From assembly GCA_023301025.1 (NCBI GenBank), contig JALZUR010000020.1:62001-126000 (forward strand): 64,000 nt of DNA. Reading direction: 5' to 3'. The position numbers and the translations under genes are program-made. The notes below the pieces were generated by a model. It saw only the letters and a program-made list of their open reading frames with translations. It searched no databases and was not told where the DNA came from. Of the stretch, positions 1 through 64,000 are shown one piece after another (within the stretch, counting starts at the first letter, position 1; each line of letters opens with the position of its first letter). This DNA comes from Bdellovibrionales bacterium (lineage in GTDB: Bacteria; Bdellovibrionota; Bdellovibrionia; Bdellovibrionales; UBA1609).

Positions 1-66
1 GTCATCAGAAATTTGGCTTGAGTCCATAGTAAAATCAGACTCTTTATTTTTATTACGCTTAGACAC
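1..66 (-). CDS. Possible N-terminal fragment of a gene running off the left edge
   Basis: On the minus strand a frame starting at a GTG (64-66) stays open to the window edge. It would encode a short, very hydrophilic Lys/Asn/Ser/Asp-rich peptide, and an in-frame ATG lies at 25-27. An in-frame stop lies just upstream of the GTG. There is only weak Shine-Dalgarno potential and too little sequence to name a family. The divergent sigma factor gene begins at 227, so the region 67-226 would hold both promoters. It could equally be chance. Confidence 0.25.
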   Translation of the reverse strand, partial: MSKRNKNKESDFTMDSSQISDD

Positions 67-128
67 AAAGTCTTTTCGGTACTCTAAGACCTAAGAATTA
101 ATCTTTGTCTCAATCTGAATCAAAATAA

Positions 129-144
129 AACTCATTTATGAGTT
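129..144. promoter_or_regulatory. Hyphenated palindrome upstream of the ECF sigma gene (candidate operator)
   Basis: A perfect inverted repeat with 7-bp arms (AACTCAT / ATGAGTT) and a 2-base centre lies about 85 bp before the sigma factor start. A 2-base centre is too tight for an RNA hairpin loop, so a dimeric-protein binding site is more natural than a terminator. No T-run follows. The rest of 67-226 is AT-rich with no other gene. Confidence 0.3.
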
Positions 145-226
145 AATTTACCAAATTTGTATTTTTTTATGAAACTTTATAAGCTTTAAGCGTGTTTAAC
201 TATTGGTAAACAAAAAGGGCTTATAA

Positions 227-802
227 ATGTTAAAGAACTTAAAAAGTGGCCTTCTAAAGAAAAAAACTGATGATGAGCTTGTAAAGCTTATTTCAGAAGG
301 TTCTGAGAGCAGTTTTCAGGTTTTATTTGAAAGATATGCCTCATTGGTTTTAGGTTTCTCTAAGAAAATGCTTGGCGGGCTTGATAAAGCTGAAGAGGCC
401 TCACAAGAGGTTTGGCTTAAAGTAGTTAAAAATGCACAGTCCTATGACTCAAGAGGACAGTTTAAGTCATGGCTTATGCGAGTTACTAAAAACCACTGCC
501 TTAATGTTCTTAGAAAAGATTCAAGGCTTGTTTTTACAGATAAGCTTGTAGAAGCCCCTCCTGAAAACACTAAAGATGCTGAGGAGGCCATGCTTTTAAA
601 TCTTTCTATGAGAGACCTTTCAGAAGCTTTAGATAAACTTCCTGACACCCAACGGGTAGCACTTACGCTTCTTGCCACGACGGAGCCAAGTTATGAAGAC
701 CTTGCTGAAGAGATGGGTGTTTCACTAGGGGCTTTAAAAAGTATAGTTCACAGAGGAAGAAAGTCTTTAAAGCTTATATTAGAAACAGGAGCTGCAGTAT
801 AA
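227..802 (+). CDS. RNA polymerase sigma factor, ECF (sigma-70 family)
   Basis: The 191-residue protein has the two-domain layout of extracytoplasmic-function sigma factors. Region 2 (about residues 29-95) includes the acidic EEASQEVWLKV stretch and the WL-RV-KN-C-N segment that melts and reads the -10 element. Region 4 (about 134-182) has a helix-turn-helix that reads the -35 element (YEDLAEEMGVSLGALKS). An AAGGG ribosome site precedes ATG 227 at good spacing. The stop overlaps the next ATG (TAATG), so it is translationally coupled to a putative membrane anti-sigma factor. It probably directs a stress or envelope regulon; the target promoters cannot be read from this window. Confidence 0.9.
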   Translation: MLKNLKSGLLKKKTDDELVKLISEGSESSFQVLFERYASLVLGFSKKMLGGLDKAEEASQEVWLKVVKNAQSYDSRGQFKSWLMRVTKNHCLNVLRKDSRLVFTDKLVEAPPENTKDAEEAMLLNLSMRDLSEALDKLPDTQRVALTLLATTEPSYEDLAEEMGVSLGALKSIVHRGRKSLKLILETGAAV

Positions 803-1134
803 TGAAAAATGAAAATGAATTTTATGAGACTCCTACGGAAAGTCATAAAAAAGCTGTTATAAACACAGTAAAATCAGAACTTAAAAAAAATAAAGACTCT
901 GCTCCCTCAAAGTATGCATTTTTTTCATGGCAAACAGCAGCTGTTACGGCTTTTGCTTCTTTATTTGTATACTTTCAATTAAACAATCCCTTACAAATTG
1001 ACGAAATGAATTCTAACCTTATAACAGAGCTTGCATCACTTAAGCCCATTGAGCGTGAAGTGATTGAAGAGTTAGAGTTTGTTGAGTTTTTAGACCAAAT
1101 GTCTGAACAAGAGATAAAGGAGATAACACTATGA
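802..1134 (+). CDS. Putative membrane anti-sigma factor, single-pass
   Basis: The 110-residue protein has a charged, probably cytoplasmic N-terminus (about 1-40), one transmembrane segment (about 43-62) and an acidic C-terminal part of about 48 residues that would face the periplasm. I recognise no conserved domain. The call rests on position, because it overlaps the end of the ECF sigma gene (TAATG), and on the topology usual for anti-sigma factors. The N-terminal part lacks the HxxxCxxC motif of zinc-binding anti-sigma factors, so binding would rely on a different fold. Its own stop overlaps the next gene (ATGA). Confidence 0.55.
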   Translation: MKNENEFYETPTESHKKAVINTVKSELKKNKDSAPSKYAFFSWQTAAVTAFASLFVYFQLNNPLQIDEMNSNLITELASLKPIEREVIEELEFVEFLDQMSEQEIKEITL

Positions 1135-1403
1135 TTAAAAAAACTTTTATTTTAATACTTTTTTTAAATTTTTCAGTTGTTAACTTTTCTTTTATTGACT
1201 CATCTTTTTCAAATACGGCTCAAGCCAGGAAAGGTCGCTCATCAGATTTTGACAACTATGAGCGTTATAAAAGCTACAATGCTCCAAAAAAGAAACATTT
1301 AAACGAAACATGGAAAAAGTTTAAAGAGCAGACCCATTGGGATGAACTTTCAGATAAAGAACGCTCAGAACTTAAAAGAAAAGTTTTTAAGAAAAAAAAA
1401 TAA
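1131..1403 (+). CDS. Small exported basic protein, third gene of the sigma operon
   Basis: This 90-residue protein has an N-terminal signal sequence (Lys-rich start, hydrophobic stretch about 4-22, possible cleavage after the SNTAQA segment). A very basic mature part ends in polylysine. The C-terminal motif W-x-x-L-S-x-K-E-R-x-x-L resembles the short helical repeats of DUF3106-type proteins that often accompany ECF sigma/anti-sigma pairs in myxobacteria and relatives. The gene overlaps its neighbour by 4 bp, so the three proteins are probably made together. It may act as a periplasmic partner or sensor for the anti-sigma factor. The family assignment is tentative. Confidence 0.5.
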   Translation: MIKKTFILILFLNFSVVNFSFIDSSFSNTAQARKGRSSDFDNYERYKSYNAPKKKHLNETWKKFKEQTHWDELSDKERSELKRKVFKKKK

Positions 1404-1412
1404 GACGTCTTA
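1391..1412 (-). terminator. Weak terminator-like palindrome after the photolyase pair
   Basis: A 12-bp palindrome (TAAGACGTCTTA, 1401-1412) is followed on the minus strand by nine T residues. It lies between the convergent sigma operon and photolyase genes. The stem is short and must lose its centre to form a loop, so termination would be inefficient. The T-run also encodes the C-terminal lysines of the plus-strand gene, which may be its only reason for existing. Confidence 0.3.
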
Positions 1413-1432
1413 AACTTCAAAAAAAATCTGAC

Positions 1433-2680
1433 TCACTTAATTAGCCATGCACTCTGATACTCATGATCTGGATCATACATATCGGCTTGTTTTTTGATAT
1501 TAAATATTCTGTCTCTGGGGTCAGAGCCCACACCAGCATTGTAATTCCAGTTACCCCAATTACTTTCAACATCAAAATCAATAAGGTATTTTTCAAAATG
1601 CTTAGCACCAAGGCGCCAGTCCAAGAACATATGTTTTGCTAGGTAGCTTGCAACATTTTGACGCCCACGATTAGACATCCAACCTGTTTGATGCAGTTCA
1701 ATCATATTTGCATTTACAAAAGGTTCTTTTGTCTCGCCTCTTGCCCATTGATTAAAATAAGCACCGTCTTTATCAACATCATCAATATAGAATACTTTAT
1801 ACCCAAGTCCATTAAGATTAAATATCTTATCTCCAAACTTTAAAGAATAGAGTTTGAAGTACTCTCTCCACATAAGTTCAAAGTAAATCCAGTAGGTAGA
1901 TTCATTTTTTTCAACCTGCTCTTCATACTCTAACAATTCATTCATCACTGTAATTGGTGAAAGTGAACCCAATGCCATCCACGGAGAAAATTTTGTAGAG
2001 TCAAAAAAATCTATCATCCCATTTCTAGTTTCTTTGTAGGTCCTTGCACGATCTTGGTTCCAAAAATAGTTTTTTAGATGTTCAAGTGAAGATTTCTCTC
2101 CACCTGTAAACATATCATTTTTAGTTAAACGTTCTAATCTTTCATTTAAAACACTCACTGTCTTATGCTCTAGATCTATCGGTTTAAAAGAATCAAAAGT
2201 AAGTGATTTACCTATTGTACATTTATTTAGTTGTGTTTGTTTTTTCTCTATCTTTTTTCTAAAAGAAGTAAAGCCTTTCGGAAGCATTTCTAAAGAAAAA
2301 GGCAACTCACTCAAAGCATAAAGAGTAGAATTTTCAACTTCAAAACACTCTGTATCTGACTGACAAGTCTTTTCTTTTAAAGTTTCAAATTCTTTTTGCT
2401 CCTTTGAATTATAAACTTTTGAAAAATAAATTTGATCAAATAATTTTAGATCTAACTCTTCTAAACTATTTATAAAGTAGAGCTTATGGCCTACTTCATT
2501 AAGCTGCATTTCTAGCTCTAAGAGTGATTCAATCAAAAATGAAAGTCTTGCCTCCCCCATTTCTTTAAAATCTTTCTTTAACCAGTATACAAAGGCACAA
2601 GATTTTGATTTTTTTAATACTTCAATAACCCTGTTTTCTTTTAATCTTAAGTCTTTGTTTAATAAATATAGTGATTTCAT
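1433..2680 (-). CDS. Cryptochrome DASH / photolyase family flavoprotein
   Basis: The 415-residue protein has an N-terminal alpha/beta antenna-binding domain (LYLLNKDLRLKEN) and a C-terminal FAD-binding helical domain. DASH-type signatures are visible: FTSFRKKIE near residue 140, TKFSPWMALGSLSP, ELMWREYF, then NANMIELHQTGWMSNRGRQNVASYL and NWGNWNYNAGVGSDPRDR. DASH proteins bind FAD and methenyltetrahydrofolate and repair cyclobutane dimers, mainly in single-stranded DNA, using light. Its ATG lies immediately before the stop of the upstream photolyase gene with no spacer, so the two are one transcript. The protein is slightly short for the family. Confidence 0.88.
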   Translation of the reverse strand: MKSLYLLNKDLRLKENRVIEVLKKSKSCAFVYWLKKDFKEMGEARLSFLIESLLELEMQLNEVGHKLYFINSLEELDLKLFDQIYFSKVYNSKEQKEFETLKEKTCQSDTECFEVENSTLYALSELPFSLEMLPKGFTSFRKKIEKKQTQLNKCTIGKSLTFDSFKPIDLEHKTVSVLNERLERLTKNDMFTGGEKSSLEHLKNYFWNQDRARTYKETRNGMIDFFDSTKFSPWMALGSLSPITVMNELLEYEEQVEKNESTYWIYFELMWREYFKLYSLKFGDKIFNLNGLGYKVFYIDDVDKDGAYFNQWARGETKEPFVNANMIELHQTGWMSNRGRQNVASYLAKHMFLDWRLGAKHFEKYLIDFDVESNWGNWNYNAGVGSDPRDRIFNIKKQADMYDPDHEYQSAWLIK

Positions 2681-4180
2681 TTAAAAAATCCTTCTGCTTT
2701 GAGTTGGAAAATTTTTATTTTTACGACTTCCATGCTTAAGGTAGACGGCTTTAGACTCTTGAATTACAGAAGACTTTTTTCTCCAATCAAAAATCGTATC
2801 TTTAGCTTTCTTGTAGGCTTTTTTGTGTTCAACAATTGGCATCGGGTAGTTGTCTCCCAATCTGACATCAGCCATTTGTAAAATCATAGGTGGTGCATTC
2901 CAAGGTTCACTTAGAAATTTTGGATCAAGTTCTGATAGCTCTGGGCAGTACTCTTTTATAAAAAGTCCGTTTGGATCTTGATCTATTGTCTGCTTGATTG
3001 GGGAATAAATTCTTATGCTGTTGATCCCAGTGACTCCTGACTGCATCTGAAGTTGGCTGAAATGAATACCGGGTTCAAAATCAACAAAAAGCTTTGCAAG
3101 ATGATGAGAGATCATACGCCAGTGAATCCACAACTGATAACTTGCAAAACTCACAAGCATAGCTCTCATTCTAAAGTTGATCCAACCTTTCTGGATCAAA
3201 GCTCTCATGCAAGCATCAATTAAAGGATAACCCGTTTCCCCTTTTTTCCAAGCCTCAAAATACATCTCATTGTGATGATCTTCTCTTAACCCATCAAAGG
3301 CTCGATTCATATTTCTAAATTCAATTTCTGGTTCACTCTCTATTTTTTGAATAAAATGACAGTGCCACCAGAGTCTACTTTCAAAAGATTTTAATGACCC
3401 ATACCAATTCTTTTCTCTTTCAAAGCTTAAGCTTTTAATTTTATAGCGCTGTTCTTCGATACTTTGATGTATTTGAGTTAAGGACAGGTTTCCCCAACTG
3501 ATATATGGGCTTACTCTACTGCATGAATTGAAGGCTGTTACAGGACTTGAAAGCTCTTTTGAGTAACGCTCACCTCTTGAAGTATAAAAAGAGTTTAAAG
3601 TATTTAAAGCTTCAGATTCTCCACCTTTTTGAATACTTGTAGTTTTTTGTGTTTCCAGAGAGTGTAGATTCAATAAAGAGTCTAAATCTGTATCTGTATT
3701 TTGTTTAAAATCTTTTATAAGATCTCTTTCGATTATTTTTGATCTATTAACATGCCAACGGTTTCGATCTTTTAAACCTCTTAAAACAGAGAATTGCTTA
3801 AACTCTTTAAGTACTACAGCATTTTCACTACACCACTTTGAAACCTTTAAATCTCTTTTGTAAGTCCATAAAAGTCCTGTCTCTTCATGCGCAAAAATAT
3901 TTTGAAAAGCTATTTTATCTTTTAGCTTTTTAAAAACGTCTAAAACATCACCTGTTATAACTAATAAAGGGACTCCTCTCTTTTTAAGACTACCTGAAAG
4001 CTCTAAAAGAGAATCTTTTAAAAACTTCTTGTGGAAATCTGAACACTCCTTAGACTTTAGCCATTGCTCTTCAACGACGTAAACCGCAAGTGTTGGCCCG
4101 TTTTCTACAGCAAATTTTAAAGGCTGATGGTCTAGAGCTCTTAAGTCTTTTTTCAGCCAAACAATATTTTTGATAAACAT
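2681..4180 (-). CDS. Second photolyase/cryptochrome family protein
   Basis: The protein of about 499 residues has the photolyase two-domain layout. The antenna domain starts with NIVWLKKDLRALDHQPL. The FAD domain carries SRLWWHCHFIQK, GYPLIDACMRALIQKGWINFRMRAML and W-x-H-F-x-QMQSGVTGINSIRIYSP. It differs from the DASH neighbour and belongs to a separate branch of the COG0415 family; whether it repairs CPD lesions, (6-4) lesions or acts as a light sensor cannot be read here. I chose ATG 4178-4180 because the photolyase fold begins there; an upstream TTG at 4219 would add 13 unaligned residues. The gene is transcribed first and abuts the DASH gene. Confidence 0.85.
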   Translation of the reverse strand: MFIKNIVWLKKDLRALDHQPLKFAVENGPTLAVYVVEEQWLKSKECSDFHKKFLKDSLLELSGSLKKRGVPLLVITGDVLDVFKKLKDKIAFQNIFAHEETGLLWTYKRDLKVSKWCSENAVVLKEFKQFSVLRGLKDRNRWHVNRSKIIERDLIKDFKQNTDTDLDSLLNLHSLETQKTTSIQKGGESEALNTLNSFYTSRGERYSKELSSPVTAFNSCSRVSPYISWGNLSLTQIHQSIEEQRYKIKSLSFEREKNWYGSLKSFESRLWWHCHFIQKIESEPEIEFRNMNRAFDGLREDHHNEMYFEAWKKGETGYPLIDACMRALIQKGWINFRMRAMLVSFASYQLWIHWRMISHHLAKLFVDFEPGIHFSQLQMQSGVTGINSIRIYSPIKQTIDQDPNGLFIKEYCPELSELDPKFLSEPWNAPPMILQMADVRLGDNYPMPIVEHKKAYKKAKDTIFDWRKKSSVIQESKAVYLKHGSRKNKNFPTQSRRIF

Positions 4181-4274
4181 TTTTCTTGAAGTTGTAGACA
4201 CTTTTTTAGAATGACCCAATTATTATGTTGATGTCACTTTTAAGAAAGATTAGGAGTCATTTTAGAATAACTTT

Positions 4275-5342
4275 TCACTTAGTTTCTCTTTGACTCGCTT
4301 TTACAGCATGAAGCTGACCACAAGCTGCGTATATATCAGTTCCTCTTGTTTTTCTTCTGTAGGCTCTTACACCGCTTTTAATCAAATGTCTTTGAAAAGC
4401 TTCGATATTTGATTCTTCAGGACATTTAAAATCTGATCCAGGGTGCTCATTAAAAGGTATTAAATTCACCATGGCTTTTCTATTTTTTAAAAGTTTAACA
4501 AGCTCTTTTGCATTTTCAATAGAGTCTGTTTTGTCTTTTAAAAGAACATACTCAAAAGTCACTTCCGAACCTGTTTTTTCACTGTGTTCATCAGTAGCTT
4601 TTAAAAGATCAGAAATAGAGTATTTTTTATTGATAGGCATTATCTCTGAACGCACTTGATCATTTGAACCATTGAGACTCACAGCCAGATTTACGCCTGA
4701 TTCTGTAACTTTAGGTATATGTTGCACTAAACCTGAGGTTGAAACGGTGATTCTTTTTTTCGAAAGGTGAATACCTTTATCACTCGTTAATATATCAATA
4801 GCTTCAAAAACATTATCTGAATTGTCTAAAGGCTCACCCATTCCCATAAACACAATGCTCGATATTCCTTTTTCACCTTTGGACTTGTGTCTGTTATCTA
4901 CTTCTAAAAACTGCCCCACAATTTCTGAAGCTGTAAGGCGTTTTTTAAGTTTAAACTTTCCAGTGTAGCAAAAAGTGCAACCTAAGTTACAACCGACTTC
5001 CGAAGAAACACAGAGTGTTTTCCTATCCTTATTGGGAATCATAACAGTTTCGACTGTCAGCCCTTCACCAGCATCAAAAAGATATTTTTCTGTACCATCT
5101 GTACTTACTTTATAATCGACAACTGAAGGCCTGTTAAAATTCATCCACTCAGGAAGATTTTCTCTAATGCTCTGACTTAAGTCTGTCATTTCATTTAAAG
5201 ATTCTATTCTCTTTTTATAGACCCATCCAAAAATCTGGTCTGAGCGAAAGGGCTTTTCTCCCTTCTCTTTAAAAAAAGTTCTTAGGCCTTTTAGGCCATG
5301 ATCATAAAAATTTGGTCCATCAACAGTCATAATGAGTGTCAT
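4275..5342 (-). CDS. rlmN: Dual-specificity RNA methyltransferase RlmN (23S A2503 / tRNA A37)
   Basis: This is a 355-residue radical-SAM enzyme of normal length. The cluster-binding CxxxCxxC motif is CNLGCTFC (Cys118, 122, 125). The second pair needed for methylene transfer is also present: a cysteine in the TLCVSSEVG segment (about 111) and the C-terminal one in YAACGQLHA. The GEKPFRSDQIFGWVY N-terminus is typical. It adds a C2 methyl group to A2503 of 23S rRNA and A37 of some tRNAs, which improves decoding fidelity. An internal ATG four codons in is an alternative start. Confidence 0.95.
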   Translation of the reverse strand: MTLIMTVDGPNFYDHGLKGLRTFFKEKGEKPFRSDQIFGWVYKKRIESLNEMTDLSQSIRENLPEWMNFNRPSVVDYKVSTDGTEKYLFDAGEGLTVETVMIPNKDRKTLCVSSEVGCNLGCTFCYTGKFKLKKRLTASEIVGQFLEVDNRHKSKGEKGISSIVFMGMGEPLDNSDNVFEAIDILTSDKGIHLSKKRITVSTSGLVQHIPKVTESGVNLAVSLNGSNDQVRSEIMPINKKYSISDLLKATDEHSEKTGSEVTFEYVLLKDKTDSIENAKELVKLLKNRKAMVNLIPFNEHPGSDFKCPEESNIEAFQRHLIKSGVRAYRRKTRGTDIYAACGQLHAVKASQRETK

Positions 5343-5444
5343 CTCTTAGAAGAATAAAATTGTAAATCAAAGTCTTTATTTGTGAAAAAATTAGCCTAAA
5401 TATAACAACACCACTGCTAGCTTCAATATAAGTTAAATACACGA

Positions 5445-6467
5445 CTATTTTAGTATATCTTCAAATCTTAGTGTCACGGCGCCCACTTTAGCCACTACAA
5501 AGCCTGCACAAATATTTGAAAATATAGAAGCCTCTTTAAGTGATAATCCATGACTCAAAGCCAAGGACAAACTAGAAACTACTGTATCTCCAGCACCAGT
5601 CACATCAAAAACATTTTTAGCAAAAGTCGGAACCCTAAGCTCAAGGTCTTTAGAAAATAAACACATTCCTTTAGCGCCCATGGTATTGATAATGTGAGAA
5701 AATTCTCCCTCTTTTGAGATTGAAGATAAAAGCTCTTTGTATGAACTGCTTTCTTGAGACGAGTAGGCCATAACCTCTTTTTGATTAGGCTTGAAGTAAT
5801 CAGCCCCTCTATACTTTTTAAGAGGTGCTTTAGAACTTGGGTCTACAAACACAGAGACATTGTTAGCCTTAGCTTGATCTATTAAGAGACTACACAGTTC
5901 TTTTGTTAAAAAACCTTTTCCATAATCTTGAAGAATTACAGCTGAATAAGAAGACCAGTTAAGATCTTTTACGTGTTTACTAACCAAAGACCACTCTTCA
6001 TTAGACAATGTTGTTTGCTTTTCTTCATCAATTCTTAACAAGTGATGCTGCCCACTTAAAACTCTTGTTTTTAAAGTAGTGGGCCTTGTTTTAGAGTGTA
6101 CAAAAATTGTATTTAAGTTTTTATCTTGTTTAGCTAAGTCTTTAATTTTTTCAGAAGCCTCATCACTGCCAATAACTGAAAATAAATCACACTCAGAAAA
6201 CAAAGATGTTAAATTTTTTGCGACATTTGCAGAAAGCCCTAACTTCTCTTCTCGTCTGTTGACTAAAGCTACTGGCACAGGAGCTTCTGGGCTTATGCGA
6301 CTGACATCCGTATAAATGTACTGATCAAGCCCTATATCACCAACAACTAAAAATCTTTTAGCCGAAAGCTCATTTTTAGCACCTTTTTCTATAAATAAAT
6401 TTACTTTTTCCCTACACGTTTGGAGTTCAGATTCAGTGATCAAATTAAAAAGTGTGTCATCAATCAT
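5445..6467 (-). CDS. rfaE1: PfkB-family sugar kinase, heptose-7-phosphate kinase type (RfaE1/HldE kinase domain)
   Basis: The 340-residue protein has the ribokinase fold. The N-terminal VVGDIGLDQYIYTDVSRISPEAPVPV segment is typical of the kinase half of HldE, which phosphorylates heptose-7-phosphate at C1 for LPS core synthesis. The PfkB signature with the catalytic Asp is DVTGAGDTVVS near the C-terminus. The cytidylyltransferase half found in enterobacterial HldE is absent, so it would need a separate partner that is not in this window. The gene stands alone, divergent from pyrD. A related substrate such as another sugar cannot be excluded. Confidence 0.82.
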   Translation of the reverse strand: MIDDTLFNLITESELQTCREKVNLFIEKGAKNELSAKRFLVVGDIGLDQYIYTDVSRISPEAPVPVALVNRREEKLGLSANVAKNLTSLFSECDLFSVIGSDEASEKIKDLAKQDKNLNTIFVHSKTRPTTLKTRVLSGQHHLLRIDEEKQTTLSNEEWSLVSKHVKDLNWSSYSAVILQDYGKGFLTKELCSLLIDQAKANNVSVFVDPSSKAPLKKYRGADYFKPNQKEVMAYSSQESSSYKELLSSISKEGEFSHIINTMGAKGMCLFSKDLELRVPTFAKNVFDVTGAGDTVVSSLSLALSHGLSLKEASIFSNICAGFVVAKVGAVTLRFEDILK

Positions 6468-6630
6468 AAGTCATTTTATCCAGTGATTTTTATTTCAAGT
6501 CCAGTAAAAAGAGGTGCTTTAAAAAATCCTCATTGTATTCTCATTTTTCTTTAATTCTTACTCCCTTAAGGACAAATCATGAGATAAAGTCTCTTGAACT
6601 CAAAGGTCATAAAGTATAACTTCCAAAATA

Positions 6631-7623
6631 ATGAAACCTTGGCTTTATATTCCACCTAAAATATCTCACGACCTTTCCCCTTATGTATTGAAATCTTTGG
6701 CTCTCTTTAAACCATGGCCCAAAGAGCTAAAATCTAAAAAAACTTTGATGTCCTTAGATTTTTTCTCCCCCTTTGGCACAGCTGGAGGTTTAGACAAAAC
6801 AGCTGAGAGTATGCACTCATGGGCCAAGCTTGGTGCTGGTTTTATCGAAATAGGCACCTTCACTCCAAAACCTCAGAAGGCCAACCCTGGAACAGTGCTC
6901 TTAAGAAGCCTAAAAGATCAGGCACTTTGGAACGCCATGGGTTTTCCTAATGCTGGCTTCAAAAACGTTATAAAAAAAGTAGAAGCCTATAAAAAAGCTT
7001 CCAACCTTAAAAAACTACCACCTCTTTTTATCAATGTAGGAAAAAATAGAGATACGGATCTTAAAAAAGCTCATTTAGACTATGTAAAAGGAATCCATTT
7101 TTTTTCTAAAACAGCTGATGCTTTTGTCATAAATATTTCAAGCCCAAACACAAAAGACTTAAGACTGCTTCACGAAAAAGATAGGTTTATTCCTTTCATA
7201 GAGCCTATACTTGAAGCCTCTAATTCTATTAATAAACCCGCTATTCTTAAACTTTCTCCAGATTTAGAGAAAAGTGAATTTGATACATTTATTCGCCTTT
7301 GTACAAAGCTTCCTATTGCAGGCATCACTTTGACAAACACTACAAACCAAAGATCTAAAAATTTATATAAGACATTTCCAAATCATGGTGGACTCTCTGG
7401 CACTCCTTTAACATCACTGGCCTGTGAAAAATTACAAGATGCTAGGGCAATTTTGAATGAAGAAGGATCAAAGCAAAGCCTCATTTCAGTGGGCGGAGTC
7501 ATGACCCCCGCCCAAGCAAATAAAAGATTAAAAATGGGTGCTGACCTAGTTCAGATGTATTCTGGCTTGATTTTTTACGGGCCAAATTTGCTTAAAGACA
7601 GTGCAAATTTTAAATCTCACTGA
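6631..7623 (+). CDS. pyrD: Dihydroorotate dehydrogenase (quinone), class 2
   Basis: The 330-residue flavoenzyme oxidises dihydroorotate to orotate in pyrimidine synthesis and passes electrons to quinone at the inner membrane. Seen: SPFGTAGGLDKTAE (substrate/FMN loop), GFIEIGTFTPKPQ, NISSPNTKDLR with the class-2 catalytic Ser, TLTNTTN and the FMN phosphate site SVGGVMTPAQA. The N-terminal hydrophobic helices are shorter than in E. coli. No Shine-Dalgarno precedes ATG 6631, and a plausible -10 (TATAAC) lies about 12 bp before it, so the mRNA may be nearly leaderless. pyrE lies elsewhere in the window. Confidence 0.92.
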   Translation: MKPWLYIPPKISHDLSPYVLKSLALFKPWPKELKSKKTLMSLDFFSPFGTAGGLDKTAESMHSWAKLGAGFIEIGTFTPKPQKANPGTVLLRSLKDQALWNAMGFPNAGFKNVIKKVEAYKKASNLKKLPPLFINVGKNRDTDLKKAHLDYVKGIHFFSKTADAFVINISSPNTKDLRLLHEKDRFIPFIEPILEASNSINKPAILKLSPDLEKSEFDTFIRLCTKLPIAGITLTNTTNQRSKNLYKTFPNHGGLSGTPLTSLACEKLQDARAILNEEGSKQSLISVGGVMTPAQANKRLKMGADLVQMYSGLIFYGPNLLKDSANFKSH

Positions 7624-7683
7624 ATGGACTTTCTGATAAAATAACCTGACCACCCTTGATTATTGAGTTAGCCTGGTAGGAAT

Positions 7684-8172
7684 ATGGTTAAAAGTCGTAA
7701 ATGCTATTGGATCCCTGTTGTTACCGCTCTTATGGCTAAGGGCGATGAAGTTTTATTAGGCTTGAGACCAAAAGGCACCAACCTTGCTGGCTTTTGGGAG
7801 TTTCCTGGTGGAAAAATCGAACCAGAAGAGCATCCAAAACTGGCTTTAAAAAGAGAGCTAAAAGAAGAGTTAGGAATTGAAGCAGAGATTGGCCCTCTGA
7901 GATTTAGTGGAGTTCACTCTTATGGAGAGTCTGGCATTCTTTTAATGTTTTATGAAGTTCCTTACTGGAAAGGTGAGCCAAAAACTCTTCACCACGAATC
8001 TTTAAAGTGGGTAAAAATAACAGATCTTAAAGATGAGAAACTACCTGAAGCCAACTTCAAACTCTTAGATAAAATCATTGAAGCTCTAGAGCTTCCTCTA
8101 TTTAAGGCCATCACTACTGCTAAGCAAGAACAAAGAAAAGATGTTAGTGAAAACAAGAGTAAAGACCTCTAA
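7684..8172 (+). CDS. mutT: NUDIX hydrolase, MutT type (8-oxo-dGTP diphosphatase)
   Basis: The 162-residue protein carries a complete NUDIX box at about residues 42-64 (GG-KIEPEEHPKLALKRELKEELGIE), with the REL-EEL metal-binding core. GFWEFPGGK before it is characteristic of the MutT subgroup that cleans 8-oxo-dGTP from the nucleotide pool. A C-terminal tail of about 20 charged residues is extra. The gene ends in an overlap with the glycosyltransferase start (TAATG), so they are co-translated. Other nucleotide substrates are possible. Confidence 0.85.
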   Translation: MVKSRKCYWIPVVTALMAKGDEVLLGLRPKGTNLAGFWEFPGGKIEPEEHPKLALKRELKEELGIEAEIGPLRFSGVHSYGESGILLMFYEVPYWKGEPKTLHHESLKWVKITDLKDEKLPEANFKLLDKIIEALELPLFKAITTAKQEQRKDVSENKSKDL

Positions 8173-9428
8173 TGAAAACTAAGCTGCATATTTGTTTTAT
8201 AAATAAAAATCTACCACTTACCAAAACTACGAATATGCGCCAAGGCCTATGGACCATTGCTGAAAGACTTAATGAATGGGGTCACAAGGTTTCAATCGTT
8301 AGCCACAAAAACACATCAGGCCAGCAAGAAATAGAAAAGGGAGACACCACAATCTATTTCTTATCTAACAACGAGGAGTTTAACTCTATTCAAGACTTCT
8401 CGAAACTCGCAGAAAAAAAAATTTTAGAAATACACAAAACTGACTCTATTGACCATATACATAGTTTAGATACCCCTTTAAAAAATTATAAAAAAATTTG
8501 GTCTAAGACGAAAAACAAACCGCAGTTAAGTTATAGCGTTCAAAGTACAAGTATCGAAAACTTTTTTGATTTGTTCGGCTCTGTGAAACCAAAAGTTGGA
8601 AGTTTACTTTTATCTACCTTTGTTTACCCTTTTTTATTTTTAAAAAATTTTTTCTTCAAAGACTACTTAACTTTAAAACAAGCCTCAGCAGTTTTTGTTT
8701 CGAGTCCAAAACAAGCGCATGCTTTAGAAAGGTACTACCTCTACCCTCCTAACAATATCTTTCAAGTCCCCTTAGACAGCTTTATGATTTCTCTTATGCT
8801 TAGATCAAAATCTACTAAACTTTTAGAGTCACTCAATCTAAATCCAGAAACACCTGTCATAGCTACTGCATCAGATATGAAACGAACCGATGACTTATTT
8901 TTTCTTCTTGATGTTTTTGAACGAATCTCTTTATTGCATCCTGAATCTAAGTTTTTAATTATTGGTGATGGAGAGCATTTTAAAGATGTTGAGCACCGTA
9001 TTTTATTAAAGGCCCTCGATTCAAAAGTTATAATGACAAAAAATATTGCACCAACATCTTTGCCTGATTTTATTGCTCTTTCAGACGTATTTATCAATCT
9101 TGACCCTTCATCATCAGGACTAGGACGAACACTTGTTGAAGCTATGTCACAAAAAAAAGTAATTATTGGTTCAGAGCTTAGCCCTATTGCAAATATAATT
9201 GCTCATGGTGTTAATGGCTATCTTATTAGACCTGAAGACACTCAAAGGTGTGCAAAACTTATTGATAGACTGTTCAGCTCTCCCGAGAAACGAATAGAAC
9301 TTGGAGAACAGGCTAGAAAAGACGTTTTAAGCATTTTTGATCAAGAAATTTTAACAAAAAAGGCTCTTAAAGCCTTTCAAACAGTACAAAAAAGAAAATC
9401 TCTTTTCAGACAACTCTTTTTCAACTAA
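8172..9428 (+). CDS. Glycosyltransferase family 4 (GT-B fold)
   Basis: The 418-residue protein has a two-domain GT-B layout. The N-terminal acceptor domain has the LPLTKTTNMRQGLWTIAERL start typical of GT4. The C-terminal donor domain has LIIGDGEHF and an E-x7-E-like nucleotide-sugar site in SGLGRTLVEAMSQKKVIIGSE. A hydrophobic patch near residues 145-165 (FVYPFLFLKNFFF) could attach it to the membrane. It probably builds a surface glycan or LPS; donor and acceptor are unknown. It overlaps mutT by one base and is 9 bp from the IHF gene. Confidence 0.8.
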   Translation: MKTKLHICFINKNLPLTKTTNMRQGLWTIAERLNEWGHKVSIVSHKNTSGQQEIEKGDTTIYFLSNNEEFNSIQDFSKLAEKKILEIHKTDSIDHIHSLDTPLKNYKKIWSKTKNKPQLSYSVQSTSIENFFDLFGSVKPKVGSLLLSTFVYPFLFLKNFFFKDYLTLKQASAVFVSSPKQAHALERYYLYPPNNIFQVPLDSFMISLMLRSKSTKLLESLNLNPETPVIATASDMKRTDDLFFLLDVFERISLLHPESKFLIIGDGEHFKDVEHRILLKALDSKVIMTKNIAPTSLPDFIALSDVFINLDPSSSGLGRTLVEAMSQKKVIIGSELSPIANIIAHGVNGYLIRPEDTQRCAKLIDRLFSSPEKRIELGEQARKDVLSIFDQEILTKKALKAFQTVQKRKSLFRQLFFN

Positions 9429-9437
9429 TCTTTTATT

Positions 9438-9716
9438 ATGACTAAAACTCAACTCATTTTAAGGATAGCGGAAAAACATAATATTCCTAAATCTAGAGCT
9501 GAGGTAATCATAAACTCTATATTTGACTCTATGATCGACACTCTAGTTCATGATGGTCGAATTGAAATAAGAGGCTTTGGGTCTTTTGTTAACAGATTTT
9601 ACAAATCAAAACTTGGAAGAAACCCCAAGACTGGTGAAATCATTCAAATACCTGCAAAAAAACTACCATTTTTTAAAACTGGAAAAGATCTGAAATCAGC
9701 ACTTCAGGAAGATTAG
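9438..9716 (+). CDS. ihfB: DNA-bending protein of the HU/IHF family (IHF-beta-like)
   Basis: This 92-residue protein shows the family layout: a helical N-terminal dimerisation part, RIEIRGFGSF, and the DNA-inserting arm GRNPKTGE with its conserved Pro. It ends in FKTGKDLK. IRGFGSF and the GRNPKTG arm are closer to IHF-beta than to HU. It would bend DNA as a nucleoid protein. A separate alpha partner is not seen here, so it may act as a homodimer. Its stop overlaps the region where the following methyltransferase begins. Confidence 0.88.
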   Translation: MTKTQLILRIAEKHNIPKSRAEVIINSIFDSMIDTLVHDGRIEIRGFGSFVNRFYKSKLGRNPKTGEIIQIPAKKLPFFKTGKDLKSALQED

Positions 9717-9720
9717 TTTT

Positions 9721-10776
9721 ATCTTAAGTTCAAAGGACTTTTTAAATCTCTTACATACTGAAGCTCAGCTTAAATTTAAGAGCTGCTTCACATCTAAGAA
9801 CCTAAACAAACAAATCATTAAAGCCTCTGATCAGTATATCTTTGAAGAGAATACTTCTTTATGGAGTAAAGACTGGTTTAAAAACTCTTATTTAACATAT
9901 TTCCTGTTTACACAATCAGCCAGACTTTATTATGTTTTTAAAAAAGCATTACATTTAGATTTTAGCTCTTATAAAAATATAGTTGATTTTGGAAGTGGTC
10001 CGGGGTCAGCACAAAAAGTATTTGAAAAAATATTTAGTCAAAAAGACTTAAAAGCTTCTTGGATTAATATTGATTCTTCTAAAGAAGCTTTAGATATTTC
10101 TAAAAAATGGAATGATACTACAGAATTTAAAACTCAGTATGTAAATTCATCAACGCTGATCTATGCGAAATCTGATGAAGACCTATTAATCGCATCTTTT
10201 TCTCTTTGCGAAATAGAGCTAACAAAAGAAGTTATAAGCAAACTAAAAAGTTATAAAACTTTAATTTTACTTGAACCTGGTCAAAAAAAAGAATCAAAAA
10301 AATTAATTTATTTAAGAAATCTATTAACTGAAAAAGAAGAGTTTTTTGTACATGCACCTTGCACCCATCAAAACACATGCCCCATGACATTTGATAAAAG
10401 CTACTGGTGTCACGACAGTGTTTCTAAGCCGGAGTTCTTAAATTCTTTAGAACTTCCTTTTTCTAAAAGTAAGCTTAATGTATCTTATTTGATACTCTCT
10501 AAAGAAAGTTCAAAAAAATGTAGAACTTTTGGACGCGTTGTCGGAGACCAACGTATTGAAAAAGGCAAAACAAGGCTTTCAGTGTGCTTTGCAGAGGGTT
10601 TAGCGCAGGTTTCATGGTTAAAAAAAACTAAACTGAGCATCAAAATAAACCGAGGAGAACTTATAAAAGGGATCAAAAATTTTGATAAAAAAGGTCATGA
10701 AATTAGAATATCTGAACCACTACAAAAAATTTGTGAAGAGTCTTTATCTACAGATAATGACTCTTCTTGCAGTTAG
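9721..10776 (+). CDS. Rsm22-family (mitoribosome-type) rRNA methyltransferase-like protein with non-canonical start
   Basis: The frame is open from 9694 to 10776 and encodes about 351 residues, yet contains no ATG, GTG or TTG before 10384. The family signature spans that codon: the SAM-binding motif IVDFGSGPGSAQK (from 9979) and the Cys motif HAPCTHQNTCPM...YWCH (from about 10351), with a further Cys in KKCRTFGR. These four cysteines match the Fe-S motif of Rsm22/METTL17. Translation must therefore begin upstream of 9979. An AGGAAG ribosome site at 9706-9711 lies 9 nt before ATC 9721, my preferred start; ATT 9712, overlapping the ihf stop, is the alternative. The family is linked to small-subunit ribosome assembly. 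A start only at ATG 10384 would remove the SAM domain. Confidence 0.8.
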   Translation: MLSSKDFLNLLHTEAQLKFKSCFTSKNLNKQIIKASDQYIFEENTSLWSKDWFKNSYLTYFLFTQSARLYYVFKKALHLDFSSYKNIVDFGSGPGSAQKVFEKIFSQKDLKASWINIDSSKEALDISKKWNDTTEFKTQYVNSSTLIYAKSDEDLLIASFSLCEIELTKEVISKLKSYKTLILLEPGQKKESKKLIYLRNLLTEKEEFFVHAPCTHQNTCPMTFDKSYWCHDSVSKPEFLNSLELPFSKSKLNVSYLILSKESSKKCRTFGRVVGDQRIEKGKTRLSVCFAEGLAQVSWLKKTKLSIKINRGELIKGIKNFDKKGHEIRISEPLQKICEESLSTDNDSSCS

Positions 10777-11584
10777 TGTATATTCAGTATCATCATACTC
10801 TTTTACATCAAAAAATAGTTTTTTATGCAGCGAACTAAAAGACCGGCAAAAAGATTCGATCTCCACAAATTTTGATCACAATCCATTTGAGACAATTGAA
10901 ACACTCGTGAAAATTTCTCATGGGAACTTTGATGATGATCAAAAAAATCTTGCAATTGAAAGATCTTTTGATCTTGGCATGATCTTTCGTCAAACACAAA
11001 AACACCATGATAAGTCTAGTGCCTTCAAAACTTTATATATGAACAAAATAAAGAATGACTTTTATGGGCTATATTCAAGACTCTTCAAAGAACCAACAAA
11101 AACTTTAATGAGTAAGCATAAAGAGCAAATGAGTACTGAGGTTACGGAAGCACTTGATCAGGGCAGCATTATCTTTACAAACTTAAGCCGTTACAGATGC
11201 ACTTCTGTTGATAAAAGCTTACTGGGCTGCAGTGGCGGCTATTATGTGCTTTATAGCACTTTATCACCTGAGCTATCTTGCAACACTTCCGATTTAAAAG
11301 ATGCTTATCAAGTCAAATTTTTTCTGAGTTATAATAAAAAATATGGTTTTAAAATAGTAGATGTCGAAATGTCTGGAACACGAATTGTTCTTAAAACTTT
11401 TAAATACATCGATGAATTAAAATCTAGAGGGTACAATAGAGAAGCTTTAATATCTAGATTTAAAAGTTTAGAGCATGATTCAAAGAGCTTTGTTTTTCCA
11501 AGTAGGCTAACTCATTCAAGAGCTGTTATGGCTATAACTGAATCAGATAAATCTCGCCTTCCCTCTTCTTTAGAAGATTTATAA
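10697..11584 (+). CDS. Secreted protein of unknown function
   Basis: I recognise no family. The predicted protein of about 295 residues starts with a basic stretch (HYKKFVKS) and a hydrophobic core (IMTLLAVSVYSVSSYSF), compatible with a signal peptide or anchor. The mature part has several cysteines (FLCSEL, RYRCTS, LGCSGGYY, LSCNTS) that may form disulfides in the periplasm. The start is uncertain: ATG 10697 keeps the basic n-region, TTG 10682 is longer, and ATG 10757 gives the smallest overlap with the upstream gene but loses the positive charges. It overlaps the 3' end of the Rsm22 gene in another frame. Confidence 0.6.
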   Translation: MKLEYLNHYKKFVKSLYLQIMTLLAVSVYSVSSYSFTSKNSFLCSELKDRQKDSISTNFDHNPFETIETLVKISHGNFDDDQKNLAIERSFDLGMIFRQTQKHHDKSSAFKTLYMNKIKNDFYGLYSRLFKEPTKTLMSKHKEQMSTEVTEALDQGSIIFTNLSRYRCTSVDKSLLGCSGGYYVLYSTLSPELSCNTSDLKDAYQVKFFLSYNKKYGFKIVDVEMSGTRIVLKTFKYIDELKSRGYNREALISRFKSLEHDSKSFVFPSRLTHSRAVMAITESDKSRLPSSLEDL

Positions 11585-11607
11585 AATTTTAGAGTTAAAA
11601 ATTTAGG

Positions 11608-12279
11608 CTAAGCTATTGATCTAAATTTAGAAATTTCGCCTTTTTTTCGGTCATATATGTAGTCTAGACACTCTAAACTCTCAATTTTAGTTTTGCACTG
11701 GTGACCATCAGAGACCCAAACTGTCTCCAAACCCATCTTTTTACCAATTTCAATATCATGTCCTGTATCACCCACCATAATTCCTGATCCGTGTTTTCTA
11801 AATAGTTTAAGACCCCTTTCAAGCTTACATCCCGCACTATAATCAGTAGCCCCTGAAACTTCAAAAATATACTCTTCCAGATTATTTTTAGCTAACTGAT
11901 ACTCAAGCTCATTTTTATGTGCCGCAGATAAGATCACTTGCTTAACCCCAAACTCATAAAGCTCTTTTACAGTCTCAACAACACCTTTATATAAAATTTG
12001 TTTAGGCCTTGAGTTTTCATATTCAGCTACAAAGTGATGGGTCATCTCCTCAAACGTAATGCCGTACTTTTCAATGTTAAGACTTTTGTAGTAATCCATC
12101 ACAGGTATAGTAAAGTTTTTTAAATAAAAATCTTTAGTTATTGAAGGAGCATTTCTAGATGTCAGGAAGTCATTTGTAATCTCGACACAAATATCGACAT
12201 CATCAAGTAAGGTTCCATTCCAATCCCAGTATACACACGAGTAGCTTTTTAAATGGTTGATCAAATCTTTTGAATACAA
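11608..12279 (-). CDS. HAD-superfamily hydrolase, phosphoglycolate-phosphatase-like
   Basis: This Rossmann-like phosphohydrolase of about 223 residues has motif I as YWDWNGTLLDDV (nucleophile Asp, with Asn in place of the usual second Asp), motif II in VILSAAHK and motif IV in MVGDTGHDIEIGKK. The cap domain lies between motifs I and II. The start is probably TTG 12277-12279, because a perfect GGAGG (12288-12292) lies 8 nt upstream; a longer frame from TTG 12294 would bury that site inside the gene. The substrate is probably a small phosphate ester and is not identifiable. Confidence 0.8.
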   Translation of the reverse strand: MYSKDLINHLKSYSCVYWDWNGTLLDDVDICVEITNDFLTSRNAPSITKDFYLKNFTIPVMDYYKSLNIEKYGITFEEMTHHFVAEYENSRPKQILYKGVVETVKELYEFGVKQVILSAAHKNELEYQLAKNNLEEYIFEVSGATDYSAGCKLERGLKLFRKHGSGIMVGDTGHDIEIGKKMGLETVWVSDGHQCKTKIESLECLDYIYDRKKGEISKFRSIA

Positions 12280-12429
12280 AGTGGTCGCCTCCAAACTCTT
12301 AATTTTGATCCCATTTTTAACTTAAGAAATCAATGCTTCATCCCGATACGTTAAGATATGAGACAGATTAGGCACAAAACCAATATTTTACACATCAAGA
12401 CTTTTGTCTAATTTGCTTACTCGTACCTG

Positions 12430-12451
12430 GTGAGCTCAGGCTCATTTTTTT
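12430..12451 (+). terminator. Intrinsic terminator in the leader of the TSP1/VWA lipoprotein gene
   Basis: The hairpin TGAGC-TCAG-GCTCA is followed at once by seven T residues, the form of a rho-independent terminator. No plus-strand gene lies upstream (the neighbour at 11608-12279 runs the other way). It therefore sits in the untranslated leader of the gene starting at 12503. A promoter-like pair, TTTACA then TAATTT with 16-bp spacing, lies before it (about 12385-12415). This suggests attenuation or limits on read-through. Confidence 0.5.
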
Positions 12452-12502
12452 ACAATAATAGGTAGTATTATGCCTTTTACTCATCTTAAGGAGAGTAATT
12501 TT

Positions 12503-14248
12503 ATGAACAAAAAGAATAAACCCTACTTTTTTATCTACAGTTTAACTGTACTGTTTGGACTCTTATTTGCTTTAACCTCTTGTACAGAATCAGAATTTTC
12601 TTCTGCATCATGTAACGGCGGACCATGTAACGGTTCAGAATCTTTATCTTTTAACTGGGACAGCGCCGAATGGTCATCATGCTCACGATCTTGTGGAGGT
12701 GGTGTGAGAACCAGAGACGTTATGTGTCTTAACGCTAACAACATACAAGTTCCCGACTCCGAGTGTGTTGGTGTTAAACCAAACGAGCAAGAAAGCTGTA
12801 ACTCTCAAGCCTGTACAGAAGATTTTAGTTGGAATGTTGGCACATACAGCACATGTAATCAGCCTTGCGGAGGTTCACAATCAAGAACGGTAAGCTGTCA
12901 AAACAACTCTACTGGAGCATTTGTTGCAGATTCTTTTTGTTCGCAAACCAAACCTACGTCAACGCAAGCATGTGCAAGTACATGTCCCCCAGAAACTTTT
13001 GGTTGGGTACCAGGAAGTTACAATCAGGCCTGTGCATGTGGTGTTACTCAAATCACACGACCTGTAGAGTGTAGAAACTCAAACACTGGTGAAGTTGTAA
13101 GTGAGTCTTTATGTGATCAAAGCTTAAGACCATCAACAACTCTTACCTGCTCTCAAAATAACTGTAGCACCTACAATTGGGTTACAGGTGACTATTCGAC
13201 ATGCAGTAAAACATGTGGAGGAGGAACACAGTCAAGATCTTTAGGCTGCATTAGAAGCAGTGACTCAATCTATGTTGCTCACACTCTTTGTGATGCTAAC
13301 TCAAGACCAGAAACTCAAAGAGAATGTAACACGCAAGCTTGCGCACCAACCTGTACTCAAAGAGCATTTACAAATAATATATCGGCGGATGGAAATCAGG
13401 TGGATGTACTTTTAGTTATTGATGATTCAGGTTCTATGTATGCAGATTCATCACGACTAGCAACAAAACTTTCAGGCTTTGTAACTCAGCTTTCAAACTC
13501 TAATCTTGATTGGCAAATGTGTATTACAAGCACTGATATCGGATACTATGCAGGACGTCCTATTCAGTGGCAGGGGGCAAATTCTGGCCATATTCTTAGA
13601 AGAAACTCTGGGAATTTGAATTCTATTTTTATAGATACAATGAGATTTATTGGAGCCGGCTTTAGTGATGATGAACAAGGTATAAAAGCCATGAATTTAT
13701 CTGTAATGGGCAATGGCACTTCAAACTGTTACCGCCAGAATGCTGGTCTTTCTGTAATTGTGATTTCAGATGAAAATGAAAGAAGTGTTGGTGGAGATCG
13801 TAATTTAAGTTCTTACGACTATAAACCACTCGAACCTCTAAACAATCCTCAATCTTTTGTAGACACTGTAAGACGCGAGTTATCTCCAAATAAAAAACTT
13901 ACCGTAAACTCTATCGTTATTAAAGATAATGCTTGTCGCGACCTTCAAAGATCTCAAGGTGATAGAGGTTATGTGGGTTATAAATACATCGAGCTTTCAA
14001 ACCTTACAGGCGGCTCTGTATCAAGTATCTGTCAAAATAACTACAGTGTAGCACTTACAGATTCTTCTCAAGTGATTATAAATAACTTATCGTCACAAAC
14101 TCTTACGTGTGTTCCGACAGGTATGCCTCAAGTTCAAGTAAACGGTGTAAACTACAATCAAAATACAACACTAACCGGTAATCAGCTTATTTTTAACCCT
14201 GTAATAAACGGACCAGCAACGGTTAGCGGCAGTTACTGCTGCCCTTAA
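12503..14248 (+). CDS. Lipoprotein with four thrombospondin type-1 repeats and a VWA domain
   Basis: The protein of about 581 residues begins with a lipoprotein signal (FGLLFALTSC, Cys27). Four TSP1-like repeats follow (about 51-105, 109-160, 168-221, 226-280), each starting with a Trp and a Cys-rich core such as WSSCSRSCGGGVRTR. A VWA domain (about 300-535) has the MIDAS metal motif DDSGSM at 307-312. A small Cys-containing C-terminal domain resembles those of the two other VWA lipoproteins in this window. ATG 12503 is chosen because AAGGAG precedes it at 7-10 nt; ATG 12470 has none. Such proteins bind surface ligands, so an adhesin or matrix-binding role on the outer membrane is inferred. 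Confidence 0.85.
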   Translation: MNKKNKPYFFIYSLTVLFGLLFALTSCTESEFSSASCNGGPCNGSESLSFNWDSAEWSSCSRSCGGGVRTRDVMCLNANNIQVPDSECVGVKPNEQESCNSQACTEDFSWNVGTYSTCNQPCGGSQSRTVSCQNNSTGAFVADSFCSQTKPTSTQACASTCPPETFGWVPGSYNQACACGVTQITRPVECRNSNTGEVVSESLCDQSLRPSTTLTCSQNNCSTYNWVTGDYSTCSKTCGGGTQSRSLGCIRSSDSIYVAHTLCDANSRPETQRECNTQACAPTCTQRAFTNNISADGNQVDVLLVIDDSGSMYADSSRLATKLSGFVTQLSNSNLDWQMCITSTDIGYYAGRPIQWQGANSGHILRRNSGNLNSIFIDTMRFIGAGFSDDEQGIKAMNLSVMGNGTSNCYRQNAGLSVIVISDENERSVGGDRNLSSYDYKPLEPLNNPQSFVDTVRRELSPNKKLTVNSIVIKDNACRDLQRSQGDRGYVGYKYIELSNLTGGSVSSICQNNYSVALTDSSQVIINNLSSQTLTCVPTGMPQVQVNGVNYNQNTTLTGNQLIFNPVINGPATVSGSYCCP

Positions 14249-14278
14249 AAACTTTAAAGTAAAAATTGGAGAAATTTT

Positions 14279-14740
14279 ATGAACAATAAACAAAAACAAC
14301 AACTAAAAGTAAGTTCCTTTTTAGTTCTATGTGTCTGCTTTTCATCACTTTTAGTTTTTCTAAGTGGAAGACATGAAAATAATAAGGGTCTGGATATAAC
14401 TGCAAAAGCTCTTAAGAGAATGGATATTCATGCCGCAAGATTGATTGAAACTAAGTTCCTTTCACCACAAATAGATTTAAACTCTAGAAGCTTAGCCTCA
14501 GTTCCAAATGGGTCTAAAACTGTATCAGAAAAATTAGATGGTAAAGTTGGGTTAGATCCATGGGGTCATCCTTTTCATTACTTTATAAAAAAAGACGCAC
14601 TCAATCCAAATAAAGGACAACTTATTCTATGGTCTATGGGTGAAGATCATAAGTTAAACACAAGTCTTGAAAATATAATGGATGATCACACAACGTTTAA
14701 AGGCGATGATTTTGGAAAAACTGTAGAATACTCTCTATAA
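14279..14740 (+). CDS. Membrane-anchored protein with pseudopilin-like C-terminal motif
   Basis: The 153-residue protein has one N-terminal membrane segment (about 12-30), then a periplasmic part. The segment VGLDPWGHPFHYFI followed by LILWSMGEDHK resembles the DPWGxPY...SxGxD signature at the end of type II secretion major pseudopilins (GspG). The N-terminal pilin methylation signature (G-F-T-L-x-E) is missing, so it is not a standard pilin. It follows the TSP1/VWA gene by 30 bp with its own GGAG site and probably shares its transcript, so a supporting role for that protein is possible. Confidence 0.55.
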   Translation: MNNKQKQQLKVSSFLVLCVCFSSLLVFLSGRHENNKGLDITAKALKRMDIHAARLIETKFLSPQIDLNSRSLASVPNGSKTVSEKLDGKVGLDPWGHPFHYFIKKDALNPNKGQLILWSMGEDHKLNTSLENIMDDHTTFKGDDFGKTVEYSL

Positions 14741-14780
14741 ATTTTTAATTCTCAGTTTAGACTAAAAATTAACTCAATAA

Positions 14781-14812
14781 AAAAAAGCCAGTTTTAAAGC
14801 TGGCTTTTTTTA
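14781..14812. terminator. Bidirectional intrinsic terminator
   Basis: The stem AGCCAG/CTGGCT (14786-14791 and 14800-14805) is flanked by an A-run on the left and a T-run on the right. It can therefore end transcription from both the plus-strand gene at 14279 and the minus-strand typA gene. Confidence 0.85.
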
Positions 14813-14845
14813 TACTTTAACTAAATCACTTCTATCAACTTACAT

Positions 14846-16633
14846 TTATCGATTTTTGTTCAAATCTCTTTCTCTTATACGAAGAGACTTAGGAGTAAGT
14901 TCAATAAGTTCATCATCAACAATCCATTCTAGAGCTTGTTCTAAAGTAAGCTTTCTGACACGCGTAAGTTTTACTGCGTCATCTGTACCTGATGCTCTAA
15001 CATTTGTAAGTTTTTTTTCTCTACAAACATTTACGTAAAGCTCTTTACCTTTGTTGTATTCACCAATTATCATGCCCTTATAAACTTGGGTACCTGACTC
15101 AATAAACATCGTCCCCCTATCTTCAAGATTGAAAAGAGAGTACGGCGTTGACTTTCCTTGTCTGTCCGACACCATCTTGCCGGCTTGCCTTTTAAATATC
15201 TCACCCTTAAATGGCTGATAGCTTTTAAACTCAGTACTTAAAAGACCTGTTCCTCTGGTGTCCGTTAAAAATTGACTTCTATAACCAATAAGACCACGTG
15301 CAGGAATTTCAAACTTTAACTGACTTCTGCCAGACTCACGAGACTCCATACCAGTTAATAAGGCCTTACGCTCTTGTAACTTCTGAGTAACGATACCGTT
15401 ATAATCAGTTTCAACATCAATATAAACCTCTTCAATAGGCTCACACTTTTCACCATCGATTTGTTTATAAATAACTCTAGGCTGACTTACTAAAAACTCA
15501 TAACCCTCACGTCTAAAGGTTTCTAAAATCACAGCAAGCTGAAGCTCTCCTCTGCCAATCAGTAAAAATGTATCTGACTTTTCAGTGAGTTCTAACCTAA
15601 TAGATACATTTTGGAGACATTCAACTTCAATACGATTAAGAATTTTTCTACTCGTTACTTCTTTTCCTTCAAGGCCTGCAAAAGGACCATCATTGACAGA
15701 AATAAATAAACCAACTGTTGGCTCATCTACCTTTAGTCTTTCTATAGGCTCTACATTTTCAGGATGCGTAAGACTGTCTCCAATCTCAACCGTTTCAAAA
15801 CCCGAAACAATTGCAATATCTCCAGCTTTTAAGTTTTCAGTTTCTTCTGTTGTATTGCCCATAAATGTTTTTAAAGAAGTCACTCTAAGCTGCTCAACTT
15901 TACCGTCTTCTTTAAATCTTTTTAAAGGGTTACCAACGCTAACTTCACCACTTATAATGCGCCCAACAGCTAATCTACCCACAAATTTTGAGTATTGAAT
16001 GTCAGAAACCATCAACTTAAATGGGCCTTCTTCAATTTTAGGTTCAGGTATCTCAGAAAGCACTAAGTCAAAAATACAATTAATATTATCAGTAGATTCA
16101 ACTTTAGTAACATCTGTTGATGCTTTGCCATCTCTTGCTATGGCATATACAACTTCGAAATCAAGTTGATCTTCAGTAATTGCAAGATCGAAAAAAAGCT
16201 CTTCAATTTCAGATAATACTTCTGCAGGTCTTGAATCTTTTCTATCAATTTTATTTAAAACAACGATGATTTTTTTGTTTTGCTCTAAAGCCTTTTTTAA
16301 GACAAATCGTGTTTGAGGAAGTGGGCCTTCAGCAGCATCTACCAATAGCAAAGCTCCATCAACCATATTCAAAACTCTTTCAACTTCACCACTAAAATCA
16401 CCATGCCCTGGAGTATCAACAATATTAACTTTTACGTCATTGTGAATAAAAGAAGCGTTTTTAGCGGCAATAGTGATCCCTCTTTCTTTTTCAAGGTCCA
16501 TAGAGTCCATAACTCTATCTTCTAACTCTTTGTGATCACCTAAAATTCCAGATTGACTAAGCAACTGATCAACAAGTGTGGTTTTTCCGTGGTCAACGTG
16601 AGCAATAACCGCAATATTTCTATAACTCTTCAT
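14846..16633 (-). CDS. typA: Ribosome-associated GTPase TypA/BipA
   Basis: The 595-residue translational GTPase is of normal family length. G1 is AHVDHGKTTLVD (about 10-21), switch II/G3 is VDTPGHGDFSGEVERV and G4 is NKIDR. The C-terminal BipA-specific domain has RGLIGYRSQFLTDTRGTG. It helps 50S assembly and growth under stress or cold. It stands alone with its own promoter region (16634-16866) and ends at the bidirectional terminator. Confidence 0.95.
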   Translation of the reverse strand: MKSYRNIAVIAHVDHGKTTLVDQLLSQSGILGDHKELEDRVMDSMDLEKERGITIAAKNASFIHNDVKVNIVDTPGHGDFSGEVERVLNMVDGALLLVDAAEGPLPQTRFVLKKALEQNKKIIVVLNKIDRKDSRPAEVLSEIEELFFDLAITEDQLDFEVVYAIARDGKASTDVTKVESTDNINCIFDLVLSEIPEPKIEEGPFKLMVSDIQYSKFVGRLAVGRIISGEVSVGNPLKRFKEDGKVEQLRVTSLKTFMGNTTEETENLKAGDIAIVSGFETVEIGDSLTHPENVEPIERLKVDEPTVGLFISVNDGPFAGLEGKEVTSRKILNRIEVECLQNVSIRLELTEKSDTFLLIGRGELQLAVILETFRREGYEFLVSQPRVIYKQIDGEKCEPIEEVYIDVETDYNGIVTQKLQERKALLTGMESRESGRSQLKFEIPARGLIGYRSQFLTDTRGTGLLSTEFKSYQPFKGEIFKRQAGKMVSDRQGKSTPYSLFNLEDRGTMFIESGTQVYKGMIIGEYNKGKELYVNVCREKKLTNVRASGTDDAVKLTRVRKLTLEQALEWIVDDELIELTPKSLRIRERDLNKNR

Positions 16634-16771
16634 TTGTAACTCTTTATTTTACTGTTTTATGAACTCTTTTTGGCAAATTTTTATAACTTAAGATGCTTGG
16701 ATGTGTTCGAAGGCTAGCATTAGTTCACCTATCTAGATATGAATCTAAAAGTAGCGCTGATTTAGATAAAG

Positions 16772-16840
16772 CTTAGCCCCATGCTGTTGCTTTTAAATAT
16801 TAAAGCTAATGTGAATGTCACACAAAAGCCAGGGGCTGTA
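16772..16840. other. Multi-stem RNA-like structure between the OmpA-lipoprotein and typA genes
   Basis: An outer stem (AGCCCC 16775-16780 with GGGGCT 16832-16837) encloses two local hairpins. One is built on GCTTT...AAAGC (16789-16806), the other on TGTGA-ATG-TCACA (16810-16822). This three-way-junction pattern lies in the 233-bp gap between two minus-strand genes. It could be the 3' end of the OmpA-lipoprotein mRNA, part of the typA leader, or a small RNA. No T-run follows on either strand. Confidence 0.35.
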
Positions 16841-16866
16841 GCAATTTAATTAGAGCGTCATAAATT

Positions 16867-17511
16867 CTAATTGTTTTTCTTAAAAGCCTCTTCATCAACT
16901 GTTATCATAAGTTCTACACGACGATTTTTAGCCTTTCCATCTATCGTTGCATTTGAAGCAACAGGTCTCATTTCGCCCATGCCTTCAATTTGAATTCTTT
17001 TACCTGGAACTCCGGCTCTAACAAGCTGGTCATAAACAGATTGAGCTCTTTTCTTAGATAACGAAGCGTTAGACTCATTTCCGCCATCAGAATCAGTGTG
17101 ACCTATAACGTTTACAATGTCTTCCGGATACTTTGCTAATATTTCACCAATTTTAGCAATATTAGTTTTAGCACCTGATTTAAGTTCATACTTTCCACTA
17201 CTGAATAAAATATCACCTTTCAAGTTTGTGATGATTCCATTTTCTGTTCTTTTTGTCTCAGCAACCTGAGCAAGCTCACGAGCTTGTTTATCTAAATAAT
17301 CACCAACACCTGCCCCTAACAGACCACCCACAGCGGCACCAATCAAAGCTCCTTTGTCTCTATTGCCACTTTGATGACCAATAATTGCACCAAGACCAGC
17401 ACCTGCTGCAGCACCGATACCCGTTCCACCTAAAGTGTTGTTTCTACCCGATGTGGCACAACCAGCAAAAACAAGACAAAACCCAAAAATTAAAATATTA
17501 CTTTTTTTCAT
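16867..17511 (-). CDS. OmpA-family peptidoglycan-binding lipoprotein with glycine zipper
   Basis: The 214-residue protein has a lipobox (FCLVFAGC, Cys at about 18) and then a glycine-zipper segment (GIGAAAGAGLGAIIG...GALIGAAVGGLLGAGVG) of the kind found in outer-membrane YMGG/Gly-zipper proteins. The C-terminal OmpA domain (about 90-205) shows IGHTDSDGG, LSKKRAQSVYDQL and KNRRVEL, which contact peptidoglycan diaminopimelate. It would tether the outer membrane to the cell wall. It is monocistronic, divergent from the DUF2799-like gene. Confidence 0.9.
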   Translation of the reverse strand: MKKSNILIFGFCLVFAGCATSGRNNTLGGTGIGAAAGAGLGAIIGHQSGNRDKGALIGAAVGGLLGAGVGDYLDKQARELAQVAETKRTENGIITNLKGDILFSSGKYELKSGAKTNIAKIGEILAKYPEDIVNVIGHTDSDGGNESNASLSKKRAQSVYDQLVRAGVPGKRIQIEGMGEMRPVASNATIDGKAKNRRVELMITVDEEAFKKNN

Positions 17512-17571
17512 TACACGTCCTCCAAAGACATAGTTTTACAATTTATTTTTTTTAAACTAGAGCTTTATGCT

Positions 17572-18195
17572 ATGAAACTTCTTTTACTTTTTCCACACAT
17601 TTTTTCTCTTTTTAGAGTTCTTTTTTTCAGTTCTTTTTTCATTTTTTTTATTGGCTGTAAATCCAATGAGAAGCTTGACTGCTCTAAAATTAACTGGCGA
17701 GACTTTGGTCAAAGCTTTGCCCAAAAAGGTGAAGCTTTACCTTCAAATTTAAATAAAAAAACTCTAAAATGTAAAAATAAAATGCCTTTTTTTGATGAAG
17801 ACGCTTTTAAAGCAGGCTATAAAGACGGCTTAAAACTTTTTTGCAGCACAAATGCTGGTTTTAGCTATGGCAAAAACGGCAGAATTTACGCAAATACCTG
17901 CGTTAAATCCAGTGAAAGACTTTTCTTAAAAGGCTACCTTAGCGGCCGGGTCGAGTACCTTAATACTGAAATCAACACAACAAAAACAAAACATGCAAAT
18001 GCAAAAGATAGATTTTGGAGAAAAGAACAAGAGTATCTGCTTTTAAAAAGTGAAGACCCAGAGCAAGCAAAAATTGAACGGGATTTTTTAGATGCCTTTC
18101 AAGAAGAATCGAATCAGTTAAAAACACGTATGGAAAGACTCACCAATGAAATCAATTATTTAAAAAAACAAAGAGAAGAATCAAATTTTAAATAA
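17572..18195 (+). CDS. DUF2799-like lipoprotein
   Basis: The 207-residue protein has a long hydrophobic start and a lipobox-like FFIGC. The mature part repeats the pattern C-x-x-INWRDFGQSFAQKGE, AFKAGYKDGLKLFC, GFSYGKNGRIY and C-VKSSERLFLKGYLSGR. Its conserved Tyr-Gly and Cys residues match the DUF2799 family of uncharacterised outer-membrane lipoproteins. A charged C-terminal coiled coil (about 130-207) is extra. Function is unknown. Only 60 bp separate it from the divergent OmpA lipoprotein gene. Confidence 0.65.
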   Translation: MKLLLLFPHIFSLFRVLFFSSFFIFFIGCKSNEKLDCSKINWRDFGQSFAQKGEALPSNLNKKTLKCKNKMPFFDEDAFKAGYKDGLKLFCSTNAGFSYGKNGRIYANTCVKSSERLFLKGYLSGRVEYLNTEINTTKTKHANAKDRFWRKEQEYLLLKSEDPEQAKIERDFLDAFQEESNQLKTRMERLTNEINYLKKQREESNFK

Positions 18196-18227
18196 GATAT
18201 GTCGACAACTCATCCAATCTCTTGTCT

Positions 18228-18749
18228 TTAGTGTACAGTTTCATTATCTGAAGTCATTGCACTAAGTGTTTGCCCTCTTTTAATCTCTTCTAGTGAAGCT
18301 TCACGAACTTTAAGAAGTGAAACATCAAAGCGTAAATCTTCACCTGCTAAAGGGTGGTTTCCATCAACAAGAACATTTTGCCCCTCAATATCTAAAACAT
18401 GCAGTGCAAGTGGTTTCCCATCAGGACCAACACTTTCAAACTTCATCCCTTTTTTTATCTCAATATCTTCAGGAAATTGAGATCTCGGCATTGTGACCAC
18501 TAAATCTTTTTTATACTTTCCATGAGCTTCATCGGCATTAAAATAAAAATCTCCTTTAAAGCCCTCTGTTTGGCCTAAAAGATTTTTCTCTAGAGCTTTT
18601 AACATTTGTCCGTGACCAACTAAAAACTCAACAGGGTTCTCAGGAGTTCTGGCTTCTAATAGCTTTCCGTCTTTATTGTAAATAGAATATGCAATAAGAA
18701 TGACATTATCTTTTCTGACTTTATCGTCATTGGCCTTGTCTTCAGTCAT
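18228..18749 (-). CDS. SlyD-like FKBP-type peptidyl-prolyl isomerase
   Basis: The 173-residue protein has the SlyD arrangement. A split FKBP domain (NVILIAYSIYNKDGKLLEAR, PVEFLVGHGQMLKALEKNLLGQ) is interrupted by an insert-in-flap chaperone domain (about 75-130, AHGKYKKDLVVTMPRSQFP) and closed by VDGNHPLAGEDLRFDV. It speeds prolyl isomerisation and holds unfolded proteins in the cytoplasm. The His-rich metal-binding tail of E. coli SlyD is absent. It overlaps the aat gene by 8 bp. Confidence 0.88.
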   Translation of the reverse strand: MTEDKANDDKVRKDNVILIAYSIYNKDGKLLEARTPENPVEFLVGHGQMLKALEKNLLGQTEGFKGDFYFNADEAHGKYKKDLVVTMPRSQFPEDIEIKKGMKFESVGPDGKPLALHVLDIEGQNVLVDGNHPLAGEDLRFDVSLLKVREASLEEIKRGQTLSAMTSDNETVH

Positions 18750-19380
18750 CTTTAAGCTCCCTGAAAAGTTTAGAATGCTCTTTTATCTTAACACTTAAGA
18801 GCAATTTATCGAAGTCTTGTTTTGAAATATTTTCGCCACCAAAGGACTTAACAAGAGGTGTGACCATTTGCGTATCGATAAAAGACAAACCCAAACGTTT
18901 TAGTCTCACAATCAAAGTATACAAAGCTAGCTTTGACGCTCCCGACTCTTTAAAAAACATAGACTCTCCAGAAACACATCTATCTGTTAAAACGCCGTAC
19001 AATCCTCCAACTAAATCTTTTTTATTCCACACCTCAACAGAGTAAGCTCTTTTTAAAGCGTAAAGTTTTTTGTAAGCTTCAATGATTGTTGTGTTGATCC
19101 AAGTGCCACTTTGTTCTTTTCTCTTTACTGTAGAACAGTTTTCAATAACGTCATCGAAATTTTGACAAAAACTAACTTTTAGCTCTGTGCTTTTTAAAAA
19201 TTTTTTAAAACTTTGAGAAATATGAAGATGATCAAAAAACAAAACTCCTCTTTTTTCAGGTTTAAACCAAGGCGTAAGAGCACTCTCTTCCACCGGCCAA
19301 GGAAAAACCCCTATATCATAAGCTCTGATCAAATCTTCTACTTCTAAAGTATCTGTTACTGCAAACAAATCCTTATCCAT
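18742..19380 (-). CDS. aat: Leucyl/phenylalanyl-tRNA--protein transferase
   Basis: The protein of about 212 residues transfers Leu or Phe from tRNA to N-terminal Arg/Lys of proteins, marking them for ClpAP under the N-end rule. Seen: YDIGVFPWPVEES near the N-terminus, WFKPEKRGVLFF, GTWINTTIIEAYKKL, VEVWNKKDLVGGLYGV, SGESMFF and the SFIDTQMVTPLVKSFGGE end. ATG 19378-19380 fits the family start and overlaps the recQ stop by 8 bp; longer versions from 19434 extend into recQ and have no homology. Confidence 0.92.
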   Translation of the reverse strand: MDKDLFAVTDTLEVEDLIRAYDIGVFPWPVEESALTPWFKPEKRGVLFFDHLHISQSFKKFLKSTELKVSFCQNFDDVIENCSTVKRKEQSGTWINTTIIEAYKKLYALKRAYSVEVWNKKDLVGGLYGVLTDRCVSGESMFFKESGASKLALYTLIVRLKRLGLSFIDTQMVTPLVKSFGGENISKQDFDKLLLSVKIKEHSKLFRELKDD

Positions 19381-20791
19381 AAGTAGCATCCTCTTCATCA
19401 AAATAACTTTTAATATTCTCATCAAAAAGCTCATCAGTTGGTTGTCTGATAAGGCTTATAAGATCAAATAATTTTTTTTGTTGGTTTTTTATCAAATCAG
19501 CACTCAAATCTAAATTAATGTCTGGAACTAAAGATATCTCTTCATCACCTATAAAAATTTTAGTCCCCTCTTTTTTTAAGCAGCCCCATCGTAATAAAAT
19601 ATTAATAGCCGACTCTAATCTAAAATCATAAGTGTTATAGAAGTTCATCTTTTTCTTGAGCTCAAAGACTTGATGTTCAGGAAGCCCTAACTCTTTTGTT
19701 AGCTCAACTTGTCTATAAGCCCACCTTATTGTTTCAGCATCAGGATAAGCCCACTTTATAAAGTCCATCTGCTGGGCTATGTCTTCTTGAGAAAAAAGTA
19801 AGATACACTTTGAAGGCTTGCCATCTCTTCCTGCGCGTCCAAACTCTTGAACATAAGCTTCAACTGAACCTGGAAGTTCAAAATGAACAAGTGTACGTAC
19901 ATCTTTTTTATCAACACCCAAACCGAAGGCAGGTGTTGCTAAGATAAGATCAACCTCACCACCAATAAAAAGTTTTTGAGCACGATGTCTGTATTTCGTC
20001 GGCACTTTAGAGTGATATTTTACATAATTTACGCCTAAACTGTCTAAGTGTTCAGCCAAGCTTTCCAAAGTTTTGATTAAAGAAAAGTAAACTATTGTAG
20101 GACCTTTTCCTAAATCCAAGGTCATAAACTCTTCAAGTTTATCTTTAAAATCAAGGCTTTCCCTAATATCGTGATTTAAATTAGACCTTAAAACAGAACT
20201 CTTGAAAAGCTCTACAGTGCTTGGGTTCAGACCCACACTTTCGATAACATCTTCAACAGTTTCTGGAGTTGCTGTAGCAGTACAACAAAATGTAGGTGGA
20301 AAGCTTAAAAACTCTCGTATCTCTTTTATCTTAGAATAATCAGGTCTAAAATCATGTCCCCACTCAGAAGCGCAGTGAGCCTCATCAACAACAAAATATT
20401 CAGGTTTTATAGTTTTAAAGGATACTCTAAACTCAGATTTGAAGAATCTCTCAGGTGTAACAAACATAAGGTCAATTTGATTGCTCTCCCAAAGTCTTAA
20501 ATTTTTTCTTTTTTGATCAAAGCTCATTTGAGAATGTAATGCGCAAGATCTGATTTTAAACTTTTTTGATTGATGAACTTGATCTTCCATCAAAGCTATC
20601 AATGGCGATAGAACCACAACTTTATGACCCTGTGCAGCTAAGAATTGATAGATCAGGCTCTTTCCCCCACCAGTGGGTTTTAACAAAAAGACATCTTTCT
20701 TTTCTTTTAAGGCTTTTATGCAAGCCTCCTGATCTGCTCTAAAATCATTATAACCGAAGATCTCATTTAATGTTTTTTTGGCTGATTTCAT
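19373..20791 (-). CDS. recQ: Short RecQ-type ATP-dependent DNA helicase lacking zinc cluster and HRDC
   Basis: The 472-residue superfamily-2 helicase has Walker A PTGGGKS (39-46), the DEAH box (136-139, VVDEAHCASEWGHDFRPDY, the RecQ aromatic-rich loop) and motif VI EFGRAGRDG. After the helicase core the four-Cys zinc-binding cluster of E. coli RecQ is missing, and there is no HRDC domain. A short winged-helix-like stretch remains. Substrate choice may thus differ from classical RecQ. It is transcribed first in a recQ-aat-FKBP operon with 8-bp overlaps. Confidence 0.9.
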   Translation of the reverse strand: MKSAKKTLNEIFGYNDFRADQEACIKALKEKKDVFLLKPTGGGKSLIYQFLAAQGHKVVVLSPLIALMEDQVHQSKKFKIRSCALHSQMSFDQKRKNLRLWESNQIDLMFVTPERFFKSEFRVSFKTIKPEYFVVDEAHCASEWGHDFRPDYSKIKEIREFLSFPPTFCCTATATPETVEDVIESVGLNPSTVELFKSSVLRSNLNHDIRESLDFKDKLEEFMTLDLGKGPTIVYFSLIKTLESLAEHLDSLGVNYVKYHSKVPTKYRHRAQKLFIGGEVDLILATPAFGLGVDKKDVRTLVHFELPGSVEAYVQEFGRAGRDGKPSKCILLFSQEDIAQQMDFIKWAYPDAETIRWAYRQVELTKELGLPEHQVFELKKKMNFYNTYDFRLESAINILLRWGCLKKEGTKIFIGDEEISLVPDINLDLSADLIKNQQKKLFDLISLIRQPTDELFDENIKSYFDEEDATYG

Positions 20792-20875
20792 GAATTTACA
20801 GACTTCCCTTGCTTAGATTTTCCTGCTAAATATTTCTATCATTAAATATATAATGTAAAGTAAGGAGACAGACTC

Positions 20876-22981
20876 ATGAGCACAACTTGGGACTTAGACA
20901 AAGTCCGTAACATTGGAATCTCAGCACATATTGATTCAGGTAAAACTACACTCACAGAAAGAATATTATTCTATGGTGGAAAAATTCACGCCATTCACGA
21001 TGTGAGAGGTAAAGACGGTGTTGGAGCCAAAATGGATTCCATGGAGCTTGAAAGAGAGCGTGGAATTACGATTCAATCAGCTGCAACAAACGTAAACTGG
21101 AAAGATATTGAAATTAATATTATCGACACACCAGGACACGTTGATTTTACAGTTGAAGTGGAAAGATCATTACGAGTTCTAGATGGAGCTATTCTTGTTC
21201 TTTGCGGTGTTGCCGGTGTCCAGTCTCAGTCAATCACTGTTGATAGACAGATGAAAAGATACAATGTCCCGCGCATAGCTTTTGTTAACAAGCTTGATCG
21301 TTCCGGTGCAAACCCTTTTAAAGTTTGTGAAGCTCTAAGAGAAAAACTACATCACAACGCTGTTATGGCACAAATCCCGATTGGGGTAGAAGAAGAGCAT
21401 GCAGGTGTTGTGGATCTTATAACTATGAAAGCTTATTACTTTAAAGGTGACAGCGGAGAAAACATTGAAGAAACAGATATTCCTGCAGAACTTTTAGATC
21501 AAGCAAAAGAATACAGATCAATACTTATCGGTGCTGCTGCGGATTTTGATGATACTGTTGGTGAAAAGTTTTTAATGGAAGAAGAGCCTACTGAAGCTGA
21601 GCTTAAAGAAGCTATCAGAAAAGGTGTCTTATCTTTAAAACTTACTCCTGTTTTTTGTGGTTCTGCTTACAAAAACAAAGGGGTTCAAAAACTTCTTGAT
21701 GCAGTTCAAGACCTTTTACCAAACCCTAAACAGATTGAAAACTCTGCACTTGATCAGGACAACGACGAAAAAGATGTAGCACTTACTACAGACCCAGATG
21801 CTCCTTTAGTTGCACTTGCTTTTAAACTAGAAGACGGTCGCTACGGTCAGCTTACCTATATGCGTGTTTATCAGGGCACAATTAAAAAAGGTGAGTTCAT
21901 CTACAATATGTCTAATGATAAAAAACTAAAGGTTCCTCGAATTGTCAGAATGCACTCTGAAGAGATGTTAGATATTGACTCTGCTAGTGCCGGAGACATT
22001 GTTGCACTTTTTGGGGTTGATTGTGCTTCTGGTGACACGTTCACAGACGGGAAAATTAAGTACACAATGACATCTATGTTTGTGCCTAACCCTGTGATCT
22101 CTCTTGCAGTAATGCCAACTGATAAAAGTGGAGCCTCAAACTTCACAAAAGCCTTAAATAAATTCAGAAAAGAAGATCCGACTTTTAGAGTCCATAGAGA
22201 CGAAGAGTCTGGACAAACTATTATTTCCGGAATGGGAGAGCTTCACTTAGAAGTTTATGTTGAGCGAATGAAGCGTGAATTTAAAGTTGATGTTACAACA
22301 GGTCAACCTCAGGTAGCTTACAGAGAAACTATTGGTATGGGCTCAGAGTATGACTACACTCACAAAAAACAAACAGGTGGTTCTGGTCAATTTGCAAAAG
22401 TTGTTGGAAACATCAAGCCTCTTGATCCTAACTCTGAAAACCTTTACGAATTTAATGATAAAATCACAGGTGGACGTATTCCAAAAGAGTACATTCCTGC
22501 GTGCGACAAAGGCTTTCAGGAGCAAATGTCGAAAGGAACTCTTATCGGTGCACCTGTTGTTGGAGTCAGCATAGAACTTAACGATGGTGCTTACCATGAT
22601 GTGGATTCAAGTGAGATGGCCTTTAAGATCTGCTCAATGGCAGCTTTTAGACAGGCCTACGAAAGAGCAAAACCAACTGCACTTGAGCCTATGATGAAAG
22701 TTGAAGTCTCATCCCCTGAAGAGTTTCAAGGAAATGTAATGGGACAGATCAACCAAAGAAGAGGAATCATTCAAGGTTCGGGAACTAACGAAGGTTTCTC
22801 AACTGTTGAAGCTGAAGTTCCATTATCTGAAATGTTTGGCTACTCTACAGAACTTCGTTCTGCTACTCAAGGTAAAGGGGAGTTTACAATGGAATTTGCA
22901 AGGTATGCTCCGGCTCCAAAAAGTGTTCAAGAAGAGCTTGTAAAAGAGTATCAAAAGAAACGTGAAGAGGAAGCTAAGTAA
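20876..22981 (+). CDS. fusA: Elongation factor G of the mitochondrial EF-G1 / spd type
   Basis: The 701-residue translocation GTPase is of full length, with G1 AHIDSGKT (17-24), DTPGHVDF and NKLDR. The switch region reads [27 protein letters not shown] and the later part has [28 protein letters not shown] and the GKDGVGA insertion are typical of mitochondrial EF-G1 and the related bacterial group found in spirochaetes, planctomycetes and delta-proteobacteria. The classical bacterial form has AHIDAGKTTTTER. It is not beside rpsL, rpsG or tuf. AAGGAG and a TATAAT box (20849-20854) precede it. A second, canonical EF-G may exist elsewhere. Confidence 0.95.
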
Positions 22982-23527
22982 ATGATTTTATCTGATGGTA
23001 CAATCGCACGATTACTAAAAAGTGGTGAACTTAAAGTTTCACCACTTACTGATGAGTCCATCCAGCCAGCATCAATTGATCTTAGGCTTGGGTCTCATTA
23101 TTTAACCGTTGAATCTAGCAAGATGGATTGTATCAGCCTCTCAAGCAAAATTGAGTATCGCGAACTTAAGGGGGATGTTCTAACTATTCCCCCTCATTCT
23201 TTTTTACTAGCAACAACTATGGAGTCTGTTGAGCTGCCCGATAATATGACAGCTTTTGTAGAAGGCCGAAGTTCTGTAGGCCGAATTGGGCTATTTATTC
23301 AAAATGCAGGTTGGGTTGACCCTGGTTTTAAAGGGCAGATTACGCTAGAGCTTTATAACGCCAATTCACTGCCTATTAGACTTGAGTCGGGGCGCAGAAT
23401 TTGCCAGCTTGTGCTTTGCTCTATGGATAAACCCGCTTTAAAGCCATACGCAGGCAAATATCAGGGGCAAACTTTGTCTACTGGTAGCTTAATTTTTAAG
23501 GATTCCGAAAAGAAAGCATCATTGTGA
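22982..23527 (+). CDS. dcd: dCTP deaminase
   Basis: The 181-residue protein deaminates dCTP to dUTP for thymidylate synthesis. Signatures: [13 protein letters not shown] near residue 28, [31 protein letters not shown] with the catalytic Glu, and the C-terminal [11 protein letters not shown]. Whether it also hydrolyses dUTP (bifunctional form) cannot be settled by eye. Its ATG follows the EF-G stop directly (TAAATG), so the two genes are co-transcribed. Confidence 0.92.
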
Positions 23528-23601
23528 TACATGCCTGTTTACTCATGCCTAGCTTTTAGTTATTATAGTTATATTATTTAAAAGGAGACTTTCACTCTTA
23601 T

Positions 23602-23679
23602 ATGGACGACGTTCCCAGAGCCAACTTAAAATTTTCAATCATCAATCAAATCAATTTCAAACAGATACAAGTAGTTTAG
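23602..23679 (+). CDS. Possible 25-codon leader peptide before the CNNM gene
   Basis: A short frame (ATG 23602, TAG 23677-23679) follows an AAAGGAG about 14 nt upstream and ends one base before the next gene's ATG 23681. That gene has no Shine-Dalgarno of its own. The small frame could thus deliver ribosomes by translational coupling or act as a regulatory upstream ORF. The peptide (DDVPRANLKF...) has no recognisable motif. It may be chance. Confidence 0.3.
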   Translation: MDDVPRANLKFSIINQINFKQIQVV

Positions 23680-23680
23680 A

Positions 23681-24760
23681 ATGTTTTACCTAATCCTATA
23701 TCTATCTTTAGCTATTTTCGTATCTTTTCTTTGTTCTATGTTAGAATCTGTTATTCTTTCAGTCTCACCTGCTTATATTGCGTTACTTGAAAAAGAAAAC
23801 CACAAACGAGCAAAGCTTCTTGCAGACTTAAAAGAAAATATCGATAAACCTCTTGCTGCGATTTTAACTCTAAATACAATTGCTCACACTATTGGAGCTG
23901 CAGGCGTCGGTGCCCAGGTGCAAATCATTTGGGGCAATGAAGCCGTTGCTTTAGGATCAGGCCTACTAACTTTTGCGATTCTTCTTTTTTCTGAGATCAT
24001 TCCAAAAACTCTAGGTGCTGTTTATGCAAAAAACTTAGCTCTTGCCTGTGCTTCAACTATCAATGTGTTGATTTATTTAACCTACCCTTTGGTTTTTCTT
24101 TCTGAACTTATCAGTGATGTGATTGACAGAAAAACGCAGGTCTCAACCACAAGAGAAGAGGTTATGGTAGCTGCAGAGATTGGTGTTGATGAGGGTGCCA
24201 TTAGAAAAAATGAAAGTCTTGTAATTCAAAATCTACTCACTTTAAATAAAATTGAAGTTTCTGATATCATGACCCCAAGAAGTGTGATTTTTGCACTCGA
24301 CGGGGAAGACAGTATTGGTGATATCTTTAAAAATAATAAAAGTATCGAGTTTTCAAGAATTCCTATTTATAAAGACAACTTAGACAATATCATTGGCGTA
24401 ACACTAAGATATAAACTTATGGAAGCCTACTCTCAAGATTTAGATGATCTTAAAATTGAGACTTTTGCAAAGCCTCTACACTCTGTTCCGGAAACTATCA
24501 CCGTAGCAGCCTGTTTAGATCAGTTTATCAAACGAAAAGAGCATATCTTTATAGTTGTTAACGAGTATGGCAGCCCTGATGGGATTGTAACTCTAGAAGA
24601 TGTAGTTGAAACACTTTTAGGAGTTGAAATTGTTGACGAATTTGACTCTGTTGAAGACTTAAGAAAACACGCAAGAGACTTATGGACCAACAGAAAAAGT
24701 GCTATTGCTAATAATATTAAGAAATCATCAAAGGTTGAACTTCAAGAAGAAAAAATATAA
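23681..24760 (+). CDS. CNNM/CBS-domain membrane transporter (hemolysin-C/CorC-like family)
   Basis: The 359-residue protein has a CNNM membrane domain (about 1-145, four hydrophobic segments, with the typical SEIIPKTLGAVYAKNLAL) and a pair of CBS domains (about 195-320, VSDIMTPRSVIFALDG; EYGSPDGIVTLEDVVETLLG). Such proteins move Mg2+ or Na+ across the inner membrane with nucleotide sensing by the CBS pair. The CorC_HlyC C-terminal domain is absent and replaced by a short charged tail. Translation may be coupled to the upstream 25-codon frame. pyrE follows by 10 bp. Confidence 0.87.
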   Translation: MFYLILYLSLAIFVSFLCSMLESVILSVSPAYIALLEKENHKRAKLLADLKENIDKPLAAILTLNTIAHTIGAAGVGAQVQIIWGNEAVALGSGLLTFAILLFSEIIPKTLGAVYAKNLALACASTINVLIYLTYPLVFLSELISDVIDRKTQVSTTREEVMVAAEIGVDEGAIRKNESLVIQNLLTLNKIEVSDIMTPRSVIFALDGEDSIGDIFKNNKSIEFSRIPIYKDNLDNIIGVTLRYKLMEAYSQDLDDLKIETFAKPLHSVPETITVAACLDQFIKRKEHIFIVVNEYGSPDGIVTLEDVVETLLGVEIVDEFDSVEDLRKHARDLWTNRKSAIANNIKKSSKVELQEEKI

Positions 24761-24770
24761 TACTTCACGT

Positions 24771-25307
24771 ATGACTCAAGAACATAAAGATTTAGCTATA
24801 GATATAGCCAAAATTGCTCATCTTAAGGGTGATTTTTTACTTCGCTCAGGAACGCACTCAGAAGAGTATTTTGACAAATACAGGTTTGAAGCACAGCCTT
24901 CAATACTAAAAAGGGTTGCGCAACAATCAAAGAATTTTATTGAAGCTAAACACGAGGCTTTAGCGGGATTAGAAACAGGTGGTATCCCTCTCTCCACAGC
25001 CCTTTCATTAGAAACAGGTCTACCTACTTGTTTTGTTAGAAAAGAAGCGAAATCTTATGGCACATGTCAGTTTGCGGAAGGCATTGAAATAGCTAAAAAA
25101 AATCTTTTAGTCATTGAAGATGTTGTCACAACAGGGGGACAGCTGAAAAAAAGCATTAAAGACTTAAGAGAATCAGGTGCGACTATTGATACAGCATTGT
25201 GTGTGATTTTAAGAGGGTCGCTTGAAGAAATACCGCGTTCATTTAAAGAAGAGCTCGGTGTTGAGCTAAAGTGGCTTTTCTCAAAGTCAGACTTTGAGAA
25301 TATTTAA
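24771..25307 (+). CDS. pyrE: Orotate phosphoribosyltransferase
   Basis: The protein of about 178 residues joins orotate and PRPP to give OMP. Seen: LKGDFLLRSGTHSEEYFDKYRFE at the N-terminus (orotate site), the Lys-rich loop VRKEAKSYGT, and the PRPP-binding motif LVIEDVVTTGGQ. ATG 24771 matches the family start; a longer frame reading into the CNNM gene (from 24699) adds unrelated residues. It is slightly shorter than the usual enzyme. pyrD, the preceding step, lies near 6.6 kb. Confidence 0.92.
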   Translation: MTQEHKDLAIDIAKIAHLKGDFLLRSGTHSEEYFDKYRFEAQPSILKRVAQQSKNFIEAKHEALAGLETGGIPLSTALSLETGLPTCFVRKEAKSYGTCQFAEGIEIAKKNLLVIEDVVTTGGQLKKSIKDLRESGATIDTALCVILRGSLEEIPRSFKEELGVELKWLFSKSDFENI

Positions 25308-25386
25308 CCTGTTGATGTCTAATAATTTATAATTATTATTTTAGAGTTTTTATATAACAAAGATGCTCTCACCAAATGGTGATTGT

Positions 25387-26016
25387 CTATTCTCTAAGAT
25401 TTTTAAAAATACTAAAAGTTTTTTCTGAACCTTTTAATTCAGCAGACCATTTTTTAGCTTCACCTTTATAGGCATCTTTCTTTTTCTGCCAAACAAGTCT
25501 TTCTTTTATAGCTCCAGACTCTCTTGTACCGATCTCATCAATTACAGCAGCAACATCTCTTTCTTTTTGCTTCCAAACATCAATCTCACCCTTGATACTT
25601 TCAATCTCTTGACCGTAGCCCTGGACTAAACTTTCACGCTTAGCAGTGTTTTTCTTAACACTTGCAATTAAAGACTCTAACTTTTGTACAGCTTCTCTTT
25701 CTTTAATCATATTTGCTTGCTCAGCAGCAATAATTTCATTGTATTTATTTAAAACAGAACTATAAGTTGCAGCATTTGACTCTGATCTTTTTTTATCCTG
25801 AATAGCCTGTTTCTTTAGACTTCTAAGCTCATTCACAACTCTAGTAGCCTCATTAAAGTTTCCAACAGAAACACTAAGATTTTGCTTATACTTTTCAAAG
25901 TTTGAACGAGAGTTTTTAACATTTTTTTCTAAAAGACCCATTTTATAGTTTATATCAACCTGCGCATTAGCAGAAAAACAAAACAAACTTAAAACGATTA
26001 ACATTATAGTTTTCAT
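25387..26016 (-). CDS. Exported coiled-coil protein at the end of the gliding cluster
   Basis: The protein of about 209 residues has a signal peptide (MKTIMLIVLSLFCFSANAQ) and an almost wholly helical, charged coiled-coil mature part. ATG 26014-26016 is chosen because the signal peptide begins there; a longer frame from 26106 overlaps the upstream gene. I recognise no family. It is the last gene of the agl/glt-like operon, directly after the large TPR-like protein, and so may be a periplasmic structural partner of that protein. Confidence 0.6.
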   Translation of the reverse strand: MKTIMLIVLSLFCFSANAQVDINYKMGLLEKNVKNSRSNFEKYKQNLSVSVGNFNEATRVVNELRSLKKQAIQDKKRSESNAATYSSVLNKYNEIIAAEQANMIKEREAVQKLESLIASVKKNTAKRESLVQGYGQEIESIKGEIDVWKQKERDVAAVIDEIGTRESGAIKERLVWQKKKDAYKGEAKKWSAELKGSEKTFSIFKNLRE

Positions 26017-26017
26017 A

Positions 26018-28300
26018 TCATTTACCTTTTGGACATAAATTTTGTAGTTGCGATCTAAAATTACCAATTTCATCTTCCCAGAATTCACCTTTAAAGTTCC
26101 ATCCATAATCTTTATCTTTTTCGACTGTAGTAGGAATTCTATTTAAATCTTCTTTGGTTTGATCCTGAACTTTACCACCAGATGTTCTATATCTAATATT
26201 TTGCCCTGAATTTGCAAAAACTTCATATCTTAATAGATCATTGTTTCTTAAAACAACATTTAGTCTAGCATCTATGTCAGACATACTGGTTCTAAGCTTA
26301 TTCTCAGCAACAGTAAGGTAACCGTCTCTAAGTTTTGTAGCTCTAGCCACAGCATTTCTGTTCTCAATTTTAAAAGCTTTTATACCTTTATTAAAAGTTG
26401 CTATTCTATATGTAAAGGAAAGCCCTTTCTCATATATTTTTTTTCTCTGACTTTTTAGTCTTTTAGCAAGCTCAGTGTTTTTATTTCTAACAGCTTCACT
26501 CTCTTGCGCTTTTAAATCTTTTGAAGAGGCTGTTAACTCACCTAATTTAGTTGCAAGCTCATTAGTTTTAACTGCAAGCTGTCTAACAAATTGGTTAAAT
26601 CTTGGTATTTCATCGACAACATTATTAAGTTTTTGTTGAGCATCAAGATACTCTCTATCTCTTCCCATCTCTCTAACAACAGATGTTGGAAGACCTTGGT
26701 ATTTAAAAATTTTATCAGTATTTTCATCAGTGATATAAGAGGTTAAAGTCTTGTAGTGTGAGTTGTCAGCTTTTACATAGTTTAAAATATCAGTTTTTTG
26801 CTGAGGATAAGTTGCCTCTAAATAGCTTAGTGTTTTATCAGCATCTGCAAATTGACAAATATTTAAATAACCGATCGTTTGAATAACCTGAGCTTCTGGA
26901 ATAAATGCATCTTTAAAGAAAGGAGACATTAGTGTAAACATATTACCAATTGCACCTTTAAAATCACCTATTTGTAGCTGTGCCCAACCTTTTTCAATTA
27001 AACTATCTACCCATAAAGAATGTGATCTACCAACTTTAGAGTATTCTTTAATAGACTGATCATAAATACCCCTCTCGAATAAGAATCTTGCTAAAGTGAT
27101 GTGAATCAAAGATTTAAAATCTTCATCTGCTGTTTTCTTTTTAAAATAACTTTCTTTTAAAGAGGAAATTGTACGTATACCATTTTGAAGTTTACCCGAC
27201 ATATATTGTGAAGTTGAAAGCAAAAATTGAGCATGGTTATGATCAGGACTCGCTTTACTTACAATTTTAGAATGCACTTCAGCACGCTTGTAATTTTCTT
27301 TAATAAAGTATCCTTTACCAAGAATATAATTGTATTTATCTTTTTGAGCTTGCTCAAGCTTATTATAAACATTTTTAGGAGCTAAACCTTCAGCAATTAA
27401 AGGCTCATATCCTTTTGGAAGATCCTTAATAACTTCAGAAACAGCATTCATTGCATAGTAGTCTGTACTTTTACCAATAACTTTTGCTAATAGTGGAATT
27501 GACTCTGTATACATTTTATTTTTATGAAGACACATACCTCTATAGTACTTGAGTCTAAAATCTTTAGTTTTAACATCTTTTAGATATTCAGTTAAAGGAG
27601 TTACCTCTTCACAAGATTTTTTTTCTTGAAAAAGGATATCTGCCGTTAAAACTTCTAACTGTTTAGGATTTTTAGGATCTTTAAAAAATAAACCTAAAGG
27701 CTTAAATTCTTCATCCCCCTCTGCGGTGAAATTTACAGATTGAACACTTTCAGTCTGAATCACGTTAGGATTTGGGTTTTTTAAAGATAAAGTTCTCTTA
27801 GTAGCAGATTTAACGTCAATTTTTGCAGCCTGTACAACTCTTGAAATTAAGCTTGGCATCTTTTTAACTTTAAGATTAACTTTGCTAATAATTTTAAAAT
27901 TCTTTGACTTTAAAACCATTTTATTAGCACCTAACACCTTTTCTTTTCCAAATTTGTATTTTGGAATAGGTATTATTCTTAGTCTTTTAAGTTTTTCTTC
28001 AAGCATAAGGCGATTTTTACTTTTACCTTTAGCTATCTTTTTTTCATTAGCCGTTAAAGGACTACCTATAGGAGTAGGCCAAGTCACAGCCCTACTTTCA
28101 TACCTTTTTTTATTAAACACAGGGATTCTGAAGTCTTCAGTAATTCCTGAGCTTTCTTTTTCATAAAAACTAGATGCATTAGACTGATCACCTAACTCAA
28201 CATAGTTGTCTTGTGCATATGCTGAACTTAAACCTACTAAGAAAGTAAGCAAGCTTAAGAGTGAAATTTTAAAAAAAGTGTCTTTTGTATATCTAGTCAT
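26018..28300 (-). CDS. Large exported TPR-like protein of the gliding cluster
   Basis: The 760-residue protein has a signal peptide (SLLTFLVGLSSAYA), a basic stretch (about 80-180), a central region of TPR-like helical pairs (about 220-510; KSCEEVTPLTEYL, GKGYFIKENYKRAEVH, SRYLFERGIYDQSIKEYSKVG-type repeats) and a charged helical part (about 560-700). Such scaffolds hold periplasmic complexes together. Its place in the operon points to the gliding machine, and it may correspond to a TPR protein such as GltC/GltI of Myxococcus, but similarity cannot be judged by eye. Confidence 0.6.
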   Translation of the reverse strand: MTRYTKDTFFKISLLSLLTFLVGLSSAYAQDNYVELGDQSNASSFYEKESSGITEDFRIPVFNKKRYESRAVTWPTPIGSPLTANEKKIAKGKSKNRLMLEEKLKRLRIIPIPKYKFGKEKVLGANKMVLKSKNFKIISKVNLKVKKMPSLISRVVQAAKIDVKSATKRTLSLKNPNPNVIQTESVQSVNFTAEGDEEFKPLGLFFKDPKNPKQLEVLTADILFQEKKSCEEVTPLTEYLKDVKTKDFRLKYYRGMCLHKNKMYTESIPLLAKVIGKSTDYYAMNAVSEVIKDLPKGYEPLIAEGLAPKNVYNKLEQAQKDKYNYILGKGYFIKENYKRAEVHSKIVSKASPDHNHAQFLLSTSQYMSGKLQNGIRTISSLKESYFKKKTADEDFKSLIHITLARFLFERGIYDQSIKEYSKVGRSHSLWVDSLIEKGWAQLQIGDFKGAIGNMFTLMSPFFKDAFIPEAQVIQTIGYLNICQFADADKTLSYLEATYPQQKTDILNYVKADNSHYKTLTSYITDENTDKIFKYQGLPTSVVREMGRDREYLDAQQKLNNVVDEIPRFNQFVRQLAVKTNELATKLGELTASSKDLKAQESEAVRNKNTELAKRLKSQRKKIYEKGLSFTYRIATFNKGIKAFKIENRNAVARATKLRDGYLTVAENKLRTSMSDIDARLNVVLRNNDLLRYEVFANSGQNIRYRTSGGKVQDQTKEDLNRIPTTVEKDKDYGWNFKGEFWEDEIGNFRSQLQNLCPKGK

Positions 28301-28312
28301 AATTATTAAACT

Positions 28313-29191
28313 TTAAAAAATGTATGTTAATCCTAAATTTAGTGAAATTGAATCCTGTATTCTTTCTTCTTTTTCAATAAGAGCTGGAACACCATCAGTA
28401 GGTGTACTCACTGCACTTCCACTACCTTGATAAACTTGTTCGTTAAAAAATCTTTGCTTGTAGTCTGCACGAATTAAAAGATGTTTTGAAAGATAAAAGC
28501 TTTGTGAGATTTCAAAACCCAATGCTATAGCATTTTGAGGATCGCCTAAATCATCAGTTACAGCGTTACCTGCACTTACTGTTCCTGAAACTCTACGAGG
28601 CTGGTAGTTCATAAGTCCCAAAGAAACTCCAAAACTTAAGTCAAAATATACAATTCTAGAGCCTAACCAGCTCATCTTAGCGTAAAGGGGCATGAATTTA
28701 CCTGTTAAACCTATATAGTTTGTTGTTCTTGAACCATCAACAAAACCAGACAAGTCTACAACTGCATCTTGAAGTTCATTATCCTCTAAACTCATATACT
28801 GAAACTCACCTTCTAGGCCCCATCTGTCATTAAAGTAGTATCCTAGACCTGCAACCAATCCAAAGCCTTCTGAGTACTCTTCATTAAGCATAAGTGAAGG
28901 AAGAATACTTAAATGAAACTTTTTAGTTTTTGTATACGTTCTATTTTGAATAACTTTAAATTTACCACTTTTTGGCGCCCAGTATTTCTTTTCTAAGCTC
29001 TGGACATCTACTTTTTTAGGTGAAACATTATTTAAACTACTACTAGAAGTTTTAGCTCTACGTTTAACTTTACGTCTTACTTTTTTAACTGGTTCAGTTT
29101 GAAAAGCATCATCTTCCTGAGATAAGGCTTGAACAGGATTAAAAAATGCTATCAGCATTAAAGTCCCTAATATATTTTTCATTTTAAACAT
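28313..29191 (-). CDS. Outer-membrane beta-barrel protein of the gliding cluster
   Basis: The 292-residue protein has a signal peptide (about 1-24), a basic linker rich in Lys/Arg/Ser (30-70) and then an eight-strand-like barrel with alternating hydrophobic residues and Gly/aromatic turns (GFGLVAGLGYYFNDRWGLEGEFQYMSLE; LGFEISQSFYLSKHLLIRADYKQRFF). It ends in SLNLGLTYIF, a terminal-Phe sorting signal for the Bam complex. In Myxococcus, the Glt complex contains outer-membrane barrels GltA, GltB and GltH; this is probably one of that kind. AGGAG precedes ATG 29191. Confidence 0.72.
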   Translation of the reverse strand: MFKMKNILGTLMLIAFFNPVQALSQEDDAFQTEPVKKVRRKVKRRAKTSSSSLNNVSPKKVDVQSLEKKYWAPKSGKFKVIQNRTYTKTKKFHLSILPSLMLNEEYSEGFGLVAGLGYYFNDRWGLEGEFQYMSLEDNELQDAVVDLSGFVDGSRTTNYIGLTGKFMPLYAKMSWLGSRIVYFDLSFGVSLGLMNYQPRRVSGTVSAGNAVTDDLGDPQNAIALGFEISQSFYLSKHLLIRADYKQRFFNEQVYQGSGSAVSTPTDGVPALIEKEERIQDSISLNLGLTYIF

Positions 29192-29212
29192 TTCTTTACT
29201 CCTAGTGATGCA

Positions 29213-30769
29213 TTACCTTGTTGATTTAAAATAGAATGGATATGAAACAGCAACTTCACTACCACCTTTAGGTAGAGGGAAGTTCCATCTCTTAATTTTT
29301 CTTAAAATACAGCCTTCAACCATTTGATTCTTCATAGTTGTTGATTTCACGTTTTGAGAAATAACACGACCTTGAGGACTGATAACAAACTCAACTTTAA
29401 TTTTTCCATATAAACTTGGATTAGCAGTAAGTTGCCTCTCATAGCAGTACCTAATTGCACCAATATGCTTTTGAACTACACTCTTGATTTGTGCGGCTGT
29501 AAGACCACCTTCGATCTCAGTCTCTGATTCTAACCCAGAAACAGATGCTCCACCAACACTTCCACCAGAAAGACTACCAAGACTTCCTGAAACGTTAGAC
29601 CCGCCAGCAGTACCATTTGTGTTAACTCCACCTACTCTAAAAGAACCAGTCTTTGCTGCAGATGACAGTTGGCCACCTTTTTTTAGATCATTAAGTGAGG
29701 CAAAACCACGACCGGAGTCTTTTGTACCAGCCTTAACACCTTTACTTCTGATAAGCTTAGCATTACTTGCAGCTCGAGCAGAAACTTTATTTACAAGAGA
29801 ACTTAAACCTGCAGCTTTAATACTGTTGGCAACTTTTGATACCTTTTTATTAACTTTTCTGTTGCTCCTAGATGCTGCCAAAGTTTTTGATTTAGACTTT
29901 GGTACATTTATTTTTGGTGAAGCAGAGGCTTTCTTTTTTGCAACTTTTTTAGGTTTTTTTGAAACTTTTGTCTTTTTTGGCTTTTCTAATTTTTTTGCTA
30001 ACTTTTTAGCTTTCTTTTTTTGTTTTTCTATAGTTTTTTTATCAAACATAAGTTTCGTATATTGATTTTCATCAAGCTTTTCAGGAGCTGATGATAAAGC
30101 CATAGGTATTAAAAACATAGCAAGTAAGAATACAAAAACTGAACCAAAAGCTGTTGCCATTGGGCGAACAAGATCTTGCGGAAATAATTTCCAAATACTT
30201 TCTTCTTCAGCTTCAAACATACTACTTTTAACAAGTCTTGTTTTAACTTGAATATCACCAATTTCTAGCTCTTTCCAATTCGAATTATCTGCAACAGGTA
30301 CATCATAATACTTTTTATTGAATCTAACTTTAGCTTTCTTTTTAGAAGGGTGAAGGTAAGATTCCCAAAGCTCATCTTTATAAAAAACAGCTACCTGTTG
30401 ATAAATTTTAGCATTCGGCCCATCTACACTGATTTTTCTAGACTCTTTAAAGATATTAAATTCTTCAAGTTCAATATTATTTACAACTAATTTATGAGAA
30501 CCTATGGTTAGTGTTGAGCTATCTGTGAGACTAGACTCTGTAATAGAAACTTTATTGATCCAAGTTCCACTTTCACTACATAAATCAACAATTAGCCATT
30601 GATTATTTTTGAATTCTAAACTTGCATGCACTAATTCTACATCGTCACCAATAATTCTTATGTCACAGGTTCTACCTGATCCTATTTTGAATAAGCCATC
30701 TTTAGGTTTTACTCTAAAGCGTTTTATTACTTGTCCATCATGCTCATGCTGTATTAACAATTCTTTCAC
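29213..30769 (-). CDS. gltG: FHA-domain / TonB-like gliding protein (GltG/PglI-like)
   Basis: The 518-residue protein has a cytoplasmic FHA domain (about 1-100; FKIGSGRTCDIRI, VHASLEFKN, ESGTWINK) that binds phosphothreonine. One transmembrane segment follows (about 203-226), then a Lys/Pro/Ala-rich periplasmic arm (about 245-335), a Gly/Ser linker and the AgmX/PglI C-terminal domain (about 420-518; HIGAIRYCYERQLTANPSLYGKI, VEGCILRKIKRWNFPLPKGG). The last domain is TonB-like, suggesting that it carries force from the inner-membrane motor to the outer membrane. GltG in Myxococcus has this architecture. Confidence 0.82.
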   Translation of the reverse strand: MKELLIQHEHDGQVIKRFRVKPKDGLFKIGSGRTCDIRIIGDDVELVHASLEFKNNQWLIVDLCSESGTWINKVSITESSLTDSSTLTIGSHKLVVNNIELEEFNIFKESRKISVDGPNAKIYQQVAVFYKDELWESYLHPSKKKAKVRFNKKYYDVPVADNSNWKELEIGDIQVKTRLVKSSMFEAEEESIWKLFPQDLVRPMATAFGSVFVFLLAMFLIPMALSSAPEKLDENQYTKLMFDKKTIEKQKKKAKKLAKKLEKPKKTKVSKKPKKVAKKKASASPKINVPKSKSKTLAASRSNRKVNKKVSKVANSIKAAGLSSLVNKVSARAASNAKLIRSKGVKAGTKDSGRGFASLNDLKKGGQLSSAAKTGSFRVGGVNTNGTAGGSNVSGSLGSLSGGSVGGASVSGLESETEIEGGLTAAQIKSVVQKHIGAIRYCYERQLTANPSLYGKIKVEFVISPQGRVISQNVKSTTMKNQMVEGCILRKIKRWNFPLPKGGSEVAVSYPFYFKSTR

Positions 30770-30775
30770 TTTGGC

Positions 30776-31024
30776 CTACCTTAAAAAATGAACCGTTTTT
30801 TTGATTTCTTTATTCATCTCTCTTTTTTTCTCATAAAGAGGTAAGAAATCTTTATCACTTTTTTGTAAAACATAGTCTCCAGTGGGTGTTCTGATTTCAC
30901 CATCGATATCAGCTCCCTCCAAGTCTATAGTTTGTCTGTTTTTCTTTTTAGCAATAGCCGTACTTAAAAAAGAAGTAGAGAAAGAAATTACTAATATAAA
31001 TGAAATAAATAATTTACTTTTCAT
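30776..31024 (-). CDS. Small exported protein in the GltF position
   Basis: The 82-residue protein has a signal sequence or N-terminal anchor (about 1-25, FISFILVISFSTSFLSTAIA) and a short polar mature part (EGADIDGEIRTPTGDYVLQKS) with no domain I recognise. It overlaps the upstream TPR lipoprotein gene by 11 bp and is 6 bp from the FHA gene, so it is an integral operon member. In Myxococcus a small protein, GltF, occupies a comparable place; homology is not shown here. Confidence 0.6.
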   Translation of the reverse strand: MKSKLFISFILVISFSTSFLSTAIAKKKNRQTIDLEGADIDGEIRTPTGDYVLQKSDKDFLPLYEKKREMNKEIKKTVHFLR

Positions 31025-31988
31025 TCTTTTTTTCTCCTTCAGTTGCTTCCTTTAATCTCTGTTCGACATAATCTAATTGAACCTTTATTTTATTTTGATA
31101 ATTAGTGTCTATTGAGGCGATACTTCTAGACTTTTGTCCTGCATTTTTAGCTTTTATATAGTAAGATTTAGCTAGTTCCCATTTCTTTAAAAATTTATAA
31201 GCTTCAGCTATTTGAAAGTAATATGGGCCTTTGTCTGCAATATTTTTAGCAATAAATTTATAGTGCTTAATACTCTTCTCTTTTTGATCAGTATAAAAAA
31301 GTGAAGTCGCTAATGCGCCTCTAAAATCTAAATCTTTAAAATAAGTTGATGTGAGTTTATTATAATAAGATAATGCTTCTTTAAAGTTTCTATCACTGTA
31401 TTCAATGTCTCCAATAAATCTTAAGATAGTTTTATTATCAGAATTTTTCTTTCTAACTAAATTCATCAAATCAAAAGCTTGAGAATGTCTTTCTGTTTTC
31501 CAAAAAATTCTTGCTAACTGAAACTTTATAACTTCATTATCTGGAGATTTCTTTAAAGCAAGGTTACACATCCACTCAGCTCTTTGGAAATCCTTATATT
31601 TTTCAGATGCTACCAAACTCTTGTAGTATGCAGCCCATGGTGCTTTTAAATGATTATGTGAAAAGATATCTGCAATTTTTGATAAAGTAGTCCAGTCTTT
31701 GTCGTAAATACAACTCTGACCAGATTCTAAAAGGCTTCTCCATTTCTCTTTTTCAAAATTTACATACTTTTTACAATCAAAACGACCTCTCTTTTGAGTA
31801 ATCTTAATTCCTTTTGAGTAGCTCAAATCAATTTTTGATACATCTTTATCAGAAGTAGATTCATCTTTTTTAGTTTTTAAAAGCTTCTTATCTGAACTAG
31901 CAGGAGTTCTTTCATCAGATTTTTTTTCTGCTGAAGAACAAGAAGCTAAAATAAATAAAAGTACAAATAAATATTTAAAATTCTTCAT
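31014..31988 (-). CDS. gltE: TPR lipoprotein of the gliding cluster (GltE/AglT-like)
   Basis: The protein of about 324 residues has a lipobox (FVLLFILASC, Cys about 17), a low-complexity Lys/Ser linker and TPR repeats over most of its length (WMCNLALKKSPDNEVIKFQLARIFW; LRFIGDIEYSDRNFKEALSYYNKL; YYFQIAEAYKFLKKWELAKSYY). Myxococcus GltE is a TPR lipoprotein of the outer membrane required for gliding. ATG 31986-31988 overlaps the stop of the preceding gene (ATGA), supporting co-translation. Confidence 0.75.
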   Translation of the reverse strand: MKNFKYLFVLLFILASCSSAEKKSDERTPASSDKKLLKTKKDESTSDKDVSKIDLSYSKGIKITQKRGRFDCKKYVNFEKEKWRSLLESGQSCIYDKDWTTLSKIADIFSHNHLKAPWAAYYKSLVASEKYKDFQRAEWMCNLALKKSPDNEVIKFQLARIFWKTERHSQAFDLMNLVRKKNSDNKTILRFIGDIEYSDRNFKEALSYYNKLTSTYFKDLDFRGALATSLFYTDQKEKSIKHYKFIAKNIADKGPYYFQIAEAYKFLKKWELAKSYYIKAKNAGQKSRSIASIDTNYQNKIKVQLDYVEQRLKEATEGEKKNEK

Positions 31989-34924
31989 CAATTACCTCTT
32001 GGACCTGCAGAACTAGGAAGTCTTACTTTAGATTTATAAACAATTTTTTCATCTAAATTAACAACATCAAAAAGGGATTTAACTTTACCCATACTACCGT
32101 CTCTAAATTGAGCAGACTTAGAAACTTCTGTTGCTTGATTTAATACTTCAGCAGATTTTTCTTCAAATGGCATAATAATGTTTGCTAGCTCTTGCTTTAA
32201 TGCCTCAGTCTCTTCGGGACCAAATGCTGAAGGGGCCTTTAAAGTTTTTAAGTCACGCACATATGAATCATAAAGCTCAGATAAACCAATTAAAGAGCTA
32301 ATTATATACTTTTGATCATCTGAGGCTAAAGCTTTTTGAAATAGATTTTGGGCATAATCAAGAATTTGTGTTTTTGTCTGAATTCCAGAAACTATGGTAT
32401 TCATTGAGCGATTACTTATTCTAGCTTTTAAAAACTCTTCAGACTTAGACATGCCTCTATAGTAATAAAGTGGACCTTTTTGAGAGTCGTTTAACTTTGT
32501 TCTTCTAATCTCTTTATAAACAAAGTCATACAGATTTTTTTTATTTCCTTGTCTTTTAAGATATCCAATTTTACTATTTAATGCTCTTTGAGCAATATTT
32601 TTATTTGGATTATTTATAAACTCATTTAATTTTGCTTGATACCAACCAGAACCATCTAGACGAGTATCAACTGAGAAGAATGACGAAACAGCAATATCTT
32701 TAAAAATACCAGGTTTCAGCATAATTCCACTAAAGTTCTTAGCTGCTAACTCATAGTTTCCAGAAGAAAGCATGTACGAAGATGTTAGGTAAAACCATTT
32801 GTTAGCATTTTTAACATCTATCTTTTCTAAGATTTTAGTAACACCAACAGCTTTTTCAGGCTCAGCCATCATTTCATAAATCTCTACAGCTTTCACTAAG
32901 CCTGGTATTACATTTTTATGCTTAGGGTGGAGCTTATAAAAAGAAATATAATTTTCAGCTGTTTTATCATACTCTTTAAGGTTAAAATGAAGTGTAATTT
33001 TATTCCATCTGGCTTCATCAATATACTCAGAATTTTTATTTTCATTAATAAACTGATTGTATCGTTTAAGAGCTTGCCTATAATTTTTTGCTTTTTCTAA
33101 GACTTCAACTTCAGAAAAGAACGACTGTTCAAAAAGTTTTTGAAGACTTGCAGCTCTTTTAGGATCAGATTCTGTTTTCTTCCAACCTTTAGCAAATTTT
33201 TGTATTTCTACGTACTCTTTTTTAGAGTTTAGTATATCTAAGAATAAATCTTGAGACTTTTTTCCTTTTTCTTCTTTGTAAAACCTTTTACCTAAACTTA
33301 ACAAAAGTGGAGATGCTTGGTCATAATCTTTTTGTGTATAGTCATAAAGAGCTACTTTAAATGCAATTCCTAAGTACTCTTTTCCTTTTGGAAAATCAGT
33401 CATATATTTTTTAGACAATTCTTTAAAGCGTTCTTCATTTTTTTTATCTTTAAAAACTGTTTTAAATGCTTTATCAAAACTAAAAATAGCTGCATATCTT
33501 GCTTTGTGCTTTCTTTCTTTATCTTTAGTAGAATTACCTACTTTATCGTACTCTTTTGAAGCTTCAACAAGTTTACCTAAACCAAAAATATGTTCAGCAA
33601 AGAAAAATCTCATTTTACTATTTTCATCAGTTGCTGGTTTTTTGTAAAGATGAACCCTAAAGGCAATTTCTGCAACTTTTGCAAAAACAGGATTTTTCCT
33701 CTGTTTTTCATAAGAATTCAACCACTTAATTGCTAGGTTTTTTGAAATCTTATCTACTTCTTCTTGGCAAAAAGATTTATCAAGATCAGGATTTTTAGCT
33801 GTTGTTTTAAGGCATGTTTTATTAAATGACCAAAGAGCTTTTGCAGATTTTTTATACTTTAACTGTCTGTCATAGTTTTTCGCTAACTCTTTATAAAAAT
33901 GAGTTTCATCTTTATGATCTTTAAATTTACTAATTAAATTTAAAAGTATCGCTTCTTGATTGATATTTTTACCATGTCTTTCATAAATTTTAGAAAGTCT
34001 TCTTAACGATGGTACGGGATCCTTAGAACCAGCTAGATTTACAAAATAATTAACAGCATTTTCACCTTTTCTAACTGAACTGTAAAAAAGTGCCATATCA
34101 ATTAAAGCTTCGTTTCTTAAATCTAACCTTTGATCTAACCCTTGTCTTTCTACATTAACACCAAAAGCAATAACTTTTTCTAAATCAGAAATTGCCTGCT
34201 CAAATCCTTTTAAGTTGTAGTAAGACCATGCACTTTTATAAATTCCATAAGGATAGACTTTTGAAGTCTTATATTTCTTTACTCTTGAGTAGAAAGCTAA
34301 AGCTCTTTTAAATTTTACAGCATTAAAATTGATTTCACCAACAGCCATATAGGCATCAGGTACTAATTTTGATTTTGGCTTTTTCTTAAGTAAACTGATA
34401 AAAGTTTTTTCTGCAAGATCTTTTTCACCAATTTGTAGATGTGCGTAAGCTTTGTTAAACATTACCTGATCTAGTTCACGGTATTTTGGAAATTTTGTAT
34501 TAATCTTTCCGTATTCAGCAATGGCTTTTCTAATTATATTTTTTTCTTTAAGACTTTTAACTTCTGCTGGTAAAAAAGAAATAACCCCTTTTTCATCTTT
34601 GATTTGATTAACAAACCTTGCAGTTTTTGCTCTACTCATGTAAAGCTCGGCTAGCCTGTAGATTAAACCAGGCTCCATGCTAGTTCCTTTATACTTGGCT
34701 ATTAGAGTCTTTATCTGCTCCAACGCTCGCACCTCTGATTGAGATACTAAAACTTCTGTTTTTAAAAGTTTTTTCTGAGATGAACCATTTTCTAAATCTT
34801 TTTCACTAACCTTTAAAGATTCAATTTCATCATCTGGCTTAAGATTATCGCTTTGAGCAACAGCAGTGTTAGAAACAATAGCAAATGATGTTAATAGTAA
34901 AAGTATCTTTAAAAAATTGTTCAT
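31988..34924 (-). CDS. gltD: Large periplasmic TPR protein (GltD/AgmU-like)
   Basis: The protein of about 978 residues has a signal peptide (LKILLLLTSFAIVSNTAVA) and many TPR-type helical pairs along its length (IRKAIAEYGKINTKFPKYRELDQ; AYMAVGEINFNAVKFKRALAFY; YNLKGFEQAISDLEKV; WNKITLHFNLKEYDKTAENY). GltD (AgmU) of Myxococcus is a large periplasmic TPR protein of the gliding complex, and the order GltD-GltE-small-GltG is the same here. ATG 34922-34924 starts two bases after the stop of the ExbD gene, with GGTGG just upstream. Confidence 0.72.
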   Translation of the reverse strand: MNNFLKILLLLTSFAIVSNTAVAQSDNLKPDDEIESLKVSEKDLENGSSQKKLLKTEVLVSQSEVRALEQIKTLIAKYKGTSMEPGLIYRLAELYMSRAKTARFVNQIKDEKGVISFLPAEVKSLKEKNIIRKAIAEYGKINTKFPKYRELDQVMFNKAYAHLQIGEKDLAEKTFISLLKKKPKSKLVPDAYMAVGEINFNAVKFKRALAFYSRVKKYKTSKVYPYGIYKSAWSYYNLKGFEQAISDLEKVIAFGVNVERQGLDQRLDLRNEALIDMALFYSSVRKGENAVNYFVNLAGSKDPVPSLRRLSKIYERHGKNINQEAILLNLISKFKDHKDETHFYKELAKNYDRQLKYKKSAKALWSFNKTCLKTTAKNPDLDKSFCQEEVDKISKNLAIKWLNSYEKQRKNPVFAKVAEIAFRVHLYKKPATDENSKMRFFFAEHIFGLGKLVEASKEYDKVGNSTKDKERKHKARYAAIFSFDKAFKTVFKDKKNEERFKELSKKYMTDFPKGKEYLGIAFKVALYDYTQKDYDQASPLLLSLGKRFYKEEKGKKSQDLFLDILNSKKEYVEIQKFAKGWKKTESDPKRAASLQKLFEQSFFSEVEVLEKAKNYRQALKRYNQFINENKNSEYIDEARWNKITLHFNLKEYDKTAENYISFYKLHPKHKNVIPGLVKAVEIYEMMAEPEKAVGVTKILEKIDVKNANKWFYLTSSYMLSSGNYELAAKNFSGIMLKPGIFKDIAVSSFFSVDTRLDGSGWYQAKLNEFINNPNKNIAQRALNSKIGYLKRQGNKKNLYDFVYKEIRRTKLNDSQKGPLYYYRGMSKSEEFLKARISNRSMNTIVSGIQTKTQILDYAQNLFQKALASDDQKYIISSLIGLSELYDSYVRDLKTLKAPSAFGPEETEALKQELANIIMPFEEKSAEVLNQATEVSKSAQFRDGSMGKVKSLFDVVNLDEKIVYKSKVRLPSSAGPRGN

Positions 34925-34926
34925 GA

Positions 34927-35442
34927 TCAACCACCACCATCAAGCGCTGCAAGTCTTAAATCTCCGTAACCTGCCATAGTTGCTGTGTATAAAATTTTTC
35001 TCAATATTGAGTAGTCTAGCTCTTTATCAGCTTGCATTAAAAGCTTTCCATCAAATTTTATTTCTGGATTCTTTTTTGAAAGCTCTTCAATTTTCTTAGC
35101 TTCTTTGTTTAACTCTTTAAATAAGTTATCAATATAATCTTCATCAGTTTTAGAAATATCACTTTCTAAAATTTTTCCATTATCAATGGTTGCTACTTTT
35201 ATTTCGTTTACAAAAACACCTTTTTTAGAAACTAAAAGCAGTAAAGCCTCATTAGGCGTCGAAGCTGTTATTGATGCAGGTAAAACTAAACCATCAACAT
35301 TTTTTACTTCTAATGAAGATGTGTCATAACTTTTAAGTAAAAACACAATCATTATGGTAAACATGTCTACCATTGCGGTAAGCTGTAATGTAAAGCCCGC
35401 ATCTTTTTGTGATTTTCTAACAATATCGTGAATAATTGACAT
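34927..35442 (-). CDS. ExbD/TolR-family motor protein with conserved Asp (AglQ/AglS-type)
   Basis: The 171-residue protein has a short cytoplasmic N-terminus, one transmembrane helix (about 17-37) and a periplasmic ExbD domain. The helix reads LTAMVDMFTIMIVFLLKSY and keeps the Asp that relays protons in ExbD, TolR and MotB. It partners the channel protein at 36069-36722. It probably forms the working proton path together with the preceding ExbD paralogue. In Myxococcus two such proteins (AglQ, AglS) serve the gliding motor; which one this matches is not clear. Confidence 0.85.
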   Translation of the reverse strand: MSIIHDIVRKSQKDAGFTLQLTAMVDMFTIMIVFLLKSYDTSSLEVKNVDGLVLPASITASTPNEALLLLVSKKGVFVNEIKVATIDNGKILESDISKTDEDYIDNLFKELNKEAKKIEELSKKNPEIKFDGKLLMQADKELDYSILRKILYTATMAGYGDLRLAALDGGG

Positions 35443-35455
35443 TTATATACCTCAC

Positions 35456-36013
35456 TTAATCCGTAATATTACCAAAAGAGATATCTGGAAACAGAATATC
35501 TGTTTGAGTTGATTTTCCATCTTTGTCCACAAATGCTATCATTCTTGATGAATCTGTTTTTCTCATAACATCTAATAATTTTACGATATTATCGTATTTA
35601 GTCTTATCCCCAGGTGTAACTTTAGCACTCATTTGATTGGGGTATGATTTTTTTATAGCTATAATCTCATCTTTAATAACTGAAAGATTTAACTCTTTTT
35701 TAGCGTTAGATGTGATTGTTTTTGTTCTAACAACTTTTTTGTCCACTTGTGCTTGAACCACTACAGAGTTGTCATTTTTTACAAATATATCTAAATCAAA
35801 ATCAATTTTATTTTTATCTTCATCTTTTTTTTCTTGGACTTGATCTGATAAAACAGGAAGACTCGTTTCAAGCATTTTTAATGTTGCAAAGGATGTCTGT
35901 AAAAGTAAAACAGGAATCAACGTAACCATTAAAGCGAGTAGCGGCGATAAATCTACCTCAGTGCTCACTTCACCTTCTTGTTGATCTTCTATAAAGTCTT
36001 TTAAATTAAACAT
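35456..36013 (-). CDS. ExbD/TolR-family protein lacking the transmembrane Asp (AglQ/AglS-type)
   Basis: The 185-residue ExbD-like protein has one transmembrane helix (about 21-43) and a periplasmic domain with the typical end SRMIAFVDKDGKSTQTDILFPDISFG. Where ExbD proteins have P-L-I-D, this one reads LSPLLALMVTLIP, so the proton-carrying Asp is replaced by Ala, although an acidic residue (EVDLSP) precedes the helix. It may be a structural subunit in a heteromeric motor. GAGGAAG precedes ATG 36013. Confidence 0.82.
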   Translation of the reverse strand: MFNLKDFIEDQQEGEVSTEVDLSPLLALMVTLIPVLLLQTSFATLKMLETSLPVLSDQVQEKKDEDKNKIDFDLDIFVKNDNSVVVQAQVDKKVVRTKTITSNAKKELNLSVIKDEIIAIKKSYPNQMSAKVTPGDKTKYDNIVKLLDVMRKTDSSRMIAFVDKDGKSTQTDILFPDISFGNITD

Positions 36014-36068
36014 GTCTTCCTCATTTTAAATATAAATATATTAACTAAATTTTCTTACTTAATAACTT

Positions 36069-36722
36069 TTAAGCAGATTTTTTAGAACTATTACTGTCAT
36101 AAACACGGCCAGATAGTAAATCCATAATTTTTGATGATTGCTCTACACACTCATTCAAAATTTGATTCTGTTTGGCATGTAAAACTGAGTAAGCCATCAT
36201 AACAGGGATCGCTACAGTTAAACCTAAAGCTGTTGTGTTCATGGCAAGTGAAATACCCTGTGCTAAAAGCTCACCTTTTTTAGCTGGATCTGCATTCGCA
36301 ACCGCTTCAAAAGATAATATCAGTCCAGTAATTGTTCCTAAAAGACCAACTAATGTTACAACATTTGAAATCATAGCTAAATGACCTAATCTTTTTGTAA
36401 CTTTTGGCAGTATTTCTGAAAATGAAATTTCCATACCTTTTCTTATTGAATCTTCATCACGATCTGCTCTTTCAACAATAGCTTTCACAATGTGAGCTAC
36501 TGGTGCTTTTCTGTTTGCATCACTAAAAGTGATTGCTTCTTCAACTTGACCAGAAACAATCAGACTTCTTACTTGTGAGATAAACTCATCAGTCTTAATT
36601 GATAGATCAAAATATAGTGTTTTTGTTCTTTCGATCACCAAGCCCAGTGCTACTACTGCCATAACGACAATAACTAAACCGGCTATACCGCTTGATAAGA
36701 TCATTTCTATTATACCTTGCAT
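36069..36722 (-). CDS. aglR: MotA/TolQ/ExbB proton channel of the gliding motor (AglR-like)
   Basis: The protein of about 217 residues has three transmembrane segments (about 7-27, 110-135 and 155-180) and the family pattern VTLVGLLGTITGLILSFEAVA and GISLAMNTTALGLTVAIPVMMAYSVL. With the two ExbD proteins it would form the proton-driven stator that powers surface movement, as AglR does with AglQ and AglS. ATG 36720-36722 is chosen because AAGGAG lies 8 nt upstream; the longer TTG start at 36743 includes that site. Confidence 0.88.
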   Translation of the reverse strand: MQGIIEMILSSGIAGLVIVVMAVVALGLVIERTKTLYFDLSIKTDEFISQVRSLIVSGQVEEAITFSDANRKAPVAHIVKAIVERADRDEDSIRKGMEISFSEILPKVTKRLGHLAMISNVVTLVGLLGTITGLILSFEAVANADPAKKGELLAQGISLAMNTTALGLTVAIPVMMAYSVLHAKQNQILNECVEQSSKIMDLLSGRVYDSNSSKKSA

Positions 36723-36754
36723 GGTGATGCTCCTTTGCTCCAATGCTTTACTCG

Positions 36755-37699
36755 TTAATTGTTTAACTCGTATTTTATTTCTATAATGTCATTCGGCTTA
36801 GGTTTGTAATCACCTAAGAGCAGTAGGGTTTTTGTTTCACTTTTATACACCCAACCGTTTATTTCATCCTGAGGTACCTCTGATCCATTAAGGATTACAG
36901 AGATAGTCTCGACTAAAGGCCAATTTTCAAATATAAATTCGTTAAGTACCGACTGAAGTCTTATTGTAATCTGATTCATAAAAGAATCGAACTCTGTATA
37001 GCAAATGGTATCCACAACACCATTCGAATATTTTGAAAGTTCCATGTATCTGAGACCTGCACCTGAATAGTTTCCAAAAGTTCTACACCTAGAATCTGTT
37101 ATGTCTGTGACTCCAATAAAATTAGAAATCCAATTTTGCTTCTCGTTTGTATTTTCACCCTTAAGTTCATTTAAAAAATTATAATATTCAGAAACAGCAC
37201 CAAGACTTACATCTTGATCATCACTAATAAAAACAATCACCAAAAGAGCATCTTCTCTTAAAAAATTATCTTTATTTTTTTCTAAAGAACTCCTCATAGA
37301 AGAAAGCCCAACTTCAAAGTTGTTACCACTACCACCTAGTCTTACTAATGACTCAAGTTTCTTAACTGAATCTTCTGAATTAGGAGTTACGATTAAACCT
37401 GATTGGGCTAAATCTCCTTGTTCACCGCCTGAAGAGCCATCCATCGTAGTTGCAGCAACTCTGTAATCAGTTTTAGAGTCTATAAGTCCTTGATGAAATT
37501 GACTCATATATCCAGCGATTCTATTTTGATGTCTTTCCATAGTGGTTGAAGAGTTGTCTACAACCCACAAAATATCTACTTTGTTATTATAAGTGGCTAG
37601 AGCAGAGACCGATTGAAGTTTTGATACACTTTCAAAACTCTGTTCTGTACAAGCTATCAAAGATGCTGCAATAAAGAATACAGTTAGTTTTTTTCTCAT
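36755..37699 (-). CDS. cglB: CglB-like VWA-domain lipoprotein, first gene of the gliding operon
   Basis: The protein of about 314 residues has a signal with lipobox (FFIAASLIAC, Cys about 17), then a VWA domain (about 38-240) starting VDILWVVDNSSTTM, whose DxSxT MIDAS can bind a divalent ion. A small C-terminal domain follows (SVILNGSEVPQDEINGWVYK...). In Myxococcus CglB, an outer-membrane VWA lipoprotein, is the adhesin of gliding focal adhesions; location beside the motor genes suggests the same role. ATG 37697-37699 is preferred: GGGAGAGG lies 5 nt upstream, while the GTG at 37714 reads through that site. Confidence 0.7.
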   Translation of the reverse strand: MRKKLTVFFIAASLIACTEQSFESVSKLQSVSALATYNNKVDILWVVDNSSTTMERHQNRIAGYMSQFHQGLIDSKTDYRVAATTMDGSSGGEQGDLAQSGLIVTPNSEDSVKKLESLVRLGGSGNNFEVGLSSMRSSLEKNKDNFLREDALLVIVFISDDQDVSLGAVSEYYNFLNELKGENTNEKQNWISNFIGVTDITDSRCRTFGNYSGAGLRYMELSKYSNGVVDTICYTEFDSFMNQITIRLQSVLNEFIFENWPLVETISVILNGSEVPQDEINGWVYKSETKTLLLLGDYKPKPNDIIEIKYELNN

Positions 37700-37764
37700 A
37701 AAGCCCTCTCCCACCTTTCGTTAGGTAAGATCGGCAAATCAAAATGATACGGATATAGATATTC

Positions 37765-37800
37765 AAAAAGACTGGGCTTAAGGTTTACCCCTTAAAGCCC
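37765..37800 (-). terminator. Rho-independent terminator of the phnDCE-like operon
   Basis: On the minus strand a GC-rich hairpin (37790-37800 pairing with 37774-37783, GGGCTTTAAGG with CCTTAAGCCC, one bulge) is followed by a short spacer and TCTTTTTG. It lies after the permease stop and before the gliding operon, so the two operons are separate transcripts. The promoter of the gliding operon must lie in 37700-37770. Confidence 0.75.
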
Positions 37801-37868
37801 AAACTATTCTTAAATCTCAAAACTAGAATATTTTAGAGTATAATATCTATTTTATAAACAAAACTTAG

Positions 37869-38897
37869 CTATTTTATAGCTTCACGAATATATGCAGATG
37901 ATGTATCTAAGACCCAAACTACAACAGCGATGACGACTACGATACAACCAACCTCTTGCCAAAGCGCCTGACCCTGATACTGGATAAGCATGGTTCCAAT
38001 ACCACCTCCACCAACTAGACCGATAACTGTGGCCATTCTAACATTAATGTCCCAGCGGTAAATTGTAAAAGATATGTAAGGCAAAACAATTTGCGGAACT
38101 ATACCAAAAAGAACTGTTTGAAGTGTACTAGCTCCTGTTGCCCTTATTCCTTCAACTGGTCCATCAGATATGCACTCAACAATTTCTGAGTACTGTTTGG
38201 TTAGAGAAGCCAAAGAGTGAAGCATTAAAGCCATCATTCCTGCAAAAGGCCCAATTCCAACCCATACAGAAAAGATGATCGCCCATATAAGTGGCTCTAC
38301 TGATCTTACAATATTTAAAAATGTTCTTAAACTAAGGTAACACACAAAAGCTGTTGGATGAGTCATAACGTTTTTTGCACCCAAGAATGATAAAAGAAAT
38401 GCAAAAGGAGCAGCAATAAATGTAGCTAAAAATGCAATATAAATTGTTTCAATGATAGCTAAAATTGCTTTTGGTAAAATATCAAAATTAGGATTAAAAA
38501 TTCCAGAAAAAAGTCTCATTGCTCCAGAGATACCGTCACGATCTACTAGATCTATAAAAGAAGCCTGGGTCATAACGACTGAAGCTACCAATGTACCCAG
38601 TATAATAAGGCTTAAACACTTTCTCCAAAACGTTTTTTTAAATTTTGACGTGTATTGGGCATAAGGCTCAAAGAGAAGTGAACCTAGTGTTTTTAAAGAT
38701 ACAAAAATAAAAAGCTGAGAAAACACATAACCCAAAGCTACAAAAATAAAAAAAAGAGACGTTATAGTCTTACCAACAAGGTATACACTTTTATCAAAAG
38801 ACTCCGCAAAAAAGTACATAGGTAAAAAGTAGATAAGACTAAAAAGGTACGCATTAAAAAAAGTATCGAATAAAATTCGCTTAGATATCAACTTCAT
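37869..38897 (-). CDS. phnE: Phosphonate-type ABC transporter permease
   Basis: The protein of about 342 residues has six or more transmembrane segments and the binding-protein-dependent permease signature EGIRATGASTLQTVLFGIVPQIVLPYISFTIYRW (about 255-295). It moves its substrate through the inner membrane, powered by the PhnC-like ATPase. ATG 38895-38897 is chosen since AAGGG of the preceding gene end lies about 10 nt upstream; two GTG codons before it are alternatives. It is the last gene of the operon and is followed by a strong terminator. Confidence 0.85.
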   Translation of the reverse strand: MKLISKRILFDTFFNAYLFSLIYFLPMYFFAESFDKSVYLVGKTITSLFFIFVALGYVFSQLFIFVSLKTLGSLLFEPYAQYTSKFKKTFWRKCLSLIILGTLVASVVMTQASFIDLVDRDGISGAMRLFSGIFNPNFDILPKAILAIIETIYIAFLATFIAAPFAFLLSFLGAKNVMTHPTAFVCYLSLRTFLNIVRSVEPLIWAIIFSVWVGIGPFAGMMALMLHSLASLTKQYSEIVECISDGPVEGIRATGASTLQTVLFGIVPQIVLPYISFTIYRWDINVRMATVIGLVGGGGIGTMLIQYQGQALWQEVGCIVVVIAVVVWVLDTSSAYIREAIK

Positions 38898-38908
38898 AGA
38901 CACCACCC

Positions 38909-39670
38909 TTAGACTTTTCTAGCCTCTTCACCATAAATTTCTTTAAACCAGTCTTCATTAATTTTTTCAGGGCTTCCCTCAAAAACAAGAGTTCCATCTT
39001 TTAGTGCAATTGTTCTATCAGAATACGACTTTACTAAATCCAAGTGATGAAGGTTACACAAAACTGTAATACCAAGCTCTTTATTGATCTGCTTCAAATA
39101 GTCCATAATTGTGTGACTTAAAGCAGGATCTAAGCTTGCAACAGGCTCATCGGCTAATAAAATATCTGGGTTTTGCATTAGTGTTCTTGCAATGGCTACC
39201 CTTTGCTGTTGTCCACCAGACAACTGATCAGCCCTAGTCTTAGCTTTACTCTCTAGGCCTACAAGCTTTAAATACTCATAGGCTTTTTCAACATCTTCTT
39301 TAGCGAATGCTCCAAACAAACTTTTAAAAAAAGAGGTTCTAGAAAGAGCGCCCATTAACACATTTGTTAAAACTGTATTTCTACCGACCAAATTAAATTT
39401 CTGAAAAATCATGGCTACATTAGATCTTAAAGTAGAGATTTCTCTTCCTTTGAACTTCAAGACGTCACTGCCTTTGTAAGAGATCACTCCACGTGTCGGA
39501 GTATTTAATCTATTTATACTTCTTAAAAGAGTTGATTTACCAGAGCCACTTAAGCCAATGATGGCTAGAAACTCACCTTCATAAACCTTTAAGCTCACAC
39601 CTTTTAAAGCTTGAACACCATTTGGAAACGTCATTTCTAAATTTTGAATATCAAGTATTTCTTTTGACAT
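38909..39670 (-). CDS. phnC: Phosphonate-type ABC transporter ATP-binding protein
   Basis: The ATPase of about 253 residues has Walker A GLSGSGKSTL, Q-loop MIFQKFNLVGRNTVLTNVLMG (a PhnC-type feature), signature LSGGQQQRVAIAR and Walker B DILLADEPVASLDP. It energises uptake by the PhnE-like permease. ATG 39668-39670 starts one base after the PhnD stop (TAATATG); a TTG four codons earlier is less likely. No C-P lyase or phosphonatase gene accompanies it. Confidence 0.9.
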   Translation of the reverse strand: MSKEILDIQNLEMTFPNGVQALKGVSLKVYEGEFLAIIGLSGSGKSTLLRSINRLNTPTRGVISYKGSDVLKFKGREISTLRSNVAMIFQKFNLVGRNTVLTNVLMGALSRTSFFKSLFGAFAKEDVEKAYEYLKLVGLESKAKTRADQLSGGQQQRVAIARTLMQNPDILLADEPVASLDPALSHTIMDYLKQINKELGITVLCNLHHLDLVKSYSDRTIALKDGTLVFEGSPEKINEDWFKEIYGEEARKV

Positions 39671-39671
39671 A

Positions 39672-40574
39672 TTATTTTTCAACTATCTTTTCAACATTTT
39701 GATCTAGACTTTTTAAAAGGTCTCTTACTGGATCATAAAAAGAGTCATCTATTTTTTTCAAACCATCTACAAGGTAGAGATCTTCAAATGTCTGCATGCC
39801 TTGAGGAGTTTTAACAAACGTTATAAGGGCTTCAATAATTTTATTAGTGACTTCAATATCCATACCTTTCCGAAAAATTATAGGGTCATTAGGTATGGAC
39901 TCTGTAAGACTTAAAATTTTAACCTTACTCACGACATCTGGAAACTGGGTCTTAACTAAGCGTCTAGCATCTTGAACTTTGCCATCTTTTTCAGGTGAGT
40001 AAAACGTTGCCCCTGCATCAACTTGCTTTTGATAAACCATAGTGACAACAGAATCGTGTTTTTGTGCAAAAGTTTTTTGCCCTAACTTTATCCCCTTCTT
40101 TTTAAATAGATCTTCAGCTAGCAAGTAACCAGAGGCTGACGAAGGGTCTACGTAGCCAAACTTTCTTCCTTTTAGCTCTTCCAGAGTATTAATTCCAGAA
40201 TCAACATGCGTAATTATCTGTGACCTGTAGGTGTCTCTTCCAAAACGCGTAACCATTAACTTGGCTTCAGCCCCATATTTATTATGAGCAAGAAGGTAAC
40301 CAAAAGTGTTCATTACAGAAACGTCTGCTTTTTTTGTTCCAAAAGCTTCAACAACTGCAATGTAACTCGATGGAACTGAAAGCTTAATCTTTAAACCAGA
40401 AAATTCTTCTAAAGCAGTTTTTAACACTTTAGATTTATCTTTTAACATTTGAGCATCTACAGAGGGAATAAGGAATAGTTTAACAGGGTTTTTTTCTGTA
40501 CCCAAAGCGCCTCTATCAACAGTGCAAGATGACAGATAAAAGAAAAAGAACATTAAACACAGCTGTCTGATCAT
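39672..40574 (-). CDS. phnD: PhnD-family phosphate/phosphonate-binding lipoprotein
   Basis: The 300-residue protein has a lipobox (MFFFFYLSSC, Cys about 17) and a PhnD-type binding fold: KNPVKLFLIPSVDAQ, VPSSYIAVVEAFGTKKADVSVM, GKKFGYVDPSSASGYL-like segment at about 150-165, and DAGATFYSP. The family binds phosphonates, phosphite or phosphate esters; the ligand cannot be named. It is the first gene of the operon, divergent from a HAD gene with only 51 bp between the starts. Confidence 0.87.
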   Translation of the reverse strand: MIRQLCLMFFFFYLSSCTVDRGALGTEKNPVKLFLIPSVDAQMLKDKSKVLKTALEEFSGLKIKLSVPSSYIAVVEAFGTKKADVSVMNTFGYLLAHNKYGAEAKLMVTRFGRDTYRSQIITHVDSGINTLEELKGRKFGYVDPSSASGYLLAEDLFKKKGIKLGQKTFAQKHDSVVTMVYQKQVDAGATFYSPEKDGKVQDARRLVKTQFPDVVSKVKILSLTESIPNDPIIFRKGMDIEVTNKIIEALITFVKTPQGMQTFEDLYLVDGLKKIDDSFYDPVRDLLKSLDQNVEKIVEK

Positions 40575-40625
40575 ATTTAGCCCCCTCGGACTTGTATAAT
40601 AAAGGATTAACTCTACATTTACCTC

Positions 40626-41345
40626 ATGGATAGATTGATCTCAAGGCTCGACAAGGCTCTCAATCAACAAAAATCAATAACACTTATTTTTGATATTGAT
40701 TCTACGATATTTGACGTGACGCCAAGAAACCAAGATATTTTAAATCTTTTTCTGCACACTAAAGAGGACATCAGTAACAATTACACTCTCAATCCATTCG
40801 ATTGGGGAATAGAACGTTTCTTAAAAGATAACAATTCAGAAAAAATTAAAAAAAATGCGAAACAATTTTGGTCCAAACATTTTTTTTCAGGCACATTTTT
40901 AAATTCAGATGTGCCCTATCCGATGGCTATTGAGTCTATCCGAAATTTTAGTCAGCTTGGCTTTGAGATTCTTTATCTAACAGGTAGAGACTCTTTTAGA
41001 ATGCGAGAAGGGACATTAAAACAACTCAAGCACTGGAAACTCCCACTAATTGCCAATAACGACCTAATAACAAAACCTAATAAAAACCTCAAAGATGGCC
41101 CATATAAAGCGGAATCCATCAAAAATATAATAAAGAATAGACATAAAAAAACTGAATTTTTATTTTTTGACAATGAACCAGTCGTTATAGATCACTGCCA
41201 GTTTTTAGACTTAGAAAATTATGAGGCTTTTTATATTGAAAGTACGCATTCTAATAGGATGTCTCCTAATTCCTCATGGAGTAAAATTCCTGTCGAGTCT
41301 TATCCACAGATCTTTCAATATACTATAAATAAAGGTGCCGTTTAA
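40626..41345 (+). CDS. HAD-superfamily phosphatase-like protein
   Basis: The 239-residue protein has motif I LIFDIDSTIFDV (DxDST), motif II EILYLTGRDS, a Lys-containing stretch near GPYKAES and motif IV FLFFDNEPVVID. These residues are what a HAD phosphatase needs. A helical region (about 30-100) may form a cap. The substrate is unknown. The stop overlaps the ATG of the methyltransferase gene (TAATG), so a functional link with it is possible. Confidence 0.75.
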   Translation: MDRLISRLDKALNQQKSITLIFDIDSTIFDVTPRNQDILNLFLHTKEDISNNYTLNPFDWGIERFLKDNNSEKIKKNAKQFWSKHFFSGTFLNSDVPYPMAIESIRNFSQLGFEILYLTGRDSFRMREGTLKQLKHWKLPLIANNDLITKPNKNLKDGPYKAESIKNIIKNRHKKTEFLFFDNEPVVIDHCQFLDLENYEAFYIESTHSNRMSPNSSWSKIPVESYPQIFQYTINKGAV

Positions 41346-42022
41346 TGGGCTTAACACTAATAGCCTCACCCATAGGCAATGCAGACGATATCACTTTAAG
41401 AGCTCTTAATAAACTTAAAAATTCACCATGCATTATTGGAGAGGAGATAAGAACGCTCAGAAGAAGACTTTCCAAATGGGATGTGGCTTTTAGAGAAAAA
41501 AAACTTTTAACTTTAAATGAACATACTGATGAGGCCTCTTTAGAAGAACTTTTAAAAGTTTGTATTGAAAGTGATACTTGCTTTCTATCAGACTGCGGGA
41601 CTCCTAGCTTTTTTGATCCAGGTTTTGAACTGGTGAAACTTTGTAGAAAAAACAAAGTGTCTGTTAACTCCCTACCAGGAGTGAGTTCTTTATCGGCTCT
41701 TTTCCCTTTCTTGCCCGTAAAAACTCAAAGATTTGATATTTTAGGTTTTCCTCCACAAAAAGAACAAGAAAGACAAAAATTTTTCTCAAGCCTTAAAAAC
41801 AAAAAAGTCCCTTTCTTTATTTTAGATACACCCTACAGACTTAAAAAAACTTTAACAGATATTCTTAAATACTTTCCAAACTCTCAAATTGTTCTGGGAA
41901 TCAATTTAACATGTGAAAATGAACGTGTTTTACAAGGAACTATTAAAGAGTGCATAGAGAAGACAAAAGACATAAATAAAGAAAACTTTGTTTTGATGCT
42001 CTACCCAGATGGCTTTAAATAA
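41345..42022 (+). CDS. rsmI: RsmI-type tetrapyrrole-methylase-fold rRNA methyltransferase, short form
   Basis: The 225-residue protein has the RsmI layout: LIASPIGNADDITLRAL at the N-terminus, GEEIRTLRRRL, LSDCGTPSFFDPGFELV and SLPGVSSLSALFPF, then DTPYRLKKTLTDI. RsmI methylates the ribose of C1402 in 16S rRNA with SAM. It lacks the usual C-terminal 50 or so residues, and the GTP/AP-like GPSA is GVSS, so it is either a short orthologue or a close paralogue with another RNA target. Confidence 0.75.
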   Translation: MGLTLIASPIGNADDITLRALNKLKNSPCIIGEEIRTLRRRLSKWDVAFREKKLLTLNEHTDEASLEELLKVCIESDTCFLSDCGTPSFFDPGFELVKLCRKNKVSVNSLPGVSSLSALFPFLPVKTQRFDILGFPPQKEQERQKFFSSLKNKKVPFFILDTPYRLKKTLTDILKYFPNSQIVLGINLTCENERVLQGTIKECIEKTKDINKENFVLMLYPDGFK

Positions 42023-42028
42023 AATTGA

Positions 42029-42547
42029 TTAGTGAGCTTTTTTAGTTGCTACATTTACTGCAGGCATTCCTACCATAATAGAATTTTCATCACAGTCTGT
42101 TAAAACTAAAGCTCCGGCACCAATTTTAGCTCCATCGCCGACAACAACAGCCCCTAATACTTTGGCTCCAGCTCCTACAACAACAGAGTTTCCAAGACTT
42201 GGATGTCTTTTGACTCTACCCTCTTTAACAACACCCCCTAACGTTACGCCGTGATAAACCATACAGTTATCACCTACAACTGTTGTCTCACCAATCACCA
42301 CACCCATGCCATGGTCTATAATAAAATTTTTCCCAATTTTGGCACCCGGATGTATTTCGATACCCGTAAACCATCTAGAAAACTCACTCACAAAACGTGA
42401 TAAAAAAAACAAGCGCAACTTATATAAAAAATGTGAAAGCCTGTGAAAAAAAATCGCTCTTGGACCTGGGAGCAAGAGTAAGATTTCTAATGATGAGCGT
42501 ATACTTGGATCATTTTTTTTGTAGGCTTTAAGAAAACTCTTGAGCAT
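42029..42547 (-). CDS. cysE: Serine O-acetyltransferase (CysE/EpsC type)
   Basis: The 172-residue left-handed beta-helix enzyme makes O-acetylserine for cysteine synthesis. Seen: an N-terminal helical part (SLEILLLLPGPRAIFFHRLSHFLY) and hexapeptide repeats with GIEIHPGAKIGKNFIIDHGMGVVIGETTVVGD, where the catalytic His and Asp lie, then the acetyl-CoA loop VTLGGVVKEGRVKRHPSLG. It is the short EpsC form. It is the last gene of the minus-strand series and meets the rsmI gene tail to tail with only 6 bp between. Confidence 0.9.
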   Translation of the reverse strand: MLKSFLKAYKKNDPSIRSSLEILLLLPGPRAIFFHRLSHFLYKLRLFFLSRFVSEFSRWFTGIEIHPGAKIGKNFIIDHGMGVVIGETTVVGDNCMVYHGVTLGGVVKEGRVKRHPSLGNSVVVGAGAKVLGAVVVGDGAKIGAGALVLTDCDENSIMVGMPAVNVATKKAH

Positions 42548-42569
42548 TCACCCTCTTCAAAGTTAAAGA

Positions 42570-44276
42570 TTATTCAACCTGAAGAGTATGGCTTAGCTTT
42601 TTAAAACTCACAAGATTTTTCGAATACTGCTTAGACTTTTCATAAAAAGACTCAGCTTTTACCTCTTTTTCTAGAAAATGATACTCTTTAGATAAACCAG
42701 AAAGTGCCGTAGGAGCATAAGGTTCTAATTCTAAAGCTTTTAACCAGTATTCTTCAGCACATACATAATTGCCATTACGATGACAAAATCTAGCCTGAAC
42801 AAAAAACTTCACAGGACTTAAAGGTAAACTTACCCTTTCAATAGATTTAACTAAAAACTCATTTGCTTTTAAAGTGTTGCCAAGCTTATCAAAGATAAAA
42901 CTAACTAGAGCTAACATATTTGTATCGCCAAAAGCTACAGTAGGAAGCTCAATGCTGCTTAAGCTGTCTTTATTTTCAAGAAGCTGACAGCTTAGTTGAA
43001 TGTACTTTGATCTTTTTAATCCACCACAATACTCTAAAAACCTAAGACTCATTTCGTTATCAATATAGGGGGAATCAAACTTATCAAAAACAATCTCAGG
43101 ATCATAAGACAAAAATCTATCTTCTAAGTCTGGAAAACTATAAGCATCTAACTTTTGTGTATCTATCAACCAAAAAGCAAGTATAGACACTTCATATTTG
43201 TAAACTGACTCTGAATTTAAAACATTATTAATAAAAGACGCTACTTTTAAATACTCTTTTTCTACAGCATTTACTTCAATTAAACTTTGGATCCATGCAT
43301 CCAAATAATAAAAAATTGAGGCTTCGAGTTGATCTGCATTTTTAAAACTTAAGATGCTTTCAAACAGATATCTTGATTGTGACCACTCACCTTGAAGATG
43401 CTCAAGCATAGCCAAATTAAAGACAGACTCATATTTTAGAATGTTAGCGTCAGTATCAATTGTTTTAAGAGTATTTTCAGCGTTAACAAAATCCTCTTCA
43501 AAAAGATGAGCAACAGCTTTTAGATTGATCCAAACATTAGATTTTTGCTGCACAGGGGCAACACTATCAAGCAAAGACAAAACTAATTTTGAGTCTTTTG
43601 TATTTTTTAAGACAAGTGCCGCATATTTTAAAGGATGATCATCTTGGAATTTTTCTCTCATTTTAAAAAGTTTATAAGATTTTGAATACTCTCCAAATGA
43701 CCATGCGAGTATGGGATCTTCTTCAGATTTTTTAGTAAAGGTATCAGTTATGTACGTGCTTATTTGATCTTTCATTAAAAAGGCAGTCGTACAAACGGCA
43801 AACACAAGAACCAAAGTAAAAATAAAAAATACTTTTTTAAACTTACCCTTAGACAAGGGTTGAACAACTGAACCAAGAGGAGAATCAAAAGAACCACCTA
43901 GCCCACCGTCATTGGAGGTTAATAAATCCTCTCTGGAAAGTTGAGGAATCTGTAAAGTGTTTGTCATTGGATCAAGGCTTTTTAACTCCCTAGTCTTATC
44001 GTCTAAAACTACTTCAGCACCCTCAGTTAAAGTGCCACTAGTTTGAGTTCCAGCCCCATTTTTTTTCCTGCTGTCATTTATTTTACGTTGAAGCTCAATG
44101 GCTCTCATAAAATCTTTTAAATCTCTGATGTAGCACCATCGACCTCTAGGCAAGCAGGCTTCATCAATTTCACTAACACGCCCCTTAGTAATAAGGTCAA
44201 CAACCTTATCTGTTTTAAAAGGACCGTAAAGGGTCTGCTCAATTCTTAATAACCAATACTTCTGCTTCTCATCCAC
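42570..44276 (-). CDS. GYF-like domain / transmembrane / TPR protein
   Basis: The 568-residue protein starts with a GYF_2-like domain (about 5-60, KYWLLRIEQTLYGPFKTDKVVDLITKG...). A polar linker, one transmembrane helix (about 146-168, VFFIFTLVLVFAVCTTAFLM) and a long periplasmic TPR-like part follow (HLQGEWSQSRYLFESIL; HRNGNYVCAEEYWLKALELEPYAPTALSGL). GYF domains occur in the Myxococcus gliding protein GltJ (AgmX), so a link to the gliding machine is possible, but here the gene lies between purH and cysE. Function is unknown. Confidence 0.65.
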   Translation of the reverse strand: MDEKQKYWLLRIEQTLYGPFKTDKVVDLITKGRVSEIDEACLPRGRWCYIRDLKDFMRAIELQRKINDSRKKNGAGTQTSGTLTEGAEVVLDDKTRELKSLDPMTNTLQIPQLSREDLLTSNDGGLGGSFDSPLGSVVQPLSKGKFKKVFFIFTLVLVFAVCTTAFLMKDQISTYITDTFTKKSEEDPILAWSFGEYSKSYKLFKMREKFQDDHPLKYAALVLKNTKDSKLVLSLLDSVAPVQQKSNVWINLKAVAHLFEEDFVNAENTLKTIDTDANILKYESVFNLAMLEHLQGEWSQSRYLFESILSFKNADQLEASIFYYLDAWIQSLIEVNAVEKEYLKVASFINNVLNSESVYKYEVSILAFWLIDTQKLDAYSFPDLEDRFLSYDPEIVFDKFDSPYIDNEMSLRFLEYCGGLKRSKYIQLSCQLLENKDSLSSIELPTVAFGDTNMLALVSFIFDKLGNTLKANEFLVKSIERVSLPLSPVKFFVQARFCHRNGNYVCAEEYWLKALELEPYAPTALSGLSKEYHFLEKEVKAESFYEKSKQYSKNLVSFKKLSHTLQVE

Positions 44277-44300
44277 AAAGCTCTAGCCTCCACTCAAGTT

Positions 44301-45872
44301 TTAATGCAGAAAGTGTCTTTTACCAGTTAAAATCATTCCAAGTCCTTTTTCTTTAGCTTTTGCTATAACCTCTTGATCTTTAACTGAACCACCCGGTTGC
44401 AGTATCCATTTTACTCCGAAATTAGCAATAATCTCAATAGAATCCGGAAAAGGAAAAAATGCATCACTAGCTAAAACAAGATTTTTTTTATAGTTTGGGT
44501 GAAAAGACTTCATTCTTTCAAGTGAGAGTTTCACAGAGTCCACACGGTTCACTTGTCCCATTCCAAGCCCTAAACTCATCTCTGGTCCTACAACTGCAAT
44601 GGCATTGCTTTTTAATCTAGCAACTATTTTATTTGCAAAATCACATTGCATTTTTAGGTCTTTAGTAAAATCTGATTGGTTGCCTGAAACAAAACTCCAC
44701 TCTTTTTGCTCATCAGAAACACGATCAAAGTCTTGTTTAAGAACTCCACCAGAAACTCTTTTAAAGTCCTCTTTGGGGTAAAAACCTTCTTTTATTTTGG
44801 GCCACTCTAAGAGTCTTAAATTTTTCTTTCTACTTAAAATTTCTTTAGCATCTTTCGAAAATGATGGGGCTATAACACACTCAATAAAAATTTTAGAAAT
44901 CTCTAAAGCCTCTTCAGCACCAAGTTCATCGCTGCACGCTACAACACTTCCAAAAACACTCATTGGATCAGCAGAAAGAGAGAGTTTTAATGCTGTAAAA
45001 ATATCCTGACCTTGGCCAACACCACAAGGATTATTGTGCTTAACACTGACAACAGTCTTTTTATTTCTACCGTCTTGAATGACTGCTAAAGACTCTACAG
45101 CTGCTGTTAAATCTACTAAATTGTTAAAGGATAGTTCTTTTCCTTGAAGAATCTTAGCTTGATGAAGTCCCTCATTATTTTTATCAAAAAACCACTTAGA
45201 GCTTTGATGAGGGTTTTCACCATACCTAAGCTCTACCCCATCAGAAGACTCAAGAGCTTCCATTTTATTTGAATCTTTCTGTATTGGGAGTTTATCCGTT
45301 AGAGATTTTTTTAGCATCCAGTCCGCAATCGCGCTGTTATAATCAGCCAAAAGCTTAAAAGCTTTTCCTGAAAAATGTCTTCTTTGATCCACACTAAAGG
45401 TTTTTTGATCAAGAATAGAATAGTCTTCCGGATCCGTTAAAAGTAAAATTCGTTTAAAACTTTTAGCAGCAGCCCGAACCATGCTTGGTCCACCAACATC
45501 TATAAACTCTACTTTTTCATCTTCACTCAAATTCTTTGAGACATGTTCTTCGAAAGGATAAAGATTAACAGCAACTAAATCAAAGGGCTCAATGCCATGC
45601 TTCTCTAAAAGCTTTTGATCATCAGCGTGATCTTGTCTTGCAAGGAGACCCATGTGCACATGAGGGTGAAGCGTTTTAACACGACCATCCATCACCTCAG
45701 GAAAACCGGTAAGCGAATCAACGGGAGTCACTTCAACACCAAGCTCTTTTAAAGCCATAAGTGTTCCACCTGTAGAGAACACTTTTACTTTTTCTTGAAC
45801 CAAAAAATTGGCTAACACATCTAAGTGTGTTTTATCAGAAAGACTCACTAAAGCCGTTTTTATATCAGACAT
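44301..45872 (-). CDS. purH: Bifunctional AICAR transformylase / IMP cyclohydrolase
   Basis: The protein of about 523 residues carries out the last two steps of IMP synthesis. The N-terminal cyclohydrolase part has STGGTLMALKELG, GRVKTLHPHVHMGLLARQ and VNLYPFEE. The C-terminal transformylase part has ELRYGENPHQSS, VSVKHNNPCGVGQG and SDAFFPFPDSIE. ATG 45870-45872 is chosen since the family start (SDIKTALVSLSDKT) follows it and AGAGG lies 8 nt upstream. A longer frame from 45902 has no support. Confidence 0.95.
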   Translation of the reverse strand: MSDIKTALVSLSDKTHLDVLANFLVQEKVKVFSTGGTLMALKELGVEVTPVDSLTGFPEVMDGRVKTLHPHVHMGLLARQDHADDQKLLEKHGIEPFDLVAVNLYPFEEHVSKNLSEDEKVEFIDVGGPSMVRAAAKSFKRILLLTDPEDYSILDQKTFSVDQRRHFSGKAFKLLADYNSAIADWMLKKSLTDKLPIQKDSNKMEALESSDGVELRYGENPHQSSKWFFDKNNEGLHQAKILQGKELSFNNLVDLTAAVESLAVIQDGRNKKTVVSVKHNNPCGVGQGQDIFTALKLSLSADPMSVFGSVVACSDELGAEEALEISKIFIECVIAPSFSKDAKEILSRKKNLRLLEWPKIKEGFYPKEDFKRVSGGVLKQDFDRVSDEQKEWSFVSGNQSDFTKDLKMQCDFANKIVARLKSNAIAVVGPEMSLGLGMGQVNRVDSVKLSLERMKSFHPNYKKNLVLASDAFFPFPDSIEIIANFGVKWILQPGGSVKDQEVIAKAKEKGLGMILTGKRHFLH

Positions 45873-45925
45873 ACAAAAAACCTCTTCTTCCCCAAACCCC
45901 AAAAAAATTTAACTTAAACTACTAC

Positions 45926-47308
45926 TTAAAATACAAAACTAGCAAGAGCTGCTAAGTCGTCATTGGTGAGCAGCAAACCTGCTCCCACAAAAGGGCTTTG
46001 AACCCGATTTCCATCATCAAAGAGTCTGTTGTAGCCACCAATAACGTAGATTCCACCATAGAAATCATATCTTGCAAAAGTTCTAACACTCATCTCATTA
46101 AAATTAAAAAATTCTGCTGAAAGTTTTAATTTTTTGTTAAAGGCAAAATAGTCGACACCAAAACCACCAGAACTCTCAATTAGGCCACCTTTAAGAGTAA
46201 AGTTATAATAGTTTTTAGCAAATAAAGCTGTAATTCGTATTTCATTTTGATCTGTAACAGTTTCTGTAAAGTTCTCATTTTGGCTGCCCTCAATCTCAAC
46301 ACTTTTAGTTGAGTTCACACCAAAAGAATCTTGAACTAAGCCTATCTCATAATAACGATCAGGCCCTGGAAGAAGCTTTAAACCTAAAAAAGATCTTAAC
46401 TCTTCATCACTTGTTAAAAATTCAGAGTGGTAATCAAACTTAGCTCTCATTGTGCCTACTCGACCCAAAATTGTATTCATATTGTCCAGAACTGTATTAA
46501 CAGTATTGATTGTATCTTCGTCATTAAGAAGACGTCCGATGGTGCCTTCCCCACTGTTAAGCTTTTCTGAAAGCTCACTAAAGTTTGCGATAGTGTCATC
46601 AAATTTTTCTAAGCCGTTAAAAGCCGAATCAAAAGCTTCACTAAAACGTCCACCATTAGCATCACCTAAAACACCTTCAAATGTAGTTAAAATTCCATTA
46701 ACCTTATCAATAATTTCATTAAACTCATTTTTATTTCGCGAAGACACAGAGGCTAAATCACTAGTGAGTCTTTCAAGGTTATCTACAATTCTGCCAATGG
46801 GAGTATCATCATTACCTTTCAAAGTTGCTGACTTAATGGCTCCTGCCACATCTTTTAAAGACTCAGCGACTTCACCAATCTGTTTCATAACAGAGCCTAA
46901 ATCATCTCCAGCGTTCACCGTTGGCATTACTGAACCAGATTCTAAGTAGCTAGTTTCATCACTTTGATTAGAATAATCTGTTTCAATAGAGACATGTTTT
47001 GTTCCTAAAATTCCGTCAGATTTAAACTCTGCAAATGAATTTTCAGAAAGCTTTATCCCTTTATCTATGGTTAGTGTAATTACAGCCTTACCATTTTCAA
47101 GGGCAATGTCTTTAACGACACCAATTTTAACACCTGCCATCTTAACGGCACTATGCGGAATAATTCCTGAAGCATCAGAAACAATAATTTTGTGCTCAAC
47201 TGTTGGTGTAAAAACACCTACCCCTTTAACCACCTTCATGGACATGTAACCAAGAAGTACAAAAACGCTTACTACTAAAAGACCAACTTTAAATTCAGGG
47301 TTAAACAT
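45926..47308 (-). CDS. mlaD: MlaD-like MCE protein with C-terminal beta-barrel-like domain
   Basis: The 460-residue protein has an N-terminal membrane helix (about 7-28), one MCE domain (about 38-117; SDASGIIPHSAVKMAGVKIGVV; FKSDGILGTKHVSIE) and a helical stretch (about 135-290). About 155 C-terminal residues alternate hydrophobic and polar positions in strand-like segments (YYNFTLKGGLIESSGG; KLKLSAEFFNFNEMSVR; IYVIGGYNRLF) and end in Phe. It belongs to the ABC lipid transporter with MlaE and MlaF and overlaps the latter by 8 bp. Classical MlaD is far shorter, so this form may reach from the inner to the outer membrane. Confidence 0.85.
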   Translation of the reverse strand: MFNPEFKVGLLVVSVFVLLGYMSMKVVKGVGVFTPTVEHKIIVSDASGIIPHSAVKMAGVKIGVVKDIALENGKAVITLTIDKGIKLSENSFAEFKSDGILGTKHVSIETDYSNQSDETSYLESGSVMPTVNAGDDLGSVMKQIGEVAESLKDVAGAIKSATLKGNDDTPIGRIVDNLERLTSDLASVSSRNKNEFNEIIDKVNGILTTFEGVLGDANGGRFSEAFDSAFNGLEKFDDTIANFSELSEKLNSGEGTIGRLLNDEDTINTVNTVLDNMNTILGRVGTMRAKFDYHSEFLTSDEELRSFLGLKLLPGPDRYYEIGLVQDSFGVNSTKSVEIEGSQNENFTETVTDQNEIRITALFAKNYYNFTLKGGLIESSGGFGVDYFAFNKKLKLSAEFFNFNEMSVRTFARYDFYGGIYVIGGYNRLFDDGNRVQSPFVGAGLLLTNDDLAALASFVF

Positions 47309-48098
47309 CTTTTTTCCTTATCCCTGTATCAACAAACTTTCTGACCAAAGGGTCTTTAGAACTGATAAAATCTTCTGGTTTTCCATCCATTAAAACCCCA
47401 CCATTATTTAGCATAATCACGTAGTCACCAATTCGAAAAGCTGCATGAAGATCATGTGATACAACAACGCTTGTCTTCCCACTTCTAGAATAATGTGTGC
47501 TGTAGATCAAATCATCAACCATTTCTGTCAAAATAGGATCAAGGCCTGTAGTTGGTTCATCATAAAGCATAATTTCGGGGTCTAAGGCTAAAGCTCTTGC
47601 AAGAGCTGCTCTTTTTCTCATCCCACCACTCATTTGAGAAGGAAGTTTATCAAAATGCTTAGGCTCTAGGCCAGATTGCTTCATTTTTTCAGATGCAATA
47701 CTGTAAACCTCATCGTGAGTTAGATCTTTTCTATGTTCAATCAAAGGAAACATGGCGTTTTCAATAGCTGTCATGTCATCAAAAAGAGCCGAATATTGAA
47801 ACATTACACCTAACTTCATCCTAAATTTCATCAATTTTCTTTCAGACATTTGGCTTAAGTCTGTTCCTAAAACCTTAATCAATCCAGAAGTGGGCTTCAT
47901 CAAACCAAGCATGTGCTTCATCAAAACAGATTTACCTGTACCAGAAAAACCAATGATCATTGTTATCTTACTTTTAGGGATATTTAACTCAACACCGTTA
48001 AGTACAAAATCTTTACCACCATCAAAAGATTTCTTAAGACCACTGATTTCTATAGCATTTTTATCCGTAATAGTGTTTTTAACTTTATCTCTAGTCAT
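47301..48098 (-). CDS. mlaF: MlaF-like lipid ABC transporter ATP-binding protein
   Basis: The 265-residue ATPase has Walker A GFSGTGKSVLMKHMLG, Q-loop GVMFQYSALFDDMTAIEN, signature MSGGMRKRAALARALA (the MlaF form) and Walker B IMLYDEPTTGLDP. It drives phospholipid transfer between the membranes with MlaE and MlaD. Its ATG overlaps the mlaE stop (ATGA), and its stop overlaps mlaD. Confidence 0.93.
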   Translation of the reverse strand: MTRDKVKNTITDKNAIEISGLKKSFDGGKDFVLNGVELNIPKSKITMIIGFSGTGKSVLMKHMLGLMKPTSGLIKVLGTDLSQMSERKLMKFRMKLGVMFQYSALFDDMTAIENAMFPLIEHRKDLTHDEVYSIASEKMKQSGLEPKHFDKLPSQMSGGMRKRAALARALALDPEIMLYDEPTTGLDPILTEMVDDLIYSTHYSRSGKTSVVVSHDLHAAFRIGDYVIMLNNGGVLMDGKPEDFISSKDPLVRKFVDTGIRKKDV

Positions 48099-48904
48099 GC
48101 TGTCACCAAATAGTAAAAACGAATAAAATTAGACAGGATATAATCAAGTACAATCACCATTACCATACTTGTTACAACACCTTTGTTGGTAGAAAGCCCC
48201 ACGCCTCTAGCTCCACCTTTTGTGTAGTAACCAGAAAACGTACAGTATAGACCAAAAAAGAAACCAAAAACCGTAGCTTTAAAAATACTTTCAACTAAAT
48301 ATGAGATTTCAATCCAAGCGCTTAACTTATCCCAATAGCCACCTTCATCTAAACCCAGAAAATGAATACTTAGATAGTATGATGAAACTAAAGCTAAAAA
48401 ATCAAAGATAATGCACATCAAAGGTGTTGCAATTGTTGTAGCAACAACTCTGGGACTTACAAGAAACTGTATAGGATCAACTCCTATAACTTCTAAAGCA
48501 TCAATCTGTTCAGAAACTCTCATAGTCCCAATCTGTGCAGCCATAGCTCCACCAGCTCTAGCCGAAATTATAAGTCCTGTCATAACCGGACCAAGTTCTC
48601 TTAAAATAGCAAGAGCCACTGTTGGCCCAACCAAATCCCCTGCACTAAAAAGATTAAAGCCAAGCCAAATCTGAAAGGTCAAAGCAAGACCCGAAAACGT
48701 TCCTGTAAGAAGAATAATTCCTAATGAGTGATTGCCAACAAAGTCTATGTATTTAAAAATCTCTTTCCACCTTGAAGGCGGGTTAAAAATACTAACAAGG
48801 GCTTTCTTTGCAAAAAAAGCAAAACGACCGACTTCACTAAGCTTGTTTTCTAAATACTTGGAAAAAGAAAAAAAAGCGCTTGAATTTAAGATCTTATTTT
48901 TCAT
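48095..48904 (-). CDS. mlaE: MlaE-like lipid ABC transporter permease
   Basis: The 269-residue inner-membrane protein has an N-terminal amphipathic part and five hydrophobic segments. Family motifs are LTGTFSGLALTFQIWLG, RELGPVMTGLIISARAGGAMAAQIGTMRVSEQIDALEVIGVDPIQFLVSPR and CTFSGYYTKGGARGVG. It forms the membrane core of the Mla-type lipid transporter. The ATG overlaps the alr stop by 4 bp. Confidence 0.92.
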   Translation of the reverse strand: MKNKILNSSAFFSFSKYLENKLSEVGRFAFFAKKALVSIFNPPSRWKEIFKYIDFVGNHSLGIILLTGTFSGLALTFQIWLGFNLFSAGDLVGPTVALAILRELGPVMTGLIISARAGGAMAAQIGTMRVSEQIDALEVIGVDPIQFLVSPRVVATTIATPLMCIIFDFLALVSSYYLSIHFLGLDEGGYWDKLSAWIEISYLVESIFKATVFGFFFGLYCTFSGYYTKGGARGVGLSTNKGVVTSMVMVIVLDYILSNFIRFYYLVTA

Positions 48905-50010
48905 ATAACCCTTCGGTGAAGTCTCGATCCTAGACCTACAAGAAGCTCATAAGTTATGCAACCCGAAGTCTTACTCCAGTGTTTCAGAGCATCTACACTC
49001 TCATCTCCACCAAATAAGCTAAACATCTCTCCTAGCTGTGCATTTGAGTCAGCGCCTAAATCAATCATCATGTAGTCCATGCATATAGAGCCCACTTGTG
49101 AAAATGTCTCTTGTTCTTTAAAAACATTGATTTTACCAGATAAACTGCGCGGTATGCCATCAGCATAACCAATTAAAAGCACCCCTATTTTTGTATCTTT
49201 AAGGCTCGTCCAAGTACGACCATAAGAGACACTTTGTCCTTTTAAAACCTCGCGTGTATGAACCAATGGGGCTCTAAGTGATAAGCTCTTCATTAACTCA
49301 AAAGACATAGCATCACTGTCAGAATATCCATACAAAGAAAGCCCTGGTCGAATACCTTCCTTATAAGGGCCAAACCCAAGAGCATCACTATTTGGCAGAT
49401 GAACTTGAGATGATTTTAATCCAAATCTGTTAGAGAGTTCATATAACAGTTGCAAGTTCTTTGAAGCTTCAGAACTTTTATCATCAATTTCTAATGCATT
49501 GTTAAAATGTCCACAAAGACCATCAATTCTTATGTTACATTTTTGAAGCTCATCAAAAACAGCGTCAACATCTTTTAAATCAAAGCCTAATCTAGACATG
49601 CCTAAATCAAATTTTAAGTGAACACCCTCTAATTTATTCAGGTGCTCTTGGCTCAATCTCTTTAAAATATTTAAATCTTCATAAGAACCAAGAATCAAAG
49701 TCAGATTGTTAAATACATACTCTTCTACGGAGGATGCGCATAAAGGTGCAAAAACAAGTAGATTCATTTTTTTTTGTGGAAACATCCGCCTGAGTCTTAA
49801 AGCTTCACTTACTCTTGCTACCCCAAAGTTTTCTACACCTAAATCTAAAAGTTCAGAAACTATAAGAGTATCCCCTAAACCATAGCCATTGGCTTTGACC
49901 ATGGGGCAAATAAAAGATGATGAAGTCTTACTCTTCAAAAAATCTAGATTATGAGAAAGGGCCTTTCGACTAATTAATAGTTCAGCTTGCACTTGAAAAT
50001 CATGACACAA
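48901..50010 (-). CDS. alr: Alanine racemase
   Basis: The 369-residue PLP enzyme makes D-alanine for the cell wall. Seen: the PLP lysine in MVKANGYGLGD (Lys about 39), KFDLGMSRLGFD, GLCGHFNNA, RPGLSLYGY and the C-terminal catalytic Tyr region VSYGRTWT...GYADGIPR, SICMDYMMIDLG. The start is unsure: TTG at 50008-50010 and a GTG six codons on both lack a good ribosome site. It leads directly into mlaEFD. Confidence 0.92.
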   Translation of the reverse strand: MCHDFQVQAELLISRKALSHNLDFLKSKTSSSFICPMVKANGYGLGDTLIVSELLDLGVENFGVARVSEALRLRRMFPQKKMNLLVFAPLCASSVEEYVFNNLTLILGSYEDLNILKRLSQEHLNKLEGVHLKFDLGMSRLGFDLKDVDAVFDELQKCNIRIDGLCGHFNNALEIDDKSSEASKNLQLLYELSNRFGLKSSQVHLPNSDALGFGPYKEGIRPGLSLYGYSDSDAMSFELMKSLSLRAPLVHTREVLKGQSVSYGRTWTSLKDTKIGVLLIGYADGIPRSLSGKINVFKEQETFSQVGSICMDYMMIDLGADSNAQLGEMFSLFGGDESVDALKHWSKTSGCITYELLVGLGSRLHRRVI

Positions 50011-50024
50011 TAAAGTTAAAGGGT

Positions 50025-51518
50025 CTATTTTTTGATAGCTCTTAGAGGACCATTTGCATATTCTGAAAGTTCTGAAAGGCTCAGTTCATTAAATTCTTTT
50101 TGCGCAGGATCTAGTGTTCTCAACTTCACCGTCTCACCAATCCCCTCTCTTTGATCAAGGCTTTTTTGTAACCGCATCATTAAATCTTCTCCCGAAGATG
50201 AGTTGTTAGGGTACGTACCTATACTAATACTACATGTGCATTGAAGTTTTTCTTTCAAATCTGAAAAAAACTGAGTCTGCTTTATTTTCAGTAACATAAA
50301 CTCAGCCTTAAAATCAGCATCTACGGTATGCATATGAGGGAAAATAATTCCAAAGCTATTCTCAGAAATACTGCCAACAGTGTCATTCTGCCTCACAATA
50401 GAGTGTAATAACTTAGATATTCCTTTAATAAGAAGCTGAACTCTTTCTTGATTATAATTGCTCTTAATAGCCACAAAGTTATCAATTTCAATAAGAAAAA
50501 CTGTCACCGGTAAAAAAAGCCTTTTGGCTCTAAGAATTTCATTATTTAAATTTTCATAGAAAATATTTTTTAAAACAAAATTAGTCTTTTCATCTCTAAT
50601 TTTATTTTTTCTAAATAAACTTTTATACTTTATTGCTTCTAGTTTTGTTACAGCGAAATCAACTAAGGTTTCAAGGTCAATATCTAGACTGTCTGCAGGT
50701 GGTTTTTCATAAACAAGAATACCTTGGATGTCTTTATCAGCTGTCAAAACTCGGGAGTTTAACATTCTATGACCAAAGGTTTTGTAGCAGAGTTTGGCTA
50801 AAGCAGGTATTTTTAGACCTTGTTGTAGGTGCTCTTCAGGGTTAAATTTAATTGCTTTAGAAAAGTTTAGCCCTAGCCCATTAAGAGTTCTAGGTGAATC
50901 AAAAAAAAAAGATGATGTTGCAACCAAGCTGCAATACGTAGGTAAGTATTTTAAGAATATTCCTTTTCTTCTAGACTTTAAAACTTTTTCTAACGACTCA
51001 CACAACACCGTAGATACTTGATCCACCGAACTACATCTCTTTATAGCAATCAAACTTTTTGTTTTTTGAGTTTCTAAGCTTTTGGCGTAAATTTCGTTAT
51101 TAATCGAAGGTTCATCACCATGAAAAGAGGGCTCTTCTCCATATTCTTCTTCAACTTGGTAGCCTGAGTGGATTAGTTCTTTACTGTTAATGAGATCTTC
51201 TAAAAGGGATTTAAAAGCCTGGTGGTCAGATAAAGAATACACACCTGAATGAGGCCAATTGAATGACTTTAAACCTCTATTTAAAATACAAATTTTTGCA
51301 TCTTTAAGTCTACTAAAAACTCTTTGTAAAAGTACTTTATTAATTGAATCTAAAAAGAAATTCTCTTCAATAAGGAGCAAATCAATCTTTTGTTTAAGTA
51401 CTTTAGAGGATAAGACATCGATAGTTTTACTAAAATCAAACTCATGTCCTAAGTGACTGAAAAATGTTGAAAGCTCAGGCTCCTCAGTCGAGCTGAGTAA
51501 AAAAACTTTAAGCTCCAT
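50025..51518 (-). CDS. Degenerate GGDEF-domain signalling protein
   Basis: The 497-residue protein has an N-terminal receiver-like part (about 1-110; LLLIEENFF), a middle region that may be GAF-like (about 150-290) and a C-terminal GGDEF-fold domain (about 310-470; NEILRAKRLFLPVTVFLIEIDNF, GISKLLHSIVRQNDTVG). The catalytic GG(D/E)EF is replaced by SENSF in VGSISENSFGIIFP, so it probably makes no c-di-GMP and may bind nucleotides or proteins instead. It follows a membrane sensor-like gene by 13 bp. Confidence 0.72.
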   Translation of the reverse strand: MELKVFLLSSTEEPELSTFFSHLGHEFDFSKTIDVLSSKVLKQKIDLLLIEENFFLDSINKVLLQRVFSRLKDAKICILNRGLKSFNWPHSGVYSLSDHQAFKSLLEDLINSKELIHSGYQVEEEYGEEPSFHGDEPSINNEIYAKSLETQKTKSLIAIKRCSSVDQVSTVLCESLEKVLKSRRKGIFLKYLPTYCSLVATSSFFFDSPRTLNGLGLNFSKAIKFNPEEHLQQGLKIPALAKLCYKTFGHRMLNSRVLTADKDIQGILVYEKPPADSLDIDLETLVDFAVTKLEAIKYKSLFRKNKIRDEKTNFVLKNIFYENLNNEILRAKRLFLPVTVFLIEIDNFVAIKSNYNQERVQLLIKGISKLLHSIVRQNDTVGSISENSFGIIFPHMHTVDADFKAEFMLLKIKQTQFFSDLKEKLQCTCSISIGTYPNNSSSGEDLMMRLQKSLDQREGIGETVKLRTLDPAQKEFNELSLSELSEYANGPLRAIKK

Positions 51519-51531
51519 AATTTAAAACCTT

Positions 51532-53277
51532 TTATGAGTTTATATCTTCATTAAAATTACTAACTGATGAATCAATTGATTGCACAAACTCTTCGAGACT
51601 GTCAGTTAAATCCTCAGCTAACTTAAGCCAATCATCCTCACTTGAAACTAAAAGAGCTTCACTACCATCAATGCTCTTCTCTTTCTCACTTACAGTTTCA
51701 AAATCTATCATCGTCTCAACAGAATCCTCATCATTATTTTCTTCAACAAAAGTGTTCGTAAAGTCTGTTCTTAATTTTAGCTTCTCATACTGAAGATCAA
51801 CACCTTCAACAAACTTAAGCTCATCTTTGTACTCACTCTCAACTATTGAAACTGCGTCATACTCATCGATACTGTCCGAAATATTAGAACCACCATTTTT
51901 TTTGAATGAAGCTGAAGGCGTTGCAAATGAAGGTGGAGTTTGCCCAAGTACTGGATTTTCCATTAAGAAATCACTGTAATCAATAGCTTCAGAATTTTCT
52001 TTTCTCTTGCTTGTACCCGTAGAGCTGTCATTCCTTACTTTTTGGGAAGTAGAGTTTCTAACCTCGTCTAAATTTCTTTTTTGTGACGTGGCACTTTTTT
52101 CTTTTGCAAGAATAGGAGGAGGTGAAAAGGCTTGCTTTTCTTTTTTGTTAAAACTTAAGCCTGATAAACTCTCAAAGAGGGTATTTACAGAACTTGGGGA
52201 TTTCTGAGCTTTCGGTGTTTTCTTTACTTTAGCTGTTTTATTAGATGCTCTCTTATCTGTAAATTCTTTACTGGTCAGTTTCTTACTAGATAAAGTTTTA
52301 TTAGACAGGTTTTCATTAAAAGTCGCTATCTCAGCATCTAACTCTTTTGCTGTGGCATTCACTTTTTTAGCGTAATCTTTATCCTTCATATCATCGTTAA
52401 TCTTAATCACAGCTTCTGACTCTTTAACAATTTTTTGTGTATCTTTTTGAAGTGAAATCATCTGTATATCATCATCTTCTTCTTCTTCAATTTCATCAAA
52501 TATGTTTAGCTTCTCTTCTCTAACAACATCGTCAAGATCTGCTCTTCGCACTCGTCTTTGTTCAGCGGCGCTTGAAAAACCGATTAAAGAAAGGCCCATT
52601 AGCAAAATCCCACCGAGGCCGAATATATGAGCTAAAGTCGCATTGAAAAGCACTTCACTTTTAACAAAAACTTTAGCTACAAAACCATTAGTCTGTATAT
52701 TTTCAAAAAGGTAGCTGGTTTCCAAATTTTTTATATTTAGCCTTCTATTTGTGAGATGATTCCCAACTAAAACATGATTTCTCGAGTCAGTTAAAATCCA
52801 CTTCTTTTTATCAAAGGCTTGACCCAAAGTGTTTTGAAAATGACTTAATAGCATACCCTCTAAACTTAAAAATCCGTCTTGATCTTTTACTCTGACCATA
52901 AAACTTTGATTTGTATTGTCTTTATCTTTAAAAACAAAAAGCTTATTTTTAGCTCCTAAAGATCTGTAAAACATTTTAATCGCTGCAGGGCTTAAGTCTT
53001 GTTGTATCTTTTCATTTTGAGCAAAAAACTTAGGCTCTAGAGACTTACTCTGTAGCTTTAAGACAAATGAATAAGGGCTCATAACCTTTGAATCTTGTAA
53101 CTTTAAAGGGGACTTAAAATATTGGGCTACACTGCCTGAAGCTCTGTCTAGCATGAGCTCAGCCGACTCTCGTTGTAACAGGTTTTGTTTATTTTGAAGC
53201 TTTTGAACAAAAAAGACCCATAAACCACAAAAAAAGACTGCTAAAAGAGTGATTAAAAATTTTCTTCCCTTAAACAT
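51532..53277 (-). CDS. Two-transmembrane sensor-like protein with long acidic cytoplasmic tail
   Basis: I recognise no family for this 581-residue protein. It has two membrane helices (about 7-25 and 212-234) around a periplasmic domain of about 185 residues, a layout of bacterial sensory proteins. The cytoplasmic tail is long, rich in Ser, Lys and acidic residues, and probably disordered, with no histidine kinase, HAMP or methyl-accepting domain. The gene precedes the degenerate GGDEF gene and may pass a signal to it. Confidence 0.55.
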   Translation of the reverse strand: MFKGRKFLITLLAVFFCGLWVFFVQKLQNKQNLLQRESAELMLDRASGSVAQYFKSPLKLQDSKVMSPYSFVLKLQSKSLEPKFFAQNEKIQQDLSPAAIKMFYRSLGAKNKLFVFKDKDNTNQSFMVRVKDQDGFLSLEGMLLSHFQNTLGQAFDKKKWILTDSRNHVLVGNHLTNRRLNIKNLETSYLFENIQTNGFVAKVFVKSEVLFNATLAHIFGLGGILLMGLSLIGFSSAAEQRRVRRADLDDVVREEKLNIFDEIEEEEDDDIQMISLQKDTQKIVKESEAVIKINDDMKDKDYAKKVNATAKELDAEIATFNENLSNKTLSSKKLTSKEFTDKRASNKTAKVKKTPKAQKSPSSVNTLFESLSGLSFNKKEKQAFSPPPILAKEKSATSQKRNLDEVRNSTSQKVRNDSSTGTSKRKENSEAIDYSDFLMENPVLGQTPPSFATPSASFKKNGGSNISDSIDEYDAVSIVESEYKDELKFVEGVDLQYEKLKLRTDFTNTFVEENNDEDSVETMIDFETVSEKEKSIDGSEALLVSSEDDWLKLAEDLTDSLEEFVQSIDSSVSNFNEDINS

Positions 53278-53465
53278 TACAACTCCTTTAAGAACAGTGA
53301 GTGATCTAAAATTTACTTTAAGCTTGATAATAATTCTACAAAAAAGTCTTAAATTTAAGCATTTTACTGCTTTTATATTTTCCTATCTTTATTAAGATGA
53401 ATCAAGAAGCTTTTATGAGCTAATCGAGTGTCTTTACATAATTTTTACATTATATAAGGTAAGCT

Positions 53466-55046
53466 ATGACTGAAAATCGAGTTGTAATTTTAGGAACGGG
53501 TTTGGCTGGACTTTTTACGGCTCTTAAGCTGTCACAATCTAACGTTAAATCATTAGTTATCACCAAAGGGAACTTAAGCCAAACCAATACCTGGCGGGCT
53601 CAAGGTGGGATTGCTTCTGCTTTTTCAAAGTCTGACAGTCCTCAAAATCACCTTAGAGATACCTTAGCAGCTGGTGACGGGTTATGCTCAGTAGAAAATG
53701 CAAAAAGAATTATCGAAGCTGCTCCTAAAACCATAATTGAGTTTATTTCAGAAGGTATGGAGTTTGATAAAACAGCAGACGAATACTCTTTGGGCCAAGA
53801 AGGTGGCCACCATGAAAGACGAATTTTACATGTCAGTGATCAAACTGGTAAAGCGATGCACAGTTTATTGGTAGATAAAATCAAAAAAGAACACTCGAAT
53901 ACCATTATGATTTTAGAAAACGCTATGGCTTATAAAGTTGATTCTATTCAAACTGGCTACAACATTATGACTACAAGTCCCGAAGAGGATGAAATACACA
54001 ACATTAAAGCAAGACATTTAGTTTTAGCCACAGGTGGTGCTGGAAAAGCGTTTTTATACACCTCAAACTGGAGGGGCGCTACAGGAGACGGTTTTAAACT
54101 TGCGCATGATTTAGGTTGTGAACTTATTAATGCTGAACTTGTTCAGTTCCATCCCACGTGTTTGTTTCACCCCAAAGCTCAACGCTTTTTAATTTCAGAA
54201 GCTCTTCGCGGTGAAGGTGCAAAGCTTCTTAACCATAAAGGTGAGCGATTTATGAGTTCTTACCCTCAGGCTGAACTCTCACCGAGAGATCAAGTGTCTC
54301 TAGCTATCACAAAAGAAATCAAAAATTCAGATAAAGATTTTGTTTTTCTAGATATCAGACACAAAAGCAAAGATTTTCTTAGAAAAAGATTCTCTTCAAT
54401 ATTTAAGTTTTGTTTAAACTTAAATATTGATATTAGTAAAGATCTTATTCCAGTTGTTCCGGCTGCTCACTATTTTTGTGGAGGAATTGCTACAGACTCT
54501 TCGCTGACACAAACAAATAAAGAAGGACTTTATGCAGTAGGAGAAGCTGCTTACACAGGACTTCATGGAGCAAATAGACTTGCGTCAAACTCACTCTTAG
54601 AATGTCTAGTCTCTGCTAAATTGTGTGCTGAAAAAATAAAAGACTCAAAGCTTCAAAATCATTTTGAGTGGACCTCACAAAAGAATAGCCCTAAACAGTA
54701 TTCATCAAAAGATATAGAAGATGTACAAAGTCTGTGGACGACGGTTCGCACACTCTCATGGAATAAACTAGGTTTGCATCGTTCAAAAGACGAACTTATA
54801 GAAGCAAAGCAAAGCTTGGAAAAAATAGAAGCTAAATTACTACAAATGAGTAAAAGACTCTCCAAACACCCTCCTTTTTGTGAACTTCAAAGTATAACTT
54901 TCTATGCTAAGGCAGGAGTAGAAGGGGCACTCTTAAGAAAAGAAAGCAGGGGCTGTCACTATAGACTAGACTTTTTGGATAAAAACAATGACCTTTACAA
55001 CACCTCTTTTCAAAAAAACCAAAGCAGCAAGGTAGGTTTAGCATAA
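53466..55046 (+). CDS. nadB: L-aspartate oxidase
   Basis: The 526-residue FAD enzyme oxidises L-aspartate to iminoaspartate, the first step of NAD synthesis. Seen: VILGTGLAGLFTALKL (FAD site), TNTWRAQGGIASA, EGGHHERRILHVSDQTGKAM, VQFHPTCLF, RFLISEALRGEGAKL and GANRLASNSLLECLVSAK. AAGG lies 6 nt before ATG 53466. nadA and nadC are not in this window. Its stop overlaps the next ATG (TAATG). Confidence 0.94.
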   Translation: MTENRVVILGTGLAGLFTALKLSQSNVKSLVITKGNLSQTNTWRAQGGIASAFSKSDSPQNHLRDTLAAGDGLCSVENAKRIIEAAPKTIIEFISEGMEFDKTADEYSLGQEGGHHERRILHVSDQTGKAMHSLLVDKIKKEHSNTIMILENAMAYKVDSIQTGYNIMTTSPEEDEIHNIKARHLVLATGGAGKAFLYTSNWRGATGDGFKLAHDLGCELINAELVQFHPTCLFHPKAQRFLISEALRGEGAKLLNHKGERFMSSYPQAELSPRDQVSLAITKEIKNSDKDFVFLDIRHKSKDFLRKRFSSIFKFCLNLNIDISKDLIPVVPAAHYFCGGIATDSSLTQTNKEGLYAVGEAAYTGLHGANRLASNSLLECLVSAKLCAEKIKDSKLQNHFEWTSQKNSPKQYSSKDIEDVQSLWTTVRTLSWNKLGLHRSKDELIEAKQSLEKIEAKLLQMSKRLSKHPPFCELQSITFYAKAGVEGALLRKESRGCHYRLDFLDKNNDLYNTSFQKNQSSKVGLA

Positions 55047-55879
55047 TGTCTGAAATCAACATTGAAACTCATCATCTAAAAAACCTGGAAAGAAACTCTA
55101 AAATATACACACAAAATTATTCTAAGAATAATACAATTCCAAAAGTACAGATTCTTTTAACCCACGGCCTGGGAGAGCATTGTGATTCTTACAGGCATTT
55201 TGCTACTTTTTTAGCCCAACGTTTACCCGTAAAAATATACACTTGGGACCTTTGTGGACATGGAAAATCTTCAGGCCAACGCGGTTATGTTGGAGACGTT
55301 GAGTGGTTTATTGAAGATTATAAACTAGCACTTAAACAACTTGATAAAAAGATTCCTACGGTCACCTTTTCACACTCCCTTGGAGGTTTAATAAACTGTA
55401 CGGCAATCCAAAAATACATGGCTCTAAAAAACTACAAACATGTCTTAAGTATTTACTCAAACCCTTGCTTTAGATTAAAAATTAAACCACCGGTATGGAA
55501 AGAAAAGGGTGCAGAGTTATTAAAGTCTCTTGCCCCTAGATTAACTTTAGGGAATGAGCTGAATCCTGAGGCAATCTCTTTGGATGTTGAACATTTAAAG
55601 AAAATCGCAAAAGACTCATTAAGGCACAACAAAATTTCACCAAGACTTTTTACAGGCATGACAAAGTGGATGAACGATCTTGAGGTTCATACCCAAGAAC
55701 CACCAACAGCTGCACTTCTTTCTGTCAAAGACAGCATCTGCGACTATACAAGATCACAGTTTATTTTATCAAAAGGACAATTCATGCTCTTTGACCAATC
55801 AATGCATGAAATTTTAAATGATTTACATAAAGAAAAAGCTTATCATCAGGTCTTGGAGTGGATTGATGAAAAAATATAG
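55046..55879 (+). CDS. Alpha/beta hydrolase, lysophospholipase/monoacylglycerol lipase-like
   Basis: The 277-residue protein has the Hydrolase_4 layout: oxyanion segment ILLTHGLGEHCDSYRHFA, WDLCGHGKSSGQRGYV and the nucleophile elbow FSHSLGG (Ser about 110). A cap and a C-terminal His (DQSMHEILND) follow. The Asp of the triad is expected in VKDSICD. It probably cleaves lipid esters in the cytoplasm, as no signal peptide is visible. It overlaps nadB by one base and the next gene by 14 bp. Confidence 0.82.
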   Translation: MSEINIETHHLKNLERNSKIYTQNYSKNNTIPKVQILLTHGLGEHCDSYRHFATFLAQRLPVKIYTWDLCGHGKSSGQRGYVGDVEWFIEDYKLALKQLDKKIPTVTFSHSLGGLINCTAIQKYMALKNYKHVLSIYSNPCFRLKIKPPVWKEKGAELLKSLAPRLTLGNELNPEAISLDVEHLKKIAKDSLRHNKISPRLFTGMTKWMNDLEVHTQEPPTAALLSVKDSICDYTRSQFILSKGQFMLFDQSMHEILNDLHKEKAYHQVLEWIDEKI

Positions 55880-56465
55880 TTCTTTAATTTATTTGTTTTT
55901 CTTAATACTGGGTTCATGTCAGCATAAGACTATTAACCCTAAGCTTTCATCTGATTGGAGACCTTTATCAAAACAAAGTCGCTTTAGTCTTATCAAAAAA
56001 GCTACAAAAAACTTTCAACAGTACAATGGTCTTGATCTACTTTTTGATATGAATGTTACATTCTTAAACGAAAAGATTTTAAAAGATAATTTGAAGATTA
56101 AGTCCCAATACATGATGTGGGATCTTCAACAAGCACAAGATGAAGAATCAAAGCTAGATCTTTTTAAATTAAACCAATCACAGTTTTTCGTTACACTCTA
56201 TTCTAATAACAGGAATATAAACCAATTGAATTTAAAAGCTTCTGACTGGCGAGCCAATATTATTATGAGAGATGGCACCATTCACAAAGGAAGTATTCAA
56301 CTTCATGACAACTTGAAAGATCACAATGCAGTTTTTTATAATTATGTAGAATCTTGGGATAAGAAGTATTTAATCACGTTTAAAGTTCCAACATCAGATT
56401 TGATGATCAAAAAATTTATATTAGATGTGAGCTCTCCTAGAGGGGCTGCTAGGTTTAACTATTAA
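55866..56465 (+). CDS. Lipoprotein of unknown function
   Basis: The protein of about 199 residues has a lipoprotein signal (KKYSSLIYLFFLILGSC, Cys about 18) and a mature beta-rich part with no motif I recognise (WRPLSKQSRF; MIKKFILDVSSPRGAARF). ATG 55866 is chosen because the signal begins there; a frame from 55818 would place the signal internally. It is the last gene of the nadB series and meets the addA gene tail to tail. Confidence 0.62.
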   Translation: MKKYSSLIYLFFLILGSCQHKTINPKLSSDWRPLSKQSRFSLIKKATKNFQQYNGLDLLFDMNVTFLNEKILKDNLKIKSQYMMWDLQQAQDEESKLDLFKLNQSQFFVTLYSNNRNINQLNLKASDWRANIIMRDGTIHKGSIQLHDNLKDHNAVFYNYVESWDKKYLITFKVPTSDLMIKKFILDVSSPRGAARFNY

Positions 56466-56496
56466 TTTATAAACGAAGAGTTATCAATGGTGTTTT

Positions 56497-59337
56497 TTAA
56501 ATAGATTCAATAAATGTTTTTTTTAAAACAGGATAAGTAAGAACCAATTTAAAATCTCTTCCTGTTTTTGAAGGAAGATAATCTTCCAAAATATTTTTGT
56601 ACCTTAACAGCTGTTCAAATCCTTTCTTCTTACTATTTAAAGCACCTGTCTTGTAATCTACAATCCAAACTGTTTCTTTAACTTCAGCCCAAAGATCAAT
56701 CTTACCGGCTTCTGTTTTTTGAGTGCTCTTGTTAAAGAAATCATAGCCCCATTCCCTAAAGCCAGTATTTAATATTTCATTAAAAGGAAAGAGTGGTTCA
56801 TTTTTTAAATACTCCAATGCATCTAAAAAAACTTTCTCAACATTACTCTTACTAGTAGATTCATCGTTTTCATTAAAGTCTGCTTTATCAACAAAAGCCC
56901 ATTGTCTTTCCATAAAAGAATGAAACTCAACACCTTTCTTAATCTTGTCTAAAGATGCATAAACATCAACAACGTTTTGATTCTCTGAACTCTCTGAACT
57001 CTCTGAACTCGTATATTCAAGCTTATCCATATTCAAAGCAAAAGTTTTTATATCTACTTTCTCGATATTTTTGTTATTTACCACTAATGGGCTTTCACAA
57101 TAAATATCAGAGTTTTGATTCGAAGGAACTGATATTTGTGTTAGATTTAGCTCATCTAATTCTTTCAATTTTAAAACATGACTCATCCAAGATGGCTCAA
57201 ATGGCTTTTTTTCTTTTTTTCCAGAACCAAGTAATGTCAATGAATCTCTTGCTCTAGTTAAAGCGACATAAAAAAGTCTTCGACTCTCCATCTTCTTGAT
57301 TTCTTTTTCCTTAGAAATCTTATTCTGATACCACTCAGGAAAAAGTCTATTACTTTCACTAATTTTTAACTTACCAGCTGATATTTTAGATACGTCATCA
57401 TAAAATAAAGGGTAATTGTCTAAATCTCGATAAGCTTGATTAGCACCTAGAATAAACACATGCTTAGCCTCAAGCCCTTTTGATCCATGAATGGTCATAA
57501 GCTTAAAAGAGCTCTTCTTTTCAACGCTCTCTTTACCAAAAGGATAAAAACCATTCAAAAGATCTTCACAAAAAGCTTTAATATTAAAATCTGTTTTACT
57601 TTCCTCATCCTCTAACGCTTTTAAAATCTTAAAAGAATTAAATTCTTTTAGAGTAGAAGTGTTTGAATCTTTTAGAATGTCAAAAAATCCAAATTCATTA
57701 ATCAAATATCTAAAAGATGCAGAAAAGCTTAAATTTAAATTCTTAACTTCTAATAGTTTTGGAATATTTCCACTTTTGGAAGTTAAAACAATGTCCCATA
57801 AAGAATGCTCTTCATTTTTTATTAATTCTATTTCTTTTTTTTCTTCTAAAAACTCTGTAATCTGTTTAGGTGAAATATTCATGCAATCAGAAAATAAAAG
57901 TGTCAGTAAAGAACTTTCATTACTACTCTCATCTAAAAAAAGTAAAAAATTAATCAAAACTACAGCTTCAGTAAAATCATCTAACTTGCTTCCATACAAA
58001 GGTAAAACGCTATAGCCATCTTTGGTTAAATGTTTATAAGCTTTTGATAAAAATCTAGTTTGTTTGGATAAAATTAATACATCTTTAGGATCTAATTCTT
58101 TTAATTCATTCGAAAGATACTCTAATTCTTTTTCGAAAGATTCATCCTCAAAAAAAACAATATCGACTCTACCCTCTTCATCTCTTGTAACTTTAAGTTC
58201 ATCAAAATCAGAAAATAATTTTCGAGACACTTGATTTACAAAATTAACAATTTTTGAAGAAGACCTATAACTACTGGTTTTATATTCAATGTTATTTGTT
58301 TCTTTTTTAATGCGACTGTACTCATCATCAAAAATTTTCTTCCTGGCTCCTCTAAAAAAATAGATACTCTGAAAAGGATCACCAACATAATACTTTACTG
58401 AATCCGAACACAGTCTATCTATAATAAATTTTTGCTCAGGATTGGTATCTTGATATTCATCAAAAAAACAGTAGTCCCATTTACTCTTAACCGTAGAGTG
58501 ATTTATGGCTTTAATTAGAAGATGTTCCATATCCTCAATAGTGTATAATTTATTAGCTTTAACGAAGATACCAAATTTTTTAGACCAAAGATCATAAATC
58601 GTTTTTAAAATATCATTGTATTTTTCAAATCCATCAATAAAAAATTTCTTATTAAAGTCTTTTGTAAGATATTTGTAGAGCTCTTTGTGCTCATTTTTAT
58701 CAATTTTAGTAGAAAAATTTTCAAGTTCATCAAAAGAGCTAAGACTACATACTTCATTTTTTATTTTATCAGAGAATACATCTTCCTGATCTAAGATACC
58801 TATAAGATGACTTTTAATACTTTCTAAGAGTTCTTTAATAGATACTGAAATATACTTGAAACCTCTCCTTTCAAGTTTAATAAAATACTTAAGAATTTCG
58901 TTAAACATGTAAGAGTCATTAAAATAATCAATAAAGTTACTTTCTTTAACAATGTCTATTAAAAAACCTTTCGCACAATGAGTCTTATACGAACTAGAAA
59001 TAAATTTATTGCTTCCAGAGGCTTCTAAATCTAAATCTCGCAATACTGACGAAAATACACTGTGCATCGTTCCTACTTCCAAATAAGCAGAAAGACAGAA
59101 TTTTAAAAAATTCCTATCCTCAATTTTACCTGCTTGTTTAATCAAACGCTCAGAAAGTTCATTTGCAGCTTTTATTGTAAATGTTGTAAGTAATATTCTT
59201 GGGTTTTTATTATAAACTAGATTGTGTGTTCTATAAGTCTCATAAACCTCATTTATTAAAGTTGTAGTTTTACCTGCACCTGCAGTTGCTCTAACTATCT
59301 TATCATTATCTAAATGAAGGATGGGCTGTCCGTACAC
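56497..59337 (-). CDS. addA: AddA-type UvrD-family helicase-nuclease
   Basis: The protein of about 946 residues has the superfamily-1 helicase motifs: Walker A ATAGAGKTTT (about 18-27), motif II DEYQDTNPEQ, motif III VGDPFQSIYFFRGA, SSYRSS, MTIHGSKGLEAKHVF and VALTRARD. A C-terminal PD-(D/E)XK nuclease shows KIDLWAE...WIVDYKTG. With AddB it would process double-strand breaks for recombination. It is shorter than most AddA. GTG 59335-59337 is preferred because GGAG lies 6 nt upstream; TTG at 59349 is an alternative. It overlaps addB. Confidence 0.82.
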   Translation of the reverse strand: MYGQPILHLDNDKIVRATAGAGKTTTLINEVYETYRTHNLVYNKNPRILLTTFTIKAANELSERLIKQAGKIEDRNFLKFCLSAYLEVGTMHSVFSSVLRDLDLEASGSNKFISSSYKTHCAKGFLIDIVKESNFIDYFNDSYMFNEILKYFIKLERRGFKYISVSIKELLESIKSHLIGILDQEDVFSDKIKNEVCSLSSFDELENFSTKIDKNEHKELYKYLTKDFNKKFFIDGFEKYNDILKTIYDLWSKKFGIFVKANKLYTIEDMEHLLIKAINHSTVKSKWDYCFFDEYQDTNPEQKFIIDRLCSDSVKYYVGDPFQSIYFFRGARKKIFDDEYSRIKKETNNIEYKTSSYRSSSKIVNFVNQVSRKLFSDFDELKVTRDEEGRVDIVFFEDESFEKELEYLSNELKELDPKDVLILSKQTRFLSKAYKHLTKDGYSVLPLYGSKLDDFTEAVVLINFLLFLDESSNESSLLTLLFSDCMNISPKQITEFLEEKKEIELIKNEEHSLWDIVLTSKSGNIPKLLEVKNLNLSFSASFRYLINEFGFFDILKDSNTSTLKEFNSFKILKALEDEESKTDFNIKAFCEDLLNGFYPFGKESVEKKSSFKLMTIHGSKGLEAKHVFILGANQAYRDLDNYPLFYDDVSKISAGKLKISESNRLFPEWYQNKISKEKEIKKMESRRLFYVALTRARDSLTLLGSGKKEKKPFEPSWMSHVLKLKELDELNLTQISVPSNQNSDIYCESPLVVNNKNIEKVDIKTFALNMDKLEYTSSESSESSENQNVVDVYASLDKIKKGVEFHSFMERQWAFVDKADFNENDESTSKSNVEKVFLDALEYLKNEPLFPFNEILNTGFREWGYDFFNKSTQKTEAGKIDLWAEVKETVWIVDYKTGALNSKKKGFEQLLRYKNILEDYLPSKTGRDFKLVLTYPVLKKTFIESI
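56984..57010. repeat. 9-bp tandem repeat, three copies, within addA
   Basis: Three perfect copies of TCTGAACTC follow each other inside the helicase-nuclease gene. On the coding strand they give repeated Glu-Ser-Ser in the linker between helicase and nuclease domains. The unit is a multiple of three, so copy-number changes would keep the frame and only vary linker length. Confidence 0.85.
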
Positions 59338-61685
59338 TGATATCTCCAATCACATTTCTTACAGTTGTCAATTTTAACTGGTGAAGCATCAAACTGTTCA
59401 CTCTTAATTTTGTTTATATTTTCAAGCAACCTCTTTTTAAACAAATCTAGCTTACTATCAAACTTTACCTTATCAATAACACCACTTTTTTCTTTAACAA
59501 GTGGAGACTCTTTATAAAGCTCTTTAAATAAAAAGCCTTTTTCTCTTTTATGAGATCCTAAATTGATAAACTGAAACCCTAGAATATCATTAAACGTGCC
59601 CACACACCCAAGATCAGCAGCCATGTAATATAAAAACGCCTGTGCATTTAACGGAGACTCTTCTTTGTAAGTTGATATTGCATAGGTGCTAGCTGAAGAT
59701 CTTTTATAATCGTATAAAAGTAGGTTTCCAAAAGTATCTTTATCAATTCGGTCAATACTACCTTTTATCTCTATGTCACTTGAGCCTTTTTCTTTTGAGA
59801 TTTCATTGGTTTTTGAATTCACGTAAAAAACAAACTTTTTTTCTACTTTGTAAATATCAATCTCTTGGTCCTTTACAAACTGAAGTTCAGATTTAAAAAA
59901 AGGCCAAAGATTTTGACAATGTAGTAGAATCTGCTCTTTTCTCCATTCTAAAAAAACATTATCGTTTTCTAAGTAAGAAAAAACTATCTCTTTAAAAAGA
60001 CTTTCATTTATTTCATGTTTACTTTCAACTTTTTTTAACTCCTCCATTATCTTATGCATTAACACACCTTCATCTCGAGCAGACATAATATAATCGTCTT
60101 CAACTTTTTTTTGAAGCTTCATCTCTTTTTCAAAATAATATTTTTTAGGGCAGTTATAATAAGACCCTAGTGAACTAGCTGACAAAACTAAGGTTTCTTT
60201 TACACGTTTTTTTTCTTCATTAGAGTTTTTGACCTCCAACTGTCTAAATGATCTATCAGTAAACACGCTTTTTCCATCTTTGTCTTGCAAGGTCTTTAAA
60301 AGACCTGGATGCCTAGAGTCACCTTTTAGACTTATTTTAGGACATGTAGCTATTATATCGAAGCTCCCACCATATAAAAACTTAAACACTGAGTGTGACT
60401 GAGTTAAAAACAATGATTTAGAGTTAATTCCTAAGTCTGTTTGGATCTTATGAGCCAACTGAAGTGGAATAATATCCTGAGCCTTTGATTGAAAAAGCTC
60501 AGCACCCCACCCTAAAATAATTGAATCTTGATCACTTTTTTCCGGCGGCTGTCCAAAACTATAAAAATTTAAATTAGTTTTTATTTTTTTACTTGATTTA
60601 AAAAGATTAATAAACTTTTTTTCTATAAGATTTAACCACGTGTGTTCATCCGCTAAAAAATTATCTTCTAAATAAATCATAATTTCACTAAAAAAATTAA
60701 GAGTTTTATCTTTAATAGATTCTTCATTTATATTTTGATACAAAAACTCTTGAAAACTAATTTTTTCAGATTTTATTTGATTAAAACTTATCAGATTTCC
60801 TAAAGGACTCTTTTGATATTTAGATTGAATAAACGAAATTTTACTTTTTATAGATTGAATTAAAGTTCTTAATTCTTCATAACTTGGATCTTCAGAGTAC
60901 GTGAATACTTGATTTTCAAAAAACTCTTTTTGATAACAGAATAATAATGATTCATATCCTTTGTTCTCTGGATAATACACATTTACATTTGGATTCTTTT
61001 TAATGAAATTTAAAACCCATCTAACCTCTTCAATTGTATCTGAAAAATTTTTATGTTTTATCCTCTCTGACCATTTATGATCATACAAATCTAATTCACT
61101 TTGCCATAAGATTTGAGGTGTTTCATAAACCTGCGCAGATGAAAGTTTTACCTTTTCTTGAAAGAATTCAGGCATAATTTGTAACTCATGATCTATAAAT
61201 CTATGTCTGGAGTTAAGTGCTAAATCCTTTAAAAGTAGCTTGGTAAAAGCTCTAGGTAGAATTTTAGAACTTACAGCCTTAACGATAATCTCCATTGAAG
61301 TTTTAAATGCTTTTTTTACTTCAATAAACTGATCACTCTCCTCTAAGTACTCATTAATTGCATTCAAAACTTGGGAATCTGTATAAATATCGTAAAAGGT
61401 GTTTACTAAAAAAAGTGACTTTTCAATTTGAACTGGATCATGGGTCTCCGAAAATAAGTAAGGATAGATATAATCATCGATTATCTTCAACCCCTCTTCT
61501 TGAACAGCCATTCTCGAAAGAGTATAGTCCAGGGTTGATATATCTCTTTCTGATACAACTTTTTTATGACTTAGTACTTGGTTTTTTAAACTCTTAGAGA
61601 CTAATGAAGATTCTACTATTAGCTCTAAACCACCATAATTACTGCGAAATTCATCAATTATCTTTTCAAACAAAATATACTCCAC
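59310..61685 (-). CDS. addB: AddB-like PD-(D/E)XK nuclease with Fe-S cysteines
   Basis: The protein of about 791 residues has a C-terminal nuclease (from about residue 510): LSASSLGSYYNCPKKYYFEKEM, EGVLMHKIMEEL, GSIDRIDKD...LLLYDYKRSS, NAQAFLYYMA and CKKCDWRYQC. One Cys before the nuclease and three after match the 4Fe-4S staple of AddB. The N-terminal helicase-like part has no visible Walker A. GTG 61683-61685 fits the start of the helical domain; an upstream frame to 61784 overlaps the divergent gene and is unlikely. It is transcribed before addA. Confidence 0.78.
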   Translation of the reverse strand: MEYILFEKIIDEFRSNYGGLELIVESSLVSKSLKNQVLSHKKVVSERDISTLDYTLSRMAVQEEGLKIIDDYIYPYLFSETHDPVQIEKSLFLVNTFYDIYTDSQVLNAINEYLEESDQFIEVKKAFKTSMEIIVKAVSSKILPRAFTKLLLKDLALNSRHRFIDHELQIMPEFFQEKVKLSSAQVYETPQILWQSELDLYDHKWSERIKHKNFSDTIEEVRWVLNFIKKNPNVNVYYPENKGYESLLFCYQKEFFENQVFTYSEDPSYEELRTLIQSIKSKISFIQSKYQKSPLGNLISFNQIKSEKISFQEFLYQNINEESIKDKTLNFFSEIMIYLEDNFLADEHTWLNLIEKKFINLFKSSKKIKTNLNFYSFGQPPEKSDQDSIILGWGAELFQSKAQDIIPLQLAHKIQTDLGINSKSLFLTQSHSVFKFLYGGSFDIIATCPKISLKGDSRHPGLLKTLQDKDGKSVFTDRSFRQLEVKNSNEEKKRVKETLVLSASSLGSYYNCPKKYYFEKEMKLQKKVEDDYIMSARDEGVLMHKIMEELKKVESKHEINESLFKEIVFSYLENDNVFLEWRKEQILLHCQNLWPFFKSELQFVKDQEIDIYKVEKKFVFYVNSKTNEISKEKGSSDIEIKGSIDRIDKDTFGNLLLYDYKRSSASTYAISTYKEESPLNAQAFLYYMAADLGCVGTFNDILGFQFINLGSHKREKGFLFKELYKESPLVKEKSGVIDKVKFDSKLDLFKKRLLENINKIKSEQFDASPVKIDNCKKCDWRYQCTDSPSFI

Positions 61686-61740
61686 ACATCTATAGCCAAT
61701 TACATTAATAAATATAATATCAATGTCGATATGTAACATT

Positions 61741-62493
61741 ATGTGGGATGACAAAACTAAGCTATTACTTGTTTCATACAACAATCATTTTCTTAAGGAA
61801 CATGTTGCTGATCTTAATGGGCACTTTGATATACAAAGAGCAAATTCTGAACAGATTGCATTTTTTCTAATACGTGAAGCTGATATCAATCTGGTTATAA
61901 TTGACACAGAGTCACCTCTTTCAACAGCGGCACATTCACTCAGACAAGCATTTGGTTACAATATCGGTCTTGTTGGTGTTGGAAACAACACTCGCACATC
62001 TATGGAAGCTGCTTTTAAATCTAGTTGTGACATTTTCATTCCAAGAGATTCACTAGCTGAACAGATTTCGTTTTCATGCTTTGCCCTTAAAAAAAGGCTT
62101 GAAAGAACAAATCAGGTTGAACAAAGAAAAAACCCTGGTCGTAAAGAAACAAAAGCAAGAATTAAAATTGGGCCGCTAGAAGTTTTTCCAAAAGATTACA
62201 CAGTTCATTACCAAGAAAAGCTTGTTAGAACGACGCCTACACAATTTAAACTACTTTTATCATTTGTTAGTAAAACAGATGAACTTCTTACTAGAGAGTG
62301 GCTTCAAGAAAATATTTGGGACAACAATAATATTTCTCATAGATCAATTGATGCTCATATTTCAAAACTTAAAAAACTACTCCCAGTATTATCTGGAGCA
62401 CTTATTAATATCTACGGAAAAGGGTATATGCTTTCTGCTCAGAACCTAGTTGAAAACAACAATGAGCTTGATCAGTATGATCAAGCCAGTTGA
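61741..62493 (+). CDS. Atypical response regulator with OmpR-type winged helix
   Basis: The protein of about 250 residues has a receiver-like N-terminal domain (about 4-118) and an OmpR/PhoB-type DNA-binding domain (about 140-245; KIGPLEVFPKDYTVHY, TPTQFKLLLSFV, WLQENIWDNNNISHRSIDAHISKLKKLL, IYGKGYML). In the receiver the acidic pair is replaced (LLLVSYNN), although an Asp remains in VIIDTESP, and the Lys is missing (IPRDS), so normal phosphorylation is doubtful. ATG 61741 is preferred because a TATAAT box at 61713-61718 would put transcription start after the ATG at 61723. It is divergent from addB. Confidence 0.8.
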   Translation: MWDDKTKLLLVSYNNHFLKEHVADLNGHFDIQRANSEQIAFFLIREADINLVIIDTESPLSTAAHSLRQAFGYNIGLVGVGNNTRTSMEAAFKSSCDIFIPRDSLAEQISFSCFALKKRLERTNQVEQRKNPGRKETKARIKIGPLEVFPKDYTVHYQEKLVRTTPTQFKLLLSFVSKTDELLTREWLQENIWDNNNISHRSIDAHISKLKKLLPVLSGALINIYGKGYMLSAQNLVENNNELDQYDQAS

Positions 62494-62503
62494 TAGTGTT
62501 TTT
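62466..62503 (+). terminator. Hairpin overlapping the 3' end of the response-regulator gene
   Basis: A perfect stem of 9 bp (GCTTGATCA / TGATCAAGC, loop GTA, 62466-62486) lies in the last codons of the gene, and a T-rich stretch (GTGTTTTTATT) follows about 10 nt later. It may be an imperfect terminator or an mRNA 3'-end stabiliser. Confidence 0.45.
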
Positions 62504-62557
62504 ATTCGTATAACTTCGCAAACTTAAAGTTTAGAACTTATTGTCAGTTTTGTTAAA

Positions 62558-63688
62558 TTATTCAAAGCACTCATACTCGATAACAAAAGACTGACCGGCT
62601 GGTAAAGCTGGTGTAAAAGTCACACCATCTCTACTCTCATTCAATGTCCAACTGTACTCATCAGAAATTCTTACATCTAATGATTCTTCTCTATCTAAAA
62701 TACATCTGAATTTTTCTTCAGATTTAGTCTGGGTTATTACTGAGGCTATGTTACCAACTTCAGCAGAGTAGTCATTAGCACAGATACTTCCAACAACACC
62801 TTGAACTAGATTCCCATCAGCATAATCACCAAGTCTACGATCTGGATCAGCAAGGCTGAAATTATTAGGATTTGTCAAAGTACTGTAAAAGGTGCCAATT
62901 TTACCATCTATAAAAGCATTGCCGTTCTGAGAGTTTTGCTGATTCAAACATGTAACACCATCAGTAATTATAGCATGTGCACTTATAGTTGTATTGTTAC
63001 CAATATTTGACTTTACAGCTTGAATTAAATTTACTGGATAATCTAGAGCTTCAGGCATATAGTTCGGAGCTTGAAACTGACTTAACCCGTGTCCTCTTAC
63101 ATCTTCATCTGTAAGAAAAACAAAAGCCACATGACCATTTTCTCTAAAAAAGTTTTTCTTGTTAGCATTAACTGTAAGAAAAGCTGAGTAGATACCTCTT
63201 TCATCATCTGAAGGACAAACAGATGTATCATAGCCATTTCTCTCGCAATCAAGAGTCTCTTCTCTTCTAATTGTTTGCCAAAACTGATCTTCAATATTAT
63301 TTGAATCAGGAGTTAAATAATAAGATCCATCAGGAAATCTTAAAAGATTACCATTCTGTTCAGCTCTTAAACCATTTCCAAAATCACGTGGAGGATTTGA
63401 CTTAGATTCAACATCCATTGTGATAATACCTATTCTATAATCAACACCTGGTATATTTAAACCTTGTAAAAAATTATTGAAAGCCTGAGCCATTTTTCTT
63501 TGCTCTTCAGACATAGAACCTGAAGTATCAACAACAAATAGAATATCAACCTGCCCAACATTTACTTGAAAGGTGAACTTACTAAATTCCTGCTCACCAA
63601 ATTCGTTTTGAGTACACCCCATTAAAACAACCATCGCCAAACTCACTAGTAAAGCAATACTAAATTTTATGTTTAATCCCTTTTTCAT
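62558..63688 (-). CDS. VWA-domain lipoprotein (third family member)
   Basis: The 376-residue protein has a lipobox (SLAMVVLMGC, Cys about 25), then a VWA domain (about 45-320) with a clear MIDAS in VDILFVVDTSGSM. Inserts with Cys pairs follow (ETLDCERNGYDTSVC). The C-terminal part (SLDVRISDEYSW...FVIEYECF) matches the small end domain of the other two VWA lipoproteins here. It is probably a metal-dependent adhesin or ligand-binding protein on the outer membrane. AGGAG lies 7 nt before ATG 63688. Confidence 0.83.
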   Translation of the reverse strand: MKKGLNIKFSIALLVSLAMVVLMGCTQNEFGEQEFSKFTFQVNVGQVDILFVVDTSGSMSEEQRKMAQAFNNFLQGLNIPGVDYRIGIITMDVESKSNPPRDFGNGLRAEQNGNLLRFPDGSYYLTPDSNNIEDQFWQTIRREETLDCERNGYDTSVCPSDDERGIYSAFLTVNANKKNFFRENGHVAFVFLTDEDVRGHGLSQFQAPNYMPEALDYPVNLIQAVKSNIGNNTTISAHAIITDGVTCLNQQNSQNGNAFIDGKIGTFYSTLTNPNNFSLADPDRRLGDYADGNLVQGVVGSICANDYSAEVGNIASVITQTKSEEKFRCILDREESLDVRISDEYSWTLNESRDGVTFTPALPAGQSFVIEYECFE

Positions 63689-64000
63689 AACTAATCTCCT
63701 GAACTAGATATTCCAAGTTTCATGCCAACTAAATATTATATAAGTTATTGAAATAACTAAGTTTTATTTATTAAAAGGCCAAAAAAAGCCCTATTTCGAC
63801 ACCCTATAGAGACAATTTCTGTCACCAAAGGTGAATTTTTTACCTTTTGACAAGTTTTTTCAAAAACCACTCAAAAAGGCCTAATCAGCAAGGCTGAAAC
63901 AAGCTCATACCAACTATTAAAACAAATTAGTGTGACTCTTCAGATTGATACTATAACAAGCCTGTTGGTGATTTAAAAGTTAGTGTTGATTCTGAAAATA
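63689..64000. other. Intergenic region with palindrome and several short hairpins
   Basis: No gene is evident in these 312 bp. A perfect hyphenated palindrome (AGTTATT-GA-AATAACT, 63743-63758) lies about 55 bp upstream of the VWA gene and may be an operator. Further right are short hairpins: GACA/TGTC, TCACC-AAA-GGTGA followed by ATTTTTT (terminator-like on the plus strand), and TCAGC-AAG-GCTGA. The last 50 bp may hold the C-terminus of a minus-strand gene ending at a TAG complement at 63951-63953, but this is too short to support. Confidence 0.35.

Follow-up and report, generated by a model that had tools for sequence, protein, structure and literature searches.

A 581-residue open reading frame on the forward strand (12503-14248 of the window, the whole 64,000-nucleotide stretch of Bdellovibrionales DNA analysed here) joins four thrombospondin type-1 (TSP1) repeats to a C-terminal VWA domain, and we refer to its product as TSP1-VWA (Table 1). 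The ATG at 12503 is supported by an AAGGAG 9 nt upstream, a site of a kind missing from the longer frame that begins at 12470. The lipobox cysteine, Cys27, is invariant in nine orthologues, and the product is a lipid-anchored protein that, by analogy with characterised adhesins, is probably exposed at the surface. The elements listed in the first-pass annotation of this DNA, namely a lipobox, four TSP1-like repeats and a VWA domain with an intact MIDAS, were all confirmed (Cys27, PF19030 and DDSGS, respectively). A partner gene encoding 153 residues starts 30 nt downstream, and the two genes likely form an operon. The same partner immediately follows the TSP1-VWA gene in L036, L033/L054, L055, L058 and L059, which represent two families, and the other recurrent neighbour, in some genomes, is a HAD-hydrolase gene.

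Table 1. Features of the TSP1-VWA unit and two further VWA lipoprotein genes (window coordinates).
Feature	Position	Strand	Basis
Signal peptide and lipobox (ALTS-Cys27), lipid anchor	12503..12583	+	sequence
C-x-x-x-x-F after the lipobox (Cys27...Phe32), candidate sorting/export signal	12581..12598	+	lipoprotein counts
TSP1 repeat 1	12653..12814	+	PF19030
TSP1 repeat 2	12824..12985	+	PF19030
TSP1 repeat 3, weakest	13004..13165	+	PF19030, 26.1 bits, above cut-off
TSP1 repeat 4, strongest	13178..13342	+	PF19030, 59.1 bits
VWA / integrin-beta-I-like head	13397..14089	+	NF052240, fold, alignment
MIDAS loop 1, DDSGS (residues 307-311)	13421..13435	+	D, S, S invariant in 20 family members
MIDAS loop 3 Ser-Asp-Glu, opening the SDE[DN]ERSVGG signature	13766..13774	+	sequence conservation
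Small beta domain, C-terminal part (N-terminal strand just before VWA)	14090..14245	+	predicted strands
Partner gene, single-TM, weakly GspG-like C-terminal domain	14279..14740	+	PF08334, E 0.0037, below cut-off
Terminator-like hairpin and T run, closing the two-gene unit	14787..14811	+	direct reading; missing from terminator scan
CglB-like VWA lipoprotein of the candidate gliding locus, outside the TSP1-VWA unit	36755..37714	-	
Bd0875-type MIDAS lipoprotein, outside the TSP1-VWA unit	62558..63688	-	NF052240, E 4e-53, 180.8 bits

The Pfam search proposed in the first-pass annotation matched the protein to TSP1_ADAMTS (PF19030; E 1.1e-38 and 131.7 bits over the whole protein, against a gathering cut-off of 23.8) at residues ~51-104, 108-161, 168-221 and 226-280. 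All four repeats exceed this cut-off in a genome-wide profile search, in which no TSP1 other than these repeats was found in the 2.03 Mb source genome. Chance resemblance of a cysteine-rich sequence is ruled out by the Pfam E-value (1e-38) and by shuffling: the repeat region scores 209.7 bits, while the best of 1000 composition-preserving shuffles scores -8.9, using a model partly trained on these same repeats, the Pfam match being the independent result. Each repeat contains exactly six cysteines in the group-1 order (W..C..C....C....C....C..C, with CSxxCGGG). Of the two hallmarks by which the TSP1 assignment was to stand or fall, the disulfide pattern is thus present in its six-Cys group-1 form, whereas all that remains of the Trp-Arg ladder is one conserved Trp, a second aromatic and an Arg that is mostly conserved (22 of 29 repeats); the full three-layer WxxWxxW ladder of the classic repeats of thrombospondin-1 and TRAP is missing, and no WxxW occurs in any TSP1-VWA repeat. 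The repeats therefore share family (PF19030) and six-Cys group-1 spacing with the type 1 repeats of ADAMTS and thrombospondin-1, but differ from them in the reduced ladder, the lack of WxxW and the bacterial lipoprotein context. Among solved structures the nearest sequences are repeats of thrombospondin-1 and THSD7A, and Foldseek matches the predicted repeats to the THSD7A TSP1 didomain (8oxr, E 1.9e-7, 27% identity). The lack of WxxW argues against eukaryote-style C-mannosylation; a search for Dpy19 gave no match, and as the controls were equally unmatched this does not imply absence. Two CxxS/TCxxG O-fucosylation-type motifs are present in the protein.

No Pfam VWA model matches TSP1-VWA, and we assign the head to this fold because it matches NF052240, because homologues match PF00092, and because of its predicted structure. 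The AlphaFold model, for which nine orthologues served as input, is of moderate confidence (mean pLDDT 77) and contains four strand-rich repeats followed by a VWA fold, so that the structure prediction called for in the first-pass annotation, together with the 8oxr match, bears out the proposed domain content. The predicted VWA sits between a preceding strand and a following small beta domain (strands at residues 285-293, 543-547, 554-558, 561-565 and 572-580), a layout that has also been described for Bd0875 (PMC11003981). The loop-2 Thr/Asp and loop-3 Ser-Asp-Glu of the MIDAS are kept in all or nearly all relatives, the loop-3 Asp being invariant in 20 aligned relatives, and the metal-site residues are kept though overall identity is only 36-48%. 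Foldseek ranks integrin beta headpieces first (E ~1e-9 to 1e-7, with low TM-scores over the whole protein), and in one member of the VWA family Pfam recognises the integrin-beta-like VWA of SibA-E. In both TSP1-VWA and the integrin beta headpiece (betaI plus hybrid domain) the VWA is inserted in a beta domain and loop 1 conforms to DxSxSMxxD; the loop-1 DDSxSMxxD of our protein is one that we take to resemble the integrin beta motif. TSP1-VWA differs from integrin beta in that identity is ~12% and there is neither an alpha partner nor PSI/EGF legs.

NF052240 describes a 'MIDAS family adhesin', and its match to TSP1-VWA (E 6.5e-31, 107.8 bits) falls far below the cut-off of 700. The founder of this family, Bd0875, is a lipobox MIDAS adhesin located at the invasion junction, on the surface of the predator; it is required for normal prey invasion, and its MIDAS residue D66 is needed for function (PMC11003981). 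Membership of the Bd0875 equivalog itself is ruled out for TSP1-VWA by score and by the missing cap: the Bd0875 orthologue of B. bacteriovorus kdesi (L133) scores 704.4 bits against the same model and has an insertion at the site of the Bd0875-specific cap (aa 143-176), where residues 371-391 of TSP1-VWA run directly into SDDEQG. The head nonetheless belongs to the Bdellovibrio MIDAS family adhesin superfamily as a divergent representative, with the lipobox, DxSxS VWA, small C-terminal beta domain and homology throughout the head by which the broader Bdellovibrionota MIDAS lipoproteins are recognised. As in Bd0875, Bd1483, Bd0767 and Bd3132, the MIDAS VWA is embedded in a small beta domain that N- and C-terminal segments make up together (PMC11003981). 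A lipobox is common to Bd0875, Bd1483 and TSP1-VWA, and a C-x-x-x-x-F start was read in L133, but where TSP1-VWA has four TSP1 repeats, Bd0875 and Bd1483 have no stalk. The nearest relatives in B. bacteriovorus kdesi are stalk-less lipoproteins, L134 (39% identity) and L135 (37%), with Bd0875 at 26%; the first of these, an orthologue (L134:1342-2667), has an extra amphipathic-looking C-terminal segment (...EEGFFARILSFFRNLF).

The survey of Bdellovibrionota suggested at the outset found the TSP1-VWA architecture in 11 of the 141 genomes of the order, distributed over three families and with 1, 2 or 4 repeats. Full-length orthologues occur in the source's own family (G000, G002, G010, G011, G015, G024 and G034) and in others (G051, G058, G085 and G112), the named carriers being Bdellovibrionales or Bdellovibrionaceae metagenome-assembled genomes. 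The head itself is far more widespread: at E <= 1e-30, 131/141 genomes of the order contain a relative of it. Within the close orthologue group, defined at about 363 bits or more and covering about 59 genomes, 11 orthologues carry TSP1, 14 belong to frames of 569-805 residues and about 34 have a short linker; nine of the 14 long frames were read and contain 2-4 repeats of ~100 residues. TSP1 is present in all seven genomes of the source's own family that have a close orthologue. Stalk types cluster on the tree, with 4 changes compared with 19 in shuffles (0 of 200 shuffles as low); the hypothesis that the TSP1 form arose once is not rejected (p-AU 0.48). Since orthologous heads are found with no stalk, with TSP1 or with ~100-residue repeats, TSP1 is one of several interchangeable spacers beneath them. 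Identity between orthologues is 40-50% at TSP1 positions, compared with 44% in the head; the stalk is thus about as conserved as the head and may do more than space. In G010 the whole TSP1-VWA gene lies within an exact 1528-bp direct duplicate (L034:6885-8412 and 11151-12678, 4.27 kb apart), which may be a recent duplication, the result of gene conversion or an assembly artefact.

A phenylalanine stands at +6 from the lipid-bearing cysteine in 25/25 predicted VWA-family lipoproteins of the surrounding loci, often as C-x-x-V-K-F, and in 4/7 TSP1-only lipoproteins as against 4/62 other predicted lipoproteins (p 0.002, from small numbers); two more distant VWA lipoproteins, from a random sample of another genome, lack it. 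Because the VWA proteins share descent, only the TSP1-only comparison hints at a sorting signal, and we regard Phe +6 as a candidate surface-sorting tag. Loci noted to carry it include window 12581-12598, L039, L046, L149 and L154.

The combination of a MIDAS VWA with TSP1 (TSR) repeats in one ectodomain is that of the apicomplexan proteins TRAP, MIC2 and CTRP (PMC9019593). The TRAP family pairs extracellular MIDAS VWA and TSRs with a transmembrane helix and an acidic tail containing Trp, and most apicomplexan TSRs belong to group 2 (PMC9019593). Compared with these, the chain of TSP1-VWA has the reverse polarity, with an N-terminal lipid anchor and a C-terminal VWA, its repeats are of group 1, its head is integrin-beta-like, and a transmembrane helix, a rhomboid site and an acidic Trp tail are all missing; no second hydrophobic helix was found outside the VWA fold, and the chain stops with the small beta domain (...GSYCCP). 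The reversed order, group-1 repeats and missing tail rule out homology to TRAP. Sequence comparison thus identifies the likeness as convergence in layout, not family membership, and the independent assembly envisaged in the first-pass annotation is upheld by the order, by the repeat group and by a head drawn from a bacterial MIDAS family. In the layout that we infer, the VWA would be the membrane-distal head and the TSRs would lie nearer the membrane in both, so that opposite chain polarities lead to the same outer head and inner stalk. In Plasmodium CTRP, removal of VWA domains reduces motility and removal of the TSRs does not (PMC9019593), which is consistent with a spacer role for the stalk. 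A TRAP/MIC2 analogy for Bdellovibrio MIDAS adhesins has already been published, with thrombospondin repeats unmentioned there (PMC11003981), and a full-text search for thrombospondin together with Bdellovibrio in the open-licence literature, outside which most subscription papers fall, returned no relevant paper. The TSP1-VWA form makes this published analogy between Bd0875 and TRAP/MIC2 testable.

We therefore favour, with a probability of roughly two in three (0.68), a reading in which TSP1-VWA is a surface lipoprotein MIDAS adhesin with a force-sensitive head, which the TSP1 stalk extends and places under load. The N-terminal lipid would anchor the protein in the outer membrane, the four repeats would form a thin, disulfide-stiffened stalk, and the integrin-beta-like VWA in its small beta domain would be the membrane-distal head, holding its ligand by way of a divalent metal ion in the MIDAS; this ligand could be on prey, substrate or kin. 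Tension between the lipid anchor and the surface so bound would be transmitted by the stalk and small domain to the VWA, promoting its tight-binding state. Surface exposure, metal-dependent ligand binding and force gating are suggested here by analogy with integrins, TRAP and Bd0875, and the lipoprotein could instead face the periplasm. In that case it might be an envelope assembly or secretion factor, in which the VWA, alongside the GspG-like inner-membrane protein encoded next to it, would act on a partner within the envelope. The adjacency of that gene in two families, and a true type II secretin and GspG encoded elsewhere in the source genome, speak for such a role, which we nevertheless consider very unlikely: the partner gene is not beside the TSP1-VWA gene in 6/11 genomes, and stalk exchange is easier to reconcile with an exposed head than with one in the periplasm. 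The partner itself cannot be taken for GspG, its sequence likeness being weak and its model giving no fold match among solved structures; no prepilin motif was found in it.

An exposed adhesin could also serve gliding, as the first-pass annotation had proposed. It would then couple an Agl/Glt-type motor to the substratum, as a bacterial equivalent of TRAP/MIC2. TSP1-VWA has the same two extracellular domains as TRAP, whose VWA is needed for gliding (PMC9019593, PMC7351488), and the window does contain a candidate gliding motor locus (31014-37714), in which a VWA lipoprotein gene is clustered with genes for TolQ/ExbB-like, TPR and two ExbD/TolR-like proteins. The CglB-like VWA lipoprotein that the earlier annotation had noted in this genome is indeed there; it has an orthologue in B. 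bacteriovorus and gives the motor locus a VWA lipoprotein of its own, whereas 17 kb separate that locus from the TSP1-VWA gene, which is part of an unrelated unit of two genes, with GspG-like and sometimes HAD-hydrolase neighbours. Gene context thus rules out membership of the gliding locus, and with no transmembrane or cytoplasmic tail for motor contact we hold a gliding role to be highly improbable. A phosphonate-type ABC transporter flanks the cluster and is syntenic in B. bacteriovorus. Myxococcus CglB and CglD are, like TSP1-VWA, VWA lipoproteins, from related delta-type bacteria; the CglB model (NF033757, cut-off 200) does not match TSP1-VWA at E 1, the CglD model (NF033765, cut-off 400) matches weakly (E 4e-5, 21.6 bits), and no TSP1 was found on the matched strand of the examined Myxococcota loci. 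That TSP1-VWA does the job of Bd0875 in prey invasion is suggested by its distant homology and by a lineage related to predators, and is again improbable given the low score, the missing cap and the stalk-less paralogues that are its nearest B. bacteriovorus relatives. The same genome also encodes a closer Bd0875 match at 62558-63688, whose best match is the kdesi Bd0875 orthologue (32% identity over 382 columns) and which has a shortened cap-like insertion, making it the better candidate invasion adhesin. Prey attachment by TSP1-VWA is possible but does not follow, because it lacks the Bd0875 cap and because deletion of three cap-less MIDAS proteins in B. bacteriovorus left invasion normal (PMC11003981).

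A bolder form of the surface-adhesin reading, which we think rather doubtful, is that TSP1-VWA is a convergent, TRAP-like force-gated adhesin, one version of a modular platform whose stalks differ in length and type from species to species to suit different prey or surfaces, and that it is directed outwards by the C-x-x-x-x-F tag shared among these lipoproteins. In relatives of invasive predators, the domain pair used by apicomplexan parasites for attachment and invasion has been joined separately. Forms of the same head that lack a stalk, or that sit on 1, 2 or 4 TSP1 repeats or on repeats of another kind, make up a natural series in which the contribution of the stalk can be probed.

The view that TSP1 is uncommon in bacteria does not hold especially well within this clade, where any TSP1 is found in 42/141 genomes of the order and 39/291 of the phylum (0/14 control genomes); much of it sits in other proteins, and the 42/141 is not the frequency of the TSP1-VWA architecture. 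A protein of ~920 residues that resembles a lipoprotein occurs in many genomes of genus g38 and was read in three (L043:8394-11150, L044:8926-11691 and L045:8634-11465); it has one TSP1 and, by eye, PKD-like repeats and an apparent C-terminal Hint (intein-like) domain. Pilin-like proteins with a GFSLIE-type N-terminal helix and C-terminal TSP1 repeats occur at L042:6941-8722, 9566-11044 and 12427-14010, L150:497-2125, L151:125-1606 and L152:541-1890; these are possible minor-pilin adhesins. TSP1 repeats are also fused to what by eye resemble a cytochrome-type lipoprotein (L132:1036-2562, reverse strand) and a glycoside-hydrolase-like protein (L130:1-1719), fusions that point to wide recruitment of TSP1 in Bdellovibrionota.
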